A stretch of 64,000 nucleotides of DNA from contig NZ_CP125947.1 in the NCBI RefSeq assembly GCF_030064165.1, positions 1,364,001-1,428,000 of the forward strand, written 5' to 3'. The DNA comes from Comamonas resistens. GTDB taxonomy: Bacteria; Pseudomonadota; Gammaproteobacteria; Burkholderiales; Burkholderiaceae_C. Position 1 is the first letter of the stretch, and each line of letters begins with the position of its first letter. The notes under the pieces were generated by a model. It had not been told where the DNA came from. It did not search any database and saw nothing but the letters and a program-made list of their open reading frames with translations. The translations under genes were made by a program, and so were the position numbers. Shown piece after piece: positions 1 through 64,000 of the stretch.

Positions 1-928
1 GCTTGAGGATGGCGTCCGGTGTATGGCCGGGCGCGGTGGTGTAGTCCGAGCGGCGGGTGTTGCAGGTGGATGCTTCCCACAGCACGCCGGCAATCACCAC
101 CGAGTTGGGGATGACCTGGGCGATGCGCAGGGGGCGGATGAATTCCACGATCTCGGAGATATCGCTGTCTTCGTCGAACTGGATTTCCAGCGGCTTGAAG
201 ACCGGGGGCTTGGGCATCAGCCAGAAACCCATCTTGGTGCAGATGCCGTAGTTGGACTGGGTGAACATGCCATCCAGCGTCGGGCCGTAGCCCCACTTGA
301 ACACCTGCCAGGCCTTGTCGCCCTTGACGCCGCCCATGCCGGTGCGCAGCACATCGCCGTTGGCCATCACCACTTCCATGCCGCACTGCATCATGAAGTG
401 TTCGCCATAGGGGGTGTAGCCCACGCCGCGGTCCATGGTGTTGCCCAGCGGGCCGGCAATGGCCGAAGGTGCCGAGAACGACAGCATCAAGGGAATCTTG
501 TTCTCTTCGAGGTAGTCGTAGAGCATCTGGTAGGTCACGCCAGGCTCGACCAGGGCCGTGCACAGTTCGGGGTCCACGTGGATGATCTTGTTCATCTTGC
601 GCAGATCCAGCACCACCTGGCCGCGCTGGCCCGGTGCGGCCGAGCCGTAGCCGAAGTTGCGGCCGGTGGAGATGGTCCATACGGGCACCTTGTGCTCGTT
701 GCAGATCTTGACGACTTGCTGCACCTGCTCCACGGTGGTGGCGGTCACCACGGCCGATGGTGTGTGCTCTTCGGTGGGCACAGCCATCATCACCTTGGTG
801 TAGGGACGAACCAGCTCGTCCTTGATCATCACATTGTCTTCGCCCAGGGCTTTCTTGAACTTGGCGATGGCGGCGTCAAAGCTGCTCTCGCTCATGCCCT
901 TGGGCAGGGCCATGTATTTGCTTGTCAT
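1..928 (-). CDS. pchF: p-cresol methylhydroxylase flavoprotein subunit PchF (3' end beyond window)
   Basis: Flavoprotein subunit of 4-cresol dehydrogenase (hydroxylating), which oxidises p-cresol to 4-hydroxybenzyl alcohol and then 4-hydroxybenzaldehyde and passes electrons to the cytochrome subunit. The 309 codons present cover the N-terminal PCMH-type FAD-binding domain. Recognisable stretches are PSAVVTATTVEQVQ, TISTGRNFGYGSA, LSFSAPSAIAGP and GVGYTPYGEHFMMQCGMEV, which closely match the Pseudomonas putida enzyme as I remember it. The tyrosine that carries covalent FAD in that enzyme (about residue 384) lies outside the window. The ATG at 928 follows a GGAAAG-type ribosome site. The N-terminus has no hydrophobic or twin-arginine leader, although the assembled enzyme is known as periplasmic. 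Last gene of the pchA-C-X-F operon visible here. Confidence 0.93.
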   Translation of the reverse strand, partial: MTSKYMALPKGMSESSFDAAIAKFKKALGEDNVMIKDELVRPYTKVMMAVPTEEHTPSAVVTATTVEQVQQVVKICNEHKVPVWTISTGRNFGYGSAAPGQRGQVVLDLRKMNKIIHVDPELCTALVEPGVTYQMLYDYLEENKIPLMLSFSAPSAIAGPLGNTMDRGVGYTPYGEHFMMQCGMEVVMANGDVLRTGMGGVKGDKAWQVFKWGYGPTLDGMFTQSNYGICTKMGFWLMPKPPVFKPLEIQFDEDSDISEIVEFIRPLRIAQVIPNSVVIAGVLWEASTCNTRRSDYTTAPGHTPDAILK

Positions 929-945
929 GCTCTGCTTTCCTTGTT

Positions 946-1449
946 TTAGATCACGCAGCGAAAAGACACGCGGGCTTCGTTGCCGGCGACTGCTGCGGGG
1001 GTGTTCATGGCTTGGCCCGAGACCAGCGATTGGCCTAGTGCCCGGGCCCAGTCGGCGGCGGCGCTGTCCACGCGGTGGTTCTCGACAGCCAGCACGCGGC
1101 CACCGCTGGAGCGAACAAGGTCCAGCACCAGCGTGGCCGAGGCGTCATCGAGCAGGCCTACCAGCAGGGTTTGTTTGCCGTCGGCCAGCAGCTCGCCCAA
1201 TTGGTTGAAGGCGGCACTGTCCAGGCCTTGCAGGCCGGTGTGGGCTGCGCCAAGGGCGGTGTCTTGAACACCGGCCGCAAAGGCAGCATCCAGGGCGGAT
1301 CCGTGCAGGGCGGAGGTCACGGCCAGCACGTCGCTGGACGCAGCAGTCTTGCCGGTCAGCGCGGAGGCCACTTGTGTCAGGCCCATGCCGGAGACAGCTA
1401 GGCCTGCAGCGGCCAGGCCTTTGAGTAGAGAGCGGCGATCGGTTTGCAT
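946..1449 (-). CDS. pchX: PchX-like protein with twin-arginine-type leader
   Basis: A 167-residue protein lying between the cytochrome and flavoprotein genes, the position of pchX in the known pchACXF operon; its biochemical function is not established. The N-terminus has D-R-R-S-L-L-K-G followed by an alanine-rich hydrophobic stretch and a VASA-type cleavage region, which looks like a Tat leader. The mature part is alanine-rich, probably helical, and has no cofactor motif I recognise. Two start codons are possible: GTG at 1452 and ATG at 1449. I chose the ATG, which has a GAGGA ribosome site 6-10 bases upstream. The pchC stop is 13 bases upstream and pchF starts 17 bases downstream, so co-expression is near certain. 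An escort role for PchF is my inference. Confidence 0.85.
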   Translation of the reverse strand: MQTDRRSLLKGLAAAGLAVSGMGLTQVASALTGKTAASSDVLAVTSALHGSALDAAFAAGVQDTALGAAHTGLQGLDSAAFNQLGELLADGKQTLLVGLLDDASATLVLDLVRSSGGRVLAVENHRVDSAAADWARALGQSLVSGQAMNTPAAVAGNEARVSFRCVI

Positions 1450-1462
1450 CACATCGTCCTCT

Positions 1463-1783
1463 TTACTTTTTGACGGGCTCGGCAGCCTTGGGGGCCTCTG
1501 TCTTGGACAGATAGTTGGCCAGATCTTCCAGCGTGGCGTCGTCGATATCGGTCACGCGAAAGGCCGGCATGGCGTTCATGCCGTTGCGCGCGATGATCAT
1601 GTAGGTCTGGGGAGGAAAACCGCGGCCCTTGATGACAGGGCCTATGCCGGCCTCATGGCATTTGGCGCAGGTCTTTTCGTAGTAACGCTGGCCTGGGCTG
1701 GTGCTTTGAGAGTCCGCCGCCGAGGCGGAGAGACTGAGACCTGACAGCAGGGCTGCCAGGGCCAGTGGGTATAGATTTTTCAA
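1463..1783 (-). CDS. pchC: p-cresol methylhydroxylase cytochrome c subunit PchC
   Basis: Small class I c-type cytochrome, 106 residues with leader, that accepts electrons from the PchF flavin in the periplasm. The heme attachment motif C-A-K-C-H occurs early in the mature protein, and a distal Met is available in MNAMPAF. A Sec signal peptide (MKNLYPLALAALL..., ending SASA) is present only if translation begins at the TTG at 1783. That TTG has a GGAG ribosome site 7 bases upstream. Upstream in-frame ATGs would add a long non-signal extension and are rejected. The gene lies between pchA (178 bases upstream) and pchX. Function is assigned from the CxxCH motif plus the conserved pch gene order. 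Confidence 0.9.
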   Translation of the reverse strand: MKNLYPLALAALLSGLSLSASAADSQSTSPGQRYYEKTCAKCHEAGIGPVIKGRGFPPQTYMIIARNGMNAMPAFRVTDIDDATLEDLANYLSKTEAPKAAEPVKK

Positions 1784-1961
1784 CGTGAGTCTCCGGTGGT
1801 TCTGTGATGGTCGGCAGACACAAGGCGCAAGCTTGGGTTTGCACCTTGCCCATGCTGGCGCTGCACCTGAGGTATTTGCCTCATGGCCCAATGCCCGCGA
1901 TGGAGGTTTCAAGCGAAGACAGGAGTCATGCCTGCCGGCTACGACTGCTGTCCTGGACGCT

Positions 1962-3413
1962 TTAGAAGGGGTAGTGACGTGCGGTGGTCTGCATGGTGAT
2001 CCAGCGGGTGTCGGTAAAGGCATCGATACCGGCCTGGCCGCCAAAGTGGCCGTAGCCCGAGTTCTTCACGCCGCCGAAAGGCATCTGTGCCTCGTCGTGC
2101 ACGGTGGGACCGTTGACATGACAGATACCGGCTTCGATGCGGCCGGCCACGCGCCAGCCGCGCGCTGTGTCCCTGGTGTAGACGGCGGAAGACAGGCCGA
2201 ACTCGTTGTCGTTGGCCATGGCAATGGCCTGCTCTTCGCCACGCACGCGCACGATGGCTTTCACCGGGGCAAAGGTCTCTTCTCGGAAGATTCGCATCTC
2301 GGGCGTCACGCCGTCTAACAGTGTGGCGGCCATGAGGGTGTCGCTGGCCTTGCCGCCGCAAAGAATCCTGGCACCCTTGGCGACGGCGTCGTCGATGAGT
2401 TCGTTGACGCGGTTCACGGTGTTCATGTCCACGACGGAACCCAGCACCACGGGACCTTGGCGTGGGTCGCCCAGAGGCAGCGATGTGGCGCGTGCCACGA
2501 GCTTGGCGATGAACTCCTCGGCCACGGCCTCGTCCACGATGATGCGTTCGGTGGACATGCAGATCTGGCCCGAGTTGGCGAAGGCGCCAAAGGTGCAGCC
2601 GGCCACGGCGGCATCCACATCGGCATCGTCCAGGACCAGGAACGGAGCCTTGCCGCCCAGCTCCAGAATGACGGGCTTGAGGTACTTGGCGCAGGTCTGG
2701 CCGATGATGCGGCCCACGCGCGTCGAGCCCGTGAAGTTCACGCGGCGCACGGCGGGGTGAGCCACCATGGCCTCGACTACGGCGCCGGCGTCTTCGGGCG
2801 CATTGGTCACAAAGTTCACCACACCAGGCGGCAAGCCGCCTTCCTGCAGCGCTTCGATGATCAGACCGTGCGTGGCAGGGCACAGCTCCGAGCCCTTGAG
2901 GATCACGGTATTTCCGCAGGCCAGGGGCGTGGCAATGGCGCGCACGGCCAGGATGATGGGGGCATTCCAGGGGGCGATGCCCAGCACCACGCCGGCGGGC
3001 TGGCGCACGGCCATGGCCATGCTGCCGGGGATATCCGAAGGAATCAGCTGGCCGTTGATCTGGGTGGTCAGCGATGCGGCTTCGAGAAACATATTGGCGG
3101 CCAGATGCACATTGAAGCCGGCCCAGATGCCGGAGGCGCCAGTTTCGGCAGCCATGGCTGCGGCAAAGGCTTCGGCCTTGGCCTCCAGGGCCTGCGAGGC
3201 CTTCATCAGTATCAGCCTGCGTTCTGTGGGGCCCAGGGCCGCCCAGGCAGGGAAGGCCGCCTGGGCGGCTTCTACGGCCCGCACGGCATCGGCGGTTGTG
3301 GCTGCCGGTGCGCGTGTGGCGACCGAGCCGTCCAGCGGATTCTTGCGTTCGAATGTGGTGCCGTTGCTGGCCTGGGCGGCTTGTCCGCCGATAAGCATGG
3401 TTTGTTCAATCAT
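1962..3413 (-). CDS. pchA: 4-hydroxybenzaldehyde dehydrogenase (NAD(P)+), PchA
   Basis: Aldehyde dehydrogenase superfamily protein of 483 residues, a normal length. It should oxidise the 4-hydroxybenzaldehyde made by PchCF to 4-hydroxybenzoate in the cytoplasm. Visible family motifs are the general-base glutamate in LELGGKAPF, the nucleophile cysteine in NSGQICMSTER, the Rossmann segment FTGSTRVGR and the C-terminal FGGVKNSGYG. Its closest relatives by eye are the vanillin/benzaldehyde dehydrogenases (Vdh). It is the first gene of the pchACXF operon and divergent from an AraC-type regulator, which fits substrate-induced transcription. Vanillin or salicylaldehyde activity cannot be excluded from sequence alone; the operon context favours 4-hydroxybenzaldehyde. 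Confidence 0.88.
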   Translation of the reverse strand: MIEQTMLIGGQAAQASNGTTFERKNPLDGSVATRAPAATTADAVRAVEAAQAAFPAWAALGPTERRLILMKASQALEAKAEAFAAAMAAETGASGIWAGFNVHLAANMFLEAASLTTQINGQLIPSDIPGSMAMAVRQPAGVVLGIAPWNAPIILAVRAIATPLACGNTVILKGSELCPATHGLIIEALQEGGLPPGVVNFVTNAPEDAGAVVEAMVAHPAVRRVNFTGSTRVGRIIGQTCAKYLKPVILELGGKAPFLVLDDADVDAAVAGCTFGAFANSGQICMSTERIIVDEAVAEEFIAKLVARATSLPLGDPRQGPVVLGSVVDMNTVNRVNELIDDAVAKGARILCGGKASDTLMAATLLDGVTPEMRIFREETFAPVKAIVRVRGEEQAIAMANDNEFGLSSAVYTRDTARGWRVAGRIEAGICHVNGPTVHDEAQMPFGGVKNSGYGHFGGQAGIDAFTDTRWITMQTTARHYPF

Positions 3414-3759
3414 GTTTGCTTCCTTCGCGGTGCATCAAAGCATTGATGTGGGTCTAACGGAGCGAAGACAGGTGCGATGCCGCGCAGAATGTTTGTGCTG
3501 CGGGGCTTGTCTCCAACTCATTTCTTGTGCTTGCCTGATTCAGGGTGAGTGCAATCGTAGAAAAGCAGGATGGGTGGTGCTGTGCTGTGCGCGCACAAAC
3601 GGTTTGTCGAATCGTGCACCCGGTAGCGGGTTTTCCCTAGGGTTGAGGCCTGTGCTGGGAGACTGGCTGATACCCTGTGCGAGAAAGTGCGTGCTTGCCG
3701 ATAATGGCGCTATGGACTGTCGATACAGGCAGATTGCGCACGATAAGGAGTCAAGGCAC
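3414..3759. other. Divergent pchA/araC intergenic control region
   Basis: These 346 bases separate the pch operon from its likely regulator and carry no convincing gene; short open frames here lack coding character. A perfect 12-base palindrome, TGTGCGCGCACA, lies at 3586-3597. An ACCCG/CGGGT hairpin with a 4-base loop lies at 3618-3631. Either could be an operator or a regulator site. I could not place confident -35/-10 boxes. The ribosome site of the regulator gene (AAGGAG) is at 3745-3750. Confidence 0.5.
3586..3597. promoter_or_regulatory. 12-bp perfect palindrome, candidate operator
   Basis: TGTGCGCGCACA reads the same on both strands. It lies in the middle of the pchA/araC divergent region, about 173 bases from pchA and 163 from the regulator start. 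The position suits an operator shared by both promoters. AraC-family sites are more often direct repeats, so the assignment is only a candidate. Confidence 0.35.
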
Positions 3760-4710
3760 ATGAGCGCGTCAGTAGTGCTGAGCACTGAAGGATTGCCGGA
3801 GAAGGAAACCGCTCCTGCCTGGCATGACTGGATGGCACAGCTGTTTTCCGGCTTGGACACGGATTTGTACGGAGACACCCGTTTTGACGGGCGTATCAAT
3901 GTCGCCTATGCCGGAGATGTGATGCTGACCAAGCTCGAAGCGGACCGCCACCGTGTGATTCGCGATTCCCACAAGCTGCGAGACAGCGAGATGGCCTATC
4001 TCAAGATCGTGGCTCCATGGGATGGGCATGCCCAGGTGCTGCAAAACGGCCAGCAAGTCAGTGTCAGCAGCGGTGACTGGGTGATCTACGACACCTCTCA
4101 GCCATACGAGGTCGCCAATCCCAGTCATACCGAGCACCTGATCATGATGGTGCCCAAGCAAAGCATTGTCGACCGGGGCCTGCGGCTCGACGGCCTCATG
4201 GGGCGCAGCGTCAGCGGCAGCAGCGGTATTGCGCGCATTGCCTTGCAGACCATGCGCAGCACCTATCAGGAGCTGGACAGCATGGCCGCGCCGCTGGCGC
4301 GGCGCGCGGGGGAGTTGCTGATCGATATGGTGCATCTTTCGCTGCAGGCCATGGCGGGCCAAGCCACGGCCGTCACTCAGAAACAGGCGCTGTATGACCG
4401 CATCTGCGAGCATGTGGCCAGCCATATGCGTGATCCGGGCCTTTCGGTCGAGCAGGTGGCGCAGGCACTCAACTGCAGCAAGCGTCATCTGCACAACGCT
4501 TTCGCGGGACGCGAGCTGTCGCTGGGCGCCTTCATTCAGCAAAGCCGTCTGGAGCTGTGCATGAGAGAGTTGCATTCGCCAGCCTTGGCGCACCGCACCA
4601 TTACCGAGATCGCCATGGACTGCGGCTTTGGCAACAGCGCCCATTTCAGCCGTGCCTTCAAGGCTTATGTCGGCATGTCTCCCAGCGAGTACCGCGCGCT
4701 CAGGGCCTGA
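3760..4710 (+). CDS. AraC/XylS-family transcriptional regulator, probable activator of the pch operon
   Basis: A 316-residue regulator. The N-terminal part (about residues 20-210) resembles the AraC-binding-like sensory domain of FeaR/XylS-type activators. The C-terminal part (about 215-315) has the two AraC helix-turn-helix units, visible in LSVEQVAQALNCSKRHLHNAF and ITEIAMDCGFGNSAHFSRAFK, ending YVGMSPSEYRA. The ATG at 3760 follows AAGGAG by 9 bases; the frame is open far upstream, but earlier starts would read through the intergenic region. Divergent placement next to pchA makes regulation of p-cresol oxidation by an aromatic effector the simplest reading. The effector is not inferable from sequence. 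Confidence 0.88.
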   Translation: MSASVVLSTEGLPEKETAPAWHDWMAQLFSGLDTDLYGDTRFDGRINVAYAGDVMLTKLEADRHRVIRDSHKLRDSEMAYLKIVAPWDGHAQVLQNGQQVSVSSGDWVIYDTSQPYEVANPSHTEHLIMMVPKQSIVDRGLRLDGLMGRSVSGSSGIARIALQTMRSTYQELDSMAAPLARRAGELLIDMVHLSLQAMAGQATAVTQKQALYDRICEHVASHMRDPGLSVEQVAQALNCSKRHLHNAFAGRELSLGAFIQQSRLELCMRELHSPALAHRTITEIAMDCGFGNSAHFSRAFKAYVGMSPSEYRALRA

Positions 4711-4797
4711 TTCCGCGAAAGCTTTGATCGACGCCAGCATGCGTTATTGACGCTATAGGACAATGCAGTCCGTTGCTTATACGGCAGGACTGTTTCC

Positions 4798-5922
4798 ATG
4801 GACATCAATACGCCGCTCGCCTTGCTTGGTGGGCTCACCGCTTCTCAATTCATGCGCAAGCACTGGCATAAAAAGCCTTTGCTTGTGCGCCAGGCCATCC
4901 CGGGGTTCAAAGCCCCCATTCCACGCGCACGTCTGCTGGCCATGGCTGGCGAAGATGGTGTGGAGTCGCGCCTGATCCAGCAGCTCGATGGTGGCAACTG
5001 GAAGCTCGGCCACGGCCCGTTGTCGCGCCGCAGCCTGCCTGCCCTGAACAAACCGGGCTGGACCGTGCTGGTGCAGGGCGTAGACATGCACGACGCCAAG
5101 GTGCACGAGCTGCTGCAGCAATTCCGCTTTGTACCCGAGGCACGCCTCGATGATCTGATGATCAGCTTTGCCACCGATCAGGGCGGCGTGGGTCCGCATT
5201 TCGATAGCTATGACGTGTTTCTGCTGCAGGCCCATGGCAAGCGCCGCTGGCGCATTGGCCGTCAGAAAGACCTGTCGCTGCAGCCCGATAAGCCTTTGAA
5301 GATTCTGGCCAACTTCGAGCCCGAGGAAGAGTTCGTGCTCGAGCCCGGTGACATGCTGTATCTACCACCCAAGTGGGCGCACGACGGTGTGGCCGAGGGT
5401 GAGTGCATGACTTATTCCATCGGCTTTCGTTCGCCCGACCGTAGCGAGCTGGGGCGCGAGTTGCTGCTGCGCATGTCGGACGAGCCGGACGAACCCGAGA
5501 ATCCGGTCATCTACAAGGACCCCAAGCAGGAAGCGGTCAGCAACCCAGCGCTGATTCCCGAGGGCATGTATGACTTTGCGCGCGAGGCCTTGAAGAAAGC
5601 CATGGCCGAACCTCTGGCACTGGAGCGTGCGCTGGGTGAGTACCTGACCGAGCCCAAGCCCAATGTCTGGTTTGAGCATGGTGACGAAAACGGCATGTTC
5701 GAAAGCGTGGTGCTGGATCGCCGCAGTCGCATGATGTATGACGCAAAGCACATTTTCATCAACGGGGAAAGCTATCTGGCAGGTGGCCGCGATGCGACGC
5801 TGATGCGCAAGCTGGCTGACACCAAGGCTCTGTCCCGCAAGGATCTGGCGACCGCCAGCGACGATGCGCTGGAGCTGCTTTCATCCTGGTTTGACGCCGG
5901 CTGGGTGCGCTCGGGCGACTGA
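4798..5922 (+). CDS. Cupin-type 2-oxoglutarate/Fe(II) oxygenase, ribosomal protein L16 arginine hydroxylase family (RoxA/YcfD)
   Basis: A JmjC/cupin-4 protein of 374 residues, the usual length for YcfD/RoxA enzymes that hydroxylate an arginine of ribosomal protein L16. The iron triad is visible as H-F-D in GVGPHFDSYDVF (about residues 137-142) and a later histidine in KWAHDGVAEG. The N-terminal HWHKKPLLVRQA and the double-stranded beta-helix context (FLLQAHGKRRWRI) fit the family, and a C-terminal winged-helix-like part follows. The ATG at 4798 has AGGA about 10 bases upstream. The gene stands alone between the AraC regulator and a lipoprotein gene. Substrate is inferred from family membership only. 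Confidence 0.85.
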   Translation: MDINTPLALLGGLTASQFMRKHWHKKPLLVRQAIPGFKAPIPRARLLAMAGEDGVESRLIQQLDGGNWKLGHGPLSRRSLPALNKPGWTVLVQGVDMHDAKVHELLQQFRFVPEARLDDLMISFATDQGGVGPHFDSYDVFLLQAHGKRRWRIGRQKDLSLQPDKPLKILANFEPEEEFVLEPGDMLYLPPKWAHDGVAEGECMTYSIGFRSPDRSELGRELLLRMSDEPDEPENPVIYKDPKQEAVSNPALIPEGMYDFAREALKKAMAEPLALERALGEYLTEPKPNVWFEHGDENGMFESVVLDRRSRMMYDAKHIFINGESYLAGGRDATLMRKLADTKALSRKDLATASDDALELLSSWFDAGWVRSGD

Positions 5923-6300
5923 ACAGGGTGGACTTGTAACCGGGTCCATGCTAACTTACGTGCTTTCTTGCTGGGTCATTCCTGCCACTTTTGAGTGCCT
6001 GGTGATGATTTTGTAAAGATTTATTAAAGATGAGTCAGAAAATTGACAGGAATGGATTTCTGGTCCAAAGTGTGAAGCACAGCAAGCGAGAGCTTGTTCG
6101 GTAAATAGACCTTGCATTGATTTGTGCGGAATTGTTTAGATGCTGTCAGTGTTAGTCAGCAATGGGCAAAACTACCTATAATGCGAACCGAGTCAATTTA
6201 CTGTTTGACCTGATCTGCCAAAGCGATCAATAGCTGCAACAAGCTGACCGTAATGGCAATCCACCTACTGTCTGCTGAACCTACAAACTAGGAAACTGTT
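5923..6300 (+). other. Promoter-bearing intergenic region, relatively AT-rich
   Basis: This 378-base gap is noticeably more AT-rich than its surroundings and has no credible gene. It holds the promoter of the downstream lipoprotein (TATAAT at 6177-6182) and a TTGACA hexamer near 6051-6056 that has no good -10 partner. Inferred transcription from the TATAAT box would give a 5' leader of roughly 110 bases. Confidence 0.5.
6177..6182 (+). promoter_or_regulatory. Consensus -10 box (TATAAT) for the small lipoprotein gene
   Basis: A perfect sigma-70 -10 hexamer 119 bases upstream of the lipoprotein ATG, in an AT-rich setting. The best -35 candidates (AGTCAG at 17 bases, TTAGTC at 19) are weak, so activity may depend on an activator or on upstream AT-rich DNA. 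Confidence 0.5.
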
Positions 6301-6582
6301 ATGAAGAACTCTCTGATTCTGGCTACCGTGATCGCTGCTGCAGCTCTGGCCGCTTGCGGTGACAAGAAGGCTGAAGCTCCTGCTGCTCCCGCTCCTGCTG
6401 TGGAAGCTCCTGCTCCCGCACCTGCTGCTGAAGCTCCTGCTGCTCCCGCCGCTGAAACTCCCGCACCTGCTGCTGATGCTCCTGCAGCTCCCGCTGCTGA
6501 AGCTCCTGCTGCCCCCGCTGCTGACGCTGACGCCGCCAAGGCCAACGCTGATGCCGCTACCGGCGCTGCTACTGCAAAGTAA
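6301..6582 (+). CDS. Small Ala/Pro-rich lipoprotein
   Basis: A 93-residue protein with a lipoprotein signal peptide (MKNSLILATVIAAAALAAC; lipobox L-A-A-C, predicted lipidated Cys19). After G-D-K-K the rest is low-complexity Ala/Pro/Glu, with irregular tandem APAAEAPAAP-type units and then Ala/Asp/Lys. Such tails are probably extended and may span periplasm or peptidoglycan. No enzymatic domain is present. It has its own -10 box, an AGGAAA ribosome site and a strong terminator, so it looks like a well-expressed single gene. Function is unknown. Codons are dominated by GCT/CCT in the repeat, unlike the GCC-rich neighbours, which suggests high expression or repeat-driven evolution. Confidence 0.85.
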   Translation: MKNSLILATVIAAAALAACGDKKAEAPAAPAPAVEAPAPAPAAEAPAAPAAETPAPAADAPAAPAAEAPAAPAADADAAKANADAATGAATAK

Positions 6583-6620
6583 GCAACTGCTCAAGCAGGC
6601 AAAGGGCTCAGGCCCTGAGC

Positions 6621-6653
6621 AAAAAAAAACCGCACCATGGTGCGGTTTTTTTT
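6621..6653. terminator. Strong bidirectional intrinsic terminator after the lipoprotein gene
   Basis: Arms CCGCACCA and TGGTGCGG form a perfect stem flanked by a run of A on the left and a run of T on the right, so it can work in both directions. A second small hairpin (GCTCAGG/CCTGAGC) lies immediately before it at 6606-6620. Confidence 0.9.
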
Positions 6654-6660
6654 ATTGCCG

Positions 6661-6740
6661 CCGGGCCGCCCCAAGGCAATAAAGCCCCCTTGGGGGCAGC
6701 GGGCACACGTCAGTGGGCAAGCGTGGGGGGCTTTTTTATG
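6661..6740. repeat. Comamonadaceae-type G/C-block intergenic repeat
   Basis: This stretch carries the CCCCCTTGGGGG palindrome followed by a GTGGGCAAGCGTGGGGG-type block that I associate with dispersed intergenic repeats in Comamonadaceae genomes. It fills the gap between the lipoprotein terminator and the bamC terminator. It is related in style, but not base for base, to the repeats at 44417 and 62355. Confidence 0.5.
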
Positions 6741-6800
6741 CCCGCTTTTTCCGCTTCAAGGGGTGGCGCTGCTTTTGGAAAGCTTTGATGGAGTAGCTGC

Positions 6801-6831
6801 AATAAAAAAGCCACCTGGTGTTCCAGGTGGC
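6801..6831 (-). terminator. Intrinsic terminator of the dapA-bamC operon
   Basis: Arms GCCACCTGG and CCAGGTGGC with a 4-base loop. The A-run on the + strand left of the stem is a T-run at the 3' end of the minus-strand transcript, 27 bases downstream of the bamC stop. Confidence 0.85.
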
Positions 6832-6857
6832 TTGGCACGGCTTTGCTTGTCTGAAGC

Positions 6858-7973
6858 TTATTTCAGATCGTCCGTGATCACGCGAATGATGCGCTGACCG
6901 TTGGCAGTGCTGTCAGGTTGACCTTGCTCGTTGAGCACGGAGACCTGGGATTGGTTGCCATTGCCCTTGACCAGGATCTGGTACTTGGCCGGAGGCGCAG
7001 CTTCCTTGCCCTGGCTGAAGATCTTGCTGAAGAAGCCCTTGGTTTCCGTCTTGGCGTTCGGATCCACATAGCGCACATAGTAGACGCCGCGGCTGCGGTC
7101 ACGGTCTTCCACCGTGAAGCCGGTGCGGTCCAGTGCCACGCCCACACGGCGCCAGGCGCGTTCAAAGTCCTCACCCAGTTGCAGCACTGGAACGCCGTTG
7201 ACGGTTTCCATGCGTGCGGTGCTGGTGCTGGCCACGGCAGCGCTGCGGTCGGCCTTGGCAACGGCAGAGGCCTGTTCCTCGCTCACGCCCAGCTTGACCA
7301 TGAGACGGCGCAGGAACTCGGTCTCCAGCTCGGGGTCGCGAGGACGCGGCTGCCAGATGGTGTTGTCCTTGCGCTCGCTGGTATAGACCTCCTGCATGCC
7401 ACGGTGGGTGACATAAATGCGGGTCTTGCCATCGGGTTCGCGCTCCAGGCGGGTGCGGAACTTGTCGCGTTCGCTGGTGGAGTAGAGCGAGTCGAAGACC
7501 TTGCCCAGCGTCTTGCGGATGACGTCCTGAGGCAACTTGGCGCGGTTTTCAGCCCAGTCGGTTTCCAGAATGCCCAACTGGCGGTCTTCCATCGCGTAGA
7601 TGAACCCGTTTTCCAGCCAGAAGTCGCGTGTGGGCTCCCAGAGCTTGTCGGCCGAGCGGTCCACGACCAGCCAGTGCTCGGCGCCATCACGTTCAATGCG
7701 CACGTCGCCGATCTTGTTGGCCGCGGTATTGCTGTCGGTGGGCTTGCCGGCCTTGGCGTTGGCTTGCATGGCCGCTGCGGAAACAACGCCACCAGGGACG
7801 ATGTAGCGCGAGTCTTGCGACAGCTGCGTCAGATCCGGAGGCACTTCGAGCGAAGGGGCTTGGTTTTTGCCTGCGCTCTTGTAGTCGATCTTGGTCTCTT
7901 GGAACGTGGTCGTGCAGGCTGTGAGGCCCAGCGCGAGGCTGAGCAGGCCCAAACGTGCTGTGTTTTGTTTCAC
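6858..7973 (-). CDS. bamC: Outer membrane protein assembly factor BamC (NlpB)
   Basis: Outer-membrane lipoprotein of the BAM complex, 371 residues. The leader ends in the lipobox L-T-A-C (Cys20), followed by the low-complexity loop and the conserved LEVPPDLTQL segment that contacts BamD in E. coli. Two helix-grip domains follow (about 95-220 and 240-371). The start is GTG at 7973 with AAGGA 9 bases upstream. It lies 63 bases downstream of dapA on the same strand, the ancient dapA-bamC arrangement also seen in E. coli, so co-transcription is likely. A terminator lies just past the stop. Confidence 0.92.
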   Translation of the reverse strand: MKQNTARLGLLSLALGLTACTTTFQETKIDYKSAGKNQAPSLEVPPDLTQLSQDSRYIVPGGVVSAAAMQANAKAGKPTDSNTAANKIGDVRIERDGAEHWLVVDRSADKLWEPTRDFWLENGFIYAMEDRQLGILETDWAENRAKLPQDVIRKTLGKVFDSLYSTSERDKFRTRLEREPDGKTRIYVTHRGMQEVYTSERKDNTIWQPRPRDPELETEFLRRLMVKLGVSEEQASAVAKADRSAAVASTSTARMETVNGVPVLQLGEDFERAWRRVGVALDRTGFTVEDRDRSRGVYYVRYVDPNAKTETKGFFSKIFSQGKEAAPPAKYQILVKGNGNQSQVSVLNEQGQPDSTANGQRIIRVITDDLK

Positions 7974-8036
7974 GCGGATTGTCCTTGGGTAGCGTTCAAG
8001 CTATGTGCGAAAAACCGCTAGCTTAGCGCAACTCGA

Positions 8037-8933
8037 TCAGAGTACGCCAACTTTACGCAGAGCGCCTTCGACAACGGATTCGAATTGTTCGCTCAGCGGC
8101 GTCATTGGCAGGCGCATGGCAGGGCTGCACAAGCCCATGCGGGCCGCAGCCCATTTCACGGGAATGGGATTGGCTTCCACGAACAGGCTCTTGTGCAGGG
8201 GCATGAGCTGGAACTGGATTTCCATGGCGCGCTTGATGTCGCCGGCCAGCGCAGCAGTGCACAGCTCGCTCATCAGGCGCGGAGCCACGTTGGCTGTCAC
8301 GCTGATATTGCCGTGGCCGCCGCACAGCATCAGGGCCACGGCGGTGGGGTCGTCACCGGAGTAGACGCCAAAACCGGCAGGCACATCGCGGATCAGCCAT
8401 TGGGCGCGTTCGATATTGCCGGTGGCTTCCTTGATGCCGACGATGCCGGGAATCTGGGCCAGACGCAGCACGGTTTCATGCTGCATATCGGCGACCGAGC
8501 GACCGGGCACGTTGTAGAGAATCACGGGCAGGTCGCCAGTGGCTTCGGCAATCGCCTTGAAGTGCTGGTACTGGCCTTCCTGCGTGGGCTTGTTGTAGTA
8601 GGGCACGACCTGCAACTGGCTGTCGGCGCCGACCTTCTTGGCGTACTTGGCCAGCTCGATCGCTTCATGCGTGCTGTTGGCGCCGCAGCCGGCCATGATG
8701 GAGACGCGGCCCGCAGCCTGTTCCACTGCCACGCGAATGATTTCGCAGTGTTCGTCCACATTGACGGTGGGAGATTCGCCCGTTGTGCCGACCACGCCTA
8801 TGCAATGAGTGCCTTCGGCCACATGCCAGTCGATCAGTTTGCGCAGCGCCGGGTAGTCGATGCTACCGTCTTCGAGCATGGGCGTAATGAGGGCAACAAT
8901 GCTGCCAGTCAGAGCAACGGAGGAAGATGTCAT
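8037..8933 (-). CDS. dapA: 4-hydroxy-tetrahydrodipicolinate synthase DapA
   Basis: First committed enzyme of lysine/diaminopimelate synthesis, condensing pyruvate with aspartate semialdehyde. At 298 residues it is a normal length for this TIM barrel. Family landmarks: [10 protein letters not shown] at the start, GTTGESPT, the [12 protein letters not shown] segment with the catalytic tyrosine, LYNVPGRS, and the Schiff-base lysine in [12 protein letters not shown] chose the ATG at 8933, which gives the family N-terminus; an ATG at 8963 or an earlier start would add 10-18 unsupported residues. Neither has a strong ribosome site. bamC follows at 63 bases. Confidence 0.95.
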
Positions 8934-9183
8934 ATCCGCAATCAGAAAACGGGAAAGTTTCATTCTACAAACAGGCTTGCCCGCCATTGCGCAGATTTGA
9001 GGTCATGCTGCGGAGCAAAACCCTGTTTTTGTCGATATGTTGTCAATAAATGACGATTTGACGAAAACATTGTTGTTGTTGCGTCAGTTTGTTGCATGGC
9101 GTGGCGCTGTCCTTCGCCATCTTGTGGATGGATGTTCAGGCGGGAGAGGCTTGCTTGATGACCGGCCCGCTTGCCGCGAGCCC

Positions 9184-11340
9184 TCAGCTGGCGCTGTAGT
9201 TGGAGGCGCTGATGCTGGCCTGGGCCAGGCTATCGAGAAAGTCCTCGGCATCCTCGGTACGCACCACGGTGATGCGGATGCTGTCGTCATCGGTGGCCAG
9301 TCTGATCAGGCTCAGATTGCGGCTGCCCAGATGTTCGGCCAGATGTTCGAGTCCCGACTCCACGCCATCGGCCGGCGTGTCCCAGTTCCAGTCGTCGCTG
9401 CCGGGCAGCCAGTGGGTGTTGGCAATGCCGTCTGCATCCTTCCAGTCAAAGCGCGCGAACTGGCTGGCAATGGGCAGCAGGTGTATCCAGTACAGCGTCA
9501 GTGCATTGTCGCTTTCGGGCAAATGCATCACATCGGGGTCGATCTCGCCAGCTCCATCTTCGCCATTGTCCCAGCCCATTTCATCAGGGTCGGGTTCGGC
9601 CACGCAGTCGCGCCATTGCTGCAGCAGTTCGCCGGCCTCGTCCTCATCGCCCAGGCAGAGGATGCGGGTGATGTCCTGCATCCAGGTTTCGTCCTCGGCT
9701 TCGATCAGCTCCGCGCGCGTGATGGTGGTGGCTGGGGCTTCATCGTCGAGACCCTTGAACATGCCGCGCATGGCATTGCGATAGTCATCCCAGGTTTCGC
9801 CGGTACGGGTGAGACTGAAGTCCTTGATGGAAAACATCAGCAATTCGGCCTCCGGCCCTTCTCCCATGAAGGTGAGCAGCTCATTTTTTTTGGGGCTGCA
9901 GTTCAGCGGCGGGCACCAGACCTCGGGCGCTGCCAACAGCTTGCCCTTGGTGTTGTAGATATGGGGTTGGCCTTTTTCGGTGATCGCCAGCAGCTTGCCA
10001 CCCGGTAGCACCTTGGGTGGGGAACTGTTGAAGCCGCGTTCGATGGTCTGGTATGCGCAGGGGATGATTTCCTGGCCGCTGATATGGATCACGCCTTCAC
10101 GAATCTCGAAGTCTGTCTCGTCCTGTTCGTTGCGGGTGGGCACGCGTGCGAGCACTACGGCCAGGCCGGTCCTGGCATCGAAGTCGTGGACTTGCTCATA
10201 GAGGCTGGCGTCAAACAGCGGCGCTCCATCGGGCTTGAGCAGCAGTTTTTGCGAGCCGCCAGACGTGCCATAGGGCCCCTTGTCGGCGCGAATGAACTCG
10301 TCTTCTTCGGCGTTGTAGTAGATGCTGGAGAGGCCCTCGTGCAGCAGCTCCAGCCCGGGCAGGCTGCGCAGGTCTTCCGTACCGGGCACGTTCGCCGATT
10401 TGCAGGCCATGACCTGAGGCGTGACGGCATAGGCATTGAGGTAGCCCGCGGATGGCGGCACCAGCCAGTTGCCGTTCAAGTCCTTGATGCCGGACTTTTC
10501 ACCTTCGCCTTCCCTGGCTTCAGGGTAGCGGACATTGATATGGCCGCCTGATGTGTAGGCGCCGCAAGCGCCCTCAATAGGCTTGACCAGCCAGCGGCCA
10601 TAGGGCGTGACCAGGCCGACGGGCCAGTTGCCGCGATGGTTTTCGCCAGGCAGCTTTTCACCTGTGCGCGGATGCTTCAGGGGCATCACGTAATAGGCAT
10701 CCGTGCCTTCGTCCCAGGCGCTGTGGTAGCGCTCCACATAGTTGTCCTTGAGCCAGGCAGGCCAGTCGTCATCGCTGTAGCGCTCTATCACTTCGGTGCG
10801 AGCAAGTACCGAATGGCTCCACCAGCCAAGCTGGAAATGCGGATGCTGCTTCAAAACCTGTAGCGCTTCGGGCAGGCTATCCGCGCTGCAGTCCCATTGC
10901 AGGCAGCGTTCGCGCAGCGAGCCCAAGGCTGCGGCGTATTCGGGTGTGTCAAAGTCATGGGGGATCAGCGTGGCGCAGTCCAGCAGCAGCCAGTGGCGCT
11001 GGCTTTGGCTGATGATGGCGTCGATCTGCTGCCAGCTTTTTCTGACCGAGTCCGGCCAGTGGGCGGGCAGCGGCTCCATCTGCGCCTTGAGCCATTGCCA
11101 GCGTGCCTTGACCTGATCCATGGGGGCGGCCAGGGAGATCAGGCTTTCCTTGTCCTGGTAGGCGCTGCAGGGCACCAGTTCGGGCAGATGCCGGGCATCG
11201 CCCAGCAGCAGGCTGAACAGGAGCGGCGTGCTTTCAAACCACTCGGCCCAGGCTTCGCAGGGGCCGCCTGGCTGGGCTGGCCAGTCGGTGGTCGGGCCCG
11301 GATGTTCATTGTGTGCGAGGAGCAGAGCGTAGTCAGGCAT
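9184..11340 (-). CDS. Large WG-repeat-like protein with acidic C-terminal domain (possible DUF6630 type), function unknown
   Basis: A 718-residue protein with no signal peptide. The central part has recurring short beta-type units that resemble WG repeats: DLNGNWLVPPSAGYLNAY, YGRWLVKPIEG, ISGQEIIPCAYQTIERG and YNTKGKLLAAPEVW. The N-terminal 250 residues are Trp-rich and helical. The acidic C-terminal 180 residues (about 540-718) look like the DUF6630 family, but I cannot confirm this without a profile search. The start at 11340 (MPDYALLLAHNE) is chosen over an earlier frame start at 11475, which would run back into the methyltransferase gene. That methyltransferase gene ends 34 bases upstream on the same strand, suggesting co-transcription. 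Confidence 0.7.
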   Translation of the reverse strand: MPDYALLLAHNEHPGPTTDWPAQPGGPCEAWAEWFESTPLLFSLLLGDARHLPELVPCSAYQDKESLISLAAPMDQVKARWQWLKAQMEPLPAHWPDSVRKSWQQIDAIISQSQRHWLLLDCATLIPHDFDTPEYAAALGSLRERCLQWDCSADSLPEALQVLKQHPHFQLGWWSHSVLARTEVIERYSDDDWPAWLKDNYVERYHSAWDEGTDAYYVMPLKHPRTGEKLPGENHRGNWPVGLVTPYGRWLVKPIEGACGAYTSGGHINVRYPEAREGEGEKSGIKDLNGNWLVPPSAGYLNAYAVTPQVMACKSANVPGTEDLRSLPGLELLHEGLSSIYYNAEEDEFIRADKGPYGTSGGSQKLLLKPDGAPLFDASLYEQVHDFDARTGLAVVLARVPTRNEQDETDFEIREGVIHISGQEIIPCAYQTIERGFNSSPPKVLPGGKLLAITEKGQPHIYNTKGKLLAAPEVWCPPLNCSPKKNELLTFMGEGPEAELLMFSIKDFSLTRTGETWDDYRNAMRGMFKGLDDEAPATTITRAELIEAEDETWMQDITRILCLGDEDEAGELLQQWRDCVAEPDPDEMGWDNGEDGAGEIDPDVMHLPESDNALTLYWIHLLPIASQFARFDWKDADGIANTHWLPGSDDWNWDTPADGVESGLEHLAEHLGSRNLSLIRLATDDDSIRITVVRTEDAEDFLDSLAQASISASNYSAS

Positions 11341-11374
11341 GAAGCAGTCTGGGCTGTCGATATGGGAAGTGAAA

Positions 11375-11956
11375 TCAGGCCTGAAGCAATGCAGGGTCTG
11401 CGCTATCAGCTCCTGGCTTGATCGCGGCAATGCGCTGCACCACACGCTCGGGCTGGTGCAACTGGCCGTGCTCATAGGCCACGATGGTCCAGCCCTCGCA
11501 AATCTTCAGCAACTCGCCTGGGGCCAGCAAAAAGTCGGGGCGCGAGGGTTTGCCAAAAGCTTCGTTGCCCTGGCCAAAGGTTTCGTAGAGCAGCACGCCA
11601 CCGGGCTTGACGCTATCCAGAATCTGCGCCCACAGCGGACGCCACAGATAGTTGGTCACCACCACGGCGTCGAACTGCTGGCCGGGCAGGGGCCAGGGAC
11701 TGTTTTCAATATCGGCCTGAATGGCCTGACCCAGGTTTGCTACTGCATCGATAGCTTCCTGCGCTCTGTCTATACCGGTTACGGGGTGATTGGATGCATG
11801 AAACATCCGCATATGCCGTCCCAGGCCGCAGGCGATATCAAGCACCTGCCCCTGAGGGCGCACCAGATGGGCGAAGCGGACAATCCAGTCGGAGGGCGCT
11901 TGCGCGCCATGGGAAGAGGGCAGTGTCGCTGCCGCGGCAGGAATAGGGCAAGTCAT
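11375..11956 (-). CDS. Class I SAM-dependent methyltransferase
   Basis: A 193-residue Rossmann methyltransferase. The SAM-binding motif I is VLDIACGLGRHMRMF, followed by the acidic residue in VTGIDRAQEA, the AIQADIENSPWPL segment and the FDAVVVTNYLWRPLW/VKPGGVLLYETFG motifs. This resembles the small tellurite-resistance/UbiE-like methyltransferases, whose substrates are usually undefined. The start at 11956 (MTCPIP) keeps the domain complete; an ATG at 11989 would add 11 residues. Neither has a clear ribosome site. The substrate cannot be read from the sequence. Confidence 0.75.
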   Translation of the reverse strand: MTCPIPAAAATLPSSHGAQAPSDWIVRFAHLVRPQGQVLDIACGLGRHMRMFHASNHPVTGIDRAQEAIDAVANLGQAIQADIENSPWPLPGQQFDAVVVTNYLWRPLWAQILDSVKPGGVLLYETFGQGNEAFGKPSRPDFLLAPGELLKICEGWTIVAYEHGQLHQPERVVQRIAAIKPGADSADPALLQA

Positions 11957-12025
11957 TGTGCTGAAAACTATAGCAGCGAGCCTGCTCACTCAGGCCGCTA
12001 TGTGCCAGAGCGCTTGTAAGCCTTG

Positions 12026-12481
12026 TTAAGACCCAGGCTTGCGGCGCAGTTGCAGCACACCCGCCAACATTACGACCAGACCAATGAGCGTGAGCCAGAT
12101 GACAGGGCCATACCAGTGCCAGAAGCCTGCCTGAATCACATCTTCCGGCAGACCGGTGCCCGCGTGTGGGCTATCTGCGGGAGGGACTCTGGCCAGAATC
12201 TGTGCTCCCACTTTATGGACGCGCGTCTTGCTGGAGTTCAGCGGAATGTGGATATTTCGCCCGTCGCCACTCGCAATAGTGACGGAGCTGCGTTGGCGAT
12301 AGTGATCCAGAGGCCCCAGCTCGGTCACGGTATAGAGCACAGGCTGGCTGGTGGTGCGCAACTGCTCGACCTGGTGAATGGCGTCGCGCGCAACCCCTAG
12401 CGCGATGACCGCCATGATGAGCAGGGCGGCGCAAATGGCTGCTGCGCACCAGAAGGTGGCTTGCTTGTTGGGTACTGCCAT
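12026..12481 (-). CDS. DUF3592-like two-helix membrane protein
   Basis: A 151-residue protein with one transmembrane segment near the N-terminus (about 10-30) and one near the C-terminus (about 122-145). Between them is a beta-rich extracytoplasmic part with tyrosine and arginine pairs such as VLYTVTELG and YRQRSSVTI, the layout of DUF3592 proteins. The ATG at 12481 lies 9 bases after the SDR stop upstream, so the two are translated from one message. Function is unknown. Confidence 0.7.
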   Translation of the reverse strand: MAVPNKQATFWCAAAICAALLIMAVIALGVARDAIHQVEQLRTTSQPVLYTVTELGPLDHYRQRSSVTIASGDGRNIHIPLNSSKTRVHKVGAQILARVPPADSPHAGTGLPEDVIQAGFWHWYGPVIWLTLIGLVVMLAGVLQLRRKPGS

Positions 12482-12490
12482 GTCAGGGTT

Positions 12491-13303
12491 TCAATGCGGT
12501 TTGACGTCATCCTTGAGTGCGGCCAGGGCGATTTTTTCCACCAGGCCCGGAACAATCAGCTTCATGAAGCGGCCCAGCTTGCCCTTGCCCGTCATCACCA
12601 CCTCGCGCTGGCGGCGGTTCATGCCGTCGATGATGAGGCGCGCGCATTCCGCTGCGCTCATGGCACCGTCCTCCTTGAGGCCGCTGACGCCTGCTGCTTC
12701 GCCCCTGGCGTTGTAGCCGTGGTAGCGGATGCGCGTATCCACCACGCCGGGGTAGGCCGTGGTCACGCTGACGCCCGCAGGCTTGAGTTCGGTGCGCAGC
12801 GCTTCGAAAAAGCCGCTCATGGCAAATTTGCTGGCGCTGTAGGCCGTGCGCCCCGGCACCCCCACCAATCCGGCCAACGACGAAACCGCCACGATGCGAC
12901 CCCGGCTGGCCTTGAGCTGCGGCAGCGCTGCATGGGTGCACCAGACGCTGCCCCAGAGGTTGATGCGCATCAGCCGCTCATACCAGCCCAGGTCCTCTGC
13001 ACGGACTTCCTCGAACAGCGCATGGGCCGAGACTCCGGCGTTGTTGATCAGTGCATCGAGTCCGCCGAACTGCCGCACGGCGGCATCAATCAGCGCGCGG
13101 CACTGGGCTTGATCGCTGACATCGGTGGGAGCGATCAGCACCTGTGCGCCCAGTGCACGGCATTGCTGGGCCACGGTTTCCAGATTGGCGGCATTGCGTG
13201 CAGCCAGAGTCAGCTGCAGCCGGCTCTGATGGGTTTGCGCCAGCTGGCGGGCCATTTCGGCGCCTATGCCGTCCGAAGCTCCGGTGATGATGATGCGGGG
13301 CAT
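12491..13303 (-). CDS. Short-chain dehydrogenase/reductase
   Basis: A classical SDR of 270 residues. The cofactor motif T-G-A-S-D-G-I-G lies at residues 7-14, the NNAG motif is present, and the catalytic Ser (AVSSLAG) and Y-S-A-S-K are in place. The closest style is the DHRS7B-like group that acts on lipid or steroid alcohols; Comamonas has many SDRs, and the substrate here is open. The ATG at 13303 follows a GGGAGAG ribosome site. It ends 9 bases before the DUF3592-like gene. The 43-residue membrane protein and MFS gene lie just upstream on the same strand. Confidence 0.82.
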   Translation of the reverse strand: MPRIIITGASDGIGAEMARQLAQTHQSRLQLTLAARNAANLETVAQQCRALGAQVLIAPTDVSDQAQCRALIDAAVRQFGGLDALINNAGVSAHALFEEVRAEDLGWYERLMRINLWGSVWCTHAALPQLKASRGRIVAVSSLAGLVGVPGRTAYSASKFAMSGFFEALRTELKPAGVSVTTAYPGVVDTRIRYHGYNARGEAAGVSGLKEDGAMSAAECARLIIDGMNRRQREVVMTGKGKLGRFMKLIVPGLVEKIALAALKDDVKPH

Positions 13304-13345
13304 GTACTCTCCCGGCCTGGCCGCGGGGCCGGGTGGCGCCCTGAA

Positions 13346-13477
13346 TCAGAAACAGGCCCAGACCTGGTCCGCCAGTGTGAGCATGAAATCGGGCCGCAGA
13401 TACAGGGCAAACACGGTCAGCAGCACCGCAAGCACGGCGGCCCAGATAGCGATGTGTTGCCAGCGTTTGAGAGACAT
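13346..13477 (-). CDS. 43-residue single-pass membrane protein
   Basis: A small open frame encoding MSLKRWQHIAIWAAV... with one strong hydrophobic helix (about residues 8-27) and the ending LADQVWACF. I recall similar short proteins with an LADQ-W-ACF tail in Burkholderiales, so I think it is real. It starts 5 bases after the MFS transporter stop and ends 42 bases before the SDR start, which suggests translational coupling within one transcription unit. The positive N-terminus predicts an N-in topology. The C-terminal cysteine would be extracytoplasmic. Function is unknown. Confidence 0.65.
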   Translation of the reverse strand: MSLKRWQHIAIWAAVLAVLLTVFALYLRPDFMLTLADQVWACF

Positions 13478-13482
13478 GGTCT

Positions 13483-14706
13483 TCAGGCCGTCATGGTTGG
13501 CTGGCGCGGGATGGCTGTCTCGCGCACGGGCAGATTGACCAGGGCGGCAAAAATTCCCAGGGCAATCGACAGATACCAGACCATATCGTAATTGCCGTTG
13601 ATGTCATACAGATAGCCGCCCAGCCAGACGCCCAGGAAGCTGCCGATCTGGTGGCTGAAGAAGACAAAGCCGCCCAGCATGGACAGGTGCTGCACGCCGA
13701 AGATCTGGGCAATGGTGGCATTGGTCAGAGGCACGGTGGACAGCCACAGAAAGCCCATGGCCGCGCAGAAGATATAGACCGACCAGGGCGACAGCGGGGC
13801 CAGCAAGAAGCAGATGGTGGCTATTGAGCGCAGGCTGTAGATGCCAGACAGCAGATAGCGCTTGGGCATCTTCTGCCCCAGATTGCCGGCCAGATAGGTG
13901 CCGAAGATATTGAACAGTCCCACCAGTGCCAGCGAGGTACTGGCCACCTGGGGCGCCATGCCGAAGTCCTTGAGGTAGCTGGGCATGTGCACGCCGATGA
14001 ACATGACCTGAAAGCCGCAGACGAAATAGCCGGCCATCAGCAGCAGGAAGCTGGGGTAGCTCCAGGCTTCCTTGAGCGCCTGACCCACGGTCTGCTCGCG
14101 CTTGACGGGCGCGCCGCTGGCAAAGCCCGGCTCGCGCAGCCCGAACGCCAGGGCGGCGATCAGCAATGCAAACACGGCCAGGATCATCAAGGCGTTGGAC
14201 CAGTTCACGCTGGCGATCAGGCTGCCTTCGACCGGCACCATGAAAAACTGGCCGAACGAACCCGCGGCGGCCGTCACGCCCATGGCCCAGCTGCGCCGTG
14301 CCACGGGAATCTGCCGGCCCAGCACGCCGTAGATCACGGCATAGGTGGTGCCGGCCTGAGCCGCACCGATCAGCACACCGGCTGTGGCCAGAAACCACAG
14401 CGGCGTGGGGGACAGCGCCATGCCGACCAGACCCAGTGCATAGAGGATGGAGCCGCCAATCAGCACCTTGAACGCGCCTATGCGGTCGGCCAGCATGCCC
14501 ACGAAAATGCCCAACACGCCCCAGGAGAGGTTTTGCACGGCAATGGCCAGCGAGAAGCTCTCGCGCGTCCAGCCCATGCTCTGGGTGATGGGCAGCAGCC
14601 ACAGGCCAAAACCATGGCGTATGCCCATGGACAGGGTGACGATGGCGCCTCCGCACAGAAGAATCTGCACCATGGACAGGGGCGCTGTAGAGGTCTTGGT
14701 AGTCAT
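13483..14706 (-). CDS. MFS transporter, about 12 transmembrane helices
   Basis: A 407-residue major facilitator with twelve predicted hydrophobic segments and the loop 2-3 signature in GMLADRIGAFKVLIGG. The arrangement resembles oxalate/formate-antiporter-like and YbfB-type carriers for small organic acids; Comamonas uses many such carriers for aromatic or carboxylic acids. The substrate cannot be deduced. The ATG is at 14706. It is followed at 5 bases by the 43-residue membrane protein and then the SDR. Confidence 0.82.
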   Translation of the reverse strand: MTTKTSTAPLSMVQILLCGGAIVTLSMGIRHGFGLWLLPITQSMGWTRESFSLAIAVQNLSWGVLGIFVGMLADRIGAFKVLIGGSILYALGLVGMALSPTPLWFLATAGVLIGAAQAGTTYAVIYGVLGRQIPVARRSWAMGVTAAAGSFGQFFMVPVEGSLIASVNWSNALMILAVFALLIAALAFGLREPGFASGAPVKREQTVGQALKEAWSYPSFLLLMAGYFVCGFQVMFIGVHMPSYLKDFGMAPQVASTSLALVGLFNIFGTYLAGNLGQKMPKRYLLSGIYSLRSIATICFLLAPLSPWSVYIFCAAMGFLWLSTVPLTNATIAQIFGVQHLSMLGGFVFFSHQIGSFLGVWLGGYLYDINGNYDMVWYLSIALGIFAALVNLPVRETAIPRQPTMTA

Positions 14707-14857
14707 GCTGTGCGATCGGAATTTCGGGTCGGGGGCATCACTTTAACGAAACAAGTTGTTGTGCGCCTGTACCGGCCGTCACATGCGCGGCAGGCTCGCT
14801 TGCCAGAATGCGAGATCGGTGCGCAGGGCCAAAAATGACGGATTTCCAAAGACTTGA

Positions 14858-14949
14858 AAAAAGAGAGCGCCCGGCGTGGGATCTACCTTGGGTTTGAGTG
14901 AAAACCACATGAATATCCTTAAACAGCAAGCGCCAGACGCTCTCTTTTT
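14858..14949. repeat. 92-bp element with terminal inverted repeats (AAAAAGAGAGCG)
   Basis: AAAAAGAGAGCG at 14858-14869 is matched by its perfect reverse complement at 14938-14949. The match continues inward to about 19 bases with two mismatches (GGCG on the left against CGCC on the right). The middle carries a small GGTTT/AAAACC hairpin. The right end, AGCG/CGCT followed by TCTCTTTTT, also resembles a weak rightward terminator. It could be a miniature inverted-repeat element or a small structured RNA; no target duplication is obvious. Confidence 0.5.
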
Positions 14950-15072
14950 GAAAGCCATACAGAGGTGAGTCACTGAGGAAAACACATGCGCAAGACAAAT
15001 GTTCGGGCTTTGTGCAAGAGTATTGGGAGTAAACAACTGTGAATTTATCCAGCTCTCTTTCGGAGAGGCCAC

Positions 15073-15078
15073 TACAAT
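15073..15078 (+). promoter_or_regulatory. -10-like box (TACAAT) abutting parE
   Basis: TACAAT lies 8 bases before the chosen parE ATG at 15087. Transcription from it would start at or next to the ATG, giving a leaderless or nearly leaderless mRNA. No good -35 is present at normal spacing. No Shine-Dalgarno sequence precedes the ATG, which agrees with this reading. Confidence 0.35.
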
Positions 15079-15086
15079 CCGCCCCC

Positions 15087-17057
15087 ATGGCAGTCAAACC
15101 GTCCAACGAATATTCCGAAGGCTCGATCCGCGTTCTCAAGGGTCTGGAGCCTGTCAAACAGCGTCCCGGTATGTACACGCGTACCGACAACCCCCTGCAC
15201 ATACTGCAGGAGGTGATTGACAACGCGGCCGACGAGGCGCTTGCCGGCTACGGCAAGAAAATCAAGTTCACCATCCACTCCGACGGTTCCTTCAGCGTCG
15301 AGGACGACGGCCGCGGCATTCCGTTCGGCCTGCACCCCGAGGAAAAAGCACCTGTGGTGGAACTGGTCTTCACGCGTTTGCACGCGGGCGGCAAGTTCGA
15401 CAAGGGCAATGGCGGTGCCTACAGCTTCTCGGGCGGCCTGCACGGCGTGGGCGTCTCGGTGACCAATGCGCTGGCCACACGGCTGGAGGTCCAGGTGCAC
15501 CGCGACGGCCAGGTGGCCACGCTGGTGTTCTCGGGCGGCGATGTGATCGAGCCGCTCAAGGTTCGTCCTCTGCAGGCCGGCGAGCGCAAGCAGGGCACGA
15601 CGGTACGTGCCTGGCCCGATGCCAAATACTTCGAATCCTCGGCCCTGCCCATGGGCGAGCTGGTGCATCTGCTGCGCAGCAAGGCCGTGCTCATGCCTGG
15701 CGTGGCCGTTTCGCTGATCAACGAAAAGTCGCGTGACACTCAGACCTGGCAGTTCAAGGGTGGTCTGCGCGACTATCTGGCGCAAAGCCTGCACGGTGAG
15801 CCCATCATCCCCCTGTTCGAAGGCGAGGGCTTTGCCGACAAGCACAACGACAGCTTTGCCGAAGGCGAGGGCGCGGCCTGGTGCGTGGCCTTCACCGAAG
15901 ACGGCGCGCCGCTGCGTGAAAGCTATGTCAACCTGATTCCCACCACGGCGGGCGGCACGCATGACAGCGGCCTGCGAGACGGTCTGTTCCAGGCCGTCAA
16001 GGCCTTCATCGACATGCACTCGCTGCTGCCCAAGGGTGTCAAGCTCATGCCCGACGATGTGTTCGCGCGCGCCAGCTATGTGCTCAATGCCAAGGTGCTG
16101 GACCCGCAATTCCAGGGCCAGATCAAGGAGCGCCTGAACTCGCGCGACGCCGTGCGGCTGGTCTCGGGCTATGTGCGCCCGGCGCTGGAGCTGTGGCTCA
16201 ACGAGCATGTGGACTGGGGCAAGAAGCTGGCCGAGATCGCCATCAAGGCCGCCCAGACCCGGCAGAAGGCCGGCCAGAAAGTCGAAAAACGCAAGGGCAG
16301 CGGCGTGGCCGTGCTGCCCGGCAAGCTGACCGACTGCGAGAGCAAGGACATAGCCGTCAACGAGGTGTTCCTGGTCGAGGGCGATTCGGCTGGCGGCTCT
16401 GCCAAGATGGGCCGCGACAAGGAAACCCAGGCCGTGCTGCCATTGCGCGGCAAGGTGCTCAACACCTGGGAAGTGGACCGCGACCGCCTGTTTGCCAACA
16501 ACGAAATCCACGATATCTCGGTGGCCATCGGCGTGGACCCGCATGGCCCCAATGACGAGCCGGATTTGTCCGGCCTGCGCTACGGCAAGATTTGTATCCT
16601 CTCGGATGCGGATGTGGACGGCTCGCACATCCAGGTCTTGCTGCTGACCCTGTTCTTCAAGCATTTCCCCAAGCTCATCGAGGCCGGCCATATTCATGTG
16701 GCCTTGCCACCGCTGTTCCGCGTCGATGTGCCCGCACGGGGCAAGAAGCCGGCGATCAAGGTCTATGCGCTGGACGAAGGGGAGCTCGACGCCATCCTCG
16801 AAAAATGCGCCAAGGATGGCGTGCCGCGCGAGAAATGCCAGGTCAGCCGTTTCAAGGGCCTGGGCGAGATGAATGCCGAACAGCTGTGGGAGACCACGCT
16901 GAACCCCGATACGCGCCGCCTGCTGCCCGTGCAGTTCATGAATATGGACTTTGCGCAGGCCTCGGCTGTGGTTACCAAGCTCATGGGCAAGGGCGAAGCC
17001 GCTGCCCGCCGTGAGCTGATGGAGCTGCATGGCGACGCCGTGGAGGTCGATATCTGA
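15087..17057 (+). CDS. parE: DNA topoisomerase IV subunit B (ParE)
   Basis: ATPase subunit of topoisomerase IV, which decatenates replicated chromosomes. At 656 residues it is ParE-sized rather than GyrB-sized, and it lacks the GyrB insert. GHKL ATPase motifs are visible: EVIDNAADEAL (catalytic Glu and Asn), VEDDGRGIP and GGLHGVGVSVTNAL. The TOPRIM motifs are EGDSAGGSAKMGRD and the D-A-D-V-D-G acidic cluster, and PxxGKxLN appears as PLRGKVLN. An in-frame GTG at 15039 exists, but the ATG at 15087 gives the family N-terminus. A lytic transglycosylase gene and parC follow on the same strand. Confidence 0.95.
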   Translation: MAVKPSNEYSEGSIRVLKGLEPVKQRPGMYTRTDNPLHILQEVIDNAADEALAGYGKKIKFTIHSDGSFSVEDDGRGIPFGLHPEEKAPVVELVFTRLHAGGKFDKGNGGAYSFSGGLHGVGVSVTNALATRLEVQVHRDGQVATLVFSGGDVIEPLKVRPLQAGERKQGTTVRAWPDAKYFESSALPMGELVHLLRSKAVLMPGVAVSLINEKSRDTQTWQFKGGLRDYLAQSLHGEPIIPLFEGEGFADKHNDSFAEGEGAAWCVAFTEDGAPLRESYVNLIPTTAGGTHDSGLRDGLFQAVKAFIDMHSLLPKGVKLMPDDVFARASYVLNAKVLDPQFQGQIKERLNSRDAVRLVSGYVRPALELWLNEHVDWGKKLAEIAIKAAQTRQKAGQKVEKRKGSGVAVLPGKLTDCESKDIAVNEVFLVEGDSAGGSAKMGRDKETQAVLPLRGKVLNTWEVDRDRLFANNEIHDISVAIGVDPHGPNDEPDLSGLRYGKICILSDADVDGSHIQVLLLTLFFKHFPKLIEAGHIHVALPPLFRVDVPARGKKPAIKVYALDEGELDAILEKCAKDGVPREKCQVSRFKGLGEMNAEQLWETTLNPDTRRLLPVQFMNMDFAQASAVVTKLMGKGEAAARRELMELHGDAVEVDI

Positions 17058-17107
17058 GCGGGTGCATGGGCGCTAACAGTCGCCCGCCGCAGTGATGGAA
17101 TCAAGTC

Positions 17108-18010
17108 ATGCCAAGTCTTCAGCGCTTTTCAGCTCCAACTCGTTTGCTGGCCGATGGCCGGCAGGCTGCTGTGTCTGCCGGCGTTTCTGCCGGTTTGCCT
17201 GCCCGTATGCGGCAGCTGGGCCTGCAACTGCTGCTGGCAGGGGCTGGCTGGCTGGCGCTGACGCCGGCGGCACATGCCGATCTGTGGGCCTATGTGGATG
17301 AGTTTGGCGTCACGCACTTTGCGGCAGAGGCGCTGGATAGCCGCTACAAGCTGTTCTTCAAGGGCGCTCTCTACGACAGCAGCAAACCGGGTTTGCAGCC
17401 GCGTGGCGATTCGGCCACGCAGGGTTTGAATGCACGCACGCGCACGCAGAGCTTTTTCGAGGTCTCGCCGCGCTACAAGAGCGTGCGTCCGCATCTGCAA
17501 AAGGCCGCTGAAAAGACGGGTGTGGACTATGACCTGCTCAAGGCCGTGATTGCCGTGGAATCGGGGTTTGACTCCGAAGCCGTTTCTCCCAAGGGGGCGG
17601 TAGGCCTGATGCAGCTGATGCCTGCCACGGCCGAGCGCTTTGGCGTCTCGGCCAATAAAAAGCGCAGCCTGCAGCAGCAACTGGCCGACCCTGCGGTCAA
17701 TGTGCCCGCTGGCGCACGCTACCTCAGCTATCTGATGGATCTGTTCCCCGGCCGCCTGGACCTGGTTCTGGCTGCCTATAACGCGGGTGAGGGTGCGGTC
17801 AACAAATATGGCAAGTCCGTGCCGCCTTACAAGGAAACGCTGAACTATGTCAAAGCGGTGACCGGCATTTATGAGCAGTTGCAGGCTTCCAATCCGCTGA
17901 CCACCCGCGTGGCCTCGGCCAGCGTGCGGGGCGGCAAAGGCGGTGGTGCGGCTCCACGCATTCGCATGACCTTGCCCGGTATGACAGGTGCTGATTCGAT
18001 ATCCCAATAA
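17108..18010 (+). CDS. Periplasmic lytic transglycosylase (SLT domain)
   Basis: A 300-residue exported peptidoglycan-cleaving enzyme. An N-terminal hydrophobic stretch ending HADL acts as signal or anchor. A DUF4124-like segment follows (LWAYVDEFGVTHFA), and the lysozyme-like SLT domain covers about residues 120-255. The catalytic glutamate is in IAVESGFDSEAVSPKG, followed by GLMQLMPATAERFG, and the LAAYNAGEGAVNKYG motif is intact. The start at 17108 yields a long, partly polar leader; a later ATG could shorten it. It lies 50 bases after parE, and parC starts 132 bases after it, with a repeat element between. Confidence 0.85.
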   Translation: MPSLQRFSAPTRLLADGRQAAVSAGVSAGLPARMRQLGLQLLLAGAGWLALTPAAHADLWAYVDEFGVTHFAAEALDSRYKLFFKGALYDSSKPGLQPRGDSATQGLNARTRTQSFFEVSPRYKSVRPHLQKAAEKTGVDYDLLKAVIAVESGFDSEAVSPKGAVGLMQLMPATAERFGVSANKKRSLQQQLADPAVNVPAGARYLSYLMDLFPGRLDLVLAAYNAGEGAVNKYGKSVPPYKETLNYVKAVTGIYEQLQASNPLTTRVASASVRGGKGGGAAPRIRMTLPGMTGADSISQ

Positions 18011-18043
18011 ATTGAGTCGCCTGACAGGCGCAATCTGAAAAAC

Positions 18044-18119
18044 GACTTACGCAAATGAGGATCAAGCTGGTGCTTTGCCTCAAGGAAACTGCCTTCGTGC
18101 ATCCCTGTTTGCGTAAGTC
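18044..18119 (+). repeat. Miniature inverted-repeat element, copy 1 (GACTTACGCAAA termini)
   Basis: A 76-base element bounded by GACTTACGCAAA (18044-18055) and its exact reverse complement TTTGCGTAAGTC (18108-18119). The interior shares TGAGGATCAAGC and CTTCGTGCATCC-like blocks with copy 2 at 25750 and, inverted, CTCAAGG with copy 3 at 43194. It sits between the transglycosylase and parC genes and ends 23 bases before the parC ATG. The termini can pair to make a stem of 12 base pairs in RNA. Confidence 0.85.
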
Positions 18120-18142
18120 CTATGAAAAACTACAAAGAATTC

Positions 18143-20533
18143 ATGAGCGATCAAACCATACTGGATTTGTCTCAACAAGCCTCTGGCGAGGCGCTGGATC
18201 TGGGTCAATACGCACAGCGCGCCTACCTCGAATACGCTTTATCGGTGGTCAAGGGCCGTGCCCTGCCCGATGTCAGCGATGGCTTGAAGCCCGTGCAGCG
18301 CCGCATTCTCTACGCCATGGACCGCATGGGCCTGGGCTACAGCGGCCCGAACGGCAACACGGCGGCCAAGCCGGTCAAGAGCGCGCGCGTGGTCGGCGAC
18401 GTGCTGGGCCGCTTTCATCCGCACGGCGACCAGTCGGCCTATGACGCGCTGGTGCGCATGGCGCAGGACTTCAACCAGCGCTATCCGCTGGTCGACGGCC
18501 AGGGTAACTTCGGCAGCCGCGACGGCGACGGCGCAGCGGCCATGCGTTATACCGAGGCACGCCTGTCCAAGATCACCGGCCTGCTGCTCGATGAAATCGA
18601 TATGGGAACGGTGGACTTCGTCCCCAACTACGACGGCAGCACCCAGGAGCCCAAGCAGCTTCCGGCTCGTCTGCCGTTCTCGCTGCTCAATGGTGCCAGC
18701 GGCATTGCCGTGGGTCTGGCCACCGAAATCCCCAGCCACAATCTGCCCGAAGTGGCTGCAGCCTGCGTGGCCCTGATCAAGAAGCCGCAGCTGCCCGAGG
18801 AAGAGCTGCTGGCGTTGATTCCCGGCCCAGACTATCCGGGCGGCGGCCAGATCATCTCCTCCAGCAGCGATATTGCCGATGCCTACCGCACGGGCCGCGG
18901 CAGTCTCAAGGTGCGCGCGCGCTGGAAGATCGAAGAGCTGGCACGCGGCCAGTGGCAATTGGTGGTGACCGAGCTGCCGCCCGGCGTGTCGGCCCAGAAG
19001 GTGCTCGAGGAGATCGAGGACATCACCAATCCCAAGGTCAAGACCGGCAAGAAGGCGCTGAGCCAGGAGCAGACCCAGCTCAAGGCCAGCATGCTGGCCG
19101 TGCTGGACTGCGTGCGCGACGAGTCGAGCAAGGATGCGCCCGTGCGCATCGTGTTCGAACCCAAGACCGGCAAGATTCCTCAGTCGGAGCTGATCACGGC
19201 GCTGCTGGCCCACACCAGCCTGGAGTCGTCGAGCTCCATCAATCTGACCAGCATCGGCCTCGATGGCCGCCCGGTGCAGAAGTCGCTGCGCCAGATGCTG
19301 GAGGAATGGATTGCCTTCCGCTTCCAGACCGTGACGCGGCGCAGCCAGCATCGGCTGGAGAAGGTGCTCGATCGCATCCACATCCTCGAAGGCCGTCAGG
19401 CCGTGCTGCTCAATATCGACAAGGTCATTGCCATCATCCGCGCCAGCGATGAACCCAAGCAGGCCCTGATTGATGCCTTCAATCTCTCCGAGCGTCAGGC
19501 CGAGGACATTCTGGAAATCCGTCTGCGCCAACTGGCGCGGCTGGAGGCCATCAAGATCGAGCAGGAGCTCAAGGAGCTGCGCAGCGAGCAGGGCAAGCTG
19601 GAAGACATCCTGGGCAGCGAAGCCACCATGCGCCGCCTGATCTGCAAGGAAATCGAGCAGGACACCAAGACCTTTGGTGATGCACGCCGTACGCTGATCC
19701 ACGAGGAGAAAAAGGTGGTGGCCGAGGTCAAGGTGGTGGATGAACCCACCACGGTCATCATTTCCGAAAAGGGCTGGGTGCGCACGCGCCAGGGCCATGG
19801 CGTGGATGCCAATACGCTGAGCTTCAAGGCCGGCGACAGCCTCTATGGCACGTTCGAGTGCCGCACCGTCGATCAACTGCTGGCCTTTGGCAGCAACGGC
19901 CGGGTCTATTCGGTGCCGGTATCGGCCCTGCCAGGCGGACGCGGTGATGGCCAGCCCGTGACCACGATGATCGAACTCGAAGCCGGTACCCAGCTGCTGT
20001 ACTACTTTGCCGGCAGCGAAAGCACGCAGCTTCTGCTATCTGGCTCGGGTGCCTACGGCTTCACGGCGAACGTGGGCGATATGGTCTCGCGCCAGAAGGC
20101 CGGCAAGGCCTTTGTCACGCTGGGCGAGAGCGAGACCCTGTGTGCGCCTTCGGTTGTGCATGGCGTGCCCATGAATGCGCGCGCCGAGTATGTGGAAGGC
20201 GGCGAGCAGGGGGCCGGTTTGCTGAACCCCGCCAGCCATGTGATCTGCGCCTCGGTGGGCGGTCGCATTCTGACCTTCGAGATCGCCGAGCTCAAGGCCA
20301 TGCCCAAGGGCGGGCGCGGCCTGATGCTGATTAGTCTGGAAGACAAGGATCAGCTGGCCGGCGCGGCCGCCTATACGCGCAGCATTCGCCTGGATGGCGT
20401 GGGGCGTGGCGGCAAGGCGCGTACCGAGACGCTGGAGATCCGCAGCCTCAACAATGCCCGCGGCAACCGCGGCCGCAAGGGTAAGGCCGCAGACCTGGGT
20501 TTCAAGCCTCAGTCCGTGACTCGCGTGGAATAA
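18143..20533 (+). CDS. parC: DNA topoisomerase IV subunit A (ParC)
   Basis: DNA-cleaving subunit of topoisomerase IV, 796 residues. The winged-helix/tower breakage domain has the active-site Tyr136 in [13 protein letters not shown]-terminal beta-pinwheel repeats follow (from about residue 500), less regular than in GyrA, as expected for ParC. In the quinolone-determining loop the sequence is [10 protein letters not shown], so Q97 occupies the place of E. coli ParC Ser80 and D101 that of Glu84. The start at 18143 (MSDQTILDL) is preferred to an ATG at 18122, which is only 3 bases after the repeat element. A terminator follows. Confidence 0.95.
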
Positions 20534-20551
20534 GCGCTCCCGGTACCAAGT

Positions 20552-20588
20552 AAAAAAGCCGCGCCAGATGCCTGGGGCGGCTTTTTTT
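20552..20588 (+). terminator. Intrinsic terminator of parC
   Basis: A GC-rich hairpin (GCCGCGCCAG / CCTGGGGCGGC, loop ATG) followed by seven T and preceded by an A-run, 19 bases after the parC stop. Confidence 0.85.
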
Positions 20589-20665
20589 ATAGAGGGGTGT
20601 GACTTTGAATGACCCCGAACGGAAGCTCAACAGCGACGCATGGGCCGCTAACTGACAGCGCAGTT

Positions 20666-21091
20666 CTAGGCCATGTTTCCGGCCCAGCTCCGAACTTGCT
20701 TGCGTGACTTTATTTTCCAGCCCTCCTTTGTTCGCTGGAAGGTGTCTTCATACCAAAGGCCACTCACAAAGGTTGATTCCTTGCCCTCTGGCGACTTGGC
20801 AGTCATGGGAACAATGGCGGTTGATCGAACTGTCGCGCCGTCTGCTGCCAAATCTATCTTGACCGTGGATACGGTGTGCTGTGTGGATGCCAGGCCGTTG
20901 AGAATCGGCGTAAAAAAATCCTGCAACTCCCTGGGAGAGCCCTTGGGCCCACCAAAGGCGGTGAAGTCCAGGGTCGCATCGGGCAAGAACACTGCTTGAA
21001 AGGCACCCCAGTCCTTTTGGCCCAGGGCATGGCAGTACCGTGCCAGCAGTTCATTGATTTCGAGCTTGTCCGAGATTTCTTGCAATGTCAT
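20666..21091 (-). CDS. SnoaL/NTF2-like protein
   Basis: A 141-residue cone-shaped alpha+beta barrel protein of the SnoaL-like_4 type. Features include INELLARYCHALGQKDWGAFQAVF, then FLPDATLDFTAFGG and a C-terminal W-Y-EDTFQRTKEGWKIKSRK strand. Members are dehydratases, isomerases or binding proteins for small ring compounds (related to steroid delta-isomerase and ring-hydroxylating dioxygenase beta subunits). The ATG at 21091 with GGAGG 7 bases upstream is far better than the earlier in-frame start at 21127. It stands alone; the function is undetermined. Confidence 0.75.
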   Translation of the reverse strand: MTLQEISDKLEINELLARYCHALGQKDWGAFQAVFLPDATLDFTAFGGPKGSPRELQDFFTPILNGLASTQHTVSTVKIDLAADGATVRSTAIVPMTAKSPEGKESTFVSGLWYEDTFQRTKEGWKIKSRKQVRSWAGNMA

Positions 21092-21276
21092 TCTTGCCTC
21101 CGGTTTTGATATTACGTACCGAGCCACTGACTGGACTCATGTGAGAGGGTACGTTTGTCCATGGGATTGGCATCGTCCTTATTGATGACAGCTCGGTATG
21201 CAAGCTTTGAAAAGTGCCTGATTGAAGGCCAGGCGGGCTTGCGCTGGTCTCTGACAAACAGCTCAAGCGTGCGTGC

Positions 21277-21972
21277 CTAACGTGGGGATAGTCTTGCCCG
21301 CACTAAAGACACGATGTGATTGCACCGCTCCCCGTCGAAGGTGAATGCATCGCTGAGAGCCATGTCCAGATCCTGGGATAGTCCTTCCCGAAGCATGCTT
21401 CGGGCACGGAAGAAGCGCGTGCGCACCGTGGCTTCTGGGATTTCCAGTATTTGCGAGACTTCCTCCACGTTCATCTCTTCCACGCCCCGCAACATGAAAA
21501 CCCGGCGGAAGTCGTCAGGTAGCAAGTCAATGCGAGCCTCCATGATCCGGCGCAGCTCCGAACGCATGGCAGCGCGATCGGGACTGCGATCCATATCGTC
21601 TTGTTGCCAGCTGGCATCCATCTGTGCCGTCGATACCATCACGGCCTCCAACGGCACGACCTTCAGCTGACGACGCCTCAGCTGTCCAAGTGCTTCGTTG
21701 ACAACAATGCGCACCAGCCATGTTGACAGCTTGGCATCGGCTCTGAAGTCTCCCAATGCTTGCCAGGCCTGCAAATAGGCCTGCTGCACGACATCTTCGG
21801 CATCCGTGTCGCTTTTCAAAATGGCTCTGGCGGTACGGAACAGCAAGCGGTTGTGACGACGCATGATGGCCTCGAAGGCCATCTCATCGCCGCTGGCTGC
21901 TCTCAATGCGAGTTCCAGATCCGATGCATCGGCAGCCATAGGGTTGCGACTCAAGGATGGGGTGTGCGGCAT
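21277..21972 (-). CDS. ECF-type RNA polymerase sigma factor
   Basis: A 231-residue sigma factor with only regions 2 and 4. Region 2 runs about residues 18-100 (RRHNRLLFRTARAILKSDTDAEDVVQQAYLQAWQAL, then the -10 recognition part FRADAKLSTWLVRIVVNEAL). Region 4 runs about 145-205 (LPDDFRRVFMLRGVEEMNVEEVSQILEIPEATVRTRFFRAR). A C-terminal tail of about 25 residues with one cysteine extends past region 4. No anti-sigma gene is next to it. Instead it is divergent from a ferritin-like/cytochrome c pair, which is probably its target. A later ATG 11 codons in (MAADASDLEL) is an alternative start. Confidence 0.88.
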   Translation of the reverse strand: MPHTPSLSRNPMAADASDLELALRAASGDEMAFEAIMRRHNRLLFRTARAILKSDTDAEDVVQQAYLQAWQALGDFRADAKLSTWLVRIVVNEALGQLRRRQLKVVPLEAVMVSTAQMDASWQQDDMDRSPDRAAMRSELRRIMEARIDLLPDDFRRVFMLRGVEEMNVEEVSQILEIPEATVRTRFFRARSMLREGLSQDLDMALSDAFTFDGERCNHIVSLVRARLSPR

Positions 21973-22162
21973 GGGTGACTCCTATGACCATTGGATGGTG
22001 TACCCGCATCAGGCGTTCCCGCGCTGATTGGAGCGCCGTCCCTGCTGCCAACAGGGGTGGAACGTGGCGAAGCGCCGAGCCATCCAATGGATGAGTGTTT
22101 GCCTTGGACGCCGGATTTCCGGACTTTCCAGGCAGGCCTCGTTACCCACGAAGGAGTGCGCC

Positions 22163-22732
22163 ATGTCGTTCTTGCATATCACTCATCCACAGGAGGCTCG
22201 CCGCCTCTTTCTTGGTCATTCGGGTCTGGTGCTTTCTGGAGCCGCCATTGCTCTGCTGGCTGGCCGTGATGCGCTGGCGGCCAAGACGGGCGATGGCGGG
22301 AAACAGGACACGCAAATCCTGAACACGGCCCTGGGCGCAGAGCTGGAGGCCATCGCCGCATATCAGCTGGGAGCGGAAAGCAAGCTGCTACAACAACCGG
22401 TGCTGGATCTGGCTGTGACTTTTCAAGGTCACCACAAAGCGCACGCAGATCTGTTGGCAAAGACGATTGAAAAACTAGGCGGCAAACCGGTTGTGCCAAA
22501 GACTGCCTATAACTTCCCGGTGAATCAGCTGAAATCGCAGGAGGATGTGTTGCGCTTCGCCGCGCAACTCGAGCAAGGAGCTGTCAGTGCCTATCTGGGC
22601 GCCGTCCCCTTATTTGGCAACAGAGAACTGTCCAAGGCTGCGGCCAGTATTCTGGGCGATGAGGCAATGCATTGGGCGGTACTGCGACAGGCGATAGGTG
22701 AGGTGCCCGTCCCTACGGCATTCGTATCATGA
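22163..22732 (+). CDS. Exported ferritin-like domain protein
   Basis: A 189-residue four-helix-bundle protein of the ferritin-like superfamily (DUF4439/ferritin_2 style). The N-terminus has R-R-L-F-L-G followed by a hydrophobic stretch ending DALA, a plausible Tat leader. The helix-1 motif GAELEAIAAYQLGAES and the helix-2 motif FQGHHKAHADLL provide Glu and His candidates for a diiron site, as does the late EQGAVSAYLGAV/DEAMHWAVLRQ region. The ATG at 22163 has AAGGAG 6 bases upstream. Its TGA overlaps the ATG of the cytochrome gene by 4 bases, so the two products are made together. The role is unknown; periplasmic redox or metal stress handling is an inference. Confidence 0.8.
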   Translation: MSFLHITHPQEARRLFLGHSGLVLSGAAIALLAGRDALAAKTGDGGKQDTQILNTALGAELEAIAAYQLGAESKLLQQPVLDLAVTFQGHHKAHADLLAKTIEKLGGKPVVPKTAYNFPVNQLKSQEDVLRFAAQLEQGAVSAYLGAVPLFGNRELSKAAASILGDEAMHWAVLRQAIGEVPVPTAFVS

Positions 22733-23127
22733 ACACCAAACGGTGGCAGCTGCTTGGCGTGTTGTCGCTCGCTGCGGCAGCCTATGCAGCGCCAGACAAG
22801 CTGCCGGGCGAGCAGGTCTATGCCCGTTGCGCTGCCTGCCATGCACTGGCTTACGACCGGGTGGGCCCACATCATTGCAATCTGGTGGGCAGGCGTGCGG
22901 GCTCCGTGCCCGGCTTTGCTTACTCACAGGCCATGAAAAACTCTGGCTTCACCTGGGATGAAAAAACGCTGGACCGTTTTCTGGCGCAGCCCATGAAAGT
23001 GGTCCCGGGCACCAGCATGACTTATGACGGAATCCCTGATGCCAAGGAGCGAAGCGACTTGATTGCCTACCTCAAGCACGCTAACGACCTACCTGAATGT
23101 CGTGCACTTCGCGCGCTCCCGCGTTGA
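22729..23127 (+). CDS. Periplasmic c-type cytochrome
   Basis: A 132-residue class I cytochrome c. It has a Sec signal peptide (MNTKRWQLLGVLSLAAAAYA), the heme motif C-A-A-C-H, the VGPHHCNLVGRRAGSVPGF segment and a distal methionine in VPGTSMTYDG, matching cytochrome c2-type proteins. It overlaps the ferritin-like gene by the ATGA junction at 22729-22732 and probably serves as its electron partner. The C-terminal tail after KHAND contains an extra cysteine. An ECF sigma factor gene is divergent upstream. Confidence 0.88.
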   Translation: MNTKRWQLLGVLSLAAAAYAAPDKLPGEQVYARCAACHALAYDRVGPHHCNLVGRRAGSVPGFAYSQAMKNSGFTWDEKTLDRFLAQPMKVVPGTSMTYDGIPDAKERSDLIAYLKHANDLPECRALRALPR

Positions 23128-23228
23128 GTGCATGCAGCGCGATAGGCCTGTCGCAATCGGCTTGAAGCCGTCCGCCGGGTATCCAGCGGCTGACAGCTTC
23201 TGGCCGATAGCGGTTGACCAAAAACTTC

Positions 23229-23858
23229 TCACGGTTGCTGGCGGGTGCGGGTGCTTTCCACTGGAAATCTGATTTCAGCAAGATCAGGGTAGAGCGCAAT
23301 CAATTCGGGCAGCAGCGTGTCGTCGCTGAGCGGGGTGATGAAAATCTGCGCCTCATCCAGGCTTGCCAGTGCCAGATAGGTTCGCTCAAAGGTGCTGCTG
23401 TCTTTTTCGAATGTTCGGCTGTAGGGCAGCAGGGCGTAGCTGCGGCCGGCAGAGGTCGTGCCGTATTGCGCGGCATCGAGATCGTAATGGCCGGAGAGAA
23501 CCTTGACGCCATGGCGTTGGTCGGCTTCCTGGCCAATCCGGATCAGCTCGGTCATGGCTTCTTCGCGGGACTTGCCCATGGATTGCGCAATCTTCTGAAT
23601 TTTTCTTGGCGCCACATATTTCAAGGTACCTGCCAAATCACGCGCGATGGTGGCATTCAGAAGGGCTTGCATGGCCTTGCCCAGTGTTTCCCGATTCAGC
23701 GAGAGCGGGTTTTCAATGTCTTGCGTTGGCGGCATCAACGCGTTTGGCTCGGCTGTTTGCTCGAGCGCCTGTGCGTGGGCCGGTGTCAGCTGCATGCATA
23801 GAGTCAGGGCCGCAGCTGCGCCTGTGAAAGCTCTGAGTCGGGACGCGAAAGACCTCAT
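23229..23858 (-). CDS. Exported protein of unknown function
   Basis: A 209-residue protein with a clear Sec signal peptide (MRSFASRLRAFTGAAAALTLCMQ..., cleavage near AHAQ). The mature part has a helical middle (LGKAMQALLNATIARDLAGTLKYV, KSREEAMTELIRIGQEAD) and a C-terminal beta-like part. I recognise no family. The ATG at 23858 has AAGGA upstream and overlaps the stop of the preceding 97-residue gene by 4 bases, so the two are coupled. Confidence 0.72.
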   Translation of the reverse strand: MRSFASRLRAFTGAAAALTLCMQLTPAHAQALEQTAEPNALMPPTQDIENPLSLNRETLGKAMQALLNATIARDLAGTLKYVAPRKIQKIAQSMGKSREEAMTELIRIGQEADQRHGVKVLSGHYDLDAAQYGTTSAGRSYALLPYSRTFEKDSSTFERTYLALASLDEAQIFITPLSDDTLLPELIALYPDLAEIRFPVESTRTRQQP

Positions 23859-24148
23859 GGCTCGTTCCTTGGAGAGGGCTGGCGGACGCAGACGCCTTGG
23901 GCATCCAGCCTGCAGCACCATTTGACGTGCAGCCAGGTACCCGTGCGATTGGGTTCAACAATTCCCTGCGCAACAAGCAGTTCGTGGCAGCCGTCGCTGT
24001 AGAGATTTTCTTCCTGAAGCTCCACGACCAGGCCTTCGCTCAGCAGCACGGAGACACCGTGAATATCCTGTCTTTCATCCGTCTGCGAGAGCATGACGAG
24101 ATCATGTTCTAGGAGCTCGTTGAAATCGATGGGAAAGCGCGGTGTCAT
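23855..24148 (-). CDS. Small protein of unknown function, coupled to the exported protein downstream
   Basis: A 97-residue, mildly acidic protein with four cysteines and no leader or membrane segment. It reads as a short beta-rich fold (DLVMLSQTDERQDIHGVSVLLSEGLVVELQEENLYSDG) with a basic tail. The ATG is at 24148. It ends in the ATGA overlap with the next gene and starts 33 bases after pdxY ends, so pdxY and these two genes may share a transcript. No family recognised. Confidence 0.62.
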   Translation of the reverse strand: MTPRFPIDFNELLEHDLVMLSQTDERQDIHGVSVLLSEGLVVELQEENLYSDGCHELLVAQGIVEPNRTGTWLHVKWCCRLDAQGVCVRQPSPRNEP

Positions 24149-24181
24149 CTCAAGAACCGGGCCTGGACCAACCCGGCTGAT

Positions 24182-25096
24182 TTACGACGCAGCCACGGGC
24201 AAGGCCGCAAAGGTCTGTGCCGGCGCATTGATCTGCTCACGGCAGGCGACCAGGGGCAGGTCGCGCTGGCCGGGCCGAGTGCGGGACACCAGGGCATAGA
24301 GGCTGCTGACCGCGCGCGAGACGGCGTCTGGAATGGGCTTGTCCTGAATCAGGTGGCCCAGCAGCACGGCGGCAAATACATCACCCATGCCATTGGGTAA
24401 CGGGTGCAAGTCTATATAGGGCGTTTGCACCAGCCAGGCCTTGTCGCCGGTCACGGCCAGGGTGGCCAACTGGTCACTGGGCAGGTCGCTGGTGCGCAGG
24501 CTGGTGATGACGATCAGCGCGGTGCTGGGCTCATGCATCTGACCCAGCATGGCGCGGGCTGCCTGGACGGCTGCAGCCATCGAGTCCAGGGGCTGGCCGC
24601 CGCACAGTAGCTCGAATTCGTAATGGTTGGGGGTGATGACGCTGGCCTGTGACAGCGCACGCTTGCGCAGAAAGTCGGGGATGCCGGGGCGCACGAAGAC
24701 GCCGCGCCCCACATCGCCCATGACCGGGTCGCAGAGGTAATAGGCCTTGGGATGGGAGGCGCGCACCTCCTGCACGGCGGCCAGAATGGCTTCGCCCACG
24801 CCTGCGTCGCCCAGATAACCGGAGAGCACGGCGGTGCAGCGCTCCAGCACGTTGCGGGCGCGCAGGCCGTCGAGGACATCCTGAACATGGGCAGGAGTGA
24901 ATACCTGGCCCTTGAACTCGCCATAGCCCGTGTGGTTGGAGAACTGCACGGTGTGCACGGCCACGGGTTCCATGCCCAGCAGTTGCAGTGGCAGCATGGC
25001 GGCGTCATTACCCACATGGCCGTAGGCTACATGGGATTGAATGCTCAGAACCAGTGGCGGCTCATGGTGCTCCTGGTACGCCTGGGTGTAGGGCAT
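24182..25096 (-). CDS. pdxY: Pyridoxal kinase PdxY
   Basis: Ribokinase-fold kinase that phosphorylates pyridoxal in the vitamin B6 salvage pathway. At 304 residues it is a little longer than E. coli PdxY because of an N-terminal extension. Motifs: [13 protein letters not shown] near the start, [23 protein letters not shown] and the C-terminal anion-hole/catalytic Asp in [14 protein letters not shown]. RidA is encoded 158 bases upstream on the same strand, a sensible pairing because RidA protects PLP enzymes from reactive enamines. A CTGCGGCA/TGCCGCAG hairpin lies in the leader at 25118-25135. Confidence 0.92.
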
Positions 25097-25254
25097 GGGA
25101 ATTCTCTTTTCAAGGCGCTGCGGCAGATGCCGCAGAAAATAAAAAAGTGAGCTGCTGGCGCTGCTCAGATCATGGATTCAGACTGTTTCGATTCTGAACT
25201 CTATGAATACCCAGCACAGCATGCTCACTTTATGCAGTGGCGTATTGAGATTGA

Positions 25255-25713
25255 TCAGTTCAGCTCGGCGACCAGATCGATTTCCACGCAGCAGCCCATG
25301 GGAACCTGGGCCACGCCGAAGGCGCTGCGGGCGTGCTGGCCGGCTTCGCCAAAGACTTCGCCCAGCAGTTCGCTGCAGCCGTTGGTGACCAGATGCTGCT
25401 CGGTGTAGCTGGTGGAGGAGTTGACCAGGCTCATCACCTTGACGATGCGCTTGATGCGGTTCAGGTCGCCGCCGCAGGCGTGCTGCAAGGTGCCCATCAG
25501 GTCGATGGCCACGGCGCGGGCGGCCTGCTTGCCTTCCTCGGTCGTCATGTTCTCGCCCAGCTTGCCCACCCAGGGCTTGCCACCCTGCTTGGCCACGTGA
25601 CCGCTGAGGAAGACCAGATTGCCGGTCTGCATATAGGGCAGATAGGCCGCAGCGGGCAGGGCAACTTCGGGCAGGGTGATGTTCAGGGCTTTGAGTTTGT
25701 CGTAAACGCTCAT
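25255..25713 (-). CDS. RidA-family protein (YjgF/YER057c/UK114, long subfamily)
   Basis: A 152-residue Rid-family protein of the longer subgroup in which the body begins PAAAYLPYMQTGNLVFLSGHV. RidA hydrolyses reactive enamine/imine intermediates from PLP enzymes; other subgroups lack this activity. The C-terminus has RSAFGVAQVPMGCCVEIDLVAELN with the conserved arginine and glutamate. The ATG at 25713 has GGAG 8 bases upstream; an earlier start at 25749 would run into the repeat element. The miniature element copy 2 ends 36 bases upstream of this start. Confidence 0.85.
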   Translation of the reverse strand: MSVYDKLKALNITLPEVALPAAAYLPYMQTGNLVFLSGHVAKQGGKPWVGKLGENMTTEEGKQAARAVAIDLMGTLQHACGGDLNRIKRIVKVMSLVNSSTSYTEQHLVTNGCSELLGEVFGEAGQHARSAFGVAQVPMGCCVEIDLVAELN

Positions 25714-25749
25714 GACGGGCTCCAAAAGTGCGGGAATGAAAGATGGCAC

Positions 25750-25841
25750 GACTTACGTAAATCAGGTTCAAGCAAGAAATTTTTCCGATGGGAGCGCTTC
25801 TTGTGCATCCGCAGCGGCGGCCCGGCTTGTTTGCGTAAGTC
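25750..25841 (+). repeat. Miniature inverted-repeat element, copy 2
   Basis: A 92-base element bounded by GACTTACGTAAA (25750-25761, one change from copy 1) and TTTGCGTAAGTC (25830-25841). The interior begins TCAGGTTCAAGCAAG, nearly identical to the inverted copy 3, and later has CTTCTTGTGCATCC, as in copy 1. It is about 16 bases longer than the other copies. It lies just upstream of the ridA start and between ridA and comEC, which diverge here. Confidence 0.85.
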
Positions 25842-25989
25842 CTAGATGGTCGAGTTTGACACAGGCCCGAGCCGGCACGCTCCAATTCGCACACTGCATG
25901 GGCCTTGTCTGGCCTTGCGCCAACATGCCAGCACGCAGGCAGGGATAGCCGCAGTGCGGGGCACGGGATCGCCCCTCTAGCATGGCGGG

Positions 25990-28506
25990 ATGAGCCACCA
26001 CCCGAGCCCGGTGCCCGCGTCCATGCCTGCCCGGCTTTCCTGGCTGGCTCCTCTATGGGGCTGCGTGCTGGGCGCGGCCTGGCAGGTGACGCAGCCCGGG
26101 TTGTGGCCCTTGCCGGCCTACCAGTGCCTGATGCTGCTGGGTCTGGCATTGTTCTTGGGCATCCCGAGGTTCATAGAGCGGCAACCGGTGTGCTGGCTGC
26201 TCCTGATGCTGGGTGCGGCCTGTTGCACGGTGGGGCTGACCGGCTGGCGCGCCCAGGCTTATCTGGCGCAGACCTTGCCCAAGGCTCTGGAGGCGGTGGA
26301 CCTGGAGGTCGAGGGCACGATTGCTTCCATGCTGCAAAACACCGCCAACGGGCAGCGCTGGCGTTTTGAGGTCGATCAGGCCACAACGGGCGTGCAGGGT
26401 CTGCCTGAACTGATAGAGCTGTCATGGTATGGGCCTTATGGCCAGGAGCTGGATGCCAGCCAGCCTTTGCTGCCGCCTTGGTCGCAGGGGCTGGCCTTGA
26501 GTCCCGGGCAGCGCTGGCGTTTCACGGTGCGCATCAAGCGACCCCATGGTGCGCGCAATCCGCATGGTTTTGACTATGAGCTGCTGGCCTGGGAGCAGGG
26601 CGTGCAGGCCACGGGCTATGTGCGTGAAAAACCTCTGCCGCAGTTGCTGGAGGTGGGCAGCGCATACCGTTTGCAGCGCTGGCGCCAGTGGCTGCGCGAG
26701 CGCATTCGCGGCCAGACTCGACAACTGCATGCCTGGTTACCTGCACTGGACCCGGAGCGGCAGCAGGCAGCGATGGGCGTGGTCGCGGCACTGGCCGTGG
26801 GTGATCAGCAGGCCATAGACCGGGCAGATTGGGCGCTGTTTCGCCAGACGGGTGTGGCCCACCTGATGAGTATTTCAGGCTTGCATATCACCATGTTTGC
26901 GTGGGTGGCGGCGCTGCTGGTGGGGCGGCTGTGGCGGCTCAGTGCCAGGGCTTGTCGCTGGCAGCCCGTGCCGCGCGTGGCCTTGCTGGCCGGGGTGCTG
27001 CTGGCGGCGGCCTATGCCGTGTTCAGCGGCTGGGGGTTGCCTGCGCAACGCACGGTGTGCATGCTGGCCGTGGCGGCCTTGCTGCAAGGATGGGGCGTGC
27101 GCTGGCCTTGGCCCTGTGTCTGGCTGCTGGCATTGGCCGTGGTGGTGACAGCCGATCCGTGGGCCTTGTGGCAGGCGGGCTTCTGGCTCAGCTTTGTGGC
27201 TGTCGGGGTTCTGCTTGCTACCGATTCGGGAGCTTCTCGCGCAGATGGTGAAAGGGTTGCAAGGCGATTTATTTCGAGATTGCAGGCCTTGTGGCGGGAG
27301 CAGTGGCTGATCTCTCTGGCGCTGGCGCCGCTGGGCTTGCTGCTGTTCGGGCAGGTTTCCATCGTCGGGCTGTTGGCCAACCTGGTTGCCATTCCATGGG
27401 TGACCCTGGTGGTCACGCCGCTGGCTCTGCTGGCCGCTTTTGTACCCATGGCTGCCGCCTGCGCAGCCTTGGCCATGTTGCCGCTGATGCACTTGTTGCA
27501 ATGGCTGGGGCAACTGCCCTGGGCGGTGTGGGCTCTGCCGCAACCGGACTGGTGGGCCAGCGTGCTGGCGATTGCGGCAGGCCTGTTGTTGATCGCGCCT
27601 TTGCCCTGGCGGCTGCGCCTGGTGTCTGCGGCTCTGGCCTTTCCGGCCTTGTGGTGGCCGGCGCATTGGGCGAAGTGGGGCGAGTTCGAACTGCTGGCAG
27701 TCGATATAGGGCAGGGCAATGCGGTCATCGTCAGCACGGCCGCGCATCGATTGCTGTATGACGCCGGGCCGCAATACAGCCGCAACAGCGATGCGGGGGA
27801 GCGGGTGCTTCTGCCTTTGTTGGCCGCCTGGGGCATGCGGCTGGACGTCATGATGCTCAGCCACCGAGACCTGGACCATACCGGCGGTGCACTGGCCGTC
27901 AAGGCGGCGCTGCCGGGCTTGGCCGTAATGGGCTCCAGCTCGGTAGTGGATGATCCGAAGCTGGCGCAACTGGCTCCGGTGCAGGCCTGCACTCAGGGCC
28001 TGCGCTGGCAGTGGGAGGGCGTGGAGTTTGAAGTCCTGCATCCACCGTCCGGTGAGGATTGGCTCAAGGGGCGCAGGTTCAAGCCCAATTTTGCAAGCTG
28101 TGTGTTGCGCATAGTTTCGGCTTCCGGGCGCGTGGCCTGGCTGACCGGAGATATCGAAGCCCCGCAGGAGCAGCAATTGCTGCAGTCCGGCGCGGTCGAG
28201 CCGGTGGACTGGCTGCTGGTGCCTCACCATGGCAGCAAGACCTCATCGACCCAGGCCTGGGTGCAAGGCCTCAGGCCGCGCTGGGCTGTGGTGCAGGCCG
28301 GTTATCTCAATCGCTTCGGCCATCCGGTGGCGGAGATCAGCCAGCGCTATCTGGCCGCAGGCAGCGAGCTGGTGCTGCAGGATGGTTGCGGGGCCATATC
28401 CTGGTCGTCCGCAAAACCGCTGGATTTGCGTTGCGAGAGGCAAGCCCGGTCGCGTTATTGGGATGTGCACAAGGGGGCGGTGCCTGTTTCCCGGCTCGAT
28501 CCATGA
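25990..28506 (+). CDS. comEC: DNA internalisation/competence protein ComEC (Rec2)
   Basis: Inner-membrane channel for uptake of single-stranded DNA during natural transformation, 838 residues. Domains in order: N-terminal membrane helices with a DUF4131/OB-like part (about 1-190), the multi-pass Competence domain (about 235-520; GVAHLMSISGLHITMFAW and SGWGLPAQRT), and a C-terminal metallo-beta-lactamase-like domain (about 565-800) with SHRDLDHTGG, LTGDIE and PHHGSKTSS. It is intact. No other com genes are nearby. The ATG at 25990 has only a weak ribosome site. Confidence 0.93.
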   Translation: MSHHPSPVPASMPARLSWLAPLWGCVLGAAWQVTQPGLWPLPAYQCLMLLGLALFLGIPRFIERQPVCWLLLMLGAACCTVGLTGWRAQAYLAQTLPKALEAVDLEVEGTIASMLQNTANGQRWRFEVDQATTGVQGLPELIELSWYGPYGQELDASQPLLPPWSQGLALSPGQRWRFTVRIKRPHGARNPHGFDYELLAWEQGVQATGYVREKPLPQLLEVGSAYRLQRWRQWLRERIRGQTRQLHAWLPALDPERQQAAMGVVAALAVGDQQAIDRADWALFRQTGVAHLMSISGLHITMFAWVAALLVGRLWRLSARACRWQPVPRVALLAGVLLAAAYAVFSGWGLPAQRTVCMLAVAALLQGWGVRWPWPCVWLLALAVVVTADPWALWQAGFWLSFVAVGVLLATDSGASRADGERVARRFISRLQALWREQWLISLALAPLGLLLFGQVSIVGLLANLVAIPWVTLVVTPLALLAAFVPMAAACAALAMLPLMHLLQWLGQLPWAVWALPQPDWWASVLAIAAGLLLIAPLPWRLRLVSAALAFPALWWPAHWAKWGEFELLAVDIGQGNAVIVSTAAHRLLYDAGPQYSRNSDAGERVLLPLLAAWGMRLDVMMLSHRDLDHTGGALAVKAALPGLAVMGSSSVVDDPKLAQLAPVQACTQGLRWQWEGVEFEVLHPPSGEDWLKGRRFKPNFASCVLRIVSASGRVAWLTGDIEAPQEQQLLQSGAVEPVDWLLVPHHGSKTSSTQAWVQGLRPRWAVVQAGYLNRFGHPVAEISQRYLAAGSELVLQDGCGAISWSSAKPLDLRCERQARSRYWDVHKGAVPVSRLDP

Positions 28507-28633
28507 GAGTTGGCGCGAATCTTGCGTGACGTTCCAGGCCATATCTTTGGCGGTGCTGTTGAGCGCTGAAGACAGGGCTAAACTGAAACGGGCGTGGCGG
28601 CATGTGCCAGCCGCGCAGATTGAGAGGACAGGA

Positions 28634-30094
28634 ATGCGCACATTCGACGAGATGTATCAGGACCTGGTTGCACCCGGGGGGGCGGTGAGAGAGCACTATG
28701 GCGACTATGCGCAGTGGCTGACCAGACAGTCGCCCGAGTTTCTGCGCGCGCGCAGCGAAGAGGCCGAGATCGTGTTTCGCCGAGTGGGCATCACGTTCGC
28801 TGTCTATGGCGACAAGGATGAAAGCGGCGCGGGAACGGAGCGTCTGATTCCCTTCGACCTGATTCCCCGCATCATTCCCGCGCATGAGTGGGCCAGCATG
28901 CAGGCCGGGCTGGTGCAGCGCGTGACGGCGCTCAACCGCTTTATCCGCGACTGCTATCACGATCAGGACATGGTGCGTGCCGGTCTGATTCCGCAGGAGC
29001 TGGTGCGCGGCAACAGCCAGTACCGCCCCGAGATGGAGGGCATCAAGGTGCCCAACGATGTCTACGCCAATATCGCAGGCATAGACATTGTTCGTGCTCC
29101 GGACGCGGCGGGCAACGGCGTGTACTACGTGCTGGAGGACAATCTGCGCGTGCCTTCTGGCGTGTCCTACATGCTGGAAAACCGCCGCATGATGATGCGT
29201 CTGTTCCCCGAGCTGTTTTCCCGTAATGCGGTCGCGCCCGTGGCCCATTACCCCGATATGTTGCTGGACACCTTGCGTGCCAGCGCGCCGCCTGGCGTGG
29301 CCGAACCGACGGTGGTGGTGCTGACCCCGGGCATGTACAACAGTGCCTATTTCGAGCATGCCTTTCTGGCCCAGCAAATGGGCGTGGAGCTGGTCGAAGG
29401 ACAGGATCTGGTGGTCGAGAAAGACGTGGTCTATATGCGCACCACGCAGGGCTTGCAGCGTGTGGATGTGATCTACCGCCGCGTGGACGATGATTTTCTG
29501 GACCCCGAGGTGTTCCGCCCCGGCTCCACGCTGGGCTGCCCAGGCCTGATGCGGGCCTACCGTGCAGGCAATGTCAATATCTGCAATGCCGTGGGCACGG
29601 GCCTGGCCGACGATAAATCGGTCTACCCCTATGTGCCCGAGATGATCCGCTTCTATCTGGGCGAGGAGCCCATACTGCAGAACGTGCCTACCTGGCTGTG
29701 CCGCAAGGAGGATGACCTCCGATATGTGCTCGACCACCTGGATGAGCTGGTGGTCAAGGAGGTGCATGGCGCTGGCGGCTACGGCATGCTGATTGGCCCG
29801 GCCGCCAGCAAGGCCGAAATCGAGAACTTCCGCCGCATGCTGCTGGCAAATCCTTCGGGCTATATCGCCCAACCCACGCTGAGCTTGTCCACTTGCCCGA
29901 CCATGGTGGACAAAGGCATTGCCCCGCGCCATATCGACCTGAGGCCTTTTGTTCTGACGGGTACCGAGGTCAATATGGTCGCCGGCGGCCTGACGCGCGT
30001 GGCGCTCAAGCAAGGCTCGCTGGTGGTGAATTCGTCTCAGGGCGGGGGCACCAAGGACACCTGGGTACTGGAAGAGCAAGAGGGAGGCCACTGA
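28634..30094 (+). CDS. Circularly permuted ATP-grasp protein
   Basis: A 486-residue protein of the circularly permuted ATP-grasp family (DUF404/DUF407 type). Typical stretches are FDLIPRIIPAHEW, ALNRFIRDCYHDQ, GIDIVRAPDAAGNGVYYVLEDNLRVPSG, SYMLENRRMM and KEVHGAGGYGMLIGP. The family is predicted to form amide or peptide bonds on an unknown small molecule or peptide. Translation starts at the ATG at 28634 (GAGGACAGGA upstream); the frame is open much further upstream inside comEC, which is a shadow. Its TGA overlaps the ATG of the alpha-E gene (30094), so the pair is co-translated. The transglutaminase gene that usually follows is absent here. Confidence 0.85.
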   Translation: MRTFDEMYQDLVAPGGAVREHYGDYAQWLTRQSPEFLRARSEEAEIVFRRVGITFAVYGDKDESGAGTERLIPFDLIPRIIPAHEWASMQAGLVQRVTALNRFIRDCYHDQDMVRAGLIPQELVRGNSQYRPEMEGIKVPNDVYANIAGIDIVRAPDAAGNGVYYVLEDNLRVPSGVSYMLENRRMMMRLFPELFSRNAVAPVAHYPDMLLDTLRASAPPGVAEPTVVVLTPGMYNSAYFEHAFLAQQMGVELVEGQDLVVEKDVVYMRTTQGLQRVDVIYRRVDDDFLDPEVFRPGSTLGCPGLMRAYRAGNVNICNAVGTGLADDKSVYPYVPEMIRFYLGEEPILQNVPTWLCRKEDDLRYVLDHLDELVVKEVHGAGGYGMLIGPAASKAEIENFRRMLLANPSGYIAQPTLSLSTCPTMVDKGIAPRHIDLRPFVLTGTEVNMVAGGLTRVALKQGSLVVNSSQGGGTKDTWVLEEQEGGH

Positions 30095-31050
30095 TGCTGT
30101 CACGCACTGCAGATCATCTTTACTGGATGTCGAGATATACCGAGCGGGCCGAGAATACCGCGCGCATGCTCAGTGTTTCCTACGAAACAGCCATGTTGCC
30201 GCGCAGCATTCGCGATGTGGAACGCGACTGGCACAGCGTGCTGTCCATCAGCGAGCTGGTGCCATCGTTCATGGAGCGCTATCGCACGGTGAACCGGGAA
30301 ACGGTGCTGGAGTTCATGGTCTCGGACGAGGTCAATCCTTCATCCATCTTTGCCTGCCTGAAAGCTGCGCGGGAGAATGCCCGTGCCGTGCGAGGAGCCC
30401 TGACCACAGAGTCCTGGGAGACCCAGAATCAGACCTGGCTGGCGCTGCAGCATGACTTCGGCAGGGATGTCTGGAAAAAAGATCCGGCCCAGTTTTTCGA
30501 GTGGGTCAAATACCGCTCGCATCTGTGGCGCGGCGTGTCGCTGGGGACCATGCTCAAGGACGAGGCGCTGCACTTTGTGAGGCTGGGCACTTTCGTTGAA
30601 CGTGCTGACAACACGGCGCGGCTGCTGGATGTGAAGTTCCATGCCATCGAACGTGACTACCATGGCGTGCAGCGCGGCCGGGGCGCGGCCAGTTTTGACT
30701 TCTACCATTGGAGCGCGCTGCTGCGCAGCGTCTCGGCCTTCGAGGTCTATCGCAAGGTCTATCGCGATGTGATCACGCCCGAGCGTGTGGCCGAGCTGCT
30801 GATGCTGCGCGCCGACATGCCGCGCTCGCTGCTGGCCAGCATGCGAGAGGTGGTCAAGAATCTGGACCGTGTGGGCAATGACCATTCGCAGGAAACGCAG
30901 CGCAAGGCCGGACGCCTGCTGGCCGATCTGCAATATGGCCGTATCGACGAGATACTGACCACGGGCCTGCATGCCTATCTGACGCAGTTTCTCGACCGGG
31001 TCAACGATCTGGGTTCAGGCATCAGCCGCGACTTTCTGATGCCCAGTTGA
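30094..31050 (+). CDS. Alpha-E domain protein (DUF403)
   Basis: A 318-residue all-helical protein beginning MLSRTADHLYWMSRYTERAENTARML, the hallmark of alpha-E proteins. A second E-R-A-D-N-T-A-R-L-L copy occurs near residue 170 (FVERADNTARLLDVK), so the fold is duplicated. These proteins are always found with circularly permuted ATP-grasp enzymes and are thought to assist ligation; the biochemical role is unproven. Start and stop overlap the upstream gene by one base, and a terminator lies downstream. Confidence 0.87.
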   Translation: MLSRTADHLYWMSRYTERAENTARMLSVSYETAMLPRSIRDVERDWHSVLSISELVPSFMERYRTVNRETVLEFMVSDEVNPSSIFACLKAARENARAVRGALTTESWETQNQTWLALQHDFGRDVWKKDPAQFFEWVKYRSHLWRGVSLGTMLKDEALHFVRLGTFVERADNTARLLDVKFHAIERDYHGVQRGRGAASFDFYHWSALLRSVSAFEVYRKVYRDVITPERVAELLMLRADMPRSLLASMREVVKNLDRVGNDHSQETQRKAGRLLADLQYGRIDEILTTGLHAYLTQFLDRVNDLGSGISRDFLMPS

Positions 31051-31065
31051 GCGCCGGGAACTACT

Positions 31066-31097
31066 GAAAAAAAGCGGCCCTTGCAGGGCCGCTTTGC
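31066..31097 (+). terminator. Intrinsic terminator after the alpha-E gene
   Basis: Arms AGCGGCCC and GGGCCGCT with loop TTGCA, an A-run on the left and TTTGCGTTT on the right. It also faces the end of bfr from the other strand. Confidence 0.75.
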
Positions 31098-31118
31098 GTT
31101 TCGGCTCGACGGAGTGTA

Positions 31119-31595
31119 TTACTCGATCTCGCCCATGAGTGACTGCAGATAGTTCTGCTCGCCAACCTTGCCGATCAGGTCGAGCTGGGTTTCGAGGAAG
31201 TCGATGTGCTCTTCGGTGTCGTCCAGAATCTTCTGCAGCAGATCGCGCGAGACATAGTCGCGCACGGATTCGCAGTGGGCGATGCCGTCCTTGATGGTTT
31301 GCTGTGCGGCTTGCTCCAGGCGCAGGTCGCAGGCCAGGGCTTCGGGCACATCCTCGCCGATTTGCAGCTTGCCCAGGTCCTGCAGATTGGGCAGGCCGTC
31401 GAGCATGAAGATGCGGTCCATCAGCCAGTCGGCGTGCTTCATCTCGCCGATGGATTCCTCGTATTCCTTCTTGGCCAGCTTGTCGAAGCCCCAGTGCTTA
31501 TACATGCGGTAGTGCAGAAAGTACTGGTTGATGGCGGTCAGTTCGTTCTTGAGCTGGGCTTGCAGCCAGGAAATAACTTGTGCATCACCTTTCAT
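31119..31595 (-). CDS. bfr: Bacterioferritin
   Basis: Heme-containing iron-storage 24-mer subunit, 158 residues. Diiron ligands are present at Glu18, Glu51, His54, a Glu near 94 (RLEQAAQQ), Glu127 and His130 (DDTEEHIDF). Met52, the heme ligand between subunits, is conserved, so this is a true Bfr rather than a ferritin. The ATG at 31595 follows GGAG. It stores iron that could otherwise fuel peroxide chemistry, and it sits next to ahpC/ahpF and close to the heme uptake operon. Confidence 0.95.
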
Positions 31596-31988
31596 GGAGG
31601 CTCCTTCTTTTGCTAGTGGGTGTCATAGGGATTGTCGTCGCTTTATGCGACAGATCAAGAAAGTCCACGCTCTGGCGCATTAGCTGCATATGAGGCTTGT
31701 TCTCGTTTCGCTTACGTTTTGCCTGACGGCAGCTCTCATCTGCGAATTGACAGGCTGATGACAACAAAAGCTATGAGAGCGATTGAAGGACTATTGGCTT
31801 GAAGTGGCCAGATTCGGCCCACAATACAAAGCTGAGCTGCAAAGCAATGCGGCTTGGCTCCAGATTCACTGGGAACCATGATTGATAGGTTTGCGCAATC
31901 GATTTGATTCAATCAATTGATTGGATTAATTGATTGAGAAACTCTAAACTTCATCCTGTCATCAACACCAACCACAAGGAAACAGCAA
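31596..31988. other. Divergent bfr/ahpC intergenic control region
   Basis: 393 bases with no plausible gene. The right half is AT-rich and holds a cluster of GATTG/CAATC units (31884-31936) that includes a perfect 14-base palindrome. A candidate ahpC promoter lies beside it. The left half presumably holds the bfr promoter; I could not pick a convincing Fur box there. Confidence 0.5.
31910..31950 (+). promoter_or_regulatory. Candidate ahpC promoter with overlapping palindromic operator
   Basis: CAATCAATTGATTG at 31910-31923 is a perfect 14-base palindrome, followed by another ATTGATTG unit. TTGGAT (31921-31926), 18 bases, then TAAACT (31945-31950) forms a plausible sigma-70 promoter 38 bases before the ahpC ATG. 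Dyad units overlapping and upstream of a -35 are what LysR-type activators such as OxyR use at ahpC genes; OxyR itself is inferred. Confidence 0.45.
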
Positions 31989-32567
31989 ATGTCTTCTCTG
32001 ATCAATACACAAGTTCAACCGTTCAAGACTGAAGCTTACGTGAACCGCAACGGCAAGGGTGAGTTCATCACCGTGACCGAAGAGAGCCTGAAGGGCAAGT
32101 GGTCTGTGGTGATCTTCATGCCTGCCGCTTTCACTTTCAACTGCCCTACCGAAATCGAAGACGCAGCGAACAACTACGCTGAATTCCAGAAGGCCGGTGC
32201 CGAGGTCTACATCGTGACCACCGACACTCACTTCTCGCACAAGGTGTGGCACGAGACCTCCGACGCCGTGGGCAAGGCTCAGTTCCCCCTGGTTGGCGAT
32301 CCCACACACCAGCTGACCAACGCTTTCGGCGTGCACATCCCTGAAGAAGGCCTGGCTCTGCGCGGTACCTTCGTGATCAACCCCGACGGCGTGATCAAGA
32401 CCATGGAAGTGCACTCCAACGAAATCGCCCGTGACGTGTCGGAAACCCTGCGCAAGCTCAAGGCTGCCCAGTTCACCGCCGCTCACCCCGGCCAGGTGTG
32501 CCCCGCCAAGTGGAAGGAAGGCTCGGCAACGATCACTCCTTCGCTGGATCTGGTTGGCAAGATCTAA
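31989..32567 (+). CDS. ahpC: Alkyl hydroperoxide reductase peroxidase subunit AhpC
   Basis: Typical 2-Cys peroxiredoxin that reduces hydroperoxides, 192 residues. The peroxidatic Cys52 lies in FMPAAFTFNCPTEIED (N-C-P where V-C-P is usual), and the resolving cysteine is in GQVCPAKWKEG. The ATG at 31989 has AAGGA upstream. Codon use is strongly biased, suggesting high expression. AhpF, its reductase, is encoded 175 bases downstream after a terminator, so ahpF may rely on read-through or its own promoter. Confidence 0.95.
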   Translation: MSSLINTQVQPFKTEAYVNRNGKGEFITVTEESLKGKWSVVIFMPAAFTFNCPTEIEDAANNYAEFQKAGAEVYIVTTDTHFSHKVWHETSDAVGKAQFPLVGDPTHQLTNAFGVHIPEEGLALRGTFVINPDGVIKTMEVHSNEIARDVSETLRKLKAAQFTAAHPGQVCPAKWKEGSATITPSLDLVGKI

Positions 32568-32604
32568 GCCTGATGACCATCGGCTGAGCGTGCAAGCGCT
32601 CTGA

Positions 32605-32652
32605 GAGCCGGACGACGCTCAGGCAGTTGCTGCCTGTCCGTCCGGCTTTTTT
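32605..32652 (+). terminator. Long-stem terminator between ahpC and ahpF
   Basis: AGCCGGACG pairs with CGTCCGGCT and an inner CAGGCAG with CTGCCTG, followed by six T. It lies 37 bases after ahpC and should lower ahpF expression relative to ahpC. Confidence 0.85.
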
Positions 32653-32742
32653 ACGCCCAGTTTTTGCTTTCATGGGCGGGCAGGTGCCTCAAACCCACCT
32701 TGCTGCATTGCATCAACAACTCTAAATTCAAAGGAATCCACC

Positions 32743-34299
32743 ATGCTTGACGATCAACTCAAAGCCCAACTTGCCGCCTACCTGGAACGTGTGCAGCAGC
32801 CGTTTGAGCTGGTGGCTTCACTGGATGACAGCGAGACCAGCGCCCAGATGCGCGATCTGCTGCAAACCATCCAGTCCCTGCGCAGCGACAAGATCACGCT
32901 GCGTACCGATGGCAACGATGTACGCAAGCCATCGTTCCTAGTGCAGCGCACAGGCACTGACACCCAGCTGCGTTTTGCCGGTCTGCCTCTGGGTCATGAA
33001 TTCACCTCGCTGGTGCTGGCCCTGTTGTGGACGGGCGGCCATCCACCCAAGGTGGAGCAGGACGTGATCGACCAGATCAAGGCGCTCGACGGGGACTTCA
33101 ACTTCGAGGTCTACATGAGCCTGACCTGCCACAACTGCCCCGATGTGGTGCAGGCACTGTCGCTGATGGCTATCCTGAACCCCAAGATCAAGACCACGGT
33201 GATCGAAGGTGGTGCCTTCCAGAAGGAAGTGACCGAGCGCGAAATCATGGCCGTGCCCATGGTGCTGATGAATGGCTCGGTCTTTACGACGGGTCGTACG
33301 AGCATCGAAGAAATCGTGGCCAAGCTCGACACCGGCGCCGCAGCACGTGAAGCCGAGAAGATTTCCGCCAAGGACGCCTTCGATGTGCTGATCATCGGCG
33401 GTGGCCCCGCCGGCGCGGCAGCGGCTGTGTATGCCGCGCGCAAGGGCATTCGTACCGGCGTGGCGGCCGAGCGTTTTGGCGGCCAGGTCAACGACACGCT
33501 GGCCATCGAGAACTACATCTCCGTGCTGGAAACCGACGGACCCAAGTTCGCCGCAGCCCTGGAAGCCCACACCCGCGCCTACGATGTGGACATCATGAAT
33601 CTGCAGCGCGCCGAGAAGCTGATTCCCGCGGCACAGCCTGGCGGTCTGGTGGAGGTGCAGCTGGCCAATGGCGGCTCGCTCAAGGCCAAGACCGTGATCC
33701 TGTCCACCGGCGCACGCTGGCGCAATGTGAACGTGCCCGGCGAAGCCGAGTACAAGAACAAGGGCGTGGCCTACTGCCCGCACTGCGACGGTCCGCTGTT
33801 CAAGGGCAAGCGCGTGTCGGTGATCGGCGGCGGCAACTCCGGCATCGAGGCTGCGATCGACCTGGCAGGTCTGGTGGCCCATGTGACGGTGGTGGAGTTT
33901 GCCGATCAGCTCAAGGCCGATGCCGTGCTGGTCAAGAAGCTGCACAGCCTGCCCAATGTGACGGTGATCACCAACGCCCAGACCACCGAGATCACCGGTG
34001 CCAATGGCAAGGTCAACGGCCTGAGCTACAAGGATCGCGCCACCGGTGCCGAGCACCATGTGGAGCTGGAAGGCGTGTTTGTCCAGATCGGCCTGGTGCC
34101 CAACACCGAATGGCTCAAGGGCACGGTGGAGCTGAGCAAGTTTGGCGAAATCCTGGTGGATGCCAAGGGCCAGACCAACCTGCCCGGTGTGTTTGCCGCA
34201 GGTGACTGCACGACAGTGCCTTACAAGCAGATCGTGATTGCCGCTGGCGCAGGTGCCACGGCGGCGCTGTCGGCCTTCGATCATCTGATTCGCAACTAA
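32743..34299 (+). CDS. ahpF: Alkyl hydroperoxide reductase flavoprotein subunit AhpF
   Basis: FAD/NADH disulfide reductase that recycles AhpC, 518 residues. The N-terminal tandem thioredoxin-like domain (about 1-195) has its active C-H-N-C in [12 protein letters not shown]. The thioredoxin-reductase-like part has the FAD motif [20 protein letters not shown] (about 215), the catalytic C-P-H-C-D-G, the NAD motif [19 protein letters not shown] and the C-terminal [15 protein letters not shown]. The ATG at 32743 has AAGGA 7 bases upstream. A shared terminator separates it from the convergent Nramp gene. Confidence 0.96.
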
Positions 34300-34340
34300 A
34301 CTGGCCTCTGGCGCTTGTTGGTCAAGCGCTGGAAGCTATC

Positions 34341-34369
34341 AAAAAAGGACTGCTTCGGCAGTCCTTTTT
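34341..34369. terminator. Bidirectional terminator between ahpF and the Nramp gene
   Basis: AAAAAAGGACTGC and GCAGTCCTTTTT flank a TTCG tetraloop, a stable hairpin that can end transcription from both convergent genes. Confidence 0.92.
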
Positions 34370-34390
34370 CTATGCAGCGCCCCAGAGGGA

Positions 34391-35704
34391 CTACAGCGTG
34401 AGCAGCATCACCACCACGGCCAGTGCCATCAGTGCCGTGGCAGTCCAGCCCAGCAGGCGGTGGCGGGTGGAAATAGTCAGCTCGCCCATGATGCGCTGGG
34501 ACTGGCCCAGCCACAGCATCACGGCCATGATGGGTACGGAGATCACGCCATTGACCACGGCGCTCCAGATCAGGGCCTTGATGGGGTCGACCTCCAGCAT
34601 GCCCAGCAGAGTGCCCAGGCCCGTGGCGGCAATGATCAGGCCGTAAAAGCCGCGTGCTTCATGAAAGCCGTGGGACAGACTGGCCTTCCAGCCCAGCACT
34701 TCGCTGACCGCATAGGCTGCCGACCCGGCCAGCACGGGAACAGCCAGCAGGCCCGTGCCGATGATGCCCAGCGCAAACACCGTGAAGGCCAGGTCACCAG
34801 CCACCGGGCGCAGAGCCTCGGCGGCCTGGGCCGAGGTCTGGATTTCGGTGATGCCGTTGAGGTTCAGCGTCACGGCCGTGGCCACCACAATGCTCAACGC
34901 CACGCCGTTGGACAGCAGCATGCCCACGGTGGTGTCCAGGCGGATGCGGGCCAGATGCTCCTGCACATAGGCGGGGACGCGGCGCAGCGCTGCGGCATCG
35001 GGCCGCAGGCGCAGGTCTTCCACTTCCTGCGAAGCCTGCCAGAAAAACAGATAGGGGCTGATGGTGGTGCCCAGCACGGCCACCATCATGGCGGCATAGT
35101 CGCGCAGCGAGGCATGGACAGGAAGGAACTGCCAGGGCCGCAGCGACTCCAGTGCCATTTGCTTGAGCGGTACATGCACGACCATCACCACGGCGAAATA
35201 GGCCAGCAGCGACAGCGTCAGCCATTTGAGCAGACGCACCGAGCGTTCATAGGAGAAAAAAACCTGGGCCAGCAGGCAAAGCGCGCCAAACAGCAGGCTG
35301 TAGAGCATGGTCGGGCCGCCCGCAATCAGGCGTGTGGCCTCGGCCATGGCACCGATGTCGGCGGCGATATTGATAGTGTTGGCCACGACCAGCAGCCCAA
35401 TCAGGCTCAGCGTCAGCCAGCGCGGGCATAGCTGGCGCATATTGGCGGCCAGACCCCGGCCCGTGGCCCAGCCAATGCGTGCTGAAAGCATCTGGATTCC
35501 GATCATCAGCGGCGTGGTCAGCAGCAGCATCCACACCAGGCCAAAGCGCCATTGCGAGCCGGCCTGGGAGTAGGTAGCGATGCCGCTGGGGTCGTCATCG
35601 GCAGCGCCGGTGATGAGGCCAGGCCCCAGGCGGCGTGCGGCGGCCATGCTGCGCGGCAGCAGCAGAAAGCCGTGCGGAAACTTGCGGGCGAGAAGACGTT
35701 TCAT
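34391..35704 (-). CDS. Nramp-family metal transporter with non-canonical metal-site motifs
   Basis: A 437-residue integral membrane protein with about 11 hydrophobic segments in the LeuT-like Nramp arrangement. The first helix has D-D-P-S-G (residues 37-41) where MntH-type proteins have D-P-G-N. Helix 6 has TISPYLFFWQASQEVEDLR where classical members have the M-P-H motif, so the metal-coordinating Asn and Met are both missing. Bacterial proteins of this type are annotated only as Nramp-family divalent cation transporters; the ion may be Mn, Fe, Mg or something else. The ATG at 35704 has GGGAG at a good distance; an earlier start at 35743 is less likely. It is convergent with ahpF. Confidence 0.82.
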   Translation of the reverse strand: MKRLLARKFPHGFLLLPRSMAAARRLGPGLITGAADDDPSGIATYSQAGSQWRFGLVWMLLLTTPLMIGIQMLSARIGWATGRGLAANMRQLCPRWLTLSLIGLLVVANTINIAADIGAMAEATRLIAGGPTMLYSLLFGALCLLAQVFFSYERSVRLLKWLTLSLLAYFAVVMVVHVPLKQMALESLRPWQFLPVHASLRDYAAMMVAVLGTTISPYLFFWQASQEVEDLRLRPDAAALRRVPAYVQEHLARIRLDTTVGMLLSNGVALSIVVATAVTLNLNGITEIQTSAQAAEALRPVAGDLAFTVFALGIIGTGLLAVPVLAGSAAYAVSEVLGWKASLSHGFHEARGFYGLIIAATGLGTLLGMLEVDPIKALIWSAVVNGVISVPIMAVMLWLGQSQRIMGELTISTRHRLLGWTATALMALAVVVMLLTL

Positions 35705-36162
35705 GGCCAGCTCCCGGCAGCTCTGCGGCAGTGCAGGCTGCATGCATTCAAAGGAGGGGAGCAGGGCACGCCAGTGGCGGCACAGACTCTCCGGGCTTGA
35801 GGATGGGCCCTCTTGCTCCGGTGTCTGCGGCCAAGGCGGTTGTTGGCGGTGGACCTCAGTGCTGGAGCGAGATGGACCCGTGACTTCGGTCAGGGTTCAT
35901 GGTGATCAAATTTGTGCTGAAAACAGGGGGATGATGAACCTGCGCCAGATGGCTGGCAAGCCCGTCGTGTGGTCGGCATTCCTAGTTTTTGTAACGGTTT
36001 ATTTGCGGTTGAGAATTATTCGCATATACTCCGGGGCATTCAGCCAGCAAATGCAGTGCCAGCTACAGGCCGCGAAGCCTCTGACGTTTCGACCTGTAGT
36101 TCCCGGTGCACCGCCCAGAAGCCAGCTCTATTCCATTTCAATGAATAAAGAGGGTTTCTGGT
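35705..36162. other. Divergent Nramp/heme-receptor intergenic region
   Basis: 458 bases without a credible gene. The right third holds the Fur-like box and -10 of the heme operon. The left part, read on the minus strand, is the long leader of the Nramp gene. It can fold into a compact multi-branched structure closed by GGAGCA/TGCTCC (35758-35763 with 35814-35819), with inner GAGG/CCTC and CGCC/GGCG hairpins. I could not match it to a known riboswitch. Confidence 0.45.
36010..36030 (+). promoter_or_regulatory. Fur box overlapping the heme-operon promoter
   Basis: TGAGAAT-T-ATTCGCA (36010-36024) matches 11 of 14 positions of the 7-1-7 Fur motif. The adjoining TATACT (36025-36030) is a good -10 box. 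TTTGCG, 17 bases upstream of it, is a weak -35. Placement over the promoter fits iron-dependent repression of the heme genes that begin 133 bases downstream. Confidence 0.6.
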
Positions 36163-38427
36163 ATGGCTTATGCCACCGTCTTGCACGCCCGCGCCATGCT
36201 GGCGCCACGCTCCAATCTACGTCCGCTGACTCTTGCCTGCACGCTGGCCTGTCTTGCCATCTCGGCCCAGGCGCAGCAAAGTGCGGCAGAAACCGTTCAG
36301 GTGGCCGCAGCCCGCGCCGATCGCAGCGCGCCCGTGATGCGTGATGTGGTGGTCAGTGCCTCGCGCGACGAGCAGGACGCCGACAGCCTGCCCATGAGCG
36401 TGGACGTCATCGACGCCCGGCAGATGGAGGAGGAGCAAATCGGCGACATCCGCGAGCTGGCGGCCAGGCTGCCCAATGTGGAAGTGCCACGCAGCCCGGC
36501 GCGCTTTTCGCTGGCAGGTTCGTCCACCGGGCGCGATCAGAACAGCGGCTTCAATATCCGCGGCCTGGAAGGCAACCGTGTGCTGATGCTGGTCGATGGC
36601 GTGCGTCTGCCGCGCAGCTATGCCTTCAGTGCCAACTCCTTTGGCCGCGATTATCTGGATCTGGGTCTGGTTCAGCGCGTGGAGATTCTGCGTGGTGCTG
36701 TGCCCGCGCTCTATGGTTCGGACGGCATGGGCGGCCTGGTCAACTTCATCACCGTACAGCCCGATGATCTGCTCAAGGATGGCAAGAACATTGGCGGCCG
36801 CGTCTCGGCCAGCTATGACGGCTCGGACAATGGCAAGCGCGTGGGTGCGACGCTGGCAGGCCGTGCCAGCCCGGAATGGAGCTGGCTGCTGTCGGCCGGC
36901 ATAGGCCGCTCCAGCGCGCTCGAAAACATGGGCAGCAACAATGTGGTGGGTGCGTTGCGCACCACGCCCAACCCCGAGAAGGACAAGAGCCATTCGCTGT
37001 TGGGCCGTCTGGTCTACACGCCGTCTGCCGTGCAAAAACATGTGTTCACGCTGGAAAACGTGGACAAGCGCGCGGACTACGATTTGCTGAGCGCACGCAC
37101 GGCCACGGTGACGGATTCGCGGGCGCAAACCACCATGAAGCGCTGGCGCGCCAGCTGGCAGGGAGAGTGGCGCGAGCTGAATACGGCGATGGCCGATGAA
37201 ATCAAGCTGATGGCCAGTTACCAGAGCTCGGACTCGCGCGAATTCGTGACCGAAACGCGCACCCCGCCCCTGGCCTATCGCGAGCGCGATGTGACCTATG
37301 ACGAGGATGCGCTGCAACTGCATGCCCAGGCCGGCAAGACGCTGCGCTGGGGCCGCAATGCCAGCGGCAAGTTCACCTACGGAATGGATTATTTGCGCGG
37401 CAAGGTGGTCAATACGCAGGACGGCATCACACCGCCTGCCGGTGAGAGCTTTCCGCTCAAGCGCTTCCCCGACACCACGGAAACATCGACGGCGCTGTTT
37501 GCCCAGGCCGAGCTGCACTATGGCGCGTTCAGCCTGACGCCCGGCGTGCGTGCCGAGCACTACAGCATCAAGCCCAAGCAGCAAGGCTTTGGCGGTACGG
37601 TGGTCAGCAATTCGGACTCGGCCATCTCGCCCAAGCTGGGCGCGATGTTCCAGATGAACGATGCCTGGTCGGTTTACGGCAACTATGCCGCAGGCTTCAG
37701 GGCGCCGAATGCGGGGCAGATCAATGCCTTCTTCGAGAACCCGTTCATGTTCTACAAGAGCATTCCCAACCCCAACCTCAAGCCTGAAAAGAGCAATACC
37801 TTCGAAGTGGGTCTGCGCGGCCGCATGAATGCGCTGCGCCTCGATGCAGCAGCCTTTACGGGGCGTTACAAGGACTTCATCCAGGACCAGGTGCAGGTGG
37901 CGGGTGAATATGGCGACCGCAACAACCCGGCCACTTTCCAGTCCGTCAATCTGAACCGCGTGCACATCAGCGGCTTCGAGCTCAAGGCCGACTACGACTG
38001 GGGCCGGTTTGCGGGAGGTAACTGGCGCACCAATGCTGCCTATGGCTACACCAAGGGCACGGACAAGAGCACCAACAAGCCGGTGGACACCATCTCGCCG
38101 CAGCAACTGGTGCTGGGCGTGCGCTATGACAGATCCACCGTTGGCGTGCAGCTCAGCGCCTCGCACTGGGCAGGCAAAAAAGACAAGGATGCGCCTGATC
38201 TCTCCACCGGCCGCCCCTTCCTCAGCCCATCAGCGACGGTGCTGGATTTGAGTGCGCAATGGCGTATCCGCCCCGGCACGCGTCTGAACGTGGGCATCTA
38301 CAACCTGACCGACAAAAAGTATTCGCGCTGGGCGGATGTGCGTGGCTTGAGCCGCACGACGCAGATTGCCGATGCCTATACCCAGCCGGGCCGCAATGTG
38401 CGCGTGTCCCTGGTTCAGGACTTCTGA
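36163..38427 (+). CDS. TonB-dependent heme/hemoglobin receptor
   Basis: Outer-membrane gated barrel of 754 residues that imports heme with TonB energy. It has a signal peptide (cleaved near AQAQQ, residue 39), a TonB-box-like MRDVVVSASRDEQ, and a plug domain (about 60-190; NIRGLEGNRVLMLVDGVRLPR, LRGAVPALYGSDGMGGLVNFIT). The barrel ends with the terminal aromatic F in VSLVQDF. The receptor signature FRAP (about residue 511) and NPNL (about 539) are both present. The stretch between them has no histidine, unlike HemR. First gene of the operon; a Fur-like box lies upstream. Confidence 0.9.
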   Translation: MAYATVLHARAMLAPRSNLRPLTLACTLACLAISAQAQQSAAETVQVAAARADRSAPVMRDVVVSASRDEQDADSLPMSVDVIDARQMEEEQIGDIRELAARLPNVEVPRSPARFSLAGSSTGRDQNSGFNIRGLEGNRVLMLVDGVRLPRSYAFSANSFGRDYLDLGLVQRVEILRGAVPALYGSDGMGGLVNFITVQPDDLLKDGKNIGGRVSASYDGSDNGKRVGATLAGRASPEWSWLLSAGIGRSSALENMGSNNVVGALRTTPNPEKDKSHSLLGRLVYTPSAVQKHVFTLENVDKRADYDLLSARTATVTDSRAQTTMKRWRASWQGEWRELNTAMADEIKLMASYQSSDSREFVTETRTPPLAYRERDVTYDEDALQLHAQAGKTLRWGRNASGKFTYGMDYLRGKVVNTQDGITPPAGESFPLKRFPDTTETSTALFAQAELHYGAFSLTPGVRAEHYSIKPKQQGFGGTVVSNSDSAISPKLGAMFQMNDAWSVYGNYAAGFRAPNAGQINAFFENPFMFYKSIPNPNLKPEKSNTFEVGLRGRMNALRLDAAAFTGRYKDFIQDQVQVAGEYGDRNNPATFQSVNLNRVHISGFELKADYDWGRFAGGNWRTNAAYGYTKGTDKSTNKPVDTISPQQLVLGVRYDRSTVGVQLSASHWAGKKDKDAPDLSTGRPFLSPSATVLDLSAQWRIRPGTRLNVGIYNLTDKKYSRWADVRGLSRTTQIADAYTQPGRNVRVSLVQDF

Positions 38428-38498
38428 TTTTGTAGCTGACGGCGCTTGATGAATAAGCGCTGGAGGCTGTTTTGACTCAAAAACTGCTGGAGTGTGCC

Positions 38499-38888
38499 AT
38501 GTCTGTCTACGAGAACACCGCCAATGCCCAGAGTGCCTCTGGCAGCCGCGATGAGGAATATCTGCTGACCGAGGGTGAGGCCCAGCTCGCCACGGTGCTG
38601 GCGTTGATGACCGGCTTCAGCCAGGGCTGCTGTGCCATGCACCGGGCACCCATGGCGCAACGTGTGGCCGAGCAATTGGTGCGCATGGCCGAGGGCCAGG
38701 ACGGCGGCGACCGGTCTGGCGACATGCGCCACTTTCTGCAGAAGCTGGGTCAGCGCTGGGCCACCGTGGCCCAGGTGCTGGCACAGCCTGAACCCGCAGT
38801 TGAAGACCCGGCTTCGGCCCACGGCTTTGACGACGAATTTTCCCAATCACAACCCCACTGGCATCACAGCCCGGAGACCCTGCAATGA
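38499..38888 (+). CDS. Small protein of unknown function inside the heme operon
   Basis: A 129-residue cytoplasmic-looking protein. It is mostly helical (EGEAQLATVLALMTGFSQGCC, RVAEQLVRMAEGQ, MRHFLQKLGQRWATVAQVL) with a C-C-A-M-H motif near residue 45 and a histidine-rich tail (HWHHSPETLQ). The ATG at 38499 has GGAG 7 bases upstream. Its stop overlaps the next ATG (ATGA, 38885-38888). Its place between receptor and heme-utilisation genes suggests a heme-related or regulatory role; no family is recognised. Confidence 0.75.
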   Translation: MSVYENTANAQSASGSRDEEYLLTEGEAQLATVLALMTGFSQGCCAMHRAPMAQRVAEQLVRMAEGQDGGDRSGDMRHFLQKLGQRWATVAQVLAQPEPAVEDPASAHGFDDEFSQSQPHWHHSPETLQ

Positions 38889-39997
38889 ACGCCATCACAT
38901 CCCCCGAAATCCACACTCTGACCGCAGTGCAGATCCGCGAGCAGTTTGCGCAGAAGCGCCAGCAAGGTCTGCGTGCCAAGGATGCGGCTGAAGCCCTGCA
39001 TCTGAGCGAGGGCGCAATGATCGCCGCCCATGGCGGTGACCATGAACGTCCGCTCAAGGCCGTGCCGCTGCGCACCGAATGGCTGGAGATTCTCAAGGGC
39101 CTCGAAGCCTGCGGCCAGGTGATGGCGCTGACGCGCAACGAATCGACCGTGCACGAAAAAGACGGCATCTACCAGAACCTCTCGGCCCAGGGCCCGGTCG
39201 GTCTGGCGCTGAGCCGCGAGATCGATCTGCGCCTGTTCCTCATGCACTGGCATGCCGGTTTTGCCGTGACGGAAGCTGCTGCCAACGGCAATCGCCCGGC
39301 CATGCACAGCCTGCAGTTCTACGACGCCGCCGGCCGCGCCGTGCACAAGGTATTTGCACGCGAGGCCACCGATATGAAGGCCTGGAATGCACTGGTGGAG
39401 CGCTTTGCCGAGCCGTCCGCCGGCTATGTGTTCCGCGAGCCTGCCGCCAAGCCTGCGATCAAGGCCGATAGCGAGATCGACGTGCCCGCGCTGACCCAGG
39501 CCTGGACCGATATGAAGGACACGCATGAGTTCTTCGAGATGCTGCGCAAGCACGGCGCAGAGCGCCAGCAGGCCTTCCGTCTGGTGCCCCGGTACTGCGA
39601 GCGCCTGAGCACCGATGCGATTGCACAGCTGCTGGGCGATGCGGCAGTGGACGGCGTTTCCATCATGGTATTTGTGGGCAGCAGCGGCTGCATCCAGATC
39701 CATACCGGCCCCGTGAGCAATATCCAGCCCATGGACGGCAAGGATGGCGTGCGCTGGATCAATGTGCTGGACAAGGGCTTCAACCTGCATCTGCGCACCG
39801 ACATGATTGCCGACGTCTGGGTGGTGCAAAAGCCCACCAGCGATGGTGTGGTGACCTCGGTCGAAGTGTTCGATGCCGAAGGCAACAACATGGCCATGTT
39901 CTTTGGCGAGCGCAAGCCCGGCCAGCCCGAGCTGCAAGGCTGGCGCGATCTGGTGGCCGGCCTGCCGCGCAAGGCGGCCGTGGCGGAGGCTGCATGA
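38885..39997 (+). CDS. hmuS: Heme utilisation/degrading factor, HemS/ChuS/HmuS family
   Basis: A 370-residue cytoplasmic protein with the duplicated HemS fold. The N-terminal repeat (about 20-185) includes LHLSEGAMIAA, VMALTRNESTVHEKDG and the start of the second half at ALTQAWTDMKDTHEF. Conserved late features are GSSGCIQIHTGPVSNIQ and FNLHLRTDMIADVWVVQKP. ChuS-type proteins degrade or store heme after import; which activity applies here is open. Coupled by ATGA overlaps to both neighbours. Confidence 0.92.
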   Translation: MNAITSPEIHTLTAVQIREQFAQKRQQGLRAKDAAEALHLSEGAMIAAHGGDHERPLKAVPLRTEWLEILKGLEACGQVMALTRNESTVHEKDGIYQNLSAQGPVGLALSREIDLRLFLMHWHAGFAVTEAAANGNRPAMHSLQFYDAAGRAVHKVFAREATDMKAWNALVERFAEPSAGYVFREPAAKPAIKADSEIDVPALTQAWTDMKDTHEFFEMLRKHGAERQQAFRLVPRYCERLSTDAIAQLLGDAAVDGVSIMVFVGSSGCIQIHTGPVSNIQPMDGKDGVRWINVLDKGFNLHLRTDMIADVWVVQKPTSDGVVTSVEVFDAEGNNMAMFFGERKPGQPELQGWRDLVAGLPRKAAVAEAA

Positions 39998-40878
39998 GCA
40001 CAACCAGCATTTCCCGGCGCCAGGGCCTGCAGTGGCTGGGCGCGGCCGTGGCGGGCGCGGCCCTGCCGGCCCTGGCCCAGACCGCCGGTGTCACGCCTGG
40101 AGCGAAACGGCTGGTGTCGCTCAGTAGCGCGCTGACCGAGGTGGTCTATCTGCTCAATGCCCAGGGCCTGCTGGTGGGCACGGACACCACCAGCCTGTTT
40201 CCCGAAGCGGCGCAAAAAACCGCCAAGGTCGGCTATGTGCGTCAGCTCTCGGCCGAAGGCCTGCTCTCGCTCAAGCCCGATGCGGTAATCGGCACCAGCG
40301 AGGCTGGGCCGCCCGTGGTGCTCGACCAGATCCGTCAGGCCGGTGTTCGCGTATCGCTGGTTGCGGCCAGGCACAACTGGGCCGAGGTCCAGGAAAAAGT
40401 CAGGGTCGTGGGCCGCGAAACCGGCCGCCTGGCTGAGGCCAACAAGCTGCTGGCCCAGCTCGATGCGCAGTGGAGCAGCGTGCAGGCCCAGGTGGGCAAG
40501 GCCCAGCGCAAGCCGCGCGTGCTGTTTGTGCTCTCGCACAGTGGCAGCCCGCAAGTGGCGGGCAAGGGCACGGCCGCCAATGCGCTGATGCAGTACGCGG
40601 GCTGCGTCAATGCCATCGACCAGTTCGAGGGCTACAAGCCCTTGACGGCCGAAGCCATGGCCAGCGCCGCGCCCGAGGTCATCATCAACACCACCCAGGG
40701 CATTGAAGCGCTGGGTGGCGAAGCGGCTTTCTGGAAGCGCCCCGAGCTGGCGCTGACACCGGCCTTTGCCAAGAAAGCGCTGGTGACGCTGGAGGCCAGC
40801 CATCTGCTGGGCTTTGGCCCGCGCCTGCCCACGGCGGTGCAGGCCCTGCATATGCGCAGCTTGCAGTGGGTGGCTTGA
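39994..40878 (+). CDS. hmuT: Periplasmic heme-binding protein of ABC importer (HmuT)
   Basis: A 294-residue class III solute-binding protein. It has a twin-arginine-like leader (SRRQGLQWLGAAVAGAALPALAQ) and then the cluster fold beginning RLVSLSSALTEVVYLLNAQGLLVGTDTTS. The tyrosine/arginine region near KVGYVRQLSAEGLLSLKPDAVIG is where HmuT-type proteins hold heme. It delivers heme to HmuUV and overlaps hmuS and hmuU by ATGA junctions. Confidence 0.9.
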   Translation: MSTTSISRRQGLQWLGAAVAGAALPALAQTAGVTPGAKRLVSLSSALTEVVYLLNAQGLLVGTDTTSLFPEAAQKTAKVGYVRQLSAEGLLSLKPDAVIGTSEAGPPVVLDQIRQAGVRVSLVAARHNWAEVQEKVRVVGRETGRLAEANKLLAQLDAQWSSVQAQVGKAQRKPRVLFVLSHSGSPQVAGKGTAANALMQYAGCVNAIDQFEGYKPLTAEAMASAAPEVIINTTQGIEALGGEAAFWKRPELALTPAFAKKALVTLEASHLLGFGPRLPTAVQALHMRSLQWVA

Positions 40879-42017
40879 TGAGCACGGTGGCGGTCAAGCC
40901 TGCATCGCGGCCCAGGCGCGTGAATCGGCCCGCAGATCGACCTGTAGAGGCATCGCGCTGGCGCACGTCGGCGGGCCGGCTCAGCCGCAGCGCCACGCTG
41001 GCGCTGGGCGCTGCGCTGGTGTTGCTGGCCATGGTCTGGGGCGCAGCCAGCGGTGCCTATGCGATTGCGCCCAATCAGTTGCCCGGCATTGCCTGGGACG
41101 GGATTCGCAGTCTCTTTGGCGGCGAGGTGCATAGCGGGCCCGAGCATCTGGTGTTTCTCAATATCCGCCTGCCGCGCCTGCTGATGGGTGTGGCTGCGGG
41201 GGCCGGGCTGGGTCTGGCGGGGGCCTTGATGCAAGGCCTGTTTCGCAATCCGCTGGCCGACCCCGGGCTGATTGGCGTCAGCAGCGGCGCGGCCCTGGCC
41301 GCAGGCGTGACCATTGTGCTGGGCGGCATGTATCTGCCCTGGCTGCCCCGTCATCTGGGCAGTTGGGCCCTGGTGGCCATGGCGTTTGGCGGAGGTCTGG
41401 CCGTGACTGCCGTGGTCTATGTGCTGGGTCAGGTCCAGGGGGCTACCCGCATCGGCCTGATGCTGCTGGCCGGCATTGCCATCAATGCGCTGGCGGGGGC
41501 CGGTCTGGGCTTTCTGAGTTTTGTGTCCACGGACGAGCAACTGCGCAATCTGCAGATGTGGCTGCTGGGCAGCCTGGGTGCATCGCGCTGGAGTGCGGTG
41601 GGGCTGGTGTCGGCCGGCGTGGCTGTCAGCATCATGGCGGCACTGGCGCTGGCTAGGCCGCTGAATGCGATTGCACTGGGCGAAGCCCAGGCCAATCTAC
41701 TGGGCGTGGCCGTCGAGAAAACCAAGCGCCGCGCCGTAATGGTGGCTGCGCTGGCCGTGGGGGCCGTGACCGCGACCACGGGCATCATCGGTTTTATCGG
41801 TCTGGTCGCGCCGCACTGGGTGCGGCTGATGGCAGGGCCTGACCATCGCGTGGTGCTGCCGGGCTCGGCCCTGCTGGGTGCGGCACTGGTGGTCAGCGCC
41901 GATGCCGTGGCGCGCACCATTGCCAAGCCTGCCGAGCTGCCGCTGGGCGTGCTCACCGCGTTTATCGGCGTGCCGCTTTTTCTGGCCATGCTGCGCCAGT
42001 TCAGGAGCAAGGTATGA
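40878..42017 (+). CDS. hmuU: Heme ABC transporter permease (HmuU)
   Basis: A 379-residue FecCD/BtuC-type permease with about ten transmembrane helices. Signatures: NIRLPRLLMGVAAGAGLGLAGALMQGLFRNPLADPGLIGVSSGAALAA near the start, WLLGSLG, GEAQANLLGV (coupling helix to the ATPase) and GIIGFIGLVAPHWVRL. The polar N-terminal 45 residues precede the first helix. Start ATG at 40878 overlaps the hmuT stop (TGATG junction); a GTG-type start 4 codons upstream is less likely. Confidence 0.92.
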   Translation: MSTVAVKPASRPRRVNRPADRPVEASRWRTSAGRLSRSATLALGAALVLLAMVWGAASGAYAIAPNQLPGIAWDGIRSLFGGEVHSGPEHLVFLNIRLPRLLMGVAAGAGLGLAGALMQGLFRNPLADPGLIGVSSGAALAAGVTIVLGGMYLPWLPRHLGSWALVAMAFGGGLAVTAVVYVLGQVQGATRIGLMLLAGIAINALAGAGLGFLSFVSTDEQLRNLQMWLLGSLGASRWSAVGLVSAGVAVSIMAALALARPLNAIALGEAQANLLGVAVEKTKRRAVMVAALAVGAVTATTGIIGFIGLVAPHWVRLMAGPDHRVVLPGSALLGAALVVSADAVARTIAKPAELPLGVLTAFIGVPLFLAMLRQFRSKV

Positions 42018-42838
42018 GCGCAGCCTCACACATCGAATGCCGCAATCTGGGGGTGGGCGTGGCCAAGGGGCCGCGTCTGGCCACGGTGGATGTGCAGATA
42101 CGGGCCGGACGCTTTACCGCCATCCTCGGCCCCAACGGCGCGGGCAAATCCACGCTGATGTCCATGCTGGTGGGTGAGCGCCTGCCGCAGTGCGGCCAGG
42201 TCTTGCTTGATGGCTTGGAACTGGCTCGCCATGCGTCGCAGGCACTGGCCATGCGGCGTGCCGTCATGCCCCAGGATTGCAGCGTGGCCTTTGACTTCAC
42301 GGCGCAGGAAGTGGTGGAGCTTGGGCGCTATCCGCATCGCCATCAGCCCGGTGCTGGGCATGAGCAGATTCCGGCGCAAGCCATGGCGCTGACCGGGGTC
42401 GATCATCTGGCGCAGCGCAGCATCAACACGCTGTCAGGTGGCGAGCGGGCGCGCACGCATCTGGCCAGGGCACTGGCACAGATCTGGTCAGATGGTGGCA
42501 TGCCCGCCGACGGAGCGGCGCGCTGGCTGCTGCTGGACGAGCCCACCGCTGCTCTCGACCTGGCCCATCAGCACCATGCGATGCGCTTGCTGCGGCAATG
42601 GGCGGGTGAGCAGGGCGTGGGCGTGGTGGCCGTGATTCACGACCTGAACCTGGCCCTGCGCTATGCCGATGATGTGCTGGTACTGGGCGGTAATGCCGGA
42701 GTGCATCACGGTGCGGTGCTCGACGTGCTGCAGCCCGCACTGGTTCGACAGGTCTGGGGCATGCAGTGTGATCCGGTGCGCAGCAGCGATGGCGCGTTGC
42801 AATATATTTTTGTAGCGGATAGCGCCATGGCTGCTTGA
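42014..42838 (+). CDS. hmuV: Heme ABC transporter ATPase (HmuV)
   Basis: A 274-residue ABC ATPase. Walker A is GPNGAGKS (about residue 39), the signature is LSGGERAR, Walker B is LLLDEPTAALD, and the H-loop histidine lies in VVAVIHDLNLALRYAD. It overlaps hmuU by ATGA (42014-42017) and is the last gene of the heme operon. No clear terminator follows. Confidence 0.93.
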   Translation: MSAASHIECRNLGVGVAKGPRLATVDVQIRAGRFTAILGPNGAGKSTLMSMLVGERLPQCGQVLLDGLELARHASQALAMRRAVMPQDCSVAFDFTAQEVVELGRYPHRHQPGAGHEQIPAQAMALTGVDHLAQRSINTLSGGERARTHLARALAQIWSDGGMPADGAARWLLLDEPTAALDLAHQHHAMRLLRQWAGEQGVGVVAVIHDLNLALRYADDVLVLGGNAGVHHGAVLDVLQPALVRQVWGMQCDPVRSSDGALQYIFVADSAMAA

Positions 42839-42923
42839 GTTTTAGGGAGTTCTCCTGTTGAAACGACTATCCATCAAGCGCGATGTACTACTGAATGGAT
42901 AGCGGCCAGTTGCCGCTACCTAT

Positions 42924-43172
42924 TCAGCTATGAACCGTGACTGCAACGAGCTTGAGCACCAGAGGGCGAACCATCACCACGCAGCAAAAAGCCACGGGCA
43001 TGGCCAGAGCGTAGGCGCTGAGCACACGTTGCAGATAGTTGCCGCCGAAGCCGCTGTTCGCGGCCACGATGGTGCAACTCATCAGAAAAGCCATGATGCC
43101 GGCCATATAGAAGGCAAAGACAAAGGGCGTGAACCGCTTGTGCAGCTTGGGTCGATTGAAAGAAGGGGTCAT
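42924..43172 (-). CDS. DUF2798 family two-helix membrane protein
   Basis: An 82-residue protein with two hydrophobic helices (about 15-37 and 50-72) and the family-type PFVFAFYMAGIMAFLMSC and YALAMPVAFCCVVMVRPLVLKLV stretches. The function of DUF2798 is unknown. It is divergent from a LysR-type regulator, a pairing I know from other Burkholderiales, so the regulator probably controls it. The miniature element copy 3 ends 21 bases upstream of its ATG. Confidence 0.82.
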   Translation of the reverse strand: MTPSFNRPKLHKRFTPFVFAFYMAGIMAFLMSCTIVAANSGFGGNYLQRVLSAYALAMPVAFCCVVMVRPLVLKLVAVTVHS

Positions 43173-43193
43173 GAAGTCCTGACAAAGATATGG

Positions 43194-43268
43194 GACTTAC
43201 GCAAACAAGGGTGAGCAGGAATGCTGCCTTGAGCTGCAGCGCTTGCCTGAACCTGATTTGCGTAAGTC
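43194..43268 (-). repeat. Miniature inverted-repeat element, copy 3
   Basis: A 75-base element bounded by GACTTACGCAAA (43194-43205) and TTTGCGTAAGTC (43257-43268). Read on the minus strand its interior begins TCAGGTTCAGGCAAG, one base different from copy 2 over 15 positions, so this copy is inserted in the opposite orientation. It lies just upstream of the DUF2798 gene. Confidence 0.85.
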
Positions 43269-43447
43269 GTGAGATTCGCATTCATATTCATAGCGGATGG
43301 CACAGCCTCATAAACGGCTGTAGCTGAAAACATGAATGACTGAAGAGCCCGAACTGTAAGCGCTGCTTCGGGCTGTCGGTAGAGGCCTGGAGCTTGCTGC
43401 ACTCATAAGCAGAACTTGCGAATGCGATTGGGGATACATTCGCAGTC

Positions 43448-44377
43448 ATGCCGAATCTGCGTGCCATAGAAACCTTTGTCAAAGCCCTGGAGGGCGGCTC
43501 CATCGCCTCGGCCGCGCGCCAGCTGGGCATATCGCCGGCAGCGGCCAGCCAGAACATTGCGCGGCTGGAGCGTGAGCTGGGCACGCGCCTGATCACCCGC
43601 ACCACCCGCTCCATGGCACTGACCGAAGCGGGCGAGCGTTATCTGGCCCGCGTGGCGCCGGTGCTGGAGGAGCTGGAAAAGGCACAGTCCGATCTGTCGC
43701 TGATCCATGGCGAGCTGCAAGGCCGCTTGCGCATTGCCTGCATGGCTGCGTTTGGCCGCCATATGTTGGCGCCGCTGTTGCCAGCCTTTGCCGCGCAGCA
43801 TCCGCGTCTGGAGCTTGAGCTGCTGATCACCGATCGCCATGTGGATGTGCTCAAGGAAGATATAGACATCAGTGTGCGTTACCGCGATGTGCTGGAGCCC
43901 GGCATGTCGGTGCGGCAACTGGCCTCGGTGCCGCGTATTCTCTGCGCCTCACCCCAATATCTGCAGCAGCATGGCAGCCCGCAGACGGCGCAGGAGTTGC
44001 TCGAACATGCCTGCCTGCTGTACCGGCGTGAGCGCGACGGCCGCATCATGCGCTGGCCTTTTCTGCGCGATGGCCAGCGCACCGATCCGCAGCAGAAGAT
44101 TGCAGCCATCGGCAGCGATATCGATGCACTGGTGGAGTTCGCCGTGGCCGGCGGCGGCATTGTCTGGGCGGGCAGCTTCATCGTGCATGAGCAGCTGCGC
44201 CAGAGGCGGCTGCTGCCGCTGACGCTCAAGCCTGCCCGCAAGGGGCAGTTGCAGTTCGAAGACGCCCCGCTGGATTTTTTCGCCTGCTTCAAGGACCGTA
44301 AATATGTGCCGGCCAAGGTCAGGGCCTTGGTGGACTATCTGTTGCAGGAGCTGCCGAAGCAGCAGAGGCTGAGCTGA
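43448..44377 (+). CDS. LysR-type transcriptional regulator
   Basis: A 309-residue regulator. Its N-terminal winged helix (about 1-60) has GGSIASAARQLGISPAAASQNIARLERELGTRLITRTTRSMALTEAGERY, cut here by its DNA-contacting helix. A substrate-binding domain of the CrgA-like clade follows (about 90-295). It is probably the regulator of the divergent DUF2798 gene and itself. The effector is unknown. It is close to the heme operon but in a separate transcription unit. Confidence 0.88.
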   Translation: MPNLRAIETFVKALEGGSIASAARQLGISPAAASQNIARLERELGTRLITRTTRSMALTEAGERYLARVAPVLEELEKAQSDLSLIHGELQGRLRIACMAAFGRHMLAPLLPAFAAQHPRLELELLITDRHVDVLKEDIDISVRYRDVLEPGMSVRQLASVPRILCASPQYLQQHGSPQTAQELLEHACLLYRRERDGRIMRWPFLRDGQRTDPQQKIAAIGSDIDALVEFAVAGGGIVWAGSFIVHEQLRQRRLLPLTLKPARKGQLQFEDAPLDFFACFKDRKYVPAKVRALVDYLLQELPKQQRLS

Positions 44378-44416
44378 GCTCTTGGCATTCGGCGGGCCTC
44401 AAGTCAGAGCAGCCGA

Positions 44417-44514
44417 GCAAGAGCCGCCTCGCGGCGAAGGCTGCGTCCCCCTCCCGCGCAGCGAGAGAGGGGGAAGGCGCGGGGCCGCCTAGGCAAAGCG
44501 CCTCAGGGGGAGTC
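44417..44514. repeat. Comamonadaceae palindromic intergenic repeat, copy A
   Basis: About 98 bases containing TCCCCCTCCC, GAGAGAGGGGGAAGGCGCG and a closing GCGCCTCAGGGGGAG block. These palindromic parts can fold into nested hairpins. The same pattern recurs at 62355-62440. The copy ends within 5 bases of the stop codon of the minus-strand ppsR gene, suggesting a 3'-end role on that message. Confidence 0.75.
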
Positions 44515-44518
44515 TTGA

Positions 44519-45340
44519 TCAATGCCCCAGATGCTGGGGCAGCACTTCCTGCAGGATGGTGGTGGCGATTTCCTCGATCGACTTGGTGGTGCTGGACAAC
44601 CACTCGATGCCGCTGCGGCGCATCATGGCCTCGGCCTCGGCTACTTCATAGCGGCAGTTCTGCAGACTTGCGTACTTGGAGTCGGGGCGGCGTTCGTTGC
44701 GGATGGAGGACAGGCGCATCGGGTCAATCGTCAGGCCAAACAGTTTCTGGCGATAAGGCACCAGTGCCGGCGGCAGCTGCTTGCGTTCGAAGTCTTCGGG
44801 AATCAGCGGATAGTTGGCCACCTTGAGGCCGAACTGCATGGCCAGGTACAGGCTGGTGGGCGTCTTGCCCGAGCGGCTCACGCCCACCAGGATGACGTCG
44901 GCGCCCGTCAGATCGGTATTGGTCTGGCCGTCGTCATGGGCCAGCGTGTAGTTGATGGCCTCCATGCGTTCCAGATATTCCTTGCTCTCGCTGATATCGG
45001 CAAAGCGGCCCACACGGTGCAACGACTTCTGGCCCAGTTCCACCTCCAGCGGGCGTACAAAGGTGCCGAACATGTCAAAGACCTTTCCCTTGCAGGTCGA
45101 CTCGATCAGTTCCAGATATTCCTGATTGACCAGGGTGGTGAAGACAATGGGCTTCTTGCTCTCGACCGAAGCCACGTGGTTGATCTGGCGGATGGCCTGA
45201 TGGACCTTGTCCATGGAGTCCACAAAAGGAATGCGCACCAGACGGGGCTTGGTGTCGAACTGGGCCATGATGGCCGTCCCAAAGGTCTCCGCAGTGATGC
45301 CGGTGCCGTCAGAAATGACAAATATCGTATGGGTATGCAT
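44519..45340 (-). CDS. ppsR: PEP synthase regulatory protein (bifunctional kinase/pyrophosphorylase, DUF299)
   Basis: A 273-residue regulator that inactivates PEP synthase by ADP-dependent threonine phosphorylation and reactivates it by phosphate-dependent dephosphorylation. The P-loop G-V-S-R-S-G-K-T lies near residue 152, and the N-terminal FVISDGTGITAETFG and C-terminal NRRPDSKYAS-like NERRPDSKYASLQNC are typical. It is divergent from ppsA with 253 bases between, the standard arrangement, and this pairing fixes the substrate as PpsA. Confidence 0.93.
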   Translation of the reverse strand: MHTHTIFVISDGTGITAETFGTAIMAQFDTKPRLVRIPFVDSMDKVHQAIRQINHVASVESKKPIVFTTLVNQEYLELIESTCKGKVFDMFGTFVRPLEVELGQKSLHRVGRFADISESKEYLERMEAINYTLAHDDGQTNTDLTGADVILVGVSRSGKTPTSLYLAMQFGLKVANYPLIPEDFERKQLPPALVPYRQKLFGLTIDPMRLSSIRNERRPDSKYASLQNCRYEVAEAEAMMRRSGIEWLSSTTKSIEEIATTILQEVLPQHLGH

Positions 45341-45593
45341 GGTGCGCGCTTTGATTGGATAAGGGCTAGGTCTGGAATGCCATGCCCCGGACTCTGAAAC
45401 AGGTTTGAGCCACGCGAAGCGCTTCGGCTCGGCCTACAATGGCGCCCATTATTCCCAAATTCCAACCCATGCTCGTTGACGGTCGACATCCAGAACAGCA
45501 AAGCACTGCATTGATGCAGCGTGGGTTCGCGTGCCCCTGGCCATTCAGCCCAGAGGACGCCTGCGTACCGGTTTTTAACTTTGGAGCTTCCCC

Positions 45594-47984
45594 ATGTCTC
45601 AACTGTTCGAGGCGACCGCATTGGTCGTTCCGTTTGAAAAACTGAGAATGTCCGATGTCGAGTCCGTAGGCGGCAAGAACGCCTCGCTCGGCGAAATGAT
45701 CTCGCAACTGCCCCAGGGCGTGCGCGTGCCTACCGGCTTTGCCACCACGGCCCATGCGTTCCGCGAATTCCTAGCCTTTGAAGGCTTGGCCGACAAGATC
45801 TCTGCCAAGCTGGCCGCTCTGGACGTGGACGATGTCCGCGCCCTGGCCGCTGTGGGCGCGGAAATCCGTGCCATGGTGGAAAACCAGCCTTTCCCTGCCG
45901 ATCTGGAAAAGGCCATCCGCGACGAATTCGCTCGCCTGCAGGGCGGCAATAGCGAAGCCTCTTTTGCCGTGCGCTCCTCCGCAACTGCGGAAGATCTGCC
46001 CGACGCATCGTTTGCCGGCCAGCAGGAAACCTTCCTGAACGTGGTGGGCATCGAGGACGTGCTGCACAAGATGAAGGAGGTGTTCGCCTCGCTGTACAAC
46101 GACCGCGCCATCTCCTACCGTGTGCACAAGGGCTTCGAGCACGATGTGGTGGCATTGTCCGCCGGCGTGCAGCGCATGGTGCGCTCCGACCTGGGCGCCG
46201 CCGGCGTGATGTTCACCATCGACACCGAATCCGGTTTCGAAGAAGTGGTCTTCATCACCTCCAGCTACGGCCTGGGCGAGACCGTGGTGCAGGGCGCCGT
46301 GAACCCTGACGAGTTCTATGTGCACAAGCCCATGCTCAAGGCTGGCAACAAGGCACTGATCCGCCGCAATCTGGGCTCCAAGCTGATCCAGATGATCTTC
46401 GCTACTCCCGAAGAGAAGGCTGCCGATGGCAAGCTGGTCAAGACCGTGGACGTGGCCCATGAGCTGCGCAACCGTTACTCGCTGACCGACGAGGAAGTGC
46501 AGCAGCTGGCGCATTACGCACTGGTGATCGAGCAGCACTATGGCCGTCCCATGGACATCGAGTGGGGCAAGGACGGTACCGACGGCCAGCTCTACATCCT
46601 GCAGGCTCGCCCCGAAACCGTGAAGAGCCAGTCCAAGGGTCAGGCCGAGCTGCGTTACAAGCTCAAGGGCACAGGCAATGTGCTGGCCGAAGGCCGTGCC
46701 ATTGGCCAGAAGATCGGTACCGGCCCCGTGCGTCTGGTGTCCGACATTTCGCAGATGGATCAGGTGCAAGCCGGTGATGTGCTTGTGACCGACATGACCG
46801 ACCCCAACTGGGAGCCCGTCATGAAGAAGGCTTCTGCCATCGTGACCAACCGTGGTGGCCGTACCTGCCACGCGGCCATCATTGCGCGTGAACTGGGCAT
46901 TCCTGCGGTCGTGGGCTGTGGCAACGCCACCGATCTGCTCAAGGCCGACACCCTGGTGACCGTGTCCTGCGCCGAAGGCGATACCGGCAAGATCTATGAC
47001 GGTCTGATCGAGACCGAGGTGACCGAGGTCAAGCGCGGCGAGATGCCCTCGATCCCGACCAAGATCATGATGAATGTGGGCAACCCCCAGCTGGCTTTTG
47101 ACTTTGCCCAGTTGCCCAACGAAGGCGTGGGTCTGGCGCGTCTCGAGTTCATCATCAACAACAATATCGGCGTACACCCTAAGGCCATCTTGGACTACCC
47201 CGCTGTGGCTCCCGACCTGAAGAAGGCTGTGGAATCCGTGGCCCGTGGCCATGCATCGCCCCGTGCCTTCTACGTGGACAAGGTGGCGGAAGGCGTGGCA
47301 ACGATTGCTGCTGCCTTCTGGCCCAAGCCCGTCATCGTGCGCATGTCGGACTTCAAGTCCAACGAATACCGCAAGCTGATCGGCGGCAGCCGCTACGAGC
47401 CCGAGGAAGAGAACCCCATGCTGGGCTTCCGTGGTGCGGCGCGCTACATCTCGTCCGAGTTCGGCGAAGCCTTCAAGATGGAATGCGAAGCCCTGCGCCG
47501 CGTGCGTGAGGAAATGGGCCTGACCAACATCAAGATCATGATTCCGTTCGTGCGTACGCTGGGCCAGGCCAAGCGCGTGACCGAGCTGCTGGCTGAAAAC
47601 GGCTTGAAGCGCGGCGAGAACGGCCTGCAGCTGATCATGATGTGCGAAGTGCCCTCCAACGCCATCCTGGCCGATGAGTTCCTCGAGTACTTCGACGGCT
47701 TCTCCGTGGGCTCCAACGACCTGACCCAGCTGACCCTGGGCCTGGACCGCGATTCCGGTCTGGAGCTGCTGGCTGCCGACTTCGACGAGCGCGACCCCGC
47801 CGTCAAGAAGATGCTGTCCCGTGCCATCAAGGCCTGCCGTGACCAGGACAAGTACGTCGGCATCTGCGGTCAGGGCCCTTCGGACCACCCCGACTTTGCC
47901 AAGTGGTTGGCCGACGAAGGCATCTCGTCCATCTCGCTGAACCCTGACAGCGTGGTTGCCACTTGGCAGAAGCTGGCTGAATAA
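45594..47984 (+). CDS. ppsA: Phosphoenolpyruvate synthase PpsA
   Basis: Converts pyruvate and ATP to PEP, AMP and phosphate for gluconeogenesis; 796 residues. Domains: N-terminal ATP-grasp (about 15-350; [25 protein letters not shown]), phosphohistidine domain with the catalytic His in [17 protein letters not shown] (about 420-430), and a TIM-barrel PEP domain (about 480-790; [50 protein letters not shown]). The regulatory threonine precedes the catalytic histidine. GGAG ribosome site before the ATG at 45594. A TACAAT box lies at 45435-45440 in the divergent ppsR/ppsA gap. Confidence 0.97.
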
Positions 47985-47998
47985 GCTGTTGCATCGCC

Positions 47999-48370
47999 AT
48001 GCAGACGCCTCAAGCGCCCATGCATGACGATGCTGCGTCGGACGCACTGTTCGACGCTTACGGCAGACCGCGGGAGGTTACCTTCCCGCCGGATCTGCAC
48101 GACGCGCACCACCTGAAACTCAAAGCCTTGCTGCTGACGGTCTGGGTGGTGTTTTCATTTGGCAGCAGCTACTTTGCACGGGATCTCCAGGCTCTGTTTC
48201 CCGATTGGCCCGTTGCCTACTGGATGGCGGCGCAGGGTTCCGTGCTTGTGTTTTTGCTGATCATCGTGGTCTACTGCGTGGCCATGGATTATTTCGAGCG
48301 CAAGCAAGCCAAGGAGGATGCCCGCCAAGCGGCATCTGAACACTTAGCCAGCACTACCCCGCATGTCTGA
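47999..48370 (+). CDS. DUF4212 small subunit of sodium/solute symporter
   Basis: A 123-residue protein with two transmembrane helices (about 43-62 and 74-98). The FSFGSSYFARDL and YWMAAQGSVLVFLLIIVVYCVAMDYFERK motifs are typical of DUF4212 partners of sodium/solute symporters. It starts 14 bases after ppsA and overlaps the symporter gene by 8 bases, so it belongs to both. It probably stabilises or gates the large subunit. Confidence 0.85.
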   Translation: MQTPQAPMHDDAASDALFDAYGRPREVTFPPDLHDAHHLKLKALLLTVWVVFSFGSSYFARDLQALFPDWPVAYWMAAQGSVLVFLLIIVVYCVAMDYFERKQAKEDARQAASEHLASTTPHV

Positions 48371-50474
48371 GCGGCCCTTGCTCAGCCGCGCCTATCACTG
48401 GCGCCTGCACCGTATTCTTTTTCTCTATGTTCTGGGGGTGCTGGGCTTTCTGGGCGCTATGTTCTGGGCCGAAGCACGCGGCCTTTCACGCCACTGGATA
48501 GGCCCTATCTTTCTGTTTTGCACGGTGATGGTCTATGCGGGCATTGGTGTGTATTCACGTACCAGTGATGCCGAGGAGTACTTCGTCGCCGGGCGCCGCA
48601 TTCCCCCGTTCTATAACGGCATGGCCGCTGCGGCCGACTGGATGAGTGCTGCCTCGTTCATCAGCCTCTCGGGTGCTCTTTATCTGCAAGGTTTCTCGGG
48701 AGCAGGCTCGCAACCGGGCGGGCTGGCTTATGTGCTGGGCTGGACCGGAGGCTTTTGCCTGGTCGGCATGCTGATTGCCCCCTATCTGCGGGCCATGAAC
48801 CTCTATACCGTGCCGGATTTTTTCCAGGCCCGGTTTGGCGGGCGCTGGCCGCGCATCATTGCGGCGCTGGCCGCCATCACCTGCTCCTTCACCTATGTGG
48901 TGGCCCAGATCTATGGCGTGGGCCTGAGTGCCGCGCGGCTCACGGGCGTGCAGTTCGAGATCGGCATCATGCTGGGTCTGGGCGGTGTGCTGCTGTGCTC
49001 GTTTCTGGGGGGCATGCGTGCCATCACCTGGACACAGGTGGCGCAGTATGTGGTGATCTTGCTGGCCTTCATGCTGCCGGTCTCCTGGCTGGCCTACAAG
49101 CAACTGGGCAATCCCTTGGCACCGGTGGTCTACACCCAGCAGCTGAGCAAGATTGCAGCCATGGAGCAGCAGTTGCTGGCTTCCGAAGCCGAGCAATCTG
49201 TGCTGGAAGCCTATCGCACCCGCGCTCAGGTGCTGCAGGCCAAACTGCGCGATGTGCCCAATGTGCTGGCTGCGGAGCGGCAGGCGCTGGCAGAGCATAT
49301 CCGCGAGCTGCGCACCAGCAGCGGCAATATCGGCGCCATCATGGCCGCCAGCCGCGAACTGGCTTCCATGCCCAGGGACGAAGCGACGGCGCGCGAGCGC
49401 TGGACGCGCGAGCTGCGTGAGGCCTATGAAAGAGCCAAGCCTCTGGGGGGGATACCGCTGCAGAGCCAGCCCTTCGCCGGCGATCCGCATGGCACGCCCG
49501 AGGAGCAGCAGGCTTATGACGTCAGCCGCCGCAATTTCCTGGCGCTGATGTTCTGCCTGATGGTGGGGGCAGCAGGGCTGCCGCATTTGCTCACGCGCTA
49601 TTACACGGTGCCCTCGGTCTCGGCCGCGCGCAGTTCGGTGGCCTGGTCGTTGTTCTTCATCGGCCTGCTCTACCTCAGTGCACCGGCCCTGGCGGTGATG
49701 GTCAAGTACGAGGTCATGAGCAATCTGGTCGGAACGCACTTTGATGCTCTGCCCAACTGGATGGCGCAATGGACGCGTGTGGATGGATCGTTGCTGGCCG
49801 TGGAGGATATCAACGGCGACGGCATCCTGCAGTTTGGCGAGATCCGCATGGGTGCCGACCTGATCATTCTGGCCACGCCGGAGCTGGGAGGAATGCCCTA
49901 TGTCGTATCCGGTCTGGTGGCTGCGGGCGGCCTGGCTGCGGCCCTGTCCACGGCAGATGGCCTGCTGCTGACCATCAGCAATGCGCTGGTACGCGACCTC
50001 TACTACCAGGAGCGCCAGCGTGTGGAGACGTTCAAGCGCCGTATCCTGCCCGAGCAGCGCGTGATTCTGTCCAAGTTTGCGCTGCTGCTGGTGGCGCTCT
50101 CGGCGGCTTTTGTGGCCGCGCGCCGCTCGGCGGACATCCTGCCCATGGTCTCGGCCTCGTTTTCGCTGGCGGCATCGGCTTTTGTGCCTGCCATGGTGAT
50201 GGGCATCTTCTGGCGCGGCACCACGCGGCGTGGAGCCGTTGCCGGCATGCTGATCGGCCTGAGTGTGGCGGTGTACTACATGGTGGCCCATGTGCCCGGG
50301 CTGCAGGGCGTGCTGCCGCAGGCTCTGCGAACCGACAGGCTGTGGTGGGACATTCAGCCAATCTCGGCCGGTGTGTTCGGCGTGCCCGCCGGATTCGTCG
50401 CAACCTTGCTTATCAGCTGGTGGGATGGGCGTCGTGCATTGCGCTTGAAGAAATCCGGACTGGATGGCTGCTGA
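48363..50474 (+). CDS. Sodium:solute symporter (VC_2705/ActP-like), large subunit
   Basis: A 703-residue SSS-family transporter with 12-13 transmembrane helices, longer than the usual 550-600. The conserved core includes EYFVAGRRIPPFYNGMAAAADWMSAASF, AFLGGMRAITWTQVAQY-like SFLGGMRAITWTQ and GGLAAALSTADGLLLTISNAL. Two insertions explain the extra length: a charged helical loop (about residues 265-385), and a periplasmic-side loop with a perfect EF-hand-type segment D-I-N-G-D-G-I-L-Q-F-G-E (residues 482-493). ActP-like members carry acetate, pyruvate or lactate. Linkage to ppsA supports a C2-C3 acid. Confidence 0.87.
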   Translation: MSERPLLSRAYHWRLHRILFLYVLGVLGFLGAMFWAEARGLSRHWIGPIFLFCTVMVYAGIGVYSRTSDAEEYFVAGRRIPPFYNGMAAAADWMSAASFISLSGALYLQGFSGAGSQPGGLAYVLGWTGGFCLVGMLIAPYLRAMNLYTVPDFFQARFGGRWPRIIAALAAITCSFTYVVAQIYGVGLSAARLTGVQFEIGIMLGLGGVLLCSFLGGMRAITWTQVAQYVVILLAFMLPVSWLAYKQLGNPLAPVVYTQQLSKIAAMEQQLLASEAEQSVLEAYRTRAQVLQAKLRDVPNVLAAERQALAEHIRELRTSSGNIGAIMAASRELASMPRDEATARERWTRELREAYERAKPLGGIPLQSQPFAGDPHGTPEEQQAYDVSRRNFLALMFCLMVGAAGLPHLLTRYYTVPSVSAARSSVAWSLFFIGLLYLSAPALAVMVKYEVMSNLVGTHFDALPNWMAQWTRVDGSLLAVEDINGDGILQFGEIRMGADLIILATPELGGMPYVVSGLVAAGGLAAALSTADGLLLTISNALVRDLYYQERQRVETFKRRILPEQRVILSKFALLLVALSAAFVAARRSADILPMVSASFSLAASAFVPAMVMGIFWRGTTRRGAVAGMLIGLSVAVYYMVAHVPGLQGVLPQALRTDRLWWDIQPISAGVFGVPAGFVATLLISWWDGRRALRLKKSGLDGC

Positions 50475-50599
50475 CGCGTGGTGCACCGAGTTGCATGGAT
50501 TTGTGCTGGCGCAAGCTGCCTGATTGGCTGCACGTAAACCCGCTTTGCTCTCTTTTGCAATCCTGTCACCCTGCGCAGGTTCAAGAGGAAAGTACAGCC

Positions 50600-51091
50600 A
50601 TGTATCTGATCAAAACACCAGAGGGGCAGCAGGCCTTCAAGGAGCGCCATGCGGATTTGAGCCAGCGTCTGCGCTCGGCATTTTTGCTGTTTGACGGCAA
50701 CCGGAGTCTGGCGCAGGTGCTTGATGCCACTGCGGCGCTTGGCATTGGCAAGGACGATATTCTGGGCCTGGTGGAAAAAGGCTGGCTGGAGGAAAAGGCT
50801 CAGGCCACCGAGTCTTCCGCCGCCAAGGCTGAGTCCTTGACTGCAGTGTCTGCCATGGTGCCAGCCGAGCTTGATGCGCAAAGCGTGGTCCGTCGCTATC
50901 AAAAAGCCTACCCTATGGCTGCGACCATTACTGGCGGGCTGGGGCTCAAGGGATTTCGGCTGAATCTGGCCGTAGAGGCTGCCATGGGTTATGCGCAATT
51001 GGTGGAGCTGGCTCCGCGCATCCGAGAGGCAGTGGGTGACAAGGCCTATGCACCGCTGCACAAGGCCCTGTTCGAGGCAGAAGCGACCTAG
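50600..51091 (+). CDS. Conserved protein of unknown function
   Basis: A 163-residue cytoplasmic protein. The first 65 residues look like a helix-rich, winged-helix-type unit (FKERHADLSQRLRSAFLLFDGNRSLAQVLDATAALGIGKDDILGLVEKGWL), resembling a response/regulatory wing that decides between states. After an Ala/Ser linker comes a helical C-terminal part. The ATG at 50600 has AGAGGA upstream. It is the only gene between the symporter and a terminator. No family was identified. Confidence 0.65.
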   Translation: MYLIKTPEGQQAFKERHADLSQRLRSAFLLFDGNRSLAQVLDATAALGIGKDDILGLVEKGWLEEKAQATESSAAKAESLTAVSAMVPAELDAQSVVRRYQKAYPMAATITGGLGLKGFRLNLAVEAAMGYAQLVELAPRIREAVGDKAYAPLHKALFEAEAT

Positions 51092-51108
51092 CTTGCTCTC
51101 TGTCCATG

Positions 51109-51136
51109 AAAAAAGCGGCTTGAAAGCCGCTTTTTT
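51109..51136. terminator. Bidirectional terminator between the unknown gene and FKBP
   Basis: AAAAAAGCGGCTT and AAGCCGCTTTTTT form a near-perfect hairpin between two convergent genes. Confidence 0.92.
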
Positions 51137-51159
51137 CAGAGTGAGGGTTTGAGTGTCAG

Positions 51160-51513
51160 TCAGACTGCCAGCAATTCCACATCAAACTTCAGTGTGGCAT
51201 TGGGAGGGATTACGCCGCCGGCGCCGCGTGCGCCATAGCCCAGGGCTGCGGGAATCAGCAGGGTGCGCTGGCCGCCGACCTTCATGCCTTGCACGCCTTC
51301 GTCCCAGCCCTTGATGACCATGCCGGCGCCCAGGGGGAAGACGAAAGGATCATTGCGGTCCTTGCTGGAGTCGAATTTGGCGCCTTGCACGCCATTGTTG
51401 TAGAGCCAGCCGGTGTAGTGCACGGTCACGTTCTGACCGGCACGGGCTTCGGCGCCTTCGCCTACAACGGTGTCTTCGTATTGCAGGCCAGAGGCAGTAG
51501 TGTTGAAAGCCAT
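51160..51513 (-). CDS. FKBP-type peptidyl-prolyl cis-trans isomerase
   Basis: A single FKBP domain of 117 residues, with no leader, so cytoplasmic. Conserved pocket residues are visible in VTVHYTGWL, KFDSSKDRNDPFVFPLGAGMVIKGWDEGVQGMKVGG and LLIPAALGYGARGAGGVIPPNATLKFDVELL. The ATG at 51513 has AGGAAA upstream; an earlier start at 51570 has no support. It accelerates proline isomerisation in folding proteins. An HxlR-type regulator lies upstream on the same strand. Confidence 0.93.
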   Translation of the reverse strand: MAFNTTASGLQYEDTVVGEGAEARAGQNVTVHYTGWLYNNGVQGAKFDSSKDRNDPFVFPLGAGMVIKGWDEGVQGMKVGGQRTLLIPAALGYGARGAGGVIPPNATLKFDVELLAV

Positions 51514-51646
51514 GATGGATTTCCTTTCAGCGCAAAGCAGAAAAAGGCGATGGAAAAAAGGGCCGGCCAAGCATGCTTGGGGCCCTTGGATGATATAGGT
51601 GGGGTTGCCTGCTCAGGAGGCCTTCAGGCCTCTTCAGCAGCAAGGT

Positions 51647-51952
51647 CTACTTCTTGGCACGCGCCGCCACCCAGCGGTTGGCGAAGGCCTGAACGTCCGA
51701 CAGGCGCTTGAGCAGGTCCTGGCCCGCCAGGGTCACGGTGTAGCCGTCGCTGCCATGCTCAAGCAGGCCACACTCGCGCAGCTCTTTGATGCGTGTGTTG
51801 AGTGTGTTGGGGGTGATGCCGCCCACGCTGTCTTGCAGCAGGCGGAAAGTCTGTGGATGACCATCCCGCAGGGCCCACAGCACGCGCAGCGCATATCGGC
51901 ATTCGAGCTTTTCGAACAGCTGGTTGATGGCGGCGTTTTCTTTGGAGCTCAT
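51647..51952 (-). CDS. HxlR-type winged-helix transcriptional regulator
   Basis: A 101-residue protein made only of a winged helix: FEKLECRYALRVLWALRDGHPQTFRLLQDSVGG then ITPNTLNTRIKELRECGLLEHG and the wing DGYTVTLAGQDLL. The layout is HxlR-like, but the typical cysteine-bearing start (C-P-V/I) is missing. The target is unknown. It is followed at 133 bases by the FKBP gene. Confidence 0.78.
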   Translation of the reverse strand: MSSKENAAINQLFEKLECRYALRVLWALRDGHPQTFRLLQDSVGGITPNTLNTRIKELRECGLLEHGSDGYTVTLAGQDLLKRLSDVQAFANRWVAARAKK

Positions 51953-52313
51953 GGACGCTTCTCCTTGCGCAGTGGTGTTATAGAGCCTGGTGCACTTGCC
52001 TGTGCGCTCAGTGCCTAGTCTGGTGAACTATAGCGATTAAATTATTTTGCTACAAGTTTAGTAGCTCCAAATCTGCAACTGCAACGCCTTGAGGTGATAA
52101 ACACGACAAACTGCGGCCAAGTGTTGCGGGGGGGCCACGAAACCAGATAGGACAAGTCTGTGCTTCAGGGTTTATAGCAATACGCCAAGCCTCCAGGCGT
52201 GATCGACGGCTTTGGACAGGGCATGCCGGAAGTGCGAGTGCTGGCTTTGTGAGGGAAATTGCAGTGATCTTGGCTGCTAGGCCAATCAGCATATGCGCAG
52301 GCAGCTATTGAAA
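51953..52313. other. Intergenic region without recognisable feature
   Basis: 361 bases. A short minus-strand frame (52050-52292) has no ribosome site and an unlikely composition, so I do not call it. AT-rich stretches at 52020-52075 probably contain the promoter of the HxlR-type gene. Confidence 0.4.
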
Positions 52314-53258
52314 TCATAGTCCGGTGTTGTGGGCTCCCGCTTGCTTCATCTGCACCAGCAGCTGCAGCAAGCGGTTGGCGGGCGTGGCAACCCCCAGTGT
52401 CTGCCCGCGCCGCACCACATAGCCGTTGAGATGATCAATTTCCGTGGGCTTGCCGCGTGACAGGTCTTGCGCGGTGGAGGACAACTGGCCCGGCATGGTG
52501 CGGGCGATGGCTGCAATGGCCTCGTCAATCTGCGCGGGCAGTTTCACTCCATCGGCCCGGGCGACGGCCTTGCACTCGTTGGCGATGTCCTGCATGACGG
52601 CAGCGGTGCCTGTTTGCGCCACCAGCCAGCCATAGGGCTGCTGGGTCAGGGCAGAGAGCGCGTTGTAGACGCAGTTGATGATGAGCTTTTGCCAAAGTGA
52701 CGAACGCACGTCATCCGATATCTGGGTGGGAATGCCGGCGGCACTGAACTGCCGTGCAATTTCAGGCCCTTGCGGGCAGGAGGCGATGACCAGCTCGCCC
52801 CGGCCAAAGTGGCGCACATGGCCGGGACCGGCCATGGCTGTGGCCACATAGACCACGGTGGCGGCCACGGGTTGGCAGCCCAGGATGGAGCGCATGCGTT
52901 CGTCGTTGTCCACGCCGTTTTGCAGGCTCAGTATCTGGGTATGCGGTGCCAGATAAGGCTTGATCTGGGCTGCAGCGGTTTCCGTGTCGGTGGACTTGAC
53001 ACAGAACAGCACGACATCAGCCCCCGCCACTGACTGAGCGCTGGTGCTGGCGGTCACGGGGATGTGGGTGTCCTGCTCAGCCGTCTGCAGCCGCAGGCCA
53101 TGCTCGCGAATGGCTTGCACATGCGACTCGCGGCCAATCAGAGTGACGGCATGGCCGGCACGCGCCAGCAAGGCGCCGAAATAGCAGCCCACCGAGCCCG
53201 CCCCCAGGACGGCAACAGACAGCGAAGGCTTGGAGGAGGAGTGAGCTGATGAGGTCAT
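52314..53258 (-). CDS. Ketopantoate reductase family protein (PanE/ApbA)
   Basis: A 314-residue NADPH-dependent 2-ketopantoate reductase-like enzyme. The nucleotide motif VAVLGAGSVGCYFGALLARAGH is near residue 16, the FCVKSTDT and LSLQNGVDNDERM segments are present, and the catalytic lysine and active-site asparagine are in WQKLIINCVYNALSAL. Glu/Asp in EIDHLNGYVVRRG is the late signature. True PanE acts in coenzyme A synthesis; Comamonas often has paralogues in catabolic settings. The Bug-type binding protein gene sits 13 bases downstream in genome order (upstream in transcription), suggesting a catabolic paralogue. Confidence 0.85.
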   Translation of the reverse strand: MTSSAHSSSKPSLSVAVLGAGSVGCYFGALLARAGHAVTLIGRESHVQAIREHGLRLQTAEQDTHIPVTASTSAQSVAGADVVLFCVKSTDTETAAAQIKPYLAPHTQILSLQNGVDNDERMRSILGCQPVAATVVYVATAMAGPGHVRHFGRGELVIASCPQGPEIARQFSAAGIPTQISDDVRSSLWQKLIINCVYNALSALTQQPYGWLVAQTGTAAVMQDIANECKAVARADGVKLPAQIDEAIAAIARTMPGQLSSTAQDLSRGKPTEIDHLNGYVVRRGQTLGVATPANRLLQLLVQMKQAGAHNTGL

Positions 53259-53271
53259 GGACTATGAAAGT

Positions 53272-54285
53272 TCAAGTCTTGAGCTTGAGCAGGTAGCTCA
53301 TGAGCTGCGCCGTAGAGGTTTCGATTTCCAGAAAGTCCTGCAGCGATTTTCCTGTCTGCCACGAGGCATTCCAGCTGTTGCTGCTCAGGCTTTGCTTCCA
53401 GCTGGCCTGGTTTGTTGCAAATTCAATAGCTGCAGTCATTTGCTGGGAGCGCGCTGCAGGCAGGTTTTTACCTGTAAAAACAGCACGCCAGTTGGACATC
53501 TCCGCGTCAACGCCCTGGTCACGCATGGAGGCAATGCCGAACAGGGTTCGCCGGGAGGAGACGCCAAGCGCGCGCAGCTTGCCACTTTGCAGGGCATCCC
53601 GGAACTCGCTGTAGCCCGAGATACCTACCTGTACCTGCTTTTGCAGCAAGGCCTGTACCACGTCGTTGCCGCCCGGAAAAGCCTTGTACTGCAATTGCTC
53701 GGCATTGGCCTTGGACAGGCGGGCCAGCATTCCTGCGTACATATGGTCCACACCGCCCGCAGATCCGCCGGCAACAGTCACCGAGGCCAGGTTTTCGCGC
53801 ATGGCCTTGGCCAGAGACTTGGGGTCGCTGATGGGGGAGTCTGCAGGTACGGCCACGACCAGGTAGTCGCTGGTCAGGCGTGCCAGGGCTTGCACTTTCT
53901 GCAGATCCGCAGACGCCTTGTTCAAGGCCAGCGCACCGACCATGACCATGCCTCCGATCATCAGGCTGTTGGGGTCGCTGCCATAGCGCTGGGTGTATTC
54001 GGCCAGTCCGATGGTGCCACCCTTGCCGCCTATGTTTTCGTAGATGACCTTGTCGACCATGCCGCTGCTGGTCAGTGCTGTACCGAGCGCCCGCCCCGTC
54101 TGGTCCCAGCCGCCGCCGGGGTTGGCCGGAATCACGATGCGTATCTGTGCCCCCAGGCGCAGTGCCGGGTTGGTTTGCGCGCTTGCCATGCCCAGGCTGG
54201 AGCTCGCAAGCAGGGCCGAGGAGTAGCCCAGCCACTGGCGGCGTGAAAGGGCGTGGCCGGTGATTTTGCGGATAGGGTCAGTCAT
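53272..54285 (-). CDS. Bug/TctC-type tripartite tricarboxylate transporter binding protein
   Basis: A 337-residue periplasmic solute receptor. It has a twin-arginine leader (LSRRQWLGYSSALLASSSLGMASAQ) and the TctC fold starting QIRIVIPANPGGGWDQTGRALG. Other signs are VIYENIGGKGGTIGLAEY, VAVPADSPISDPKSLAKAM and the GGSAGGVDHMYAGML binding loop. Bug proteins bind small carboxylates; this branch lacks adjacent TctA/TctB permease genes, so it is an orphan. The ATG at 54285 has AAGGAAA upstream. The PanE-like gene follows 13 bases after its stop. Confidence 0.87.
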   Translation of the reverse strand: MTDPIRKITGHALSRRQWLGYSSALLASSSLGMASAQTNPALRLGAQIRIVIPANPGGGWDQTGRALGTALTSSGMVDKVIYENIGGKGGTIGLAEYTQRYGSDPNSLMIGGMVMVGALALNKASADLQKVQALARLTSDYLVVAVPADSPISDPKSLAKAMRENLASVTVAGGSAGGVDHMYAGMLARLSKANAEQLQYKAFPGGNDVVQALLQKQVQVGISGYSEFRDALQSGKLRALGVSSRRTLFGIASMRDQGVDAEMSNWRAVFTGKNLPAARSQQMTAAIEFATNQASWKQSLSSNSWNASWQTGKSLQDFLEIETSTAQLMSYLLKLKT

Positions 54286-54358
54286 GGCTTGTTTCCTTTT
54301 GTTAAGCCGGCATGGTGCCTGGCGTGCAAGCAAAGGCTTGCTGACCTGAGCTACATGC

Positions 54359-54392
54359 AAAAAAGCCCCGGCTTTTACGGGCCAGGGCTTGA
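54359..54392 (-). terminator. Intrinsic terminator of rpoD
   Basis: On the minus strand AAGCCC-T-GGC pairs with GCC-G-GGGCTT and is followed by six or seven T, 40 bases past the rpoD stop. Confidence 0.75.
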
Positions 54393-54431
54393 TAGCAGGA
54401 ATCGGCATGGTACCGATTGTGCAGCTTGACT

Positions 54432-56852
<2,421 letters not shown>

Positions 56853-57106
56853 GAACACCTCTCACGGTACGAACACACACAAACACACAAAGGAAAACGG
56901 AATATGCAAACAAACGCCACGCATGCTGGCGCGCAATCAGGCCGGGCCTGATCAGAATGAGCAAGAAGCTCCTGGGCAAGATATTGGGGCGATCATTTGG
57001 TGTGCAGTCCTTGCGGAAATTGGGCCATGCAGTTGCTGCCATCACGTGATTCCTTCACGGGGCCCTGGCCGGAGGTGCTGCTGTCGCTCTTGCCTCTAAC
57101 CTTTAA

Positions 57107-57131
57107 ATTATACCTTTTAATCAGATGTCAA
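57107..57131 (-). promoter_or_regulatory. Candidate internal rpoD promoter overlapping the dnaG stop
   Basis: Minus-strand TTGACA (57126-57131) and TATAAT (57107-57112), both perfect consensus hexamers, lie only 13 bases apart. The first overlaps the dnaG stop. Spacing is too short for normal use, so TATAAT may pair with a different -35 or act as an extended element. An independent promoter for rpoD within the operon is known in other bacteria. Confidence 0.45.
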
Positions 57132-59110
57132 GAGCTGGCACTCATAATTACAGATAATTTTTTTCGTCTTTCCTGAAATTCAATGTAGCGCCTTGCTGCA
57201 GTTGGATCTGTTGCTATTTCTTTAAGGGCTTTTCCTTCTTCGCGCTTCAGATGCTCCACCAAAATCAGGTTCAGGGTGCCACGCAGCTCACGGCGCAACT
57301 CCTCGACTTCGCCTTCGGGCGTGGCATGAGCACCATTCATCAGCTTGCTGGCCAGGGCCTCGCAAGCAGCGCCTTGCATCTGTTCGCGCAGAACCGCCCA
57401 GGAACGGGGGCCTGATTCAGTAAATTGGGCTTCCAGCCAGCGAAACAAGGGCGCATGGCTGCTGTTGCAGCTCGCCAGCGCATCGAAGTCCTCATGGGTC
57501 ATTTCTTCCATGAACTCCATATGGCACATCAGCATGCGGGCTGCCTGATCTTCCCGGCTCACGGGCGTGGGGCGGGGGCCCAGAGGTGGAGGAGTCCAGT
57601 CTTCGCCTTTTTTGCCCCAGGGCTTGCGCTGGCGGTTGCTGAACTCGAGCCGTCTGCGCCAGCTGCCGCCGTCCTGTGGCGGGTGAGCAGCCGGGGTGCC
57701 GGGCATCTCCCATTCCGGCGCGCTGTCCCAGCTCTGGGGATGTGCATCCCACTCGGGCGCCTGATTGTCGGGGGCCGCGGGGGCGCGTCGTGCAATGGGA
57801 GCGGTACGTGCCGCTTCCTGGGCCCAGATGTCGGAGAGGTCGCGGGTGTCGAGCTGTGCCAGAGAGGCAATCTCGGACAGCAACTGGCGCTTGAGCGCGC
57901 CATCAGGCAGCAGCGACCACAGCGGCCTGGCGTTGCTGGCCATATGGGCACGGCCCTCGGTCTGGCCCAGGTCGCAGCCCTCGCTGGCCGCTTCTATGAG
58001 AAAGCGGCTCAGCGGTGTGGCATCGCCTACATAGCGGGAGAAGGCTTCGGGGCCGAACTCGCGGATAAAGCTGTCCGGGTCATGCTCGGATGGCAGAAAC
58101 AGAAACTTGATGGAGCGAGTGTCCGTGGCCAGGGGCAGGGCGGCATCGAGCGCCTTGCGCGCCGCGCGCCGGCCCGCGCCGTCGCCGTCAAAGCTGAAGA
58201 CCACGGCGTCGGTGAAGCGAAACAGCTTTTGCACATGTTCTGGCGTGCAGGCCGTACCCAGTGTGGCCACGGCATTGGCAAAGCCCAGCTGCGCCAGTGC
58301 CACCACGTCCATATAGCCCTCGGTGACCAGGGCATAGCCCATGTCGCGCAGCGCCTGGCGGGCTTCATAAAGGCCGTAGAGCTCGCGGCCCTTGTGAAAG
58401 ACCGGGGTTTCTGGGGAATTCAGGTATTTGGGCTTTTCATCGCCAAACACGCGCCCGCCAAAACCTATGCATTCGCCTTTGACATTGCGAATGGGAAACA
58501 TCAGCCGGTCGCGGAAGCGGTCATAGCGGCGGCTGTCTTCTTCGCCGACGATGATCAGCCCGCATTCCTCAAGTTGCGGGTTGTCGTACTCGGCAAACAC
58601 GCTGGCCAGGCCATGCCAGCCCGCGGGGGCGTAACCCAGGCCGAAGCGCTTGGAGACTTCGCCCGAGACGCCGCGCTTTTTCAGATATTCGATGGCCTTG
58701 GGCGCCGCCCTTAAATGCTTGCGATAGGACTCGCCGGCTTTTTCCAGCAGGTCGCTCAGGGTCTCGGCCTTCTGCTTTTGCTGGGCCTGGCGTTGGCGCT
58801 CGGCAGGGCTGATGTCGTCTTGCGGCACTTGCAGGCCGCATTGATTGGCAAGCTCCTGCACGGCCTCGACAAAGCCCATGCCGGCATGCTCCATCAGAAA
58901 GCCGATGGCGTTGCCGTTCTTGCCGCAGCCAAAGCAGTGAAAAAACTGCTTGCTGGGGCTGACAGTGAAGGAGGGCGACTTCTCGCTGTGGAACGGGCAC
59001 AGGCCCATGAAGTTGGCGCCGCCCTTTTTGAGCTGCACATAGCGACCCACGATGTCGACCACGTCGACGCGGGACAGCAACTCTTGGATAAACGATTGGG
59101 GAATGGCCAC
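57128..59110 (-). CDS. dnaG: DNA primase DnaG
   Basis: Synthesises RNA primers at the replication fork; 660 residues. The zinc ribbon has Cys38, His41, Cys59 and Cys62. The RNA polymerase core has YLNSPETPVFHKGRELYG, and TOPRIM has the acidic Glu of TEGYMDV plus FSFDGDGAGRRAA. The helicase-binding C-terminal part follows a Pro/Trp-rich linker (about 430-530). Start is the GTG at 59110; earlier in-frame starts run through the structured RNA and its terminator and are rejected. No strong ribosome site is seen. rpoD follows 275 bases downstream. Confidence 0.95.
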   Translation of the reverse strand: MAIPQSFIQELLSRVDVVDIVGRYVQLKKGGANFMGLCPFHSEKSPSFTVSPSKQFFHCFGCGKNGNAIGFLMEHAGMGFVEAVQELANQCGLQVPQDDISPAERQRQAQQKQKAETLSDLLEKAGESYRKHLRAAPKAIEYLKKRGVSGEVSKRFGLGYAPAGWHGLASVFAEYDNPQLEECGLIIVGEEDSRRYDRFRDRLMFPIRNVKGECIGFGGRVFGDEKPKYLNSPETPVFHKGRELYGLYEARQALRDMGYALVTEGYMDVVALAQLGFANAVATLGTACTPEHVQKLFRFTDAVVFSFDGDGAGRRAARKALDAALPLATDTRSIKFLFLPSEHDPDSFIREFGPEAFSRYVGDATPLSRFLIEAASEGCDLGQTEGRAHMASNARPLWSLLPDGALKRQLLSEIASLAQLDTRDLSDIWAQEAARTAPIARRAPAAPDNQAPEWDAHPQSWDSAPEWEMPGTPAAHPPQDGGSWRRRLEFSNRQRKPWGKKGEDWTPPPLGPRPTPVSREDQAARMLMCHMEFMEEMTHEDFDALASCNSSHAPLFRWLEAQFTESGPRSWAVLREQMQGAACEALASKLMNGAHATPEGEVEELRRELRGTLNLILVEHLKREEGKALKEIATDPTAARRYIEFQERRKKLSVIMSASS

Positions 59111-59151
59111 CCGCGTATTTTGCCTTGATGAGCAATCCCCGGGCGGCAGGC

Positions 59152-59181
59152 AAAAAAAAGCCTGCACCCTTGGGTGCAGGC
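59152..59181 (-). terminator. Intrinsic terminator ending the putative RNA upstream of dnaG
   Basis: A perfect ten-base stem (arms GCCTGCACCC and GGGTGCAGGC, two-base loop) followed on the minus strand by eight T. It is 42 bases upstream of the dnaG GTG. Confidence 0.9.
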
Positions 59182-59326
59182 CTGGTCTCCGGTTGTCTGG
59201 ATCTTGTCCAGACGCTCCTCTAAAACGTCTCCTCCTCCACACCATCCTGAGAGATTCAGGCCGGGCTCCGTGCGGGGAGGGAACCCGACATGTCTGCCTG
59301 TGCAGGCAGTCATCGTCTCAAGACAT
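59152..59326 (-). ncRNA. Probable structured RNA with its own terminator upstream of dnaG
   Basis: About 175 nucleotides on the minus strand fold into successive hairpins. First comes a CGGGTTCC/GGAGCCCG stem with a C-rich loop CTCCCCGCAC, then CCTGA/TCAGG, a G-rich GGAGGAGGAG segment, AGACG/CGTCT, and GTCTGGA/TCCAGAC. It ends in a strong terminator. TAGAAT at 59333-59338 is a fair -10, with a poor -35. It could be a small regulatory RNA or a leader that attenuates dnaG. It does not match glycine, TPP, cobalamin or 6S patterns that I can recall. Confidence 0.5.
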
Positions 59327-59688
59327 ATGCGCATTCTAAGATTGATTCGCGGCTCTTTGCATTGCCATGTCAGATAAATGATGTCTTATAGATGACTTGC
59401 ATGAAAAGAGAGCATGGATGCCTGCGAGGGTGAGCATGATCTTGTTCTCAAGCCTATGTTTTTAATGGATTTAATGCTTTTTCAGAAACTGCTGAAATGA
59501 TTGCCGGTGAGCAATGCCCCTGTGGGGTACTTTGCTTTTGCCCGCGAGAGTGGAGCCGGCTCTCAGGGAATCAGAGGCTTGATGCAGATCAGTGACTTGC
59601 GCGCCTGTTCCGTGAACAACTGGGGAATCCGCTGGGTTGTAAGCCTGCTGTTCAGCAAACTGCGTTAGAAAAGCTGCAGGAGACAAAT
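59327..59688. other. Intergenic region between the putative RNA and the acyl-CoA ligase
   Basis: 362 bases with no credible gene. The left edge would hold the promoter of the minus-strand RNA (TAGAAT on the minus strand at 59333-59338). The rest is moderately AT-rich and presumably carries the promoter of the acyl-CoA ligase, but I could not place it. Confidence 0.4.
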
Positions 59689-61335
59689 ATGACGAGTTCT
59701 TACGACCTGCACCTGAACCCCAATACCGCCAACTATGCGGCACTGACCCCTTTGCATTTCATTGCGCGCACGGCCGAGGTCTATCCCGAGCGCCTAGCCA
59801 TCGTCCATGGCGACCTGCGCCAGAGCTGGGGCCAGACCTATGTGCGCTGTCGCCAGCTGGCCAGCAGCCTGCAGAAAATCGGCATTGGCAAGAACGACAC
59901 CGTGGCCGTGATGCTGCCCAACACGCCGCCCATGGTGGAGGCGCATTTTGGCGTACCCATGTCGGGTGCGGTGCTCAACACGCTCAATACCCGGCTGGAT
60001 GCCGAAACCCTGGCCTTCATGCTGGATCACGGCGAAGCCAAGGCGCTGATCGTGGACCCGGAGTTCACGGCCGTGATGGCCAAGGCGTTGAAGCTGCGCA
60101 AGAGCGGCAAGACCATTCATGTGATTCAGGTCGAAGACGCCGTCTACGGCGCAGCCGCCGAGCAGATTGGAACCATCGACTACGAAAGCTTTGTGGCCCA
60201 GGGCGATGCAGATTTCGACTGGCAGCCGCCTGTCAACGAGTGGGATGCCATTGCGCTGAACTACACCAGCGGCACCACGGGCAACCCCAAGGGCGTGGTT
60301 TACCACCACCGCGGCGCGCACAACAATGCCATCAGCAATGTGCTGGAGTGGGACATGCCCAAGCATGCCGTCTATCTATGGACGCTGCCCATGTTCCATT
60401 GCAATGGCTGGTGCTTCCCCTGGACGGTGGCGGCGCGTGCAGCGGTGAACGTCTGCCTGCGCCGGGTGGATGCGCAGGCGATCTTTGACGCCATCCGCAA
60501 TCATGGCGTGACGCATTACTGCGGTGCGCCCATCGTGCACAGCCTGCTGGTCAATGCGCCGGCTGCGATGAAGGAGGGGGTGCCCATGGGTGTCAAGGCC
60601 ATGGTGGCGGGGGCCGCGCCACCGGCCTCGATGATCGAAGGCATGGAAGCCATGGGCTTTGACATCACCCATGTCTACGGCCTGACCGAGACCTATGGTC
60701 CGGCCACGGTCTGCGCCAAGCACGAGAGCTGGAATGCACTCGATATCGGCGAGCGCGCACGCCTCAATTCGCGTCAGGGCGTGCGCTACCATCTGCAGCG
60801 CTCGGCGGCGGTGCTGGACCCCGAGACCATGCAGCCCGTGCCGCACGACGGCCAGACCATGGGCGAGATCATGTTCCAGGGCAATATCGCCATGAAGGGC
60901 TATCTCAAGAACCCGCAGGCGACGGACGAGGCTTTCCGTGGCGGCTGGTTCCATAGCGGCGACCTGGCGGTGCAGCACCCCGATGGCTATATCCAGATCA
61001 AGGACCGCAGCAAGGACATCATCATCTCGGGCGGCGAAAACATTTCTTCCATCGAGGTTGAAGATGTGCTGTACCGCCATCCTGCAGTGCTGGCCGCTGC
61101 CGTGGTGGCCAAGCCCGACCTCAAGTGGGGCGAGACGCCTTGCGCTTTTGTGGAGCTCAAGGCCGGCGCCGAAACCACGGCAGAGGACATCATTGCCCAC
61201 TGCAAAAAGCATCTGGCTGGCTACAAGGTGCCGCGCAATGTGGTGTTTGGCGAGCTGCCCAAGACCAGCACGGGCAAGATCCAGAAGTTCGAGCTGCGCA
61301 AACAGGCGGGTGAAAACTCGGCTCCTACCGTCTGA
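59689..61335 (+). CDS. Acyl-CoA synthetase (AMP-forming), medium/long-chain or DmdB-like
   Basis: An ANL-superfamily adenylating enzyme of 548 residues that activates a carboxylic acid to its CoA thioester. Core motifs: A3 YTSGTTGNPKGVVYHHRG (about residue 190), HCNGWCFPW, A5 YGLTETYGPA, A7 GWFHSGDLAV, A8 DRSKDIIISGGENISSIEVE and the C-terminal catalytic lysine in PKTSTGKIQKFELR. The active-site W and TETYGP match the group that includes methylthiopropionyl-CoA ligase and plant-like medium-chain enzymes. The ATG at 59689 has GGAG upstream. It stands alone. Confidence 0.9.
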   Translation: MTSSYDLHLNPNTANYAALTPLHFIARTAEVYPERLAIVHGDLRQSWGQTYVRCRQLASSLQKIGIGKNDTVAVMLPNTPPMVEAHFGVPMSGAVLNTLNTRLDAETLAFMLDHGEAKALIVDPEFTAVMAKALKLRKSGKTIHVIQVEDAVYGAAAEQIGTIDYESFVAQGDADFDWQPPVNEWDAIALNYTSGTTGNPKGVVYHHRGAHNNAISNVLEWDMPKHAVYLWTLPMFHCNGWCFPWTVAARAAVNVCLRRVDAQAIFDAIRNHGVTHYCGAPIVHSLLVNAPAAMKEGVPMGVKAMVAGAAPPASMIEGMEAMGFDITHVYGLTETYGPATVCAKHESWNALDIGERARLNSRQGVRYHLQRSAAVLDPETMQPVPHDGQTMGEIMFQGNIAMKGYLKNPQATDEAFRGGWFHSGDLAVQHPDGYIQIKDRSKDIIISGGENISSIEVEDVLYRHPAVLAAAVVAKPDLKWGETPCAFVELKAGAETTAEDIIAHCKKHLAGYKVPRNVVFGELPKTSTGKIQKFELRKQAGENSAPTV

Positions 61336-61489
61336 GCCGGACACTGTTTGCCCCATGAGAAGTCCGAGTCGTCAAGGCTTGGGCTTTTTATTTCATAGCT
61401 GCTTGCGCACATTATTCATAGAGTTTCAAGGGATTCATGGCCAAAATCTATGAATACCAAGCGCAAGCAGCTCTGCTTTGAATAGCGTA

Positions 61490-62305
61490 TCAAACAGTGC
61501 CAGCCTGTTCAGGCTTTATGCGCTGCCAGCCTTCGGGCGTCACGCGCAGCACCTCGGCGCGGTGTATGTCTCCATCAATATGCCAGTCGCTGAGCACGAT
61601 GCGCCACTGCTCGTTGCCCAGCGCATGGTCGGCAGGCTGATGAGTATGGCCATGAATCAGCCAGGGCGCTTGCGCCGCCTGCATCCAGGTGGCGCTCATC
61701 TGCGCATCGGCATCCGCGTAGGGCGTGTCGCTTTGCTTGCGTTGCTCGCTTTCGCTTCTGGCGGATTTGCCAATCGCGCGGCGTATGGTCAGTGGCTGGG
61801 CCAGCAACTGCTGCTGCCAGGCGGCCGAGCGTGAGACCGCGCGAAACTGCTGGTACTCCACATCGTCCAGGCACAGCGCATCGCCATGGCTGAGCAAGAT
61901 GTTCGGGCCGGCCCAGTGCAGCACCGTCGGGTCGGACAAGCCTGTCATGCCGCTGCGGCGCAGAAATGCTTGACCGGCCAGAAAGTCGCGGTTGCCGACC
62001 ATGAAGAACAGCGGGCGCTGCTGCGCCGCCTCGCGTAGCACAGCAGCGCATTCGGCTTCAAAGCTGCCGGACTCATCCAGAGCATCGTCACCCACCCAGA
62101 CTTCAAACAGATCGCCGAGCATAAAGATGGCGTCGGCGCTGCTGCGCGCCAGATAGTCACGCCAGGCTTCAACCGTCTGTGGCTCCGAAGGCTGCAGATG
62201 CAGATCGGAAATAAAGTCGATAGCCCGCCAGTCGGGTGCGCCTTGCAACTGCGCCACCTGAGGGGCAGCCGTACGGGGATCTGAATGAACGGTGGATTCA
62301 GTCAT
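61490..62305 (-). CDS. lpxH: UDP-2,3-diacylglucosamine diphosphatase LpxH
   Basis: Hydrolyses UDP-2,3-diacylglucosamine to lipid X in lipid A synthesis; peripheral inner-membrane metallophosphoesterase, 271 residues. All metal motifs are present: ISDLHL, GDLFEVWVGDD, GNRDF, SHGDALCLDD and the late HGHTH. An N-terminal extension of about 25 residues precedes the core. ppiB ends 135 bases upstream with a palindromic repeat between. The lpxH-ppiB-ppiA cluster order is common in Burkholderiales. Confidence 0.93.
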   Translation of the reverse strand: MTESTVHSDPRTAAPQVAQLQGAPDWRAIDFISDLHLQPSEPQTVEAWRDYLARSSADAIFMLGDLFEVWVGDDALDESGSFEAECAAVLREAAQQRPLFFMVGNRDFLAGQAFLRRSGMTGLSDPTVLHWAGPNILLSHGDALCLDDVEYQQFRAVSRSAAWQQQLLAQPLTIRRAIGKSARSESEQRKQSDTPYADADAQMSATWMQAAQAPWLIHGHTHQPADHALGNEQWRIVLSDWHIDGDIHRAEVLRVTPEGWQRIKPEQAGTV

Positions 62306-62354
62306 TTGAAAAATAAGCGGCTTCTAAAACAACAACGGCCTCGTGCGAGAGACG

Positions 62355-62440
62355 GCAAGCAAGGGCCGCCCCGCAGCGAGGCCGTCGTCCCCCTCCGCGA
62401 AGCAGAGAGGGGGAAGGCGCGTTAGCGCCCCAGGGGGAGA
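62355..62440. repeat. Comamonadaceae palindromic intergenic repeat, copy B
   Basis: About 86 bases with the same block order as 44417-44514: GCCGCCCCGCAGCGA, CCCCCTCCGCGAAGC, AGAGAGGGGGAAGGCGCG and GCGCCCCAGGGGGAG. It abuts the stop codon of ppiB (minus strand), just as copy A abuts the ppsR stop. Confidence 0.75.
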
Positions 62441-62968
62441 TTACAGGGCCACTGCCTTGTCGATCACCACGGCGTCGAAAGGCACGTCGTCATGGAAGCC
62501 CTTGCGCGTGGTGCGCACCTTCTTGATGGCGTCCACGACTTCCTCGCCCTTGACCACCTTGCCGAACACGGCATAGCCCCAGCCCTGGCCGGTGGGGGCG
62601 GTGTGGTTCAGGAAGCCGTTGTCCACGGTGTTGATGAAGAACTGGGCGGTGGCGCTGTGAGGATCGCTGGTACGAGCCATGGCAATGGTGTACTTGTCGT
62701 TCTTCAGGCCGTTCTTGGCTTCGTTTTCGATAGGAGCCTGGGTGTCCTTTTGCTTCATGTCAGCCGCAAAGCCGCCGCCCTGGATCATGAAATTCTTGAT
62801 CACGCGGTGGAAGATGGTGCCGTTGTAGAAGCCGCTGTTCACATAGTTCAGGAAGTTCTCGGTGGACTTGGGGGCGTTCACGGCGTCCAGTTCCAGGGTG
62901 ATCACGCCTTGAGTTGCGGTCTCGGCCACGTTGATGGTCACGTGCAGTTCGACTTGGGGGTTGCTCAT
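62441..62968 (-). CDS. ppiB: Peptidyl-prolyl cis-trans isomerase B (cyclophilin), cytoplasmic
   Basis: A 175-residue cyclophilin without a leader. Active-site residues are visible in [18 protein letters not shown] (catalytic Arg), [12 protein letters not shown] and the [12 protein letters not shown] segment. It is closely related to the adjacent exported PpiA, suggesting an old tandem duplication with one copy losing or gaining a leader. The ATG is at 62968. Confidence 0.92.
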
Positions 62969-63042
62969 GTCTGTACTTTCTTGAAGTGTGAGAGGGAGGG
63001 GGCGCTGTCATGCATTGCGGCGCCGCCATGGTGGAAGAGGGT

Positions 63043-63627
63043 TTACTTGACCTCGGTCGCCGAGATGATGGTCACGGGCGTCGTAGGCACATTTTGGTGC
63101 ATGCCGCGGTTGCCCGTGGCGACAGCGCGGATTTTGTCCACCACATCCATGCCCTTGATGACCTTGCCGAATACGGCATAACCGTAGCCGTCAGGCTTGG
63201 GGGCGTTCAGCATGTCGTTGTTCACCACATTGATGAAGAACTGTGAAGTGGCCGAATTGGGGTTGCCGGTGCGTGCCATGGCAATCGTGCCGCGGTCGTT
63301 CTTCAGGCCGTTGCTGGCTTCGAGCGGGATGGGCGCGCGAGTGGTTTTTTCCTTCATGTCTGCATCCATGCCGCCGCCCTGGATCATGAAGCCATCGATG
63401 ACGCGGTGGAACACCGTGCCGTCGTAGTGCTTGTCACGCACATATTGCAAGAAATTGGCCGTGCTCTTGGGCGCCTTGGCTTCATTGAGCTCGACCACGA
63501 TGTCGCCCATGCTGGTCTTGAGCTGCACCTTGGACTGCGCCTGGGCAAAACTGGGGGCAGCAAAAATAGTAGCTGTCAGCGCAATGGCTGAAAGGGCTTT
63601 AAGGCTGTTTCGGCGAATTTTCAGCAT
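63043..63627 (-). CDS. ppiA: Peptidyl-prolyl cis-trans isomerase A (cyclophilin), periplasmic
   Basis: A 194-residue cyclophilin with a Sec signal peptide ([21 protein letters not shown]..., cleavage near FAQAQ). The catalytic region [31 protein letters not shown] and [14 protein letters not shown] are intact. The ATG at 63627 has AAGGA upstream; a start ten codons earlier would push the signal peptide inward. ppiB follows 74 bases downstream on the same strand. Confidence 0.92.
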
Positions 63628-63760
63628 GGTCTCATCCTTGTTGGGAAGCCTGGACATCCATGGAATTATGAAAGTGCAGGCTCGGAGCTGAGGGCGCCAG
63701 CCTGCTTTCGCAAGAGGCGTAACTAGAAATGAAAAGAAACGGAAGCGCAGAGAGCGGGGT

Positions 63761-64000
63761 TTAGTGCTGCGCAGGTGCTGCAGGTGCTAAAGGGGCTGGG
63801 GTGGGCGCCGCAGCTGTCGGCTGCAGCAACTCCTTGAGCTGCTTGAGCTTGGGGTTCAGGGCCGCAGGGCGGCCGCCCTTGGCCCGGGATTGGGCATAGG
63901 CCTGATAAGCCAGGCGCGCATAGATATCGCCCAGGTTTTCGTAGGCCACCGCGTAGTTCGGGTTGTTGCGCACCGCAGACTCCAGTGCTGCGCGGGCTTT
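63761..64000 (-). CDS. TPR-repeat protein, C-terminal end (5' end beyond window)
   Basis: The visible 79 residues hold one tetratricopeptide unit ([31 protein letters not shown], repeat consensus W/L-G-Y-A-F-P replaced by conservative residues) and an Ala/Pro-rich tail ending in histidine. No start lies in the window; the open frame continues across the right edge. TPR proteins upstream of ppiA are usual in Burkholderiales, often next to cysS. A periplasmic scaffold role is likely but cannot be shown here. Confidence 0.75.

Follow-up and report, generated by a model that had tools for sequence, protein, structure and literature searches.

An apparently mobile MITE family with IS701-type ends in Comamonas resistens

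Three short, similar inverted repeats lie within 26 kb of each other in a 64,000-nucleotide stretch of the Comamonas resistens genome (the window; NZ_CP125947.1, positions 1,364,001 to 1,428,000), raising the question of whether they belong to a mobile family and, if so, what moves it. The initial annotation described elements of 76, 92 and 75 bases that share 12-base termini, with one base differing in copy 2 and with copies in both orientations. All six 12-mers are present where it placed them, and the sole mismatch among them is in the left end of copy 2 (GACTTACGTAAA); copies 1 and 2 read on the + strand and copy 3 on the - strand. With up to two mismatches allowed, the window contains six matches to the 12-mer ends against a shuffled mean of 2.24 (six were reached in 1 of 100 shuffles), and all six sort into the three element pairs. 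The positions were right, but each end had been drawn 3 bases short: the position of a 5-bp duplication moves the ends outward by that amount, giving lengths of 82, 98 and 81 bp. The features of the window, in its own coordinates, are then the following.

18036-18040: left target-site duplication of copy 1, TGAAA, present as a single copy in the congener G797 (locus L482).
18041-18122, + strand: copy 1, a MITE of the short form, 82 bp, covariance model 90.4 bits; left end AAC-GACTTACGCAAA at 18041-18055, right end TTTGCGTAAGTC-CTA at 18108-18122.
18123-18127: right target-site duplication of copy 1, TGAAA.
25742-25746: left target-site duplication of copy 2, GATGG.
25747-25844, + strand: copy 2, a MITE of the long form, 98 bp, covariance model 84.2 bits.
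25811-25826, + strand: the extra 16-bp GC-rich unit of the long form (GCAGCGGCGGCCCGGC) in copy 2, from the alignment and element lengths.
25845-25849: right target-site duplication of copy 2, GATGG.
43186-43190: target-site duplication of copy 3, AGATA.
43191-43271, - strand (opposite orientation): copy 3, a MITE of the short form, 81 bp, covariance model 82.2 bits.
43272-43276: target-site duplication of copy 3, AGATT, a 4/5 match to AGATA.

The annotation had named few further copies, or interiors that do not align, as the outcome that would speak against a family; the opposite was found. The genome-wide search for paired ends that it proposed, run as GACTTACGYAAA-N{38,68}-TTTRCGTAAGTC on the window's genome (G000, 5.30 Mb in 3 contigs), returns 22 copies, and its reversed-pattern control returns none. 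A covariance model gives 135 matches at E<=0.01, of which 22 are the same places read from the other strand, leaving 113 distinct places, every one of them on contig C1; this count is a lower bound, since scoring reached only 150 of the 2528 candidates from the first look. Exact end 12-mers fall within these places in 85 of 86 cases, the exception being at 2076712. Both the alignment (A1) and the model (R1) were made from 24 of a first set of 32 copies, picked by end matches (up to two substitutions) in 35 loci; the omitted copies were one each from L047, L054, L056, L050, L052 and L065 and one of the two copies in each of L005 and L014.

In the oriented alignment the ends are 15 bp long, YAC-GACTTACGCAAA on the left and TTTGCGTAAGTC-CTR on the right (YAG-GACTTACGCAAA when read inward). 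The left-end triplet is usually YAC, with CAC in 59 and TAC in 22 of the 113 copies. Lengths cluster at 81-85 bp (83 copies), 98-99 bp (14) and 113-115 bp (6), with eight copies at 53-80 bp and two at 94 and 104 bp; the steps correspond to one or two extra copies of the 16-bp GC-rich unit close to the right end. At 53-115 bp, none of the 113 places has the capacity to encode a transposase, and the copies carry the terminal inverted repeats that define a MITE. The majority base is most uniform in the outer columns (mostly 83-98%) and least so in the middle 30 or so (35-92%), although scoring by the model favors the ends in any case. Nearest-neighbor identity among the 113 copies has a median of 0.865 and a maximum of 0.963, values that give no hint of a very recent burst.

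Mobility is evidenced by both target-site duplications and empty sites. The 5 bases ahead of YAC equal the 5 bases behind CTR; among the first 32 copies, 16 match at all five positions and 27 at four or more, and the per-base match is 23-28 of 32 within the five positions and near the shuffled level on either side. Across all 113 places the duplication is complete in 47 and matches at four of five positions in 29, a combined 76 of 113, whereas 2000 shuffled pairings averaged 4.3 and never exceeded 12; in the other 37 copies it falls below four of five. The target-site duplication is exactly 5 bp.

The check for empty sites in relatives, also suggested by the annotation, was informative for all three window copies. 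The congener G797, which has family copies at other sites, lacks each of them, and the window flanks, joined with a single target copy, align to it at all three sites. Identity across the copy 1 site is 98.6% without gaps, across the copy 2 site (L659) 83.8% with 2 gap positions, and across the copy 3 site (L629) 81.8% with 3 gap positions. Relatives with an empty site number 14 of 28 for copy 1, 4 of 29 for copy 2 (three in addition to G797) and 2 of 28 for copy 3, and the remainder fail to align across the junction; the second relative for copy 3 (L632) aligns at just 72% identity with 12 gaps. In a 30-locus alignment, copy 1 is present only in G000 and G128. Among the matches listed, 14 or more of the 52 congeners carry copies of the family. 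The claim that these are not chance palindromes is thereby borne out by their number, their duplications and the empty sites in a congener. Judged from sequence, the repeat is a MITE and neither a REP nor a chance palindrome, because it has a 5-bp target-site duplication and its sites are empty in a congener.

The ends also point to the likely driver. The end YAGGACTTACGCA bounds insertion sequences with IS701-family transposases, of which five with two ends were found, three of them with a perfect 5-bp duplication. A class-level search for YASGACTTACGCAAAR matched 10 of 370 genomes. Of the nine other end-bearing genomes of that search, six gave no IS701_2 match at E<=1e-5 and two (G279 and G568) a partial or weak one; the only full match is in G536. 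There, a 1189-bp insertion sequence with CAGGACTTACGCAAAAC ends and a TGAAT/TGAAT duplication encodes a 374-aa DDE transposase that scores 376.7 bits against NCBIfam NF049921 (transpos_IS701_2, cutoff 250).

The same transposase type occurs in the bacterial family of the window: a 399-genome sample contains matches to the G536 transposase (E<=1e-20) in 8 genomes, 7 of them over the cutoff. Among the 13 matching loci, 11 have an exact YAGGACTTACGC end, one has an end with one mismatch, and one has none. Both ends are found at four loci, with perfect 5-bp duplications at L467 and L475 and matches of 3/5 at L468 and 2/5 at L472. The perfect duplication at L475 (AAAAA) falls in an A-run, and the transposase there carries a stop; that of L467 (in G168) scores 394.9 bits.

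The annotation's suggestion to look for a transposase with the same terminal repeats was thus productive in other genomes, where IS701-family elements were found, but not in G000 itself. At E<=1e-5, no IS701_2 transposase was detected in G000, G128, G219, G135 or G222, nor in any of the 53 genus genomes (G000 and 52 congeners). Comparison of the MITE interior with 14 insertion sequence loci gave no real similarity, the one 11-base match (E=0.42) being at chance level, so that descent of the interior from such an insertion sequence by deletion is not supported, and the left end differs at its third base, YAC in the MITE versus YAG on the insertion sequence ends seen.

Taken together, the ends and the duplication suggest IS701-type mobilization in trans, with the exact partner not found in the genomes searched. 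Very probably, this is a MITE family with IS701-type ends that an IS701-family transposase mobilizes in trans, and such an enzyme is the likely driver. In the proposed pathway, an IS701-family transposase of the transpos_IS701_2 group would recognize the 15-bp ends, cut at both and insert the MITE at a staggered 5-bp target. This transposase would have visited the genus on elements lost since, as the search of 53 genus genomes yielded none.

Like the IS701 insertion sequences of the NF049921 group, the element has YAGGACTTACGCA ends, and the two-ended insertion sequences in G536 and G168 share its perfect 5-bp duplications. Unlike them, with transposases of about 345-375 aa in 1.08-1.19 kb, it is 81-115 bp long, encodes no transposase and has a YAC left end. 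ISTth8 of IS701 is listed with a 4-bp duplication (PMC6352166), so 5 bp is not universal among IS701 elements. Other MITEs are described alongside insertion sequences, for example MITEPye1 with IS1182 and, in cyanobacteria, Nezha with ISNpu3-like elements (PMC11578231, PMC3049150). As far as those accounts go, they share with the present element a short, non-coding structure, inverted ends, a target duplication and ends in common with an insertion sequence, whereas the driver of MITEPye1, IS1182, is a different one. Among the titles and abstracts listed in literature searches, none is recognizable as describing this family, ISfinder and most subscription journals being outside that coverage. 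On the sequence evidence it is a real, mobile MITE family of the IS701 type, for which these searches turned up no name.

The ends extend well beyond the genus. In a 250-genome sample of the bacterial family, exact paired ends occur in 4 genomes (2 of 141 genera), a strict pattern that misses most copies. Across named genomes, the paired pattern finds at least 118 stretches, in Comamonas testosteroni, Extensimonas, Acidovorax, many Nostoc and other cyanobacteria, Undibacterium, Legionella brunensis and others. Among the matches listed are 108 distinct paired elements, after removal of duplicate sequences and of elements within 8 bases of a contig end; the duplication at the same offset is 5/5 in 66, 4/5 in 18 and less in 24.

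Scoring against the G000 model, which covered 36 of the at least 118 loci, separates two groups. Scores of 51-83 bits are reached by paired elements from Comamonas, Extensimonas, Acidovorax and three MAGs labeled as Burkholderiaceae, Burkholderiales and Azonexus, the highest being that of the Azonexus MAG (L586), where contamination is possible. The remaining paired elements, including those of Undibacterium, score about 27-36 bits; at L543, a neighboring copy scores 43 bits. The short elements of cyanobacteria, Undibacterium and Legionella brunensis have the same 12-base ends, mostly with YAG outside and mostly with a 5-bp duplication, but their interiors are dissimilar to that of the G000 element. 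One 82-bp copy had no match in plasmid or phage collections, which may omit records of this genome. Near-perfect hairpins lie between the 12-base ends of two elements, one of 64 bp in a Hymenobacter MAG (L531, 18-81) with a 3/5 duplication and one of 68 bp (L592) with a perfect 5-bp duplication.

Copy 1 is just upstream of parC (TIGR01062, 726.7 bits, cutoff 628.9), and the gene preceding it has lytic-transglycosylase matches below their cutoffs. Copy 2 is upstream of comEC (TIGR00361, 298.1 bits, cutoff 190.05). Copy 3 is upstream of a gene matching LysR-type regulators, the matches shown all being below cutoffs. Among the 30 best-scoring of the 113 sites, 22 are outside called genes, against 81% of the window called coding by the same crude, codon-weighted caller, chosen for this high-GC genome. 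The other eight are called inside genes, and some of these look like gene borders at intact loci: at one, gpsA ends and dnaB starts at the element, and at another an entire xdhC match lies beside it. At L087, the element is apparently truly inside a gene, which encodes a YoaA-like helicase. The sites examined are mostly intergenic and can be explained without invoking a host function. At copy 1, the last base of the element and the target duplication together form an in-frame ATG 21 bases upstream of the parC ATG at 18143 (18119-18145); insertion may have given parC a longer start (ORF 18122-20533).

Such a distribution would also suit a regulatory RNA or terminator that selection conserves at gene borders. 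The ends can form a 16-pair stem in which 95.8% of alignment cells are paired, against at most 47.5% in slid versions, although inverted ends imply such pairing in any case. Covariation does not exceed that of shuffles (14 further pair types versus a mean of 13.9) and the window has no Rfam match, which lends a structured RNA no support; with the orthologous sites empty in congeners as well, an immobile element of this kind is hardly credible. A REP- or BIME-type repeat spread by a RAYT (IS200/IS605-like) transposase would likewise be palindromic, present in more than 100 copies and, at the 30 sites examined, mostly outside genes. Single-strand insertion by IS200/IS605 elements is not expected to duplicate the target, in conflict with the 5 bp found here, and two distant ends in an element mostly 81-115 bp long fit such a repeat poorly. 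REPs are described as palindromes of 20-40 bp tagged GTAG or CGTC (PMC3733652), and the consensus ends have neither tag. This origin is very improbable. The annotation had left the choice between a mobile and a REP-like family open; mobility stands, on the duplications, the empty sites and the at least 113 copies, and the REP-like alternative falls with the missing 20-40 bp tagged palindrome.

A closer competitor accepts the MITE and changes its driver: a transposase of another family, as yet unseen, could share these ends, the IS701 likeness being convergent or partial. It would account for the 53 genus genomes devoid of an IS701_2 match, for a YAC left end one base away from the insertion sequence ends and for an interior not common to the 14 insertion sequence loci tested. 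Against it stand the end match of 12-13 bases at 11 of 13 IS701_2 loci in the same bacterial family, as well as in G536, and the same 5-bp duplication on three of five two-ended insertion sequences. We regard this alternative as unlikely.

Under the preferred reading, of IS701-type mobilization in trans, the family looks orphaned, because no matching IS701_2 transposase was found at E<=1e-5 in G000 or its 52 congeners. Tentatively, and with rather less confidence than we place in the driver, the element may be an orphan MITE with at least 113 copies; it also occurs in further species of the genus, Extensimonas and Acidovorax have elements of related interior, and no resident matching transposase was found in the genus genomes examined. 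If so, only visiting IS701-type elements, or else an unrelated host transposase, would move it, its copies would document passing visits of a transposase, and the 15-bp end would be a signal recognized across phyla, from cyanobacteria to Burkholderiales. The orphan state and this cross-phylum end signal are the main points of interest. With defined ends, empty sites and no resident transposase found, the family offers a clean system for studying how a MITE persists when it lacks an autonomous partner. Insertion sequences and short elements in several phyla share the end signal, which makes trans-mobilization between distant hosts testable. A common repeat of the genus and its relatives, with copies adjoining parC and comEC, now has exact boundaries, a duplication length and a likely driver.

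Several candidates for a full-length partner were set aside. Ends 1.26 kb apart at G000:C1:1473336-1474594 belong to two MITEs around hpnC and enclose no transposase; the arrangement (L046, G000:C1:1473333-1474597), in which same-orientation copies flank hpnC (TIGR03464, 316.8 bits), is composite-like. A tandem pair at G000:C1:1214722-1214890 is separated by a spacer of only 5 bp that serves as target duplication for both copies. Viral contigs L195 (3400-4823) and L205 share a 1418-bp stretch with similar ends, which in L195 encloses a 245-aa ORF, but it has no target duplication. In Extensimonas vulgaris (G222), the ends in 20 stretches bound short elements, except for a one-ended half and a degraded far end. 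Of 17 sites there considered as insertion sequence ends, 16 run to a second end (degraded at L070) and L076 is the one-ended half. Among the 16, L080 holds another insertion: at 1596-1837 a MITE copy is apparently split by a short inverted-repeat element starting GGAGCCTGTCGGACTTTGGA, seemingly at CTAG, as in a nested insertion.
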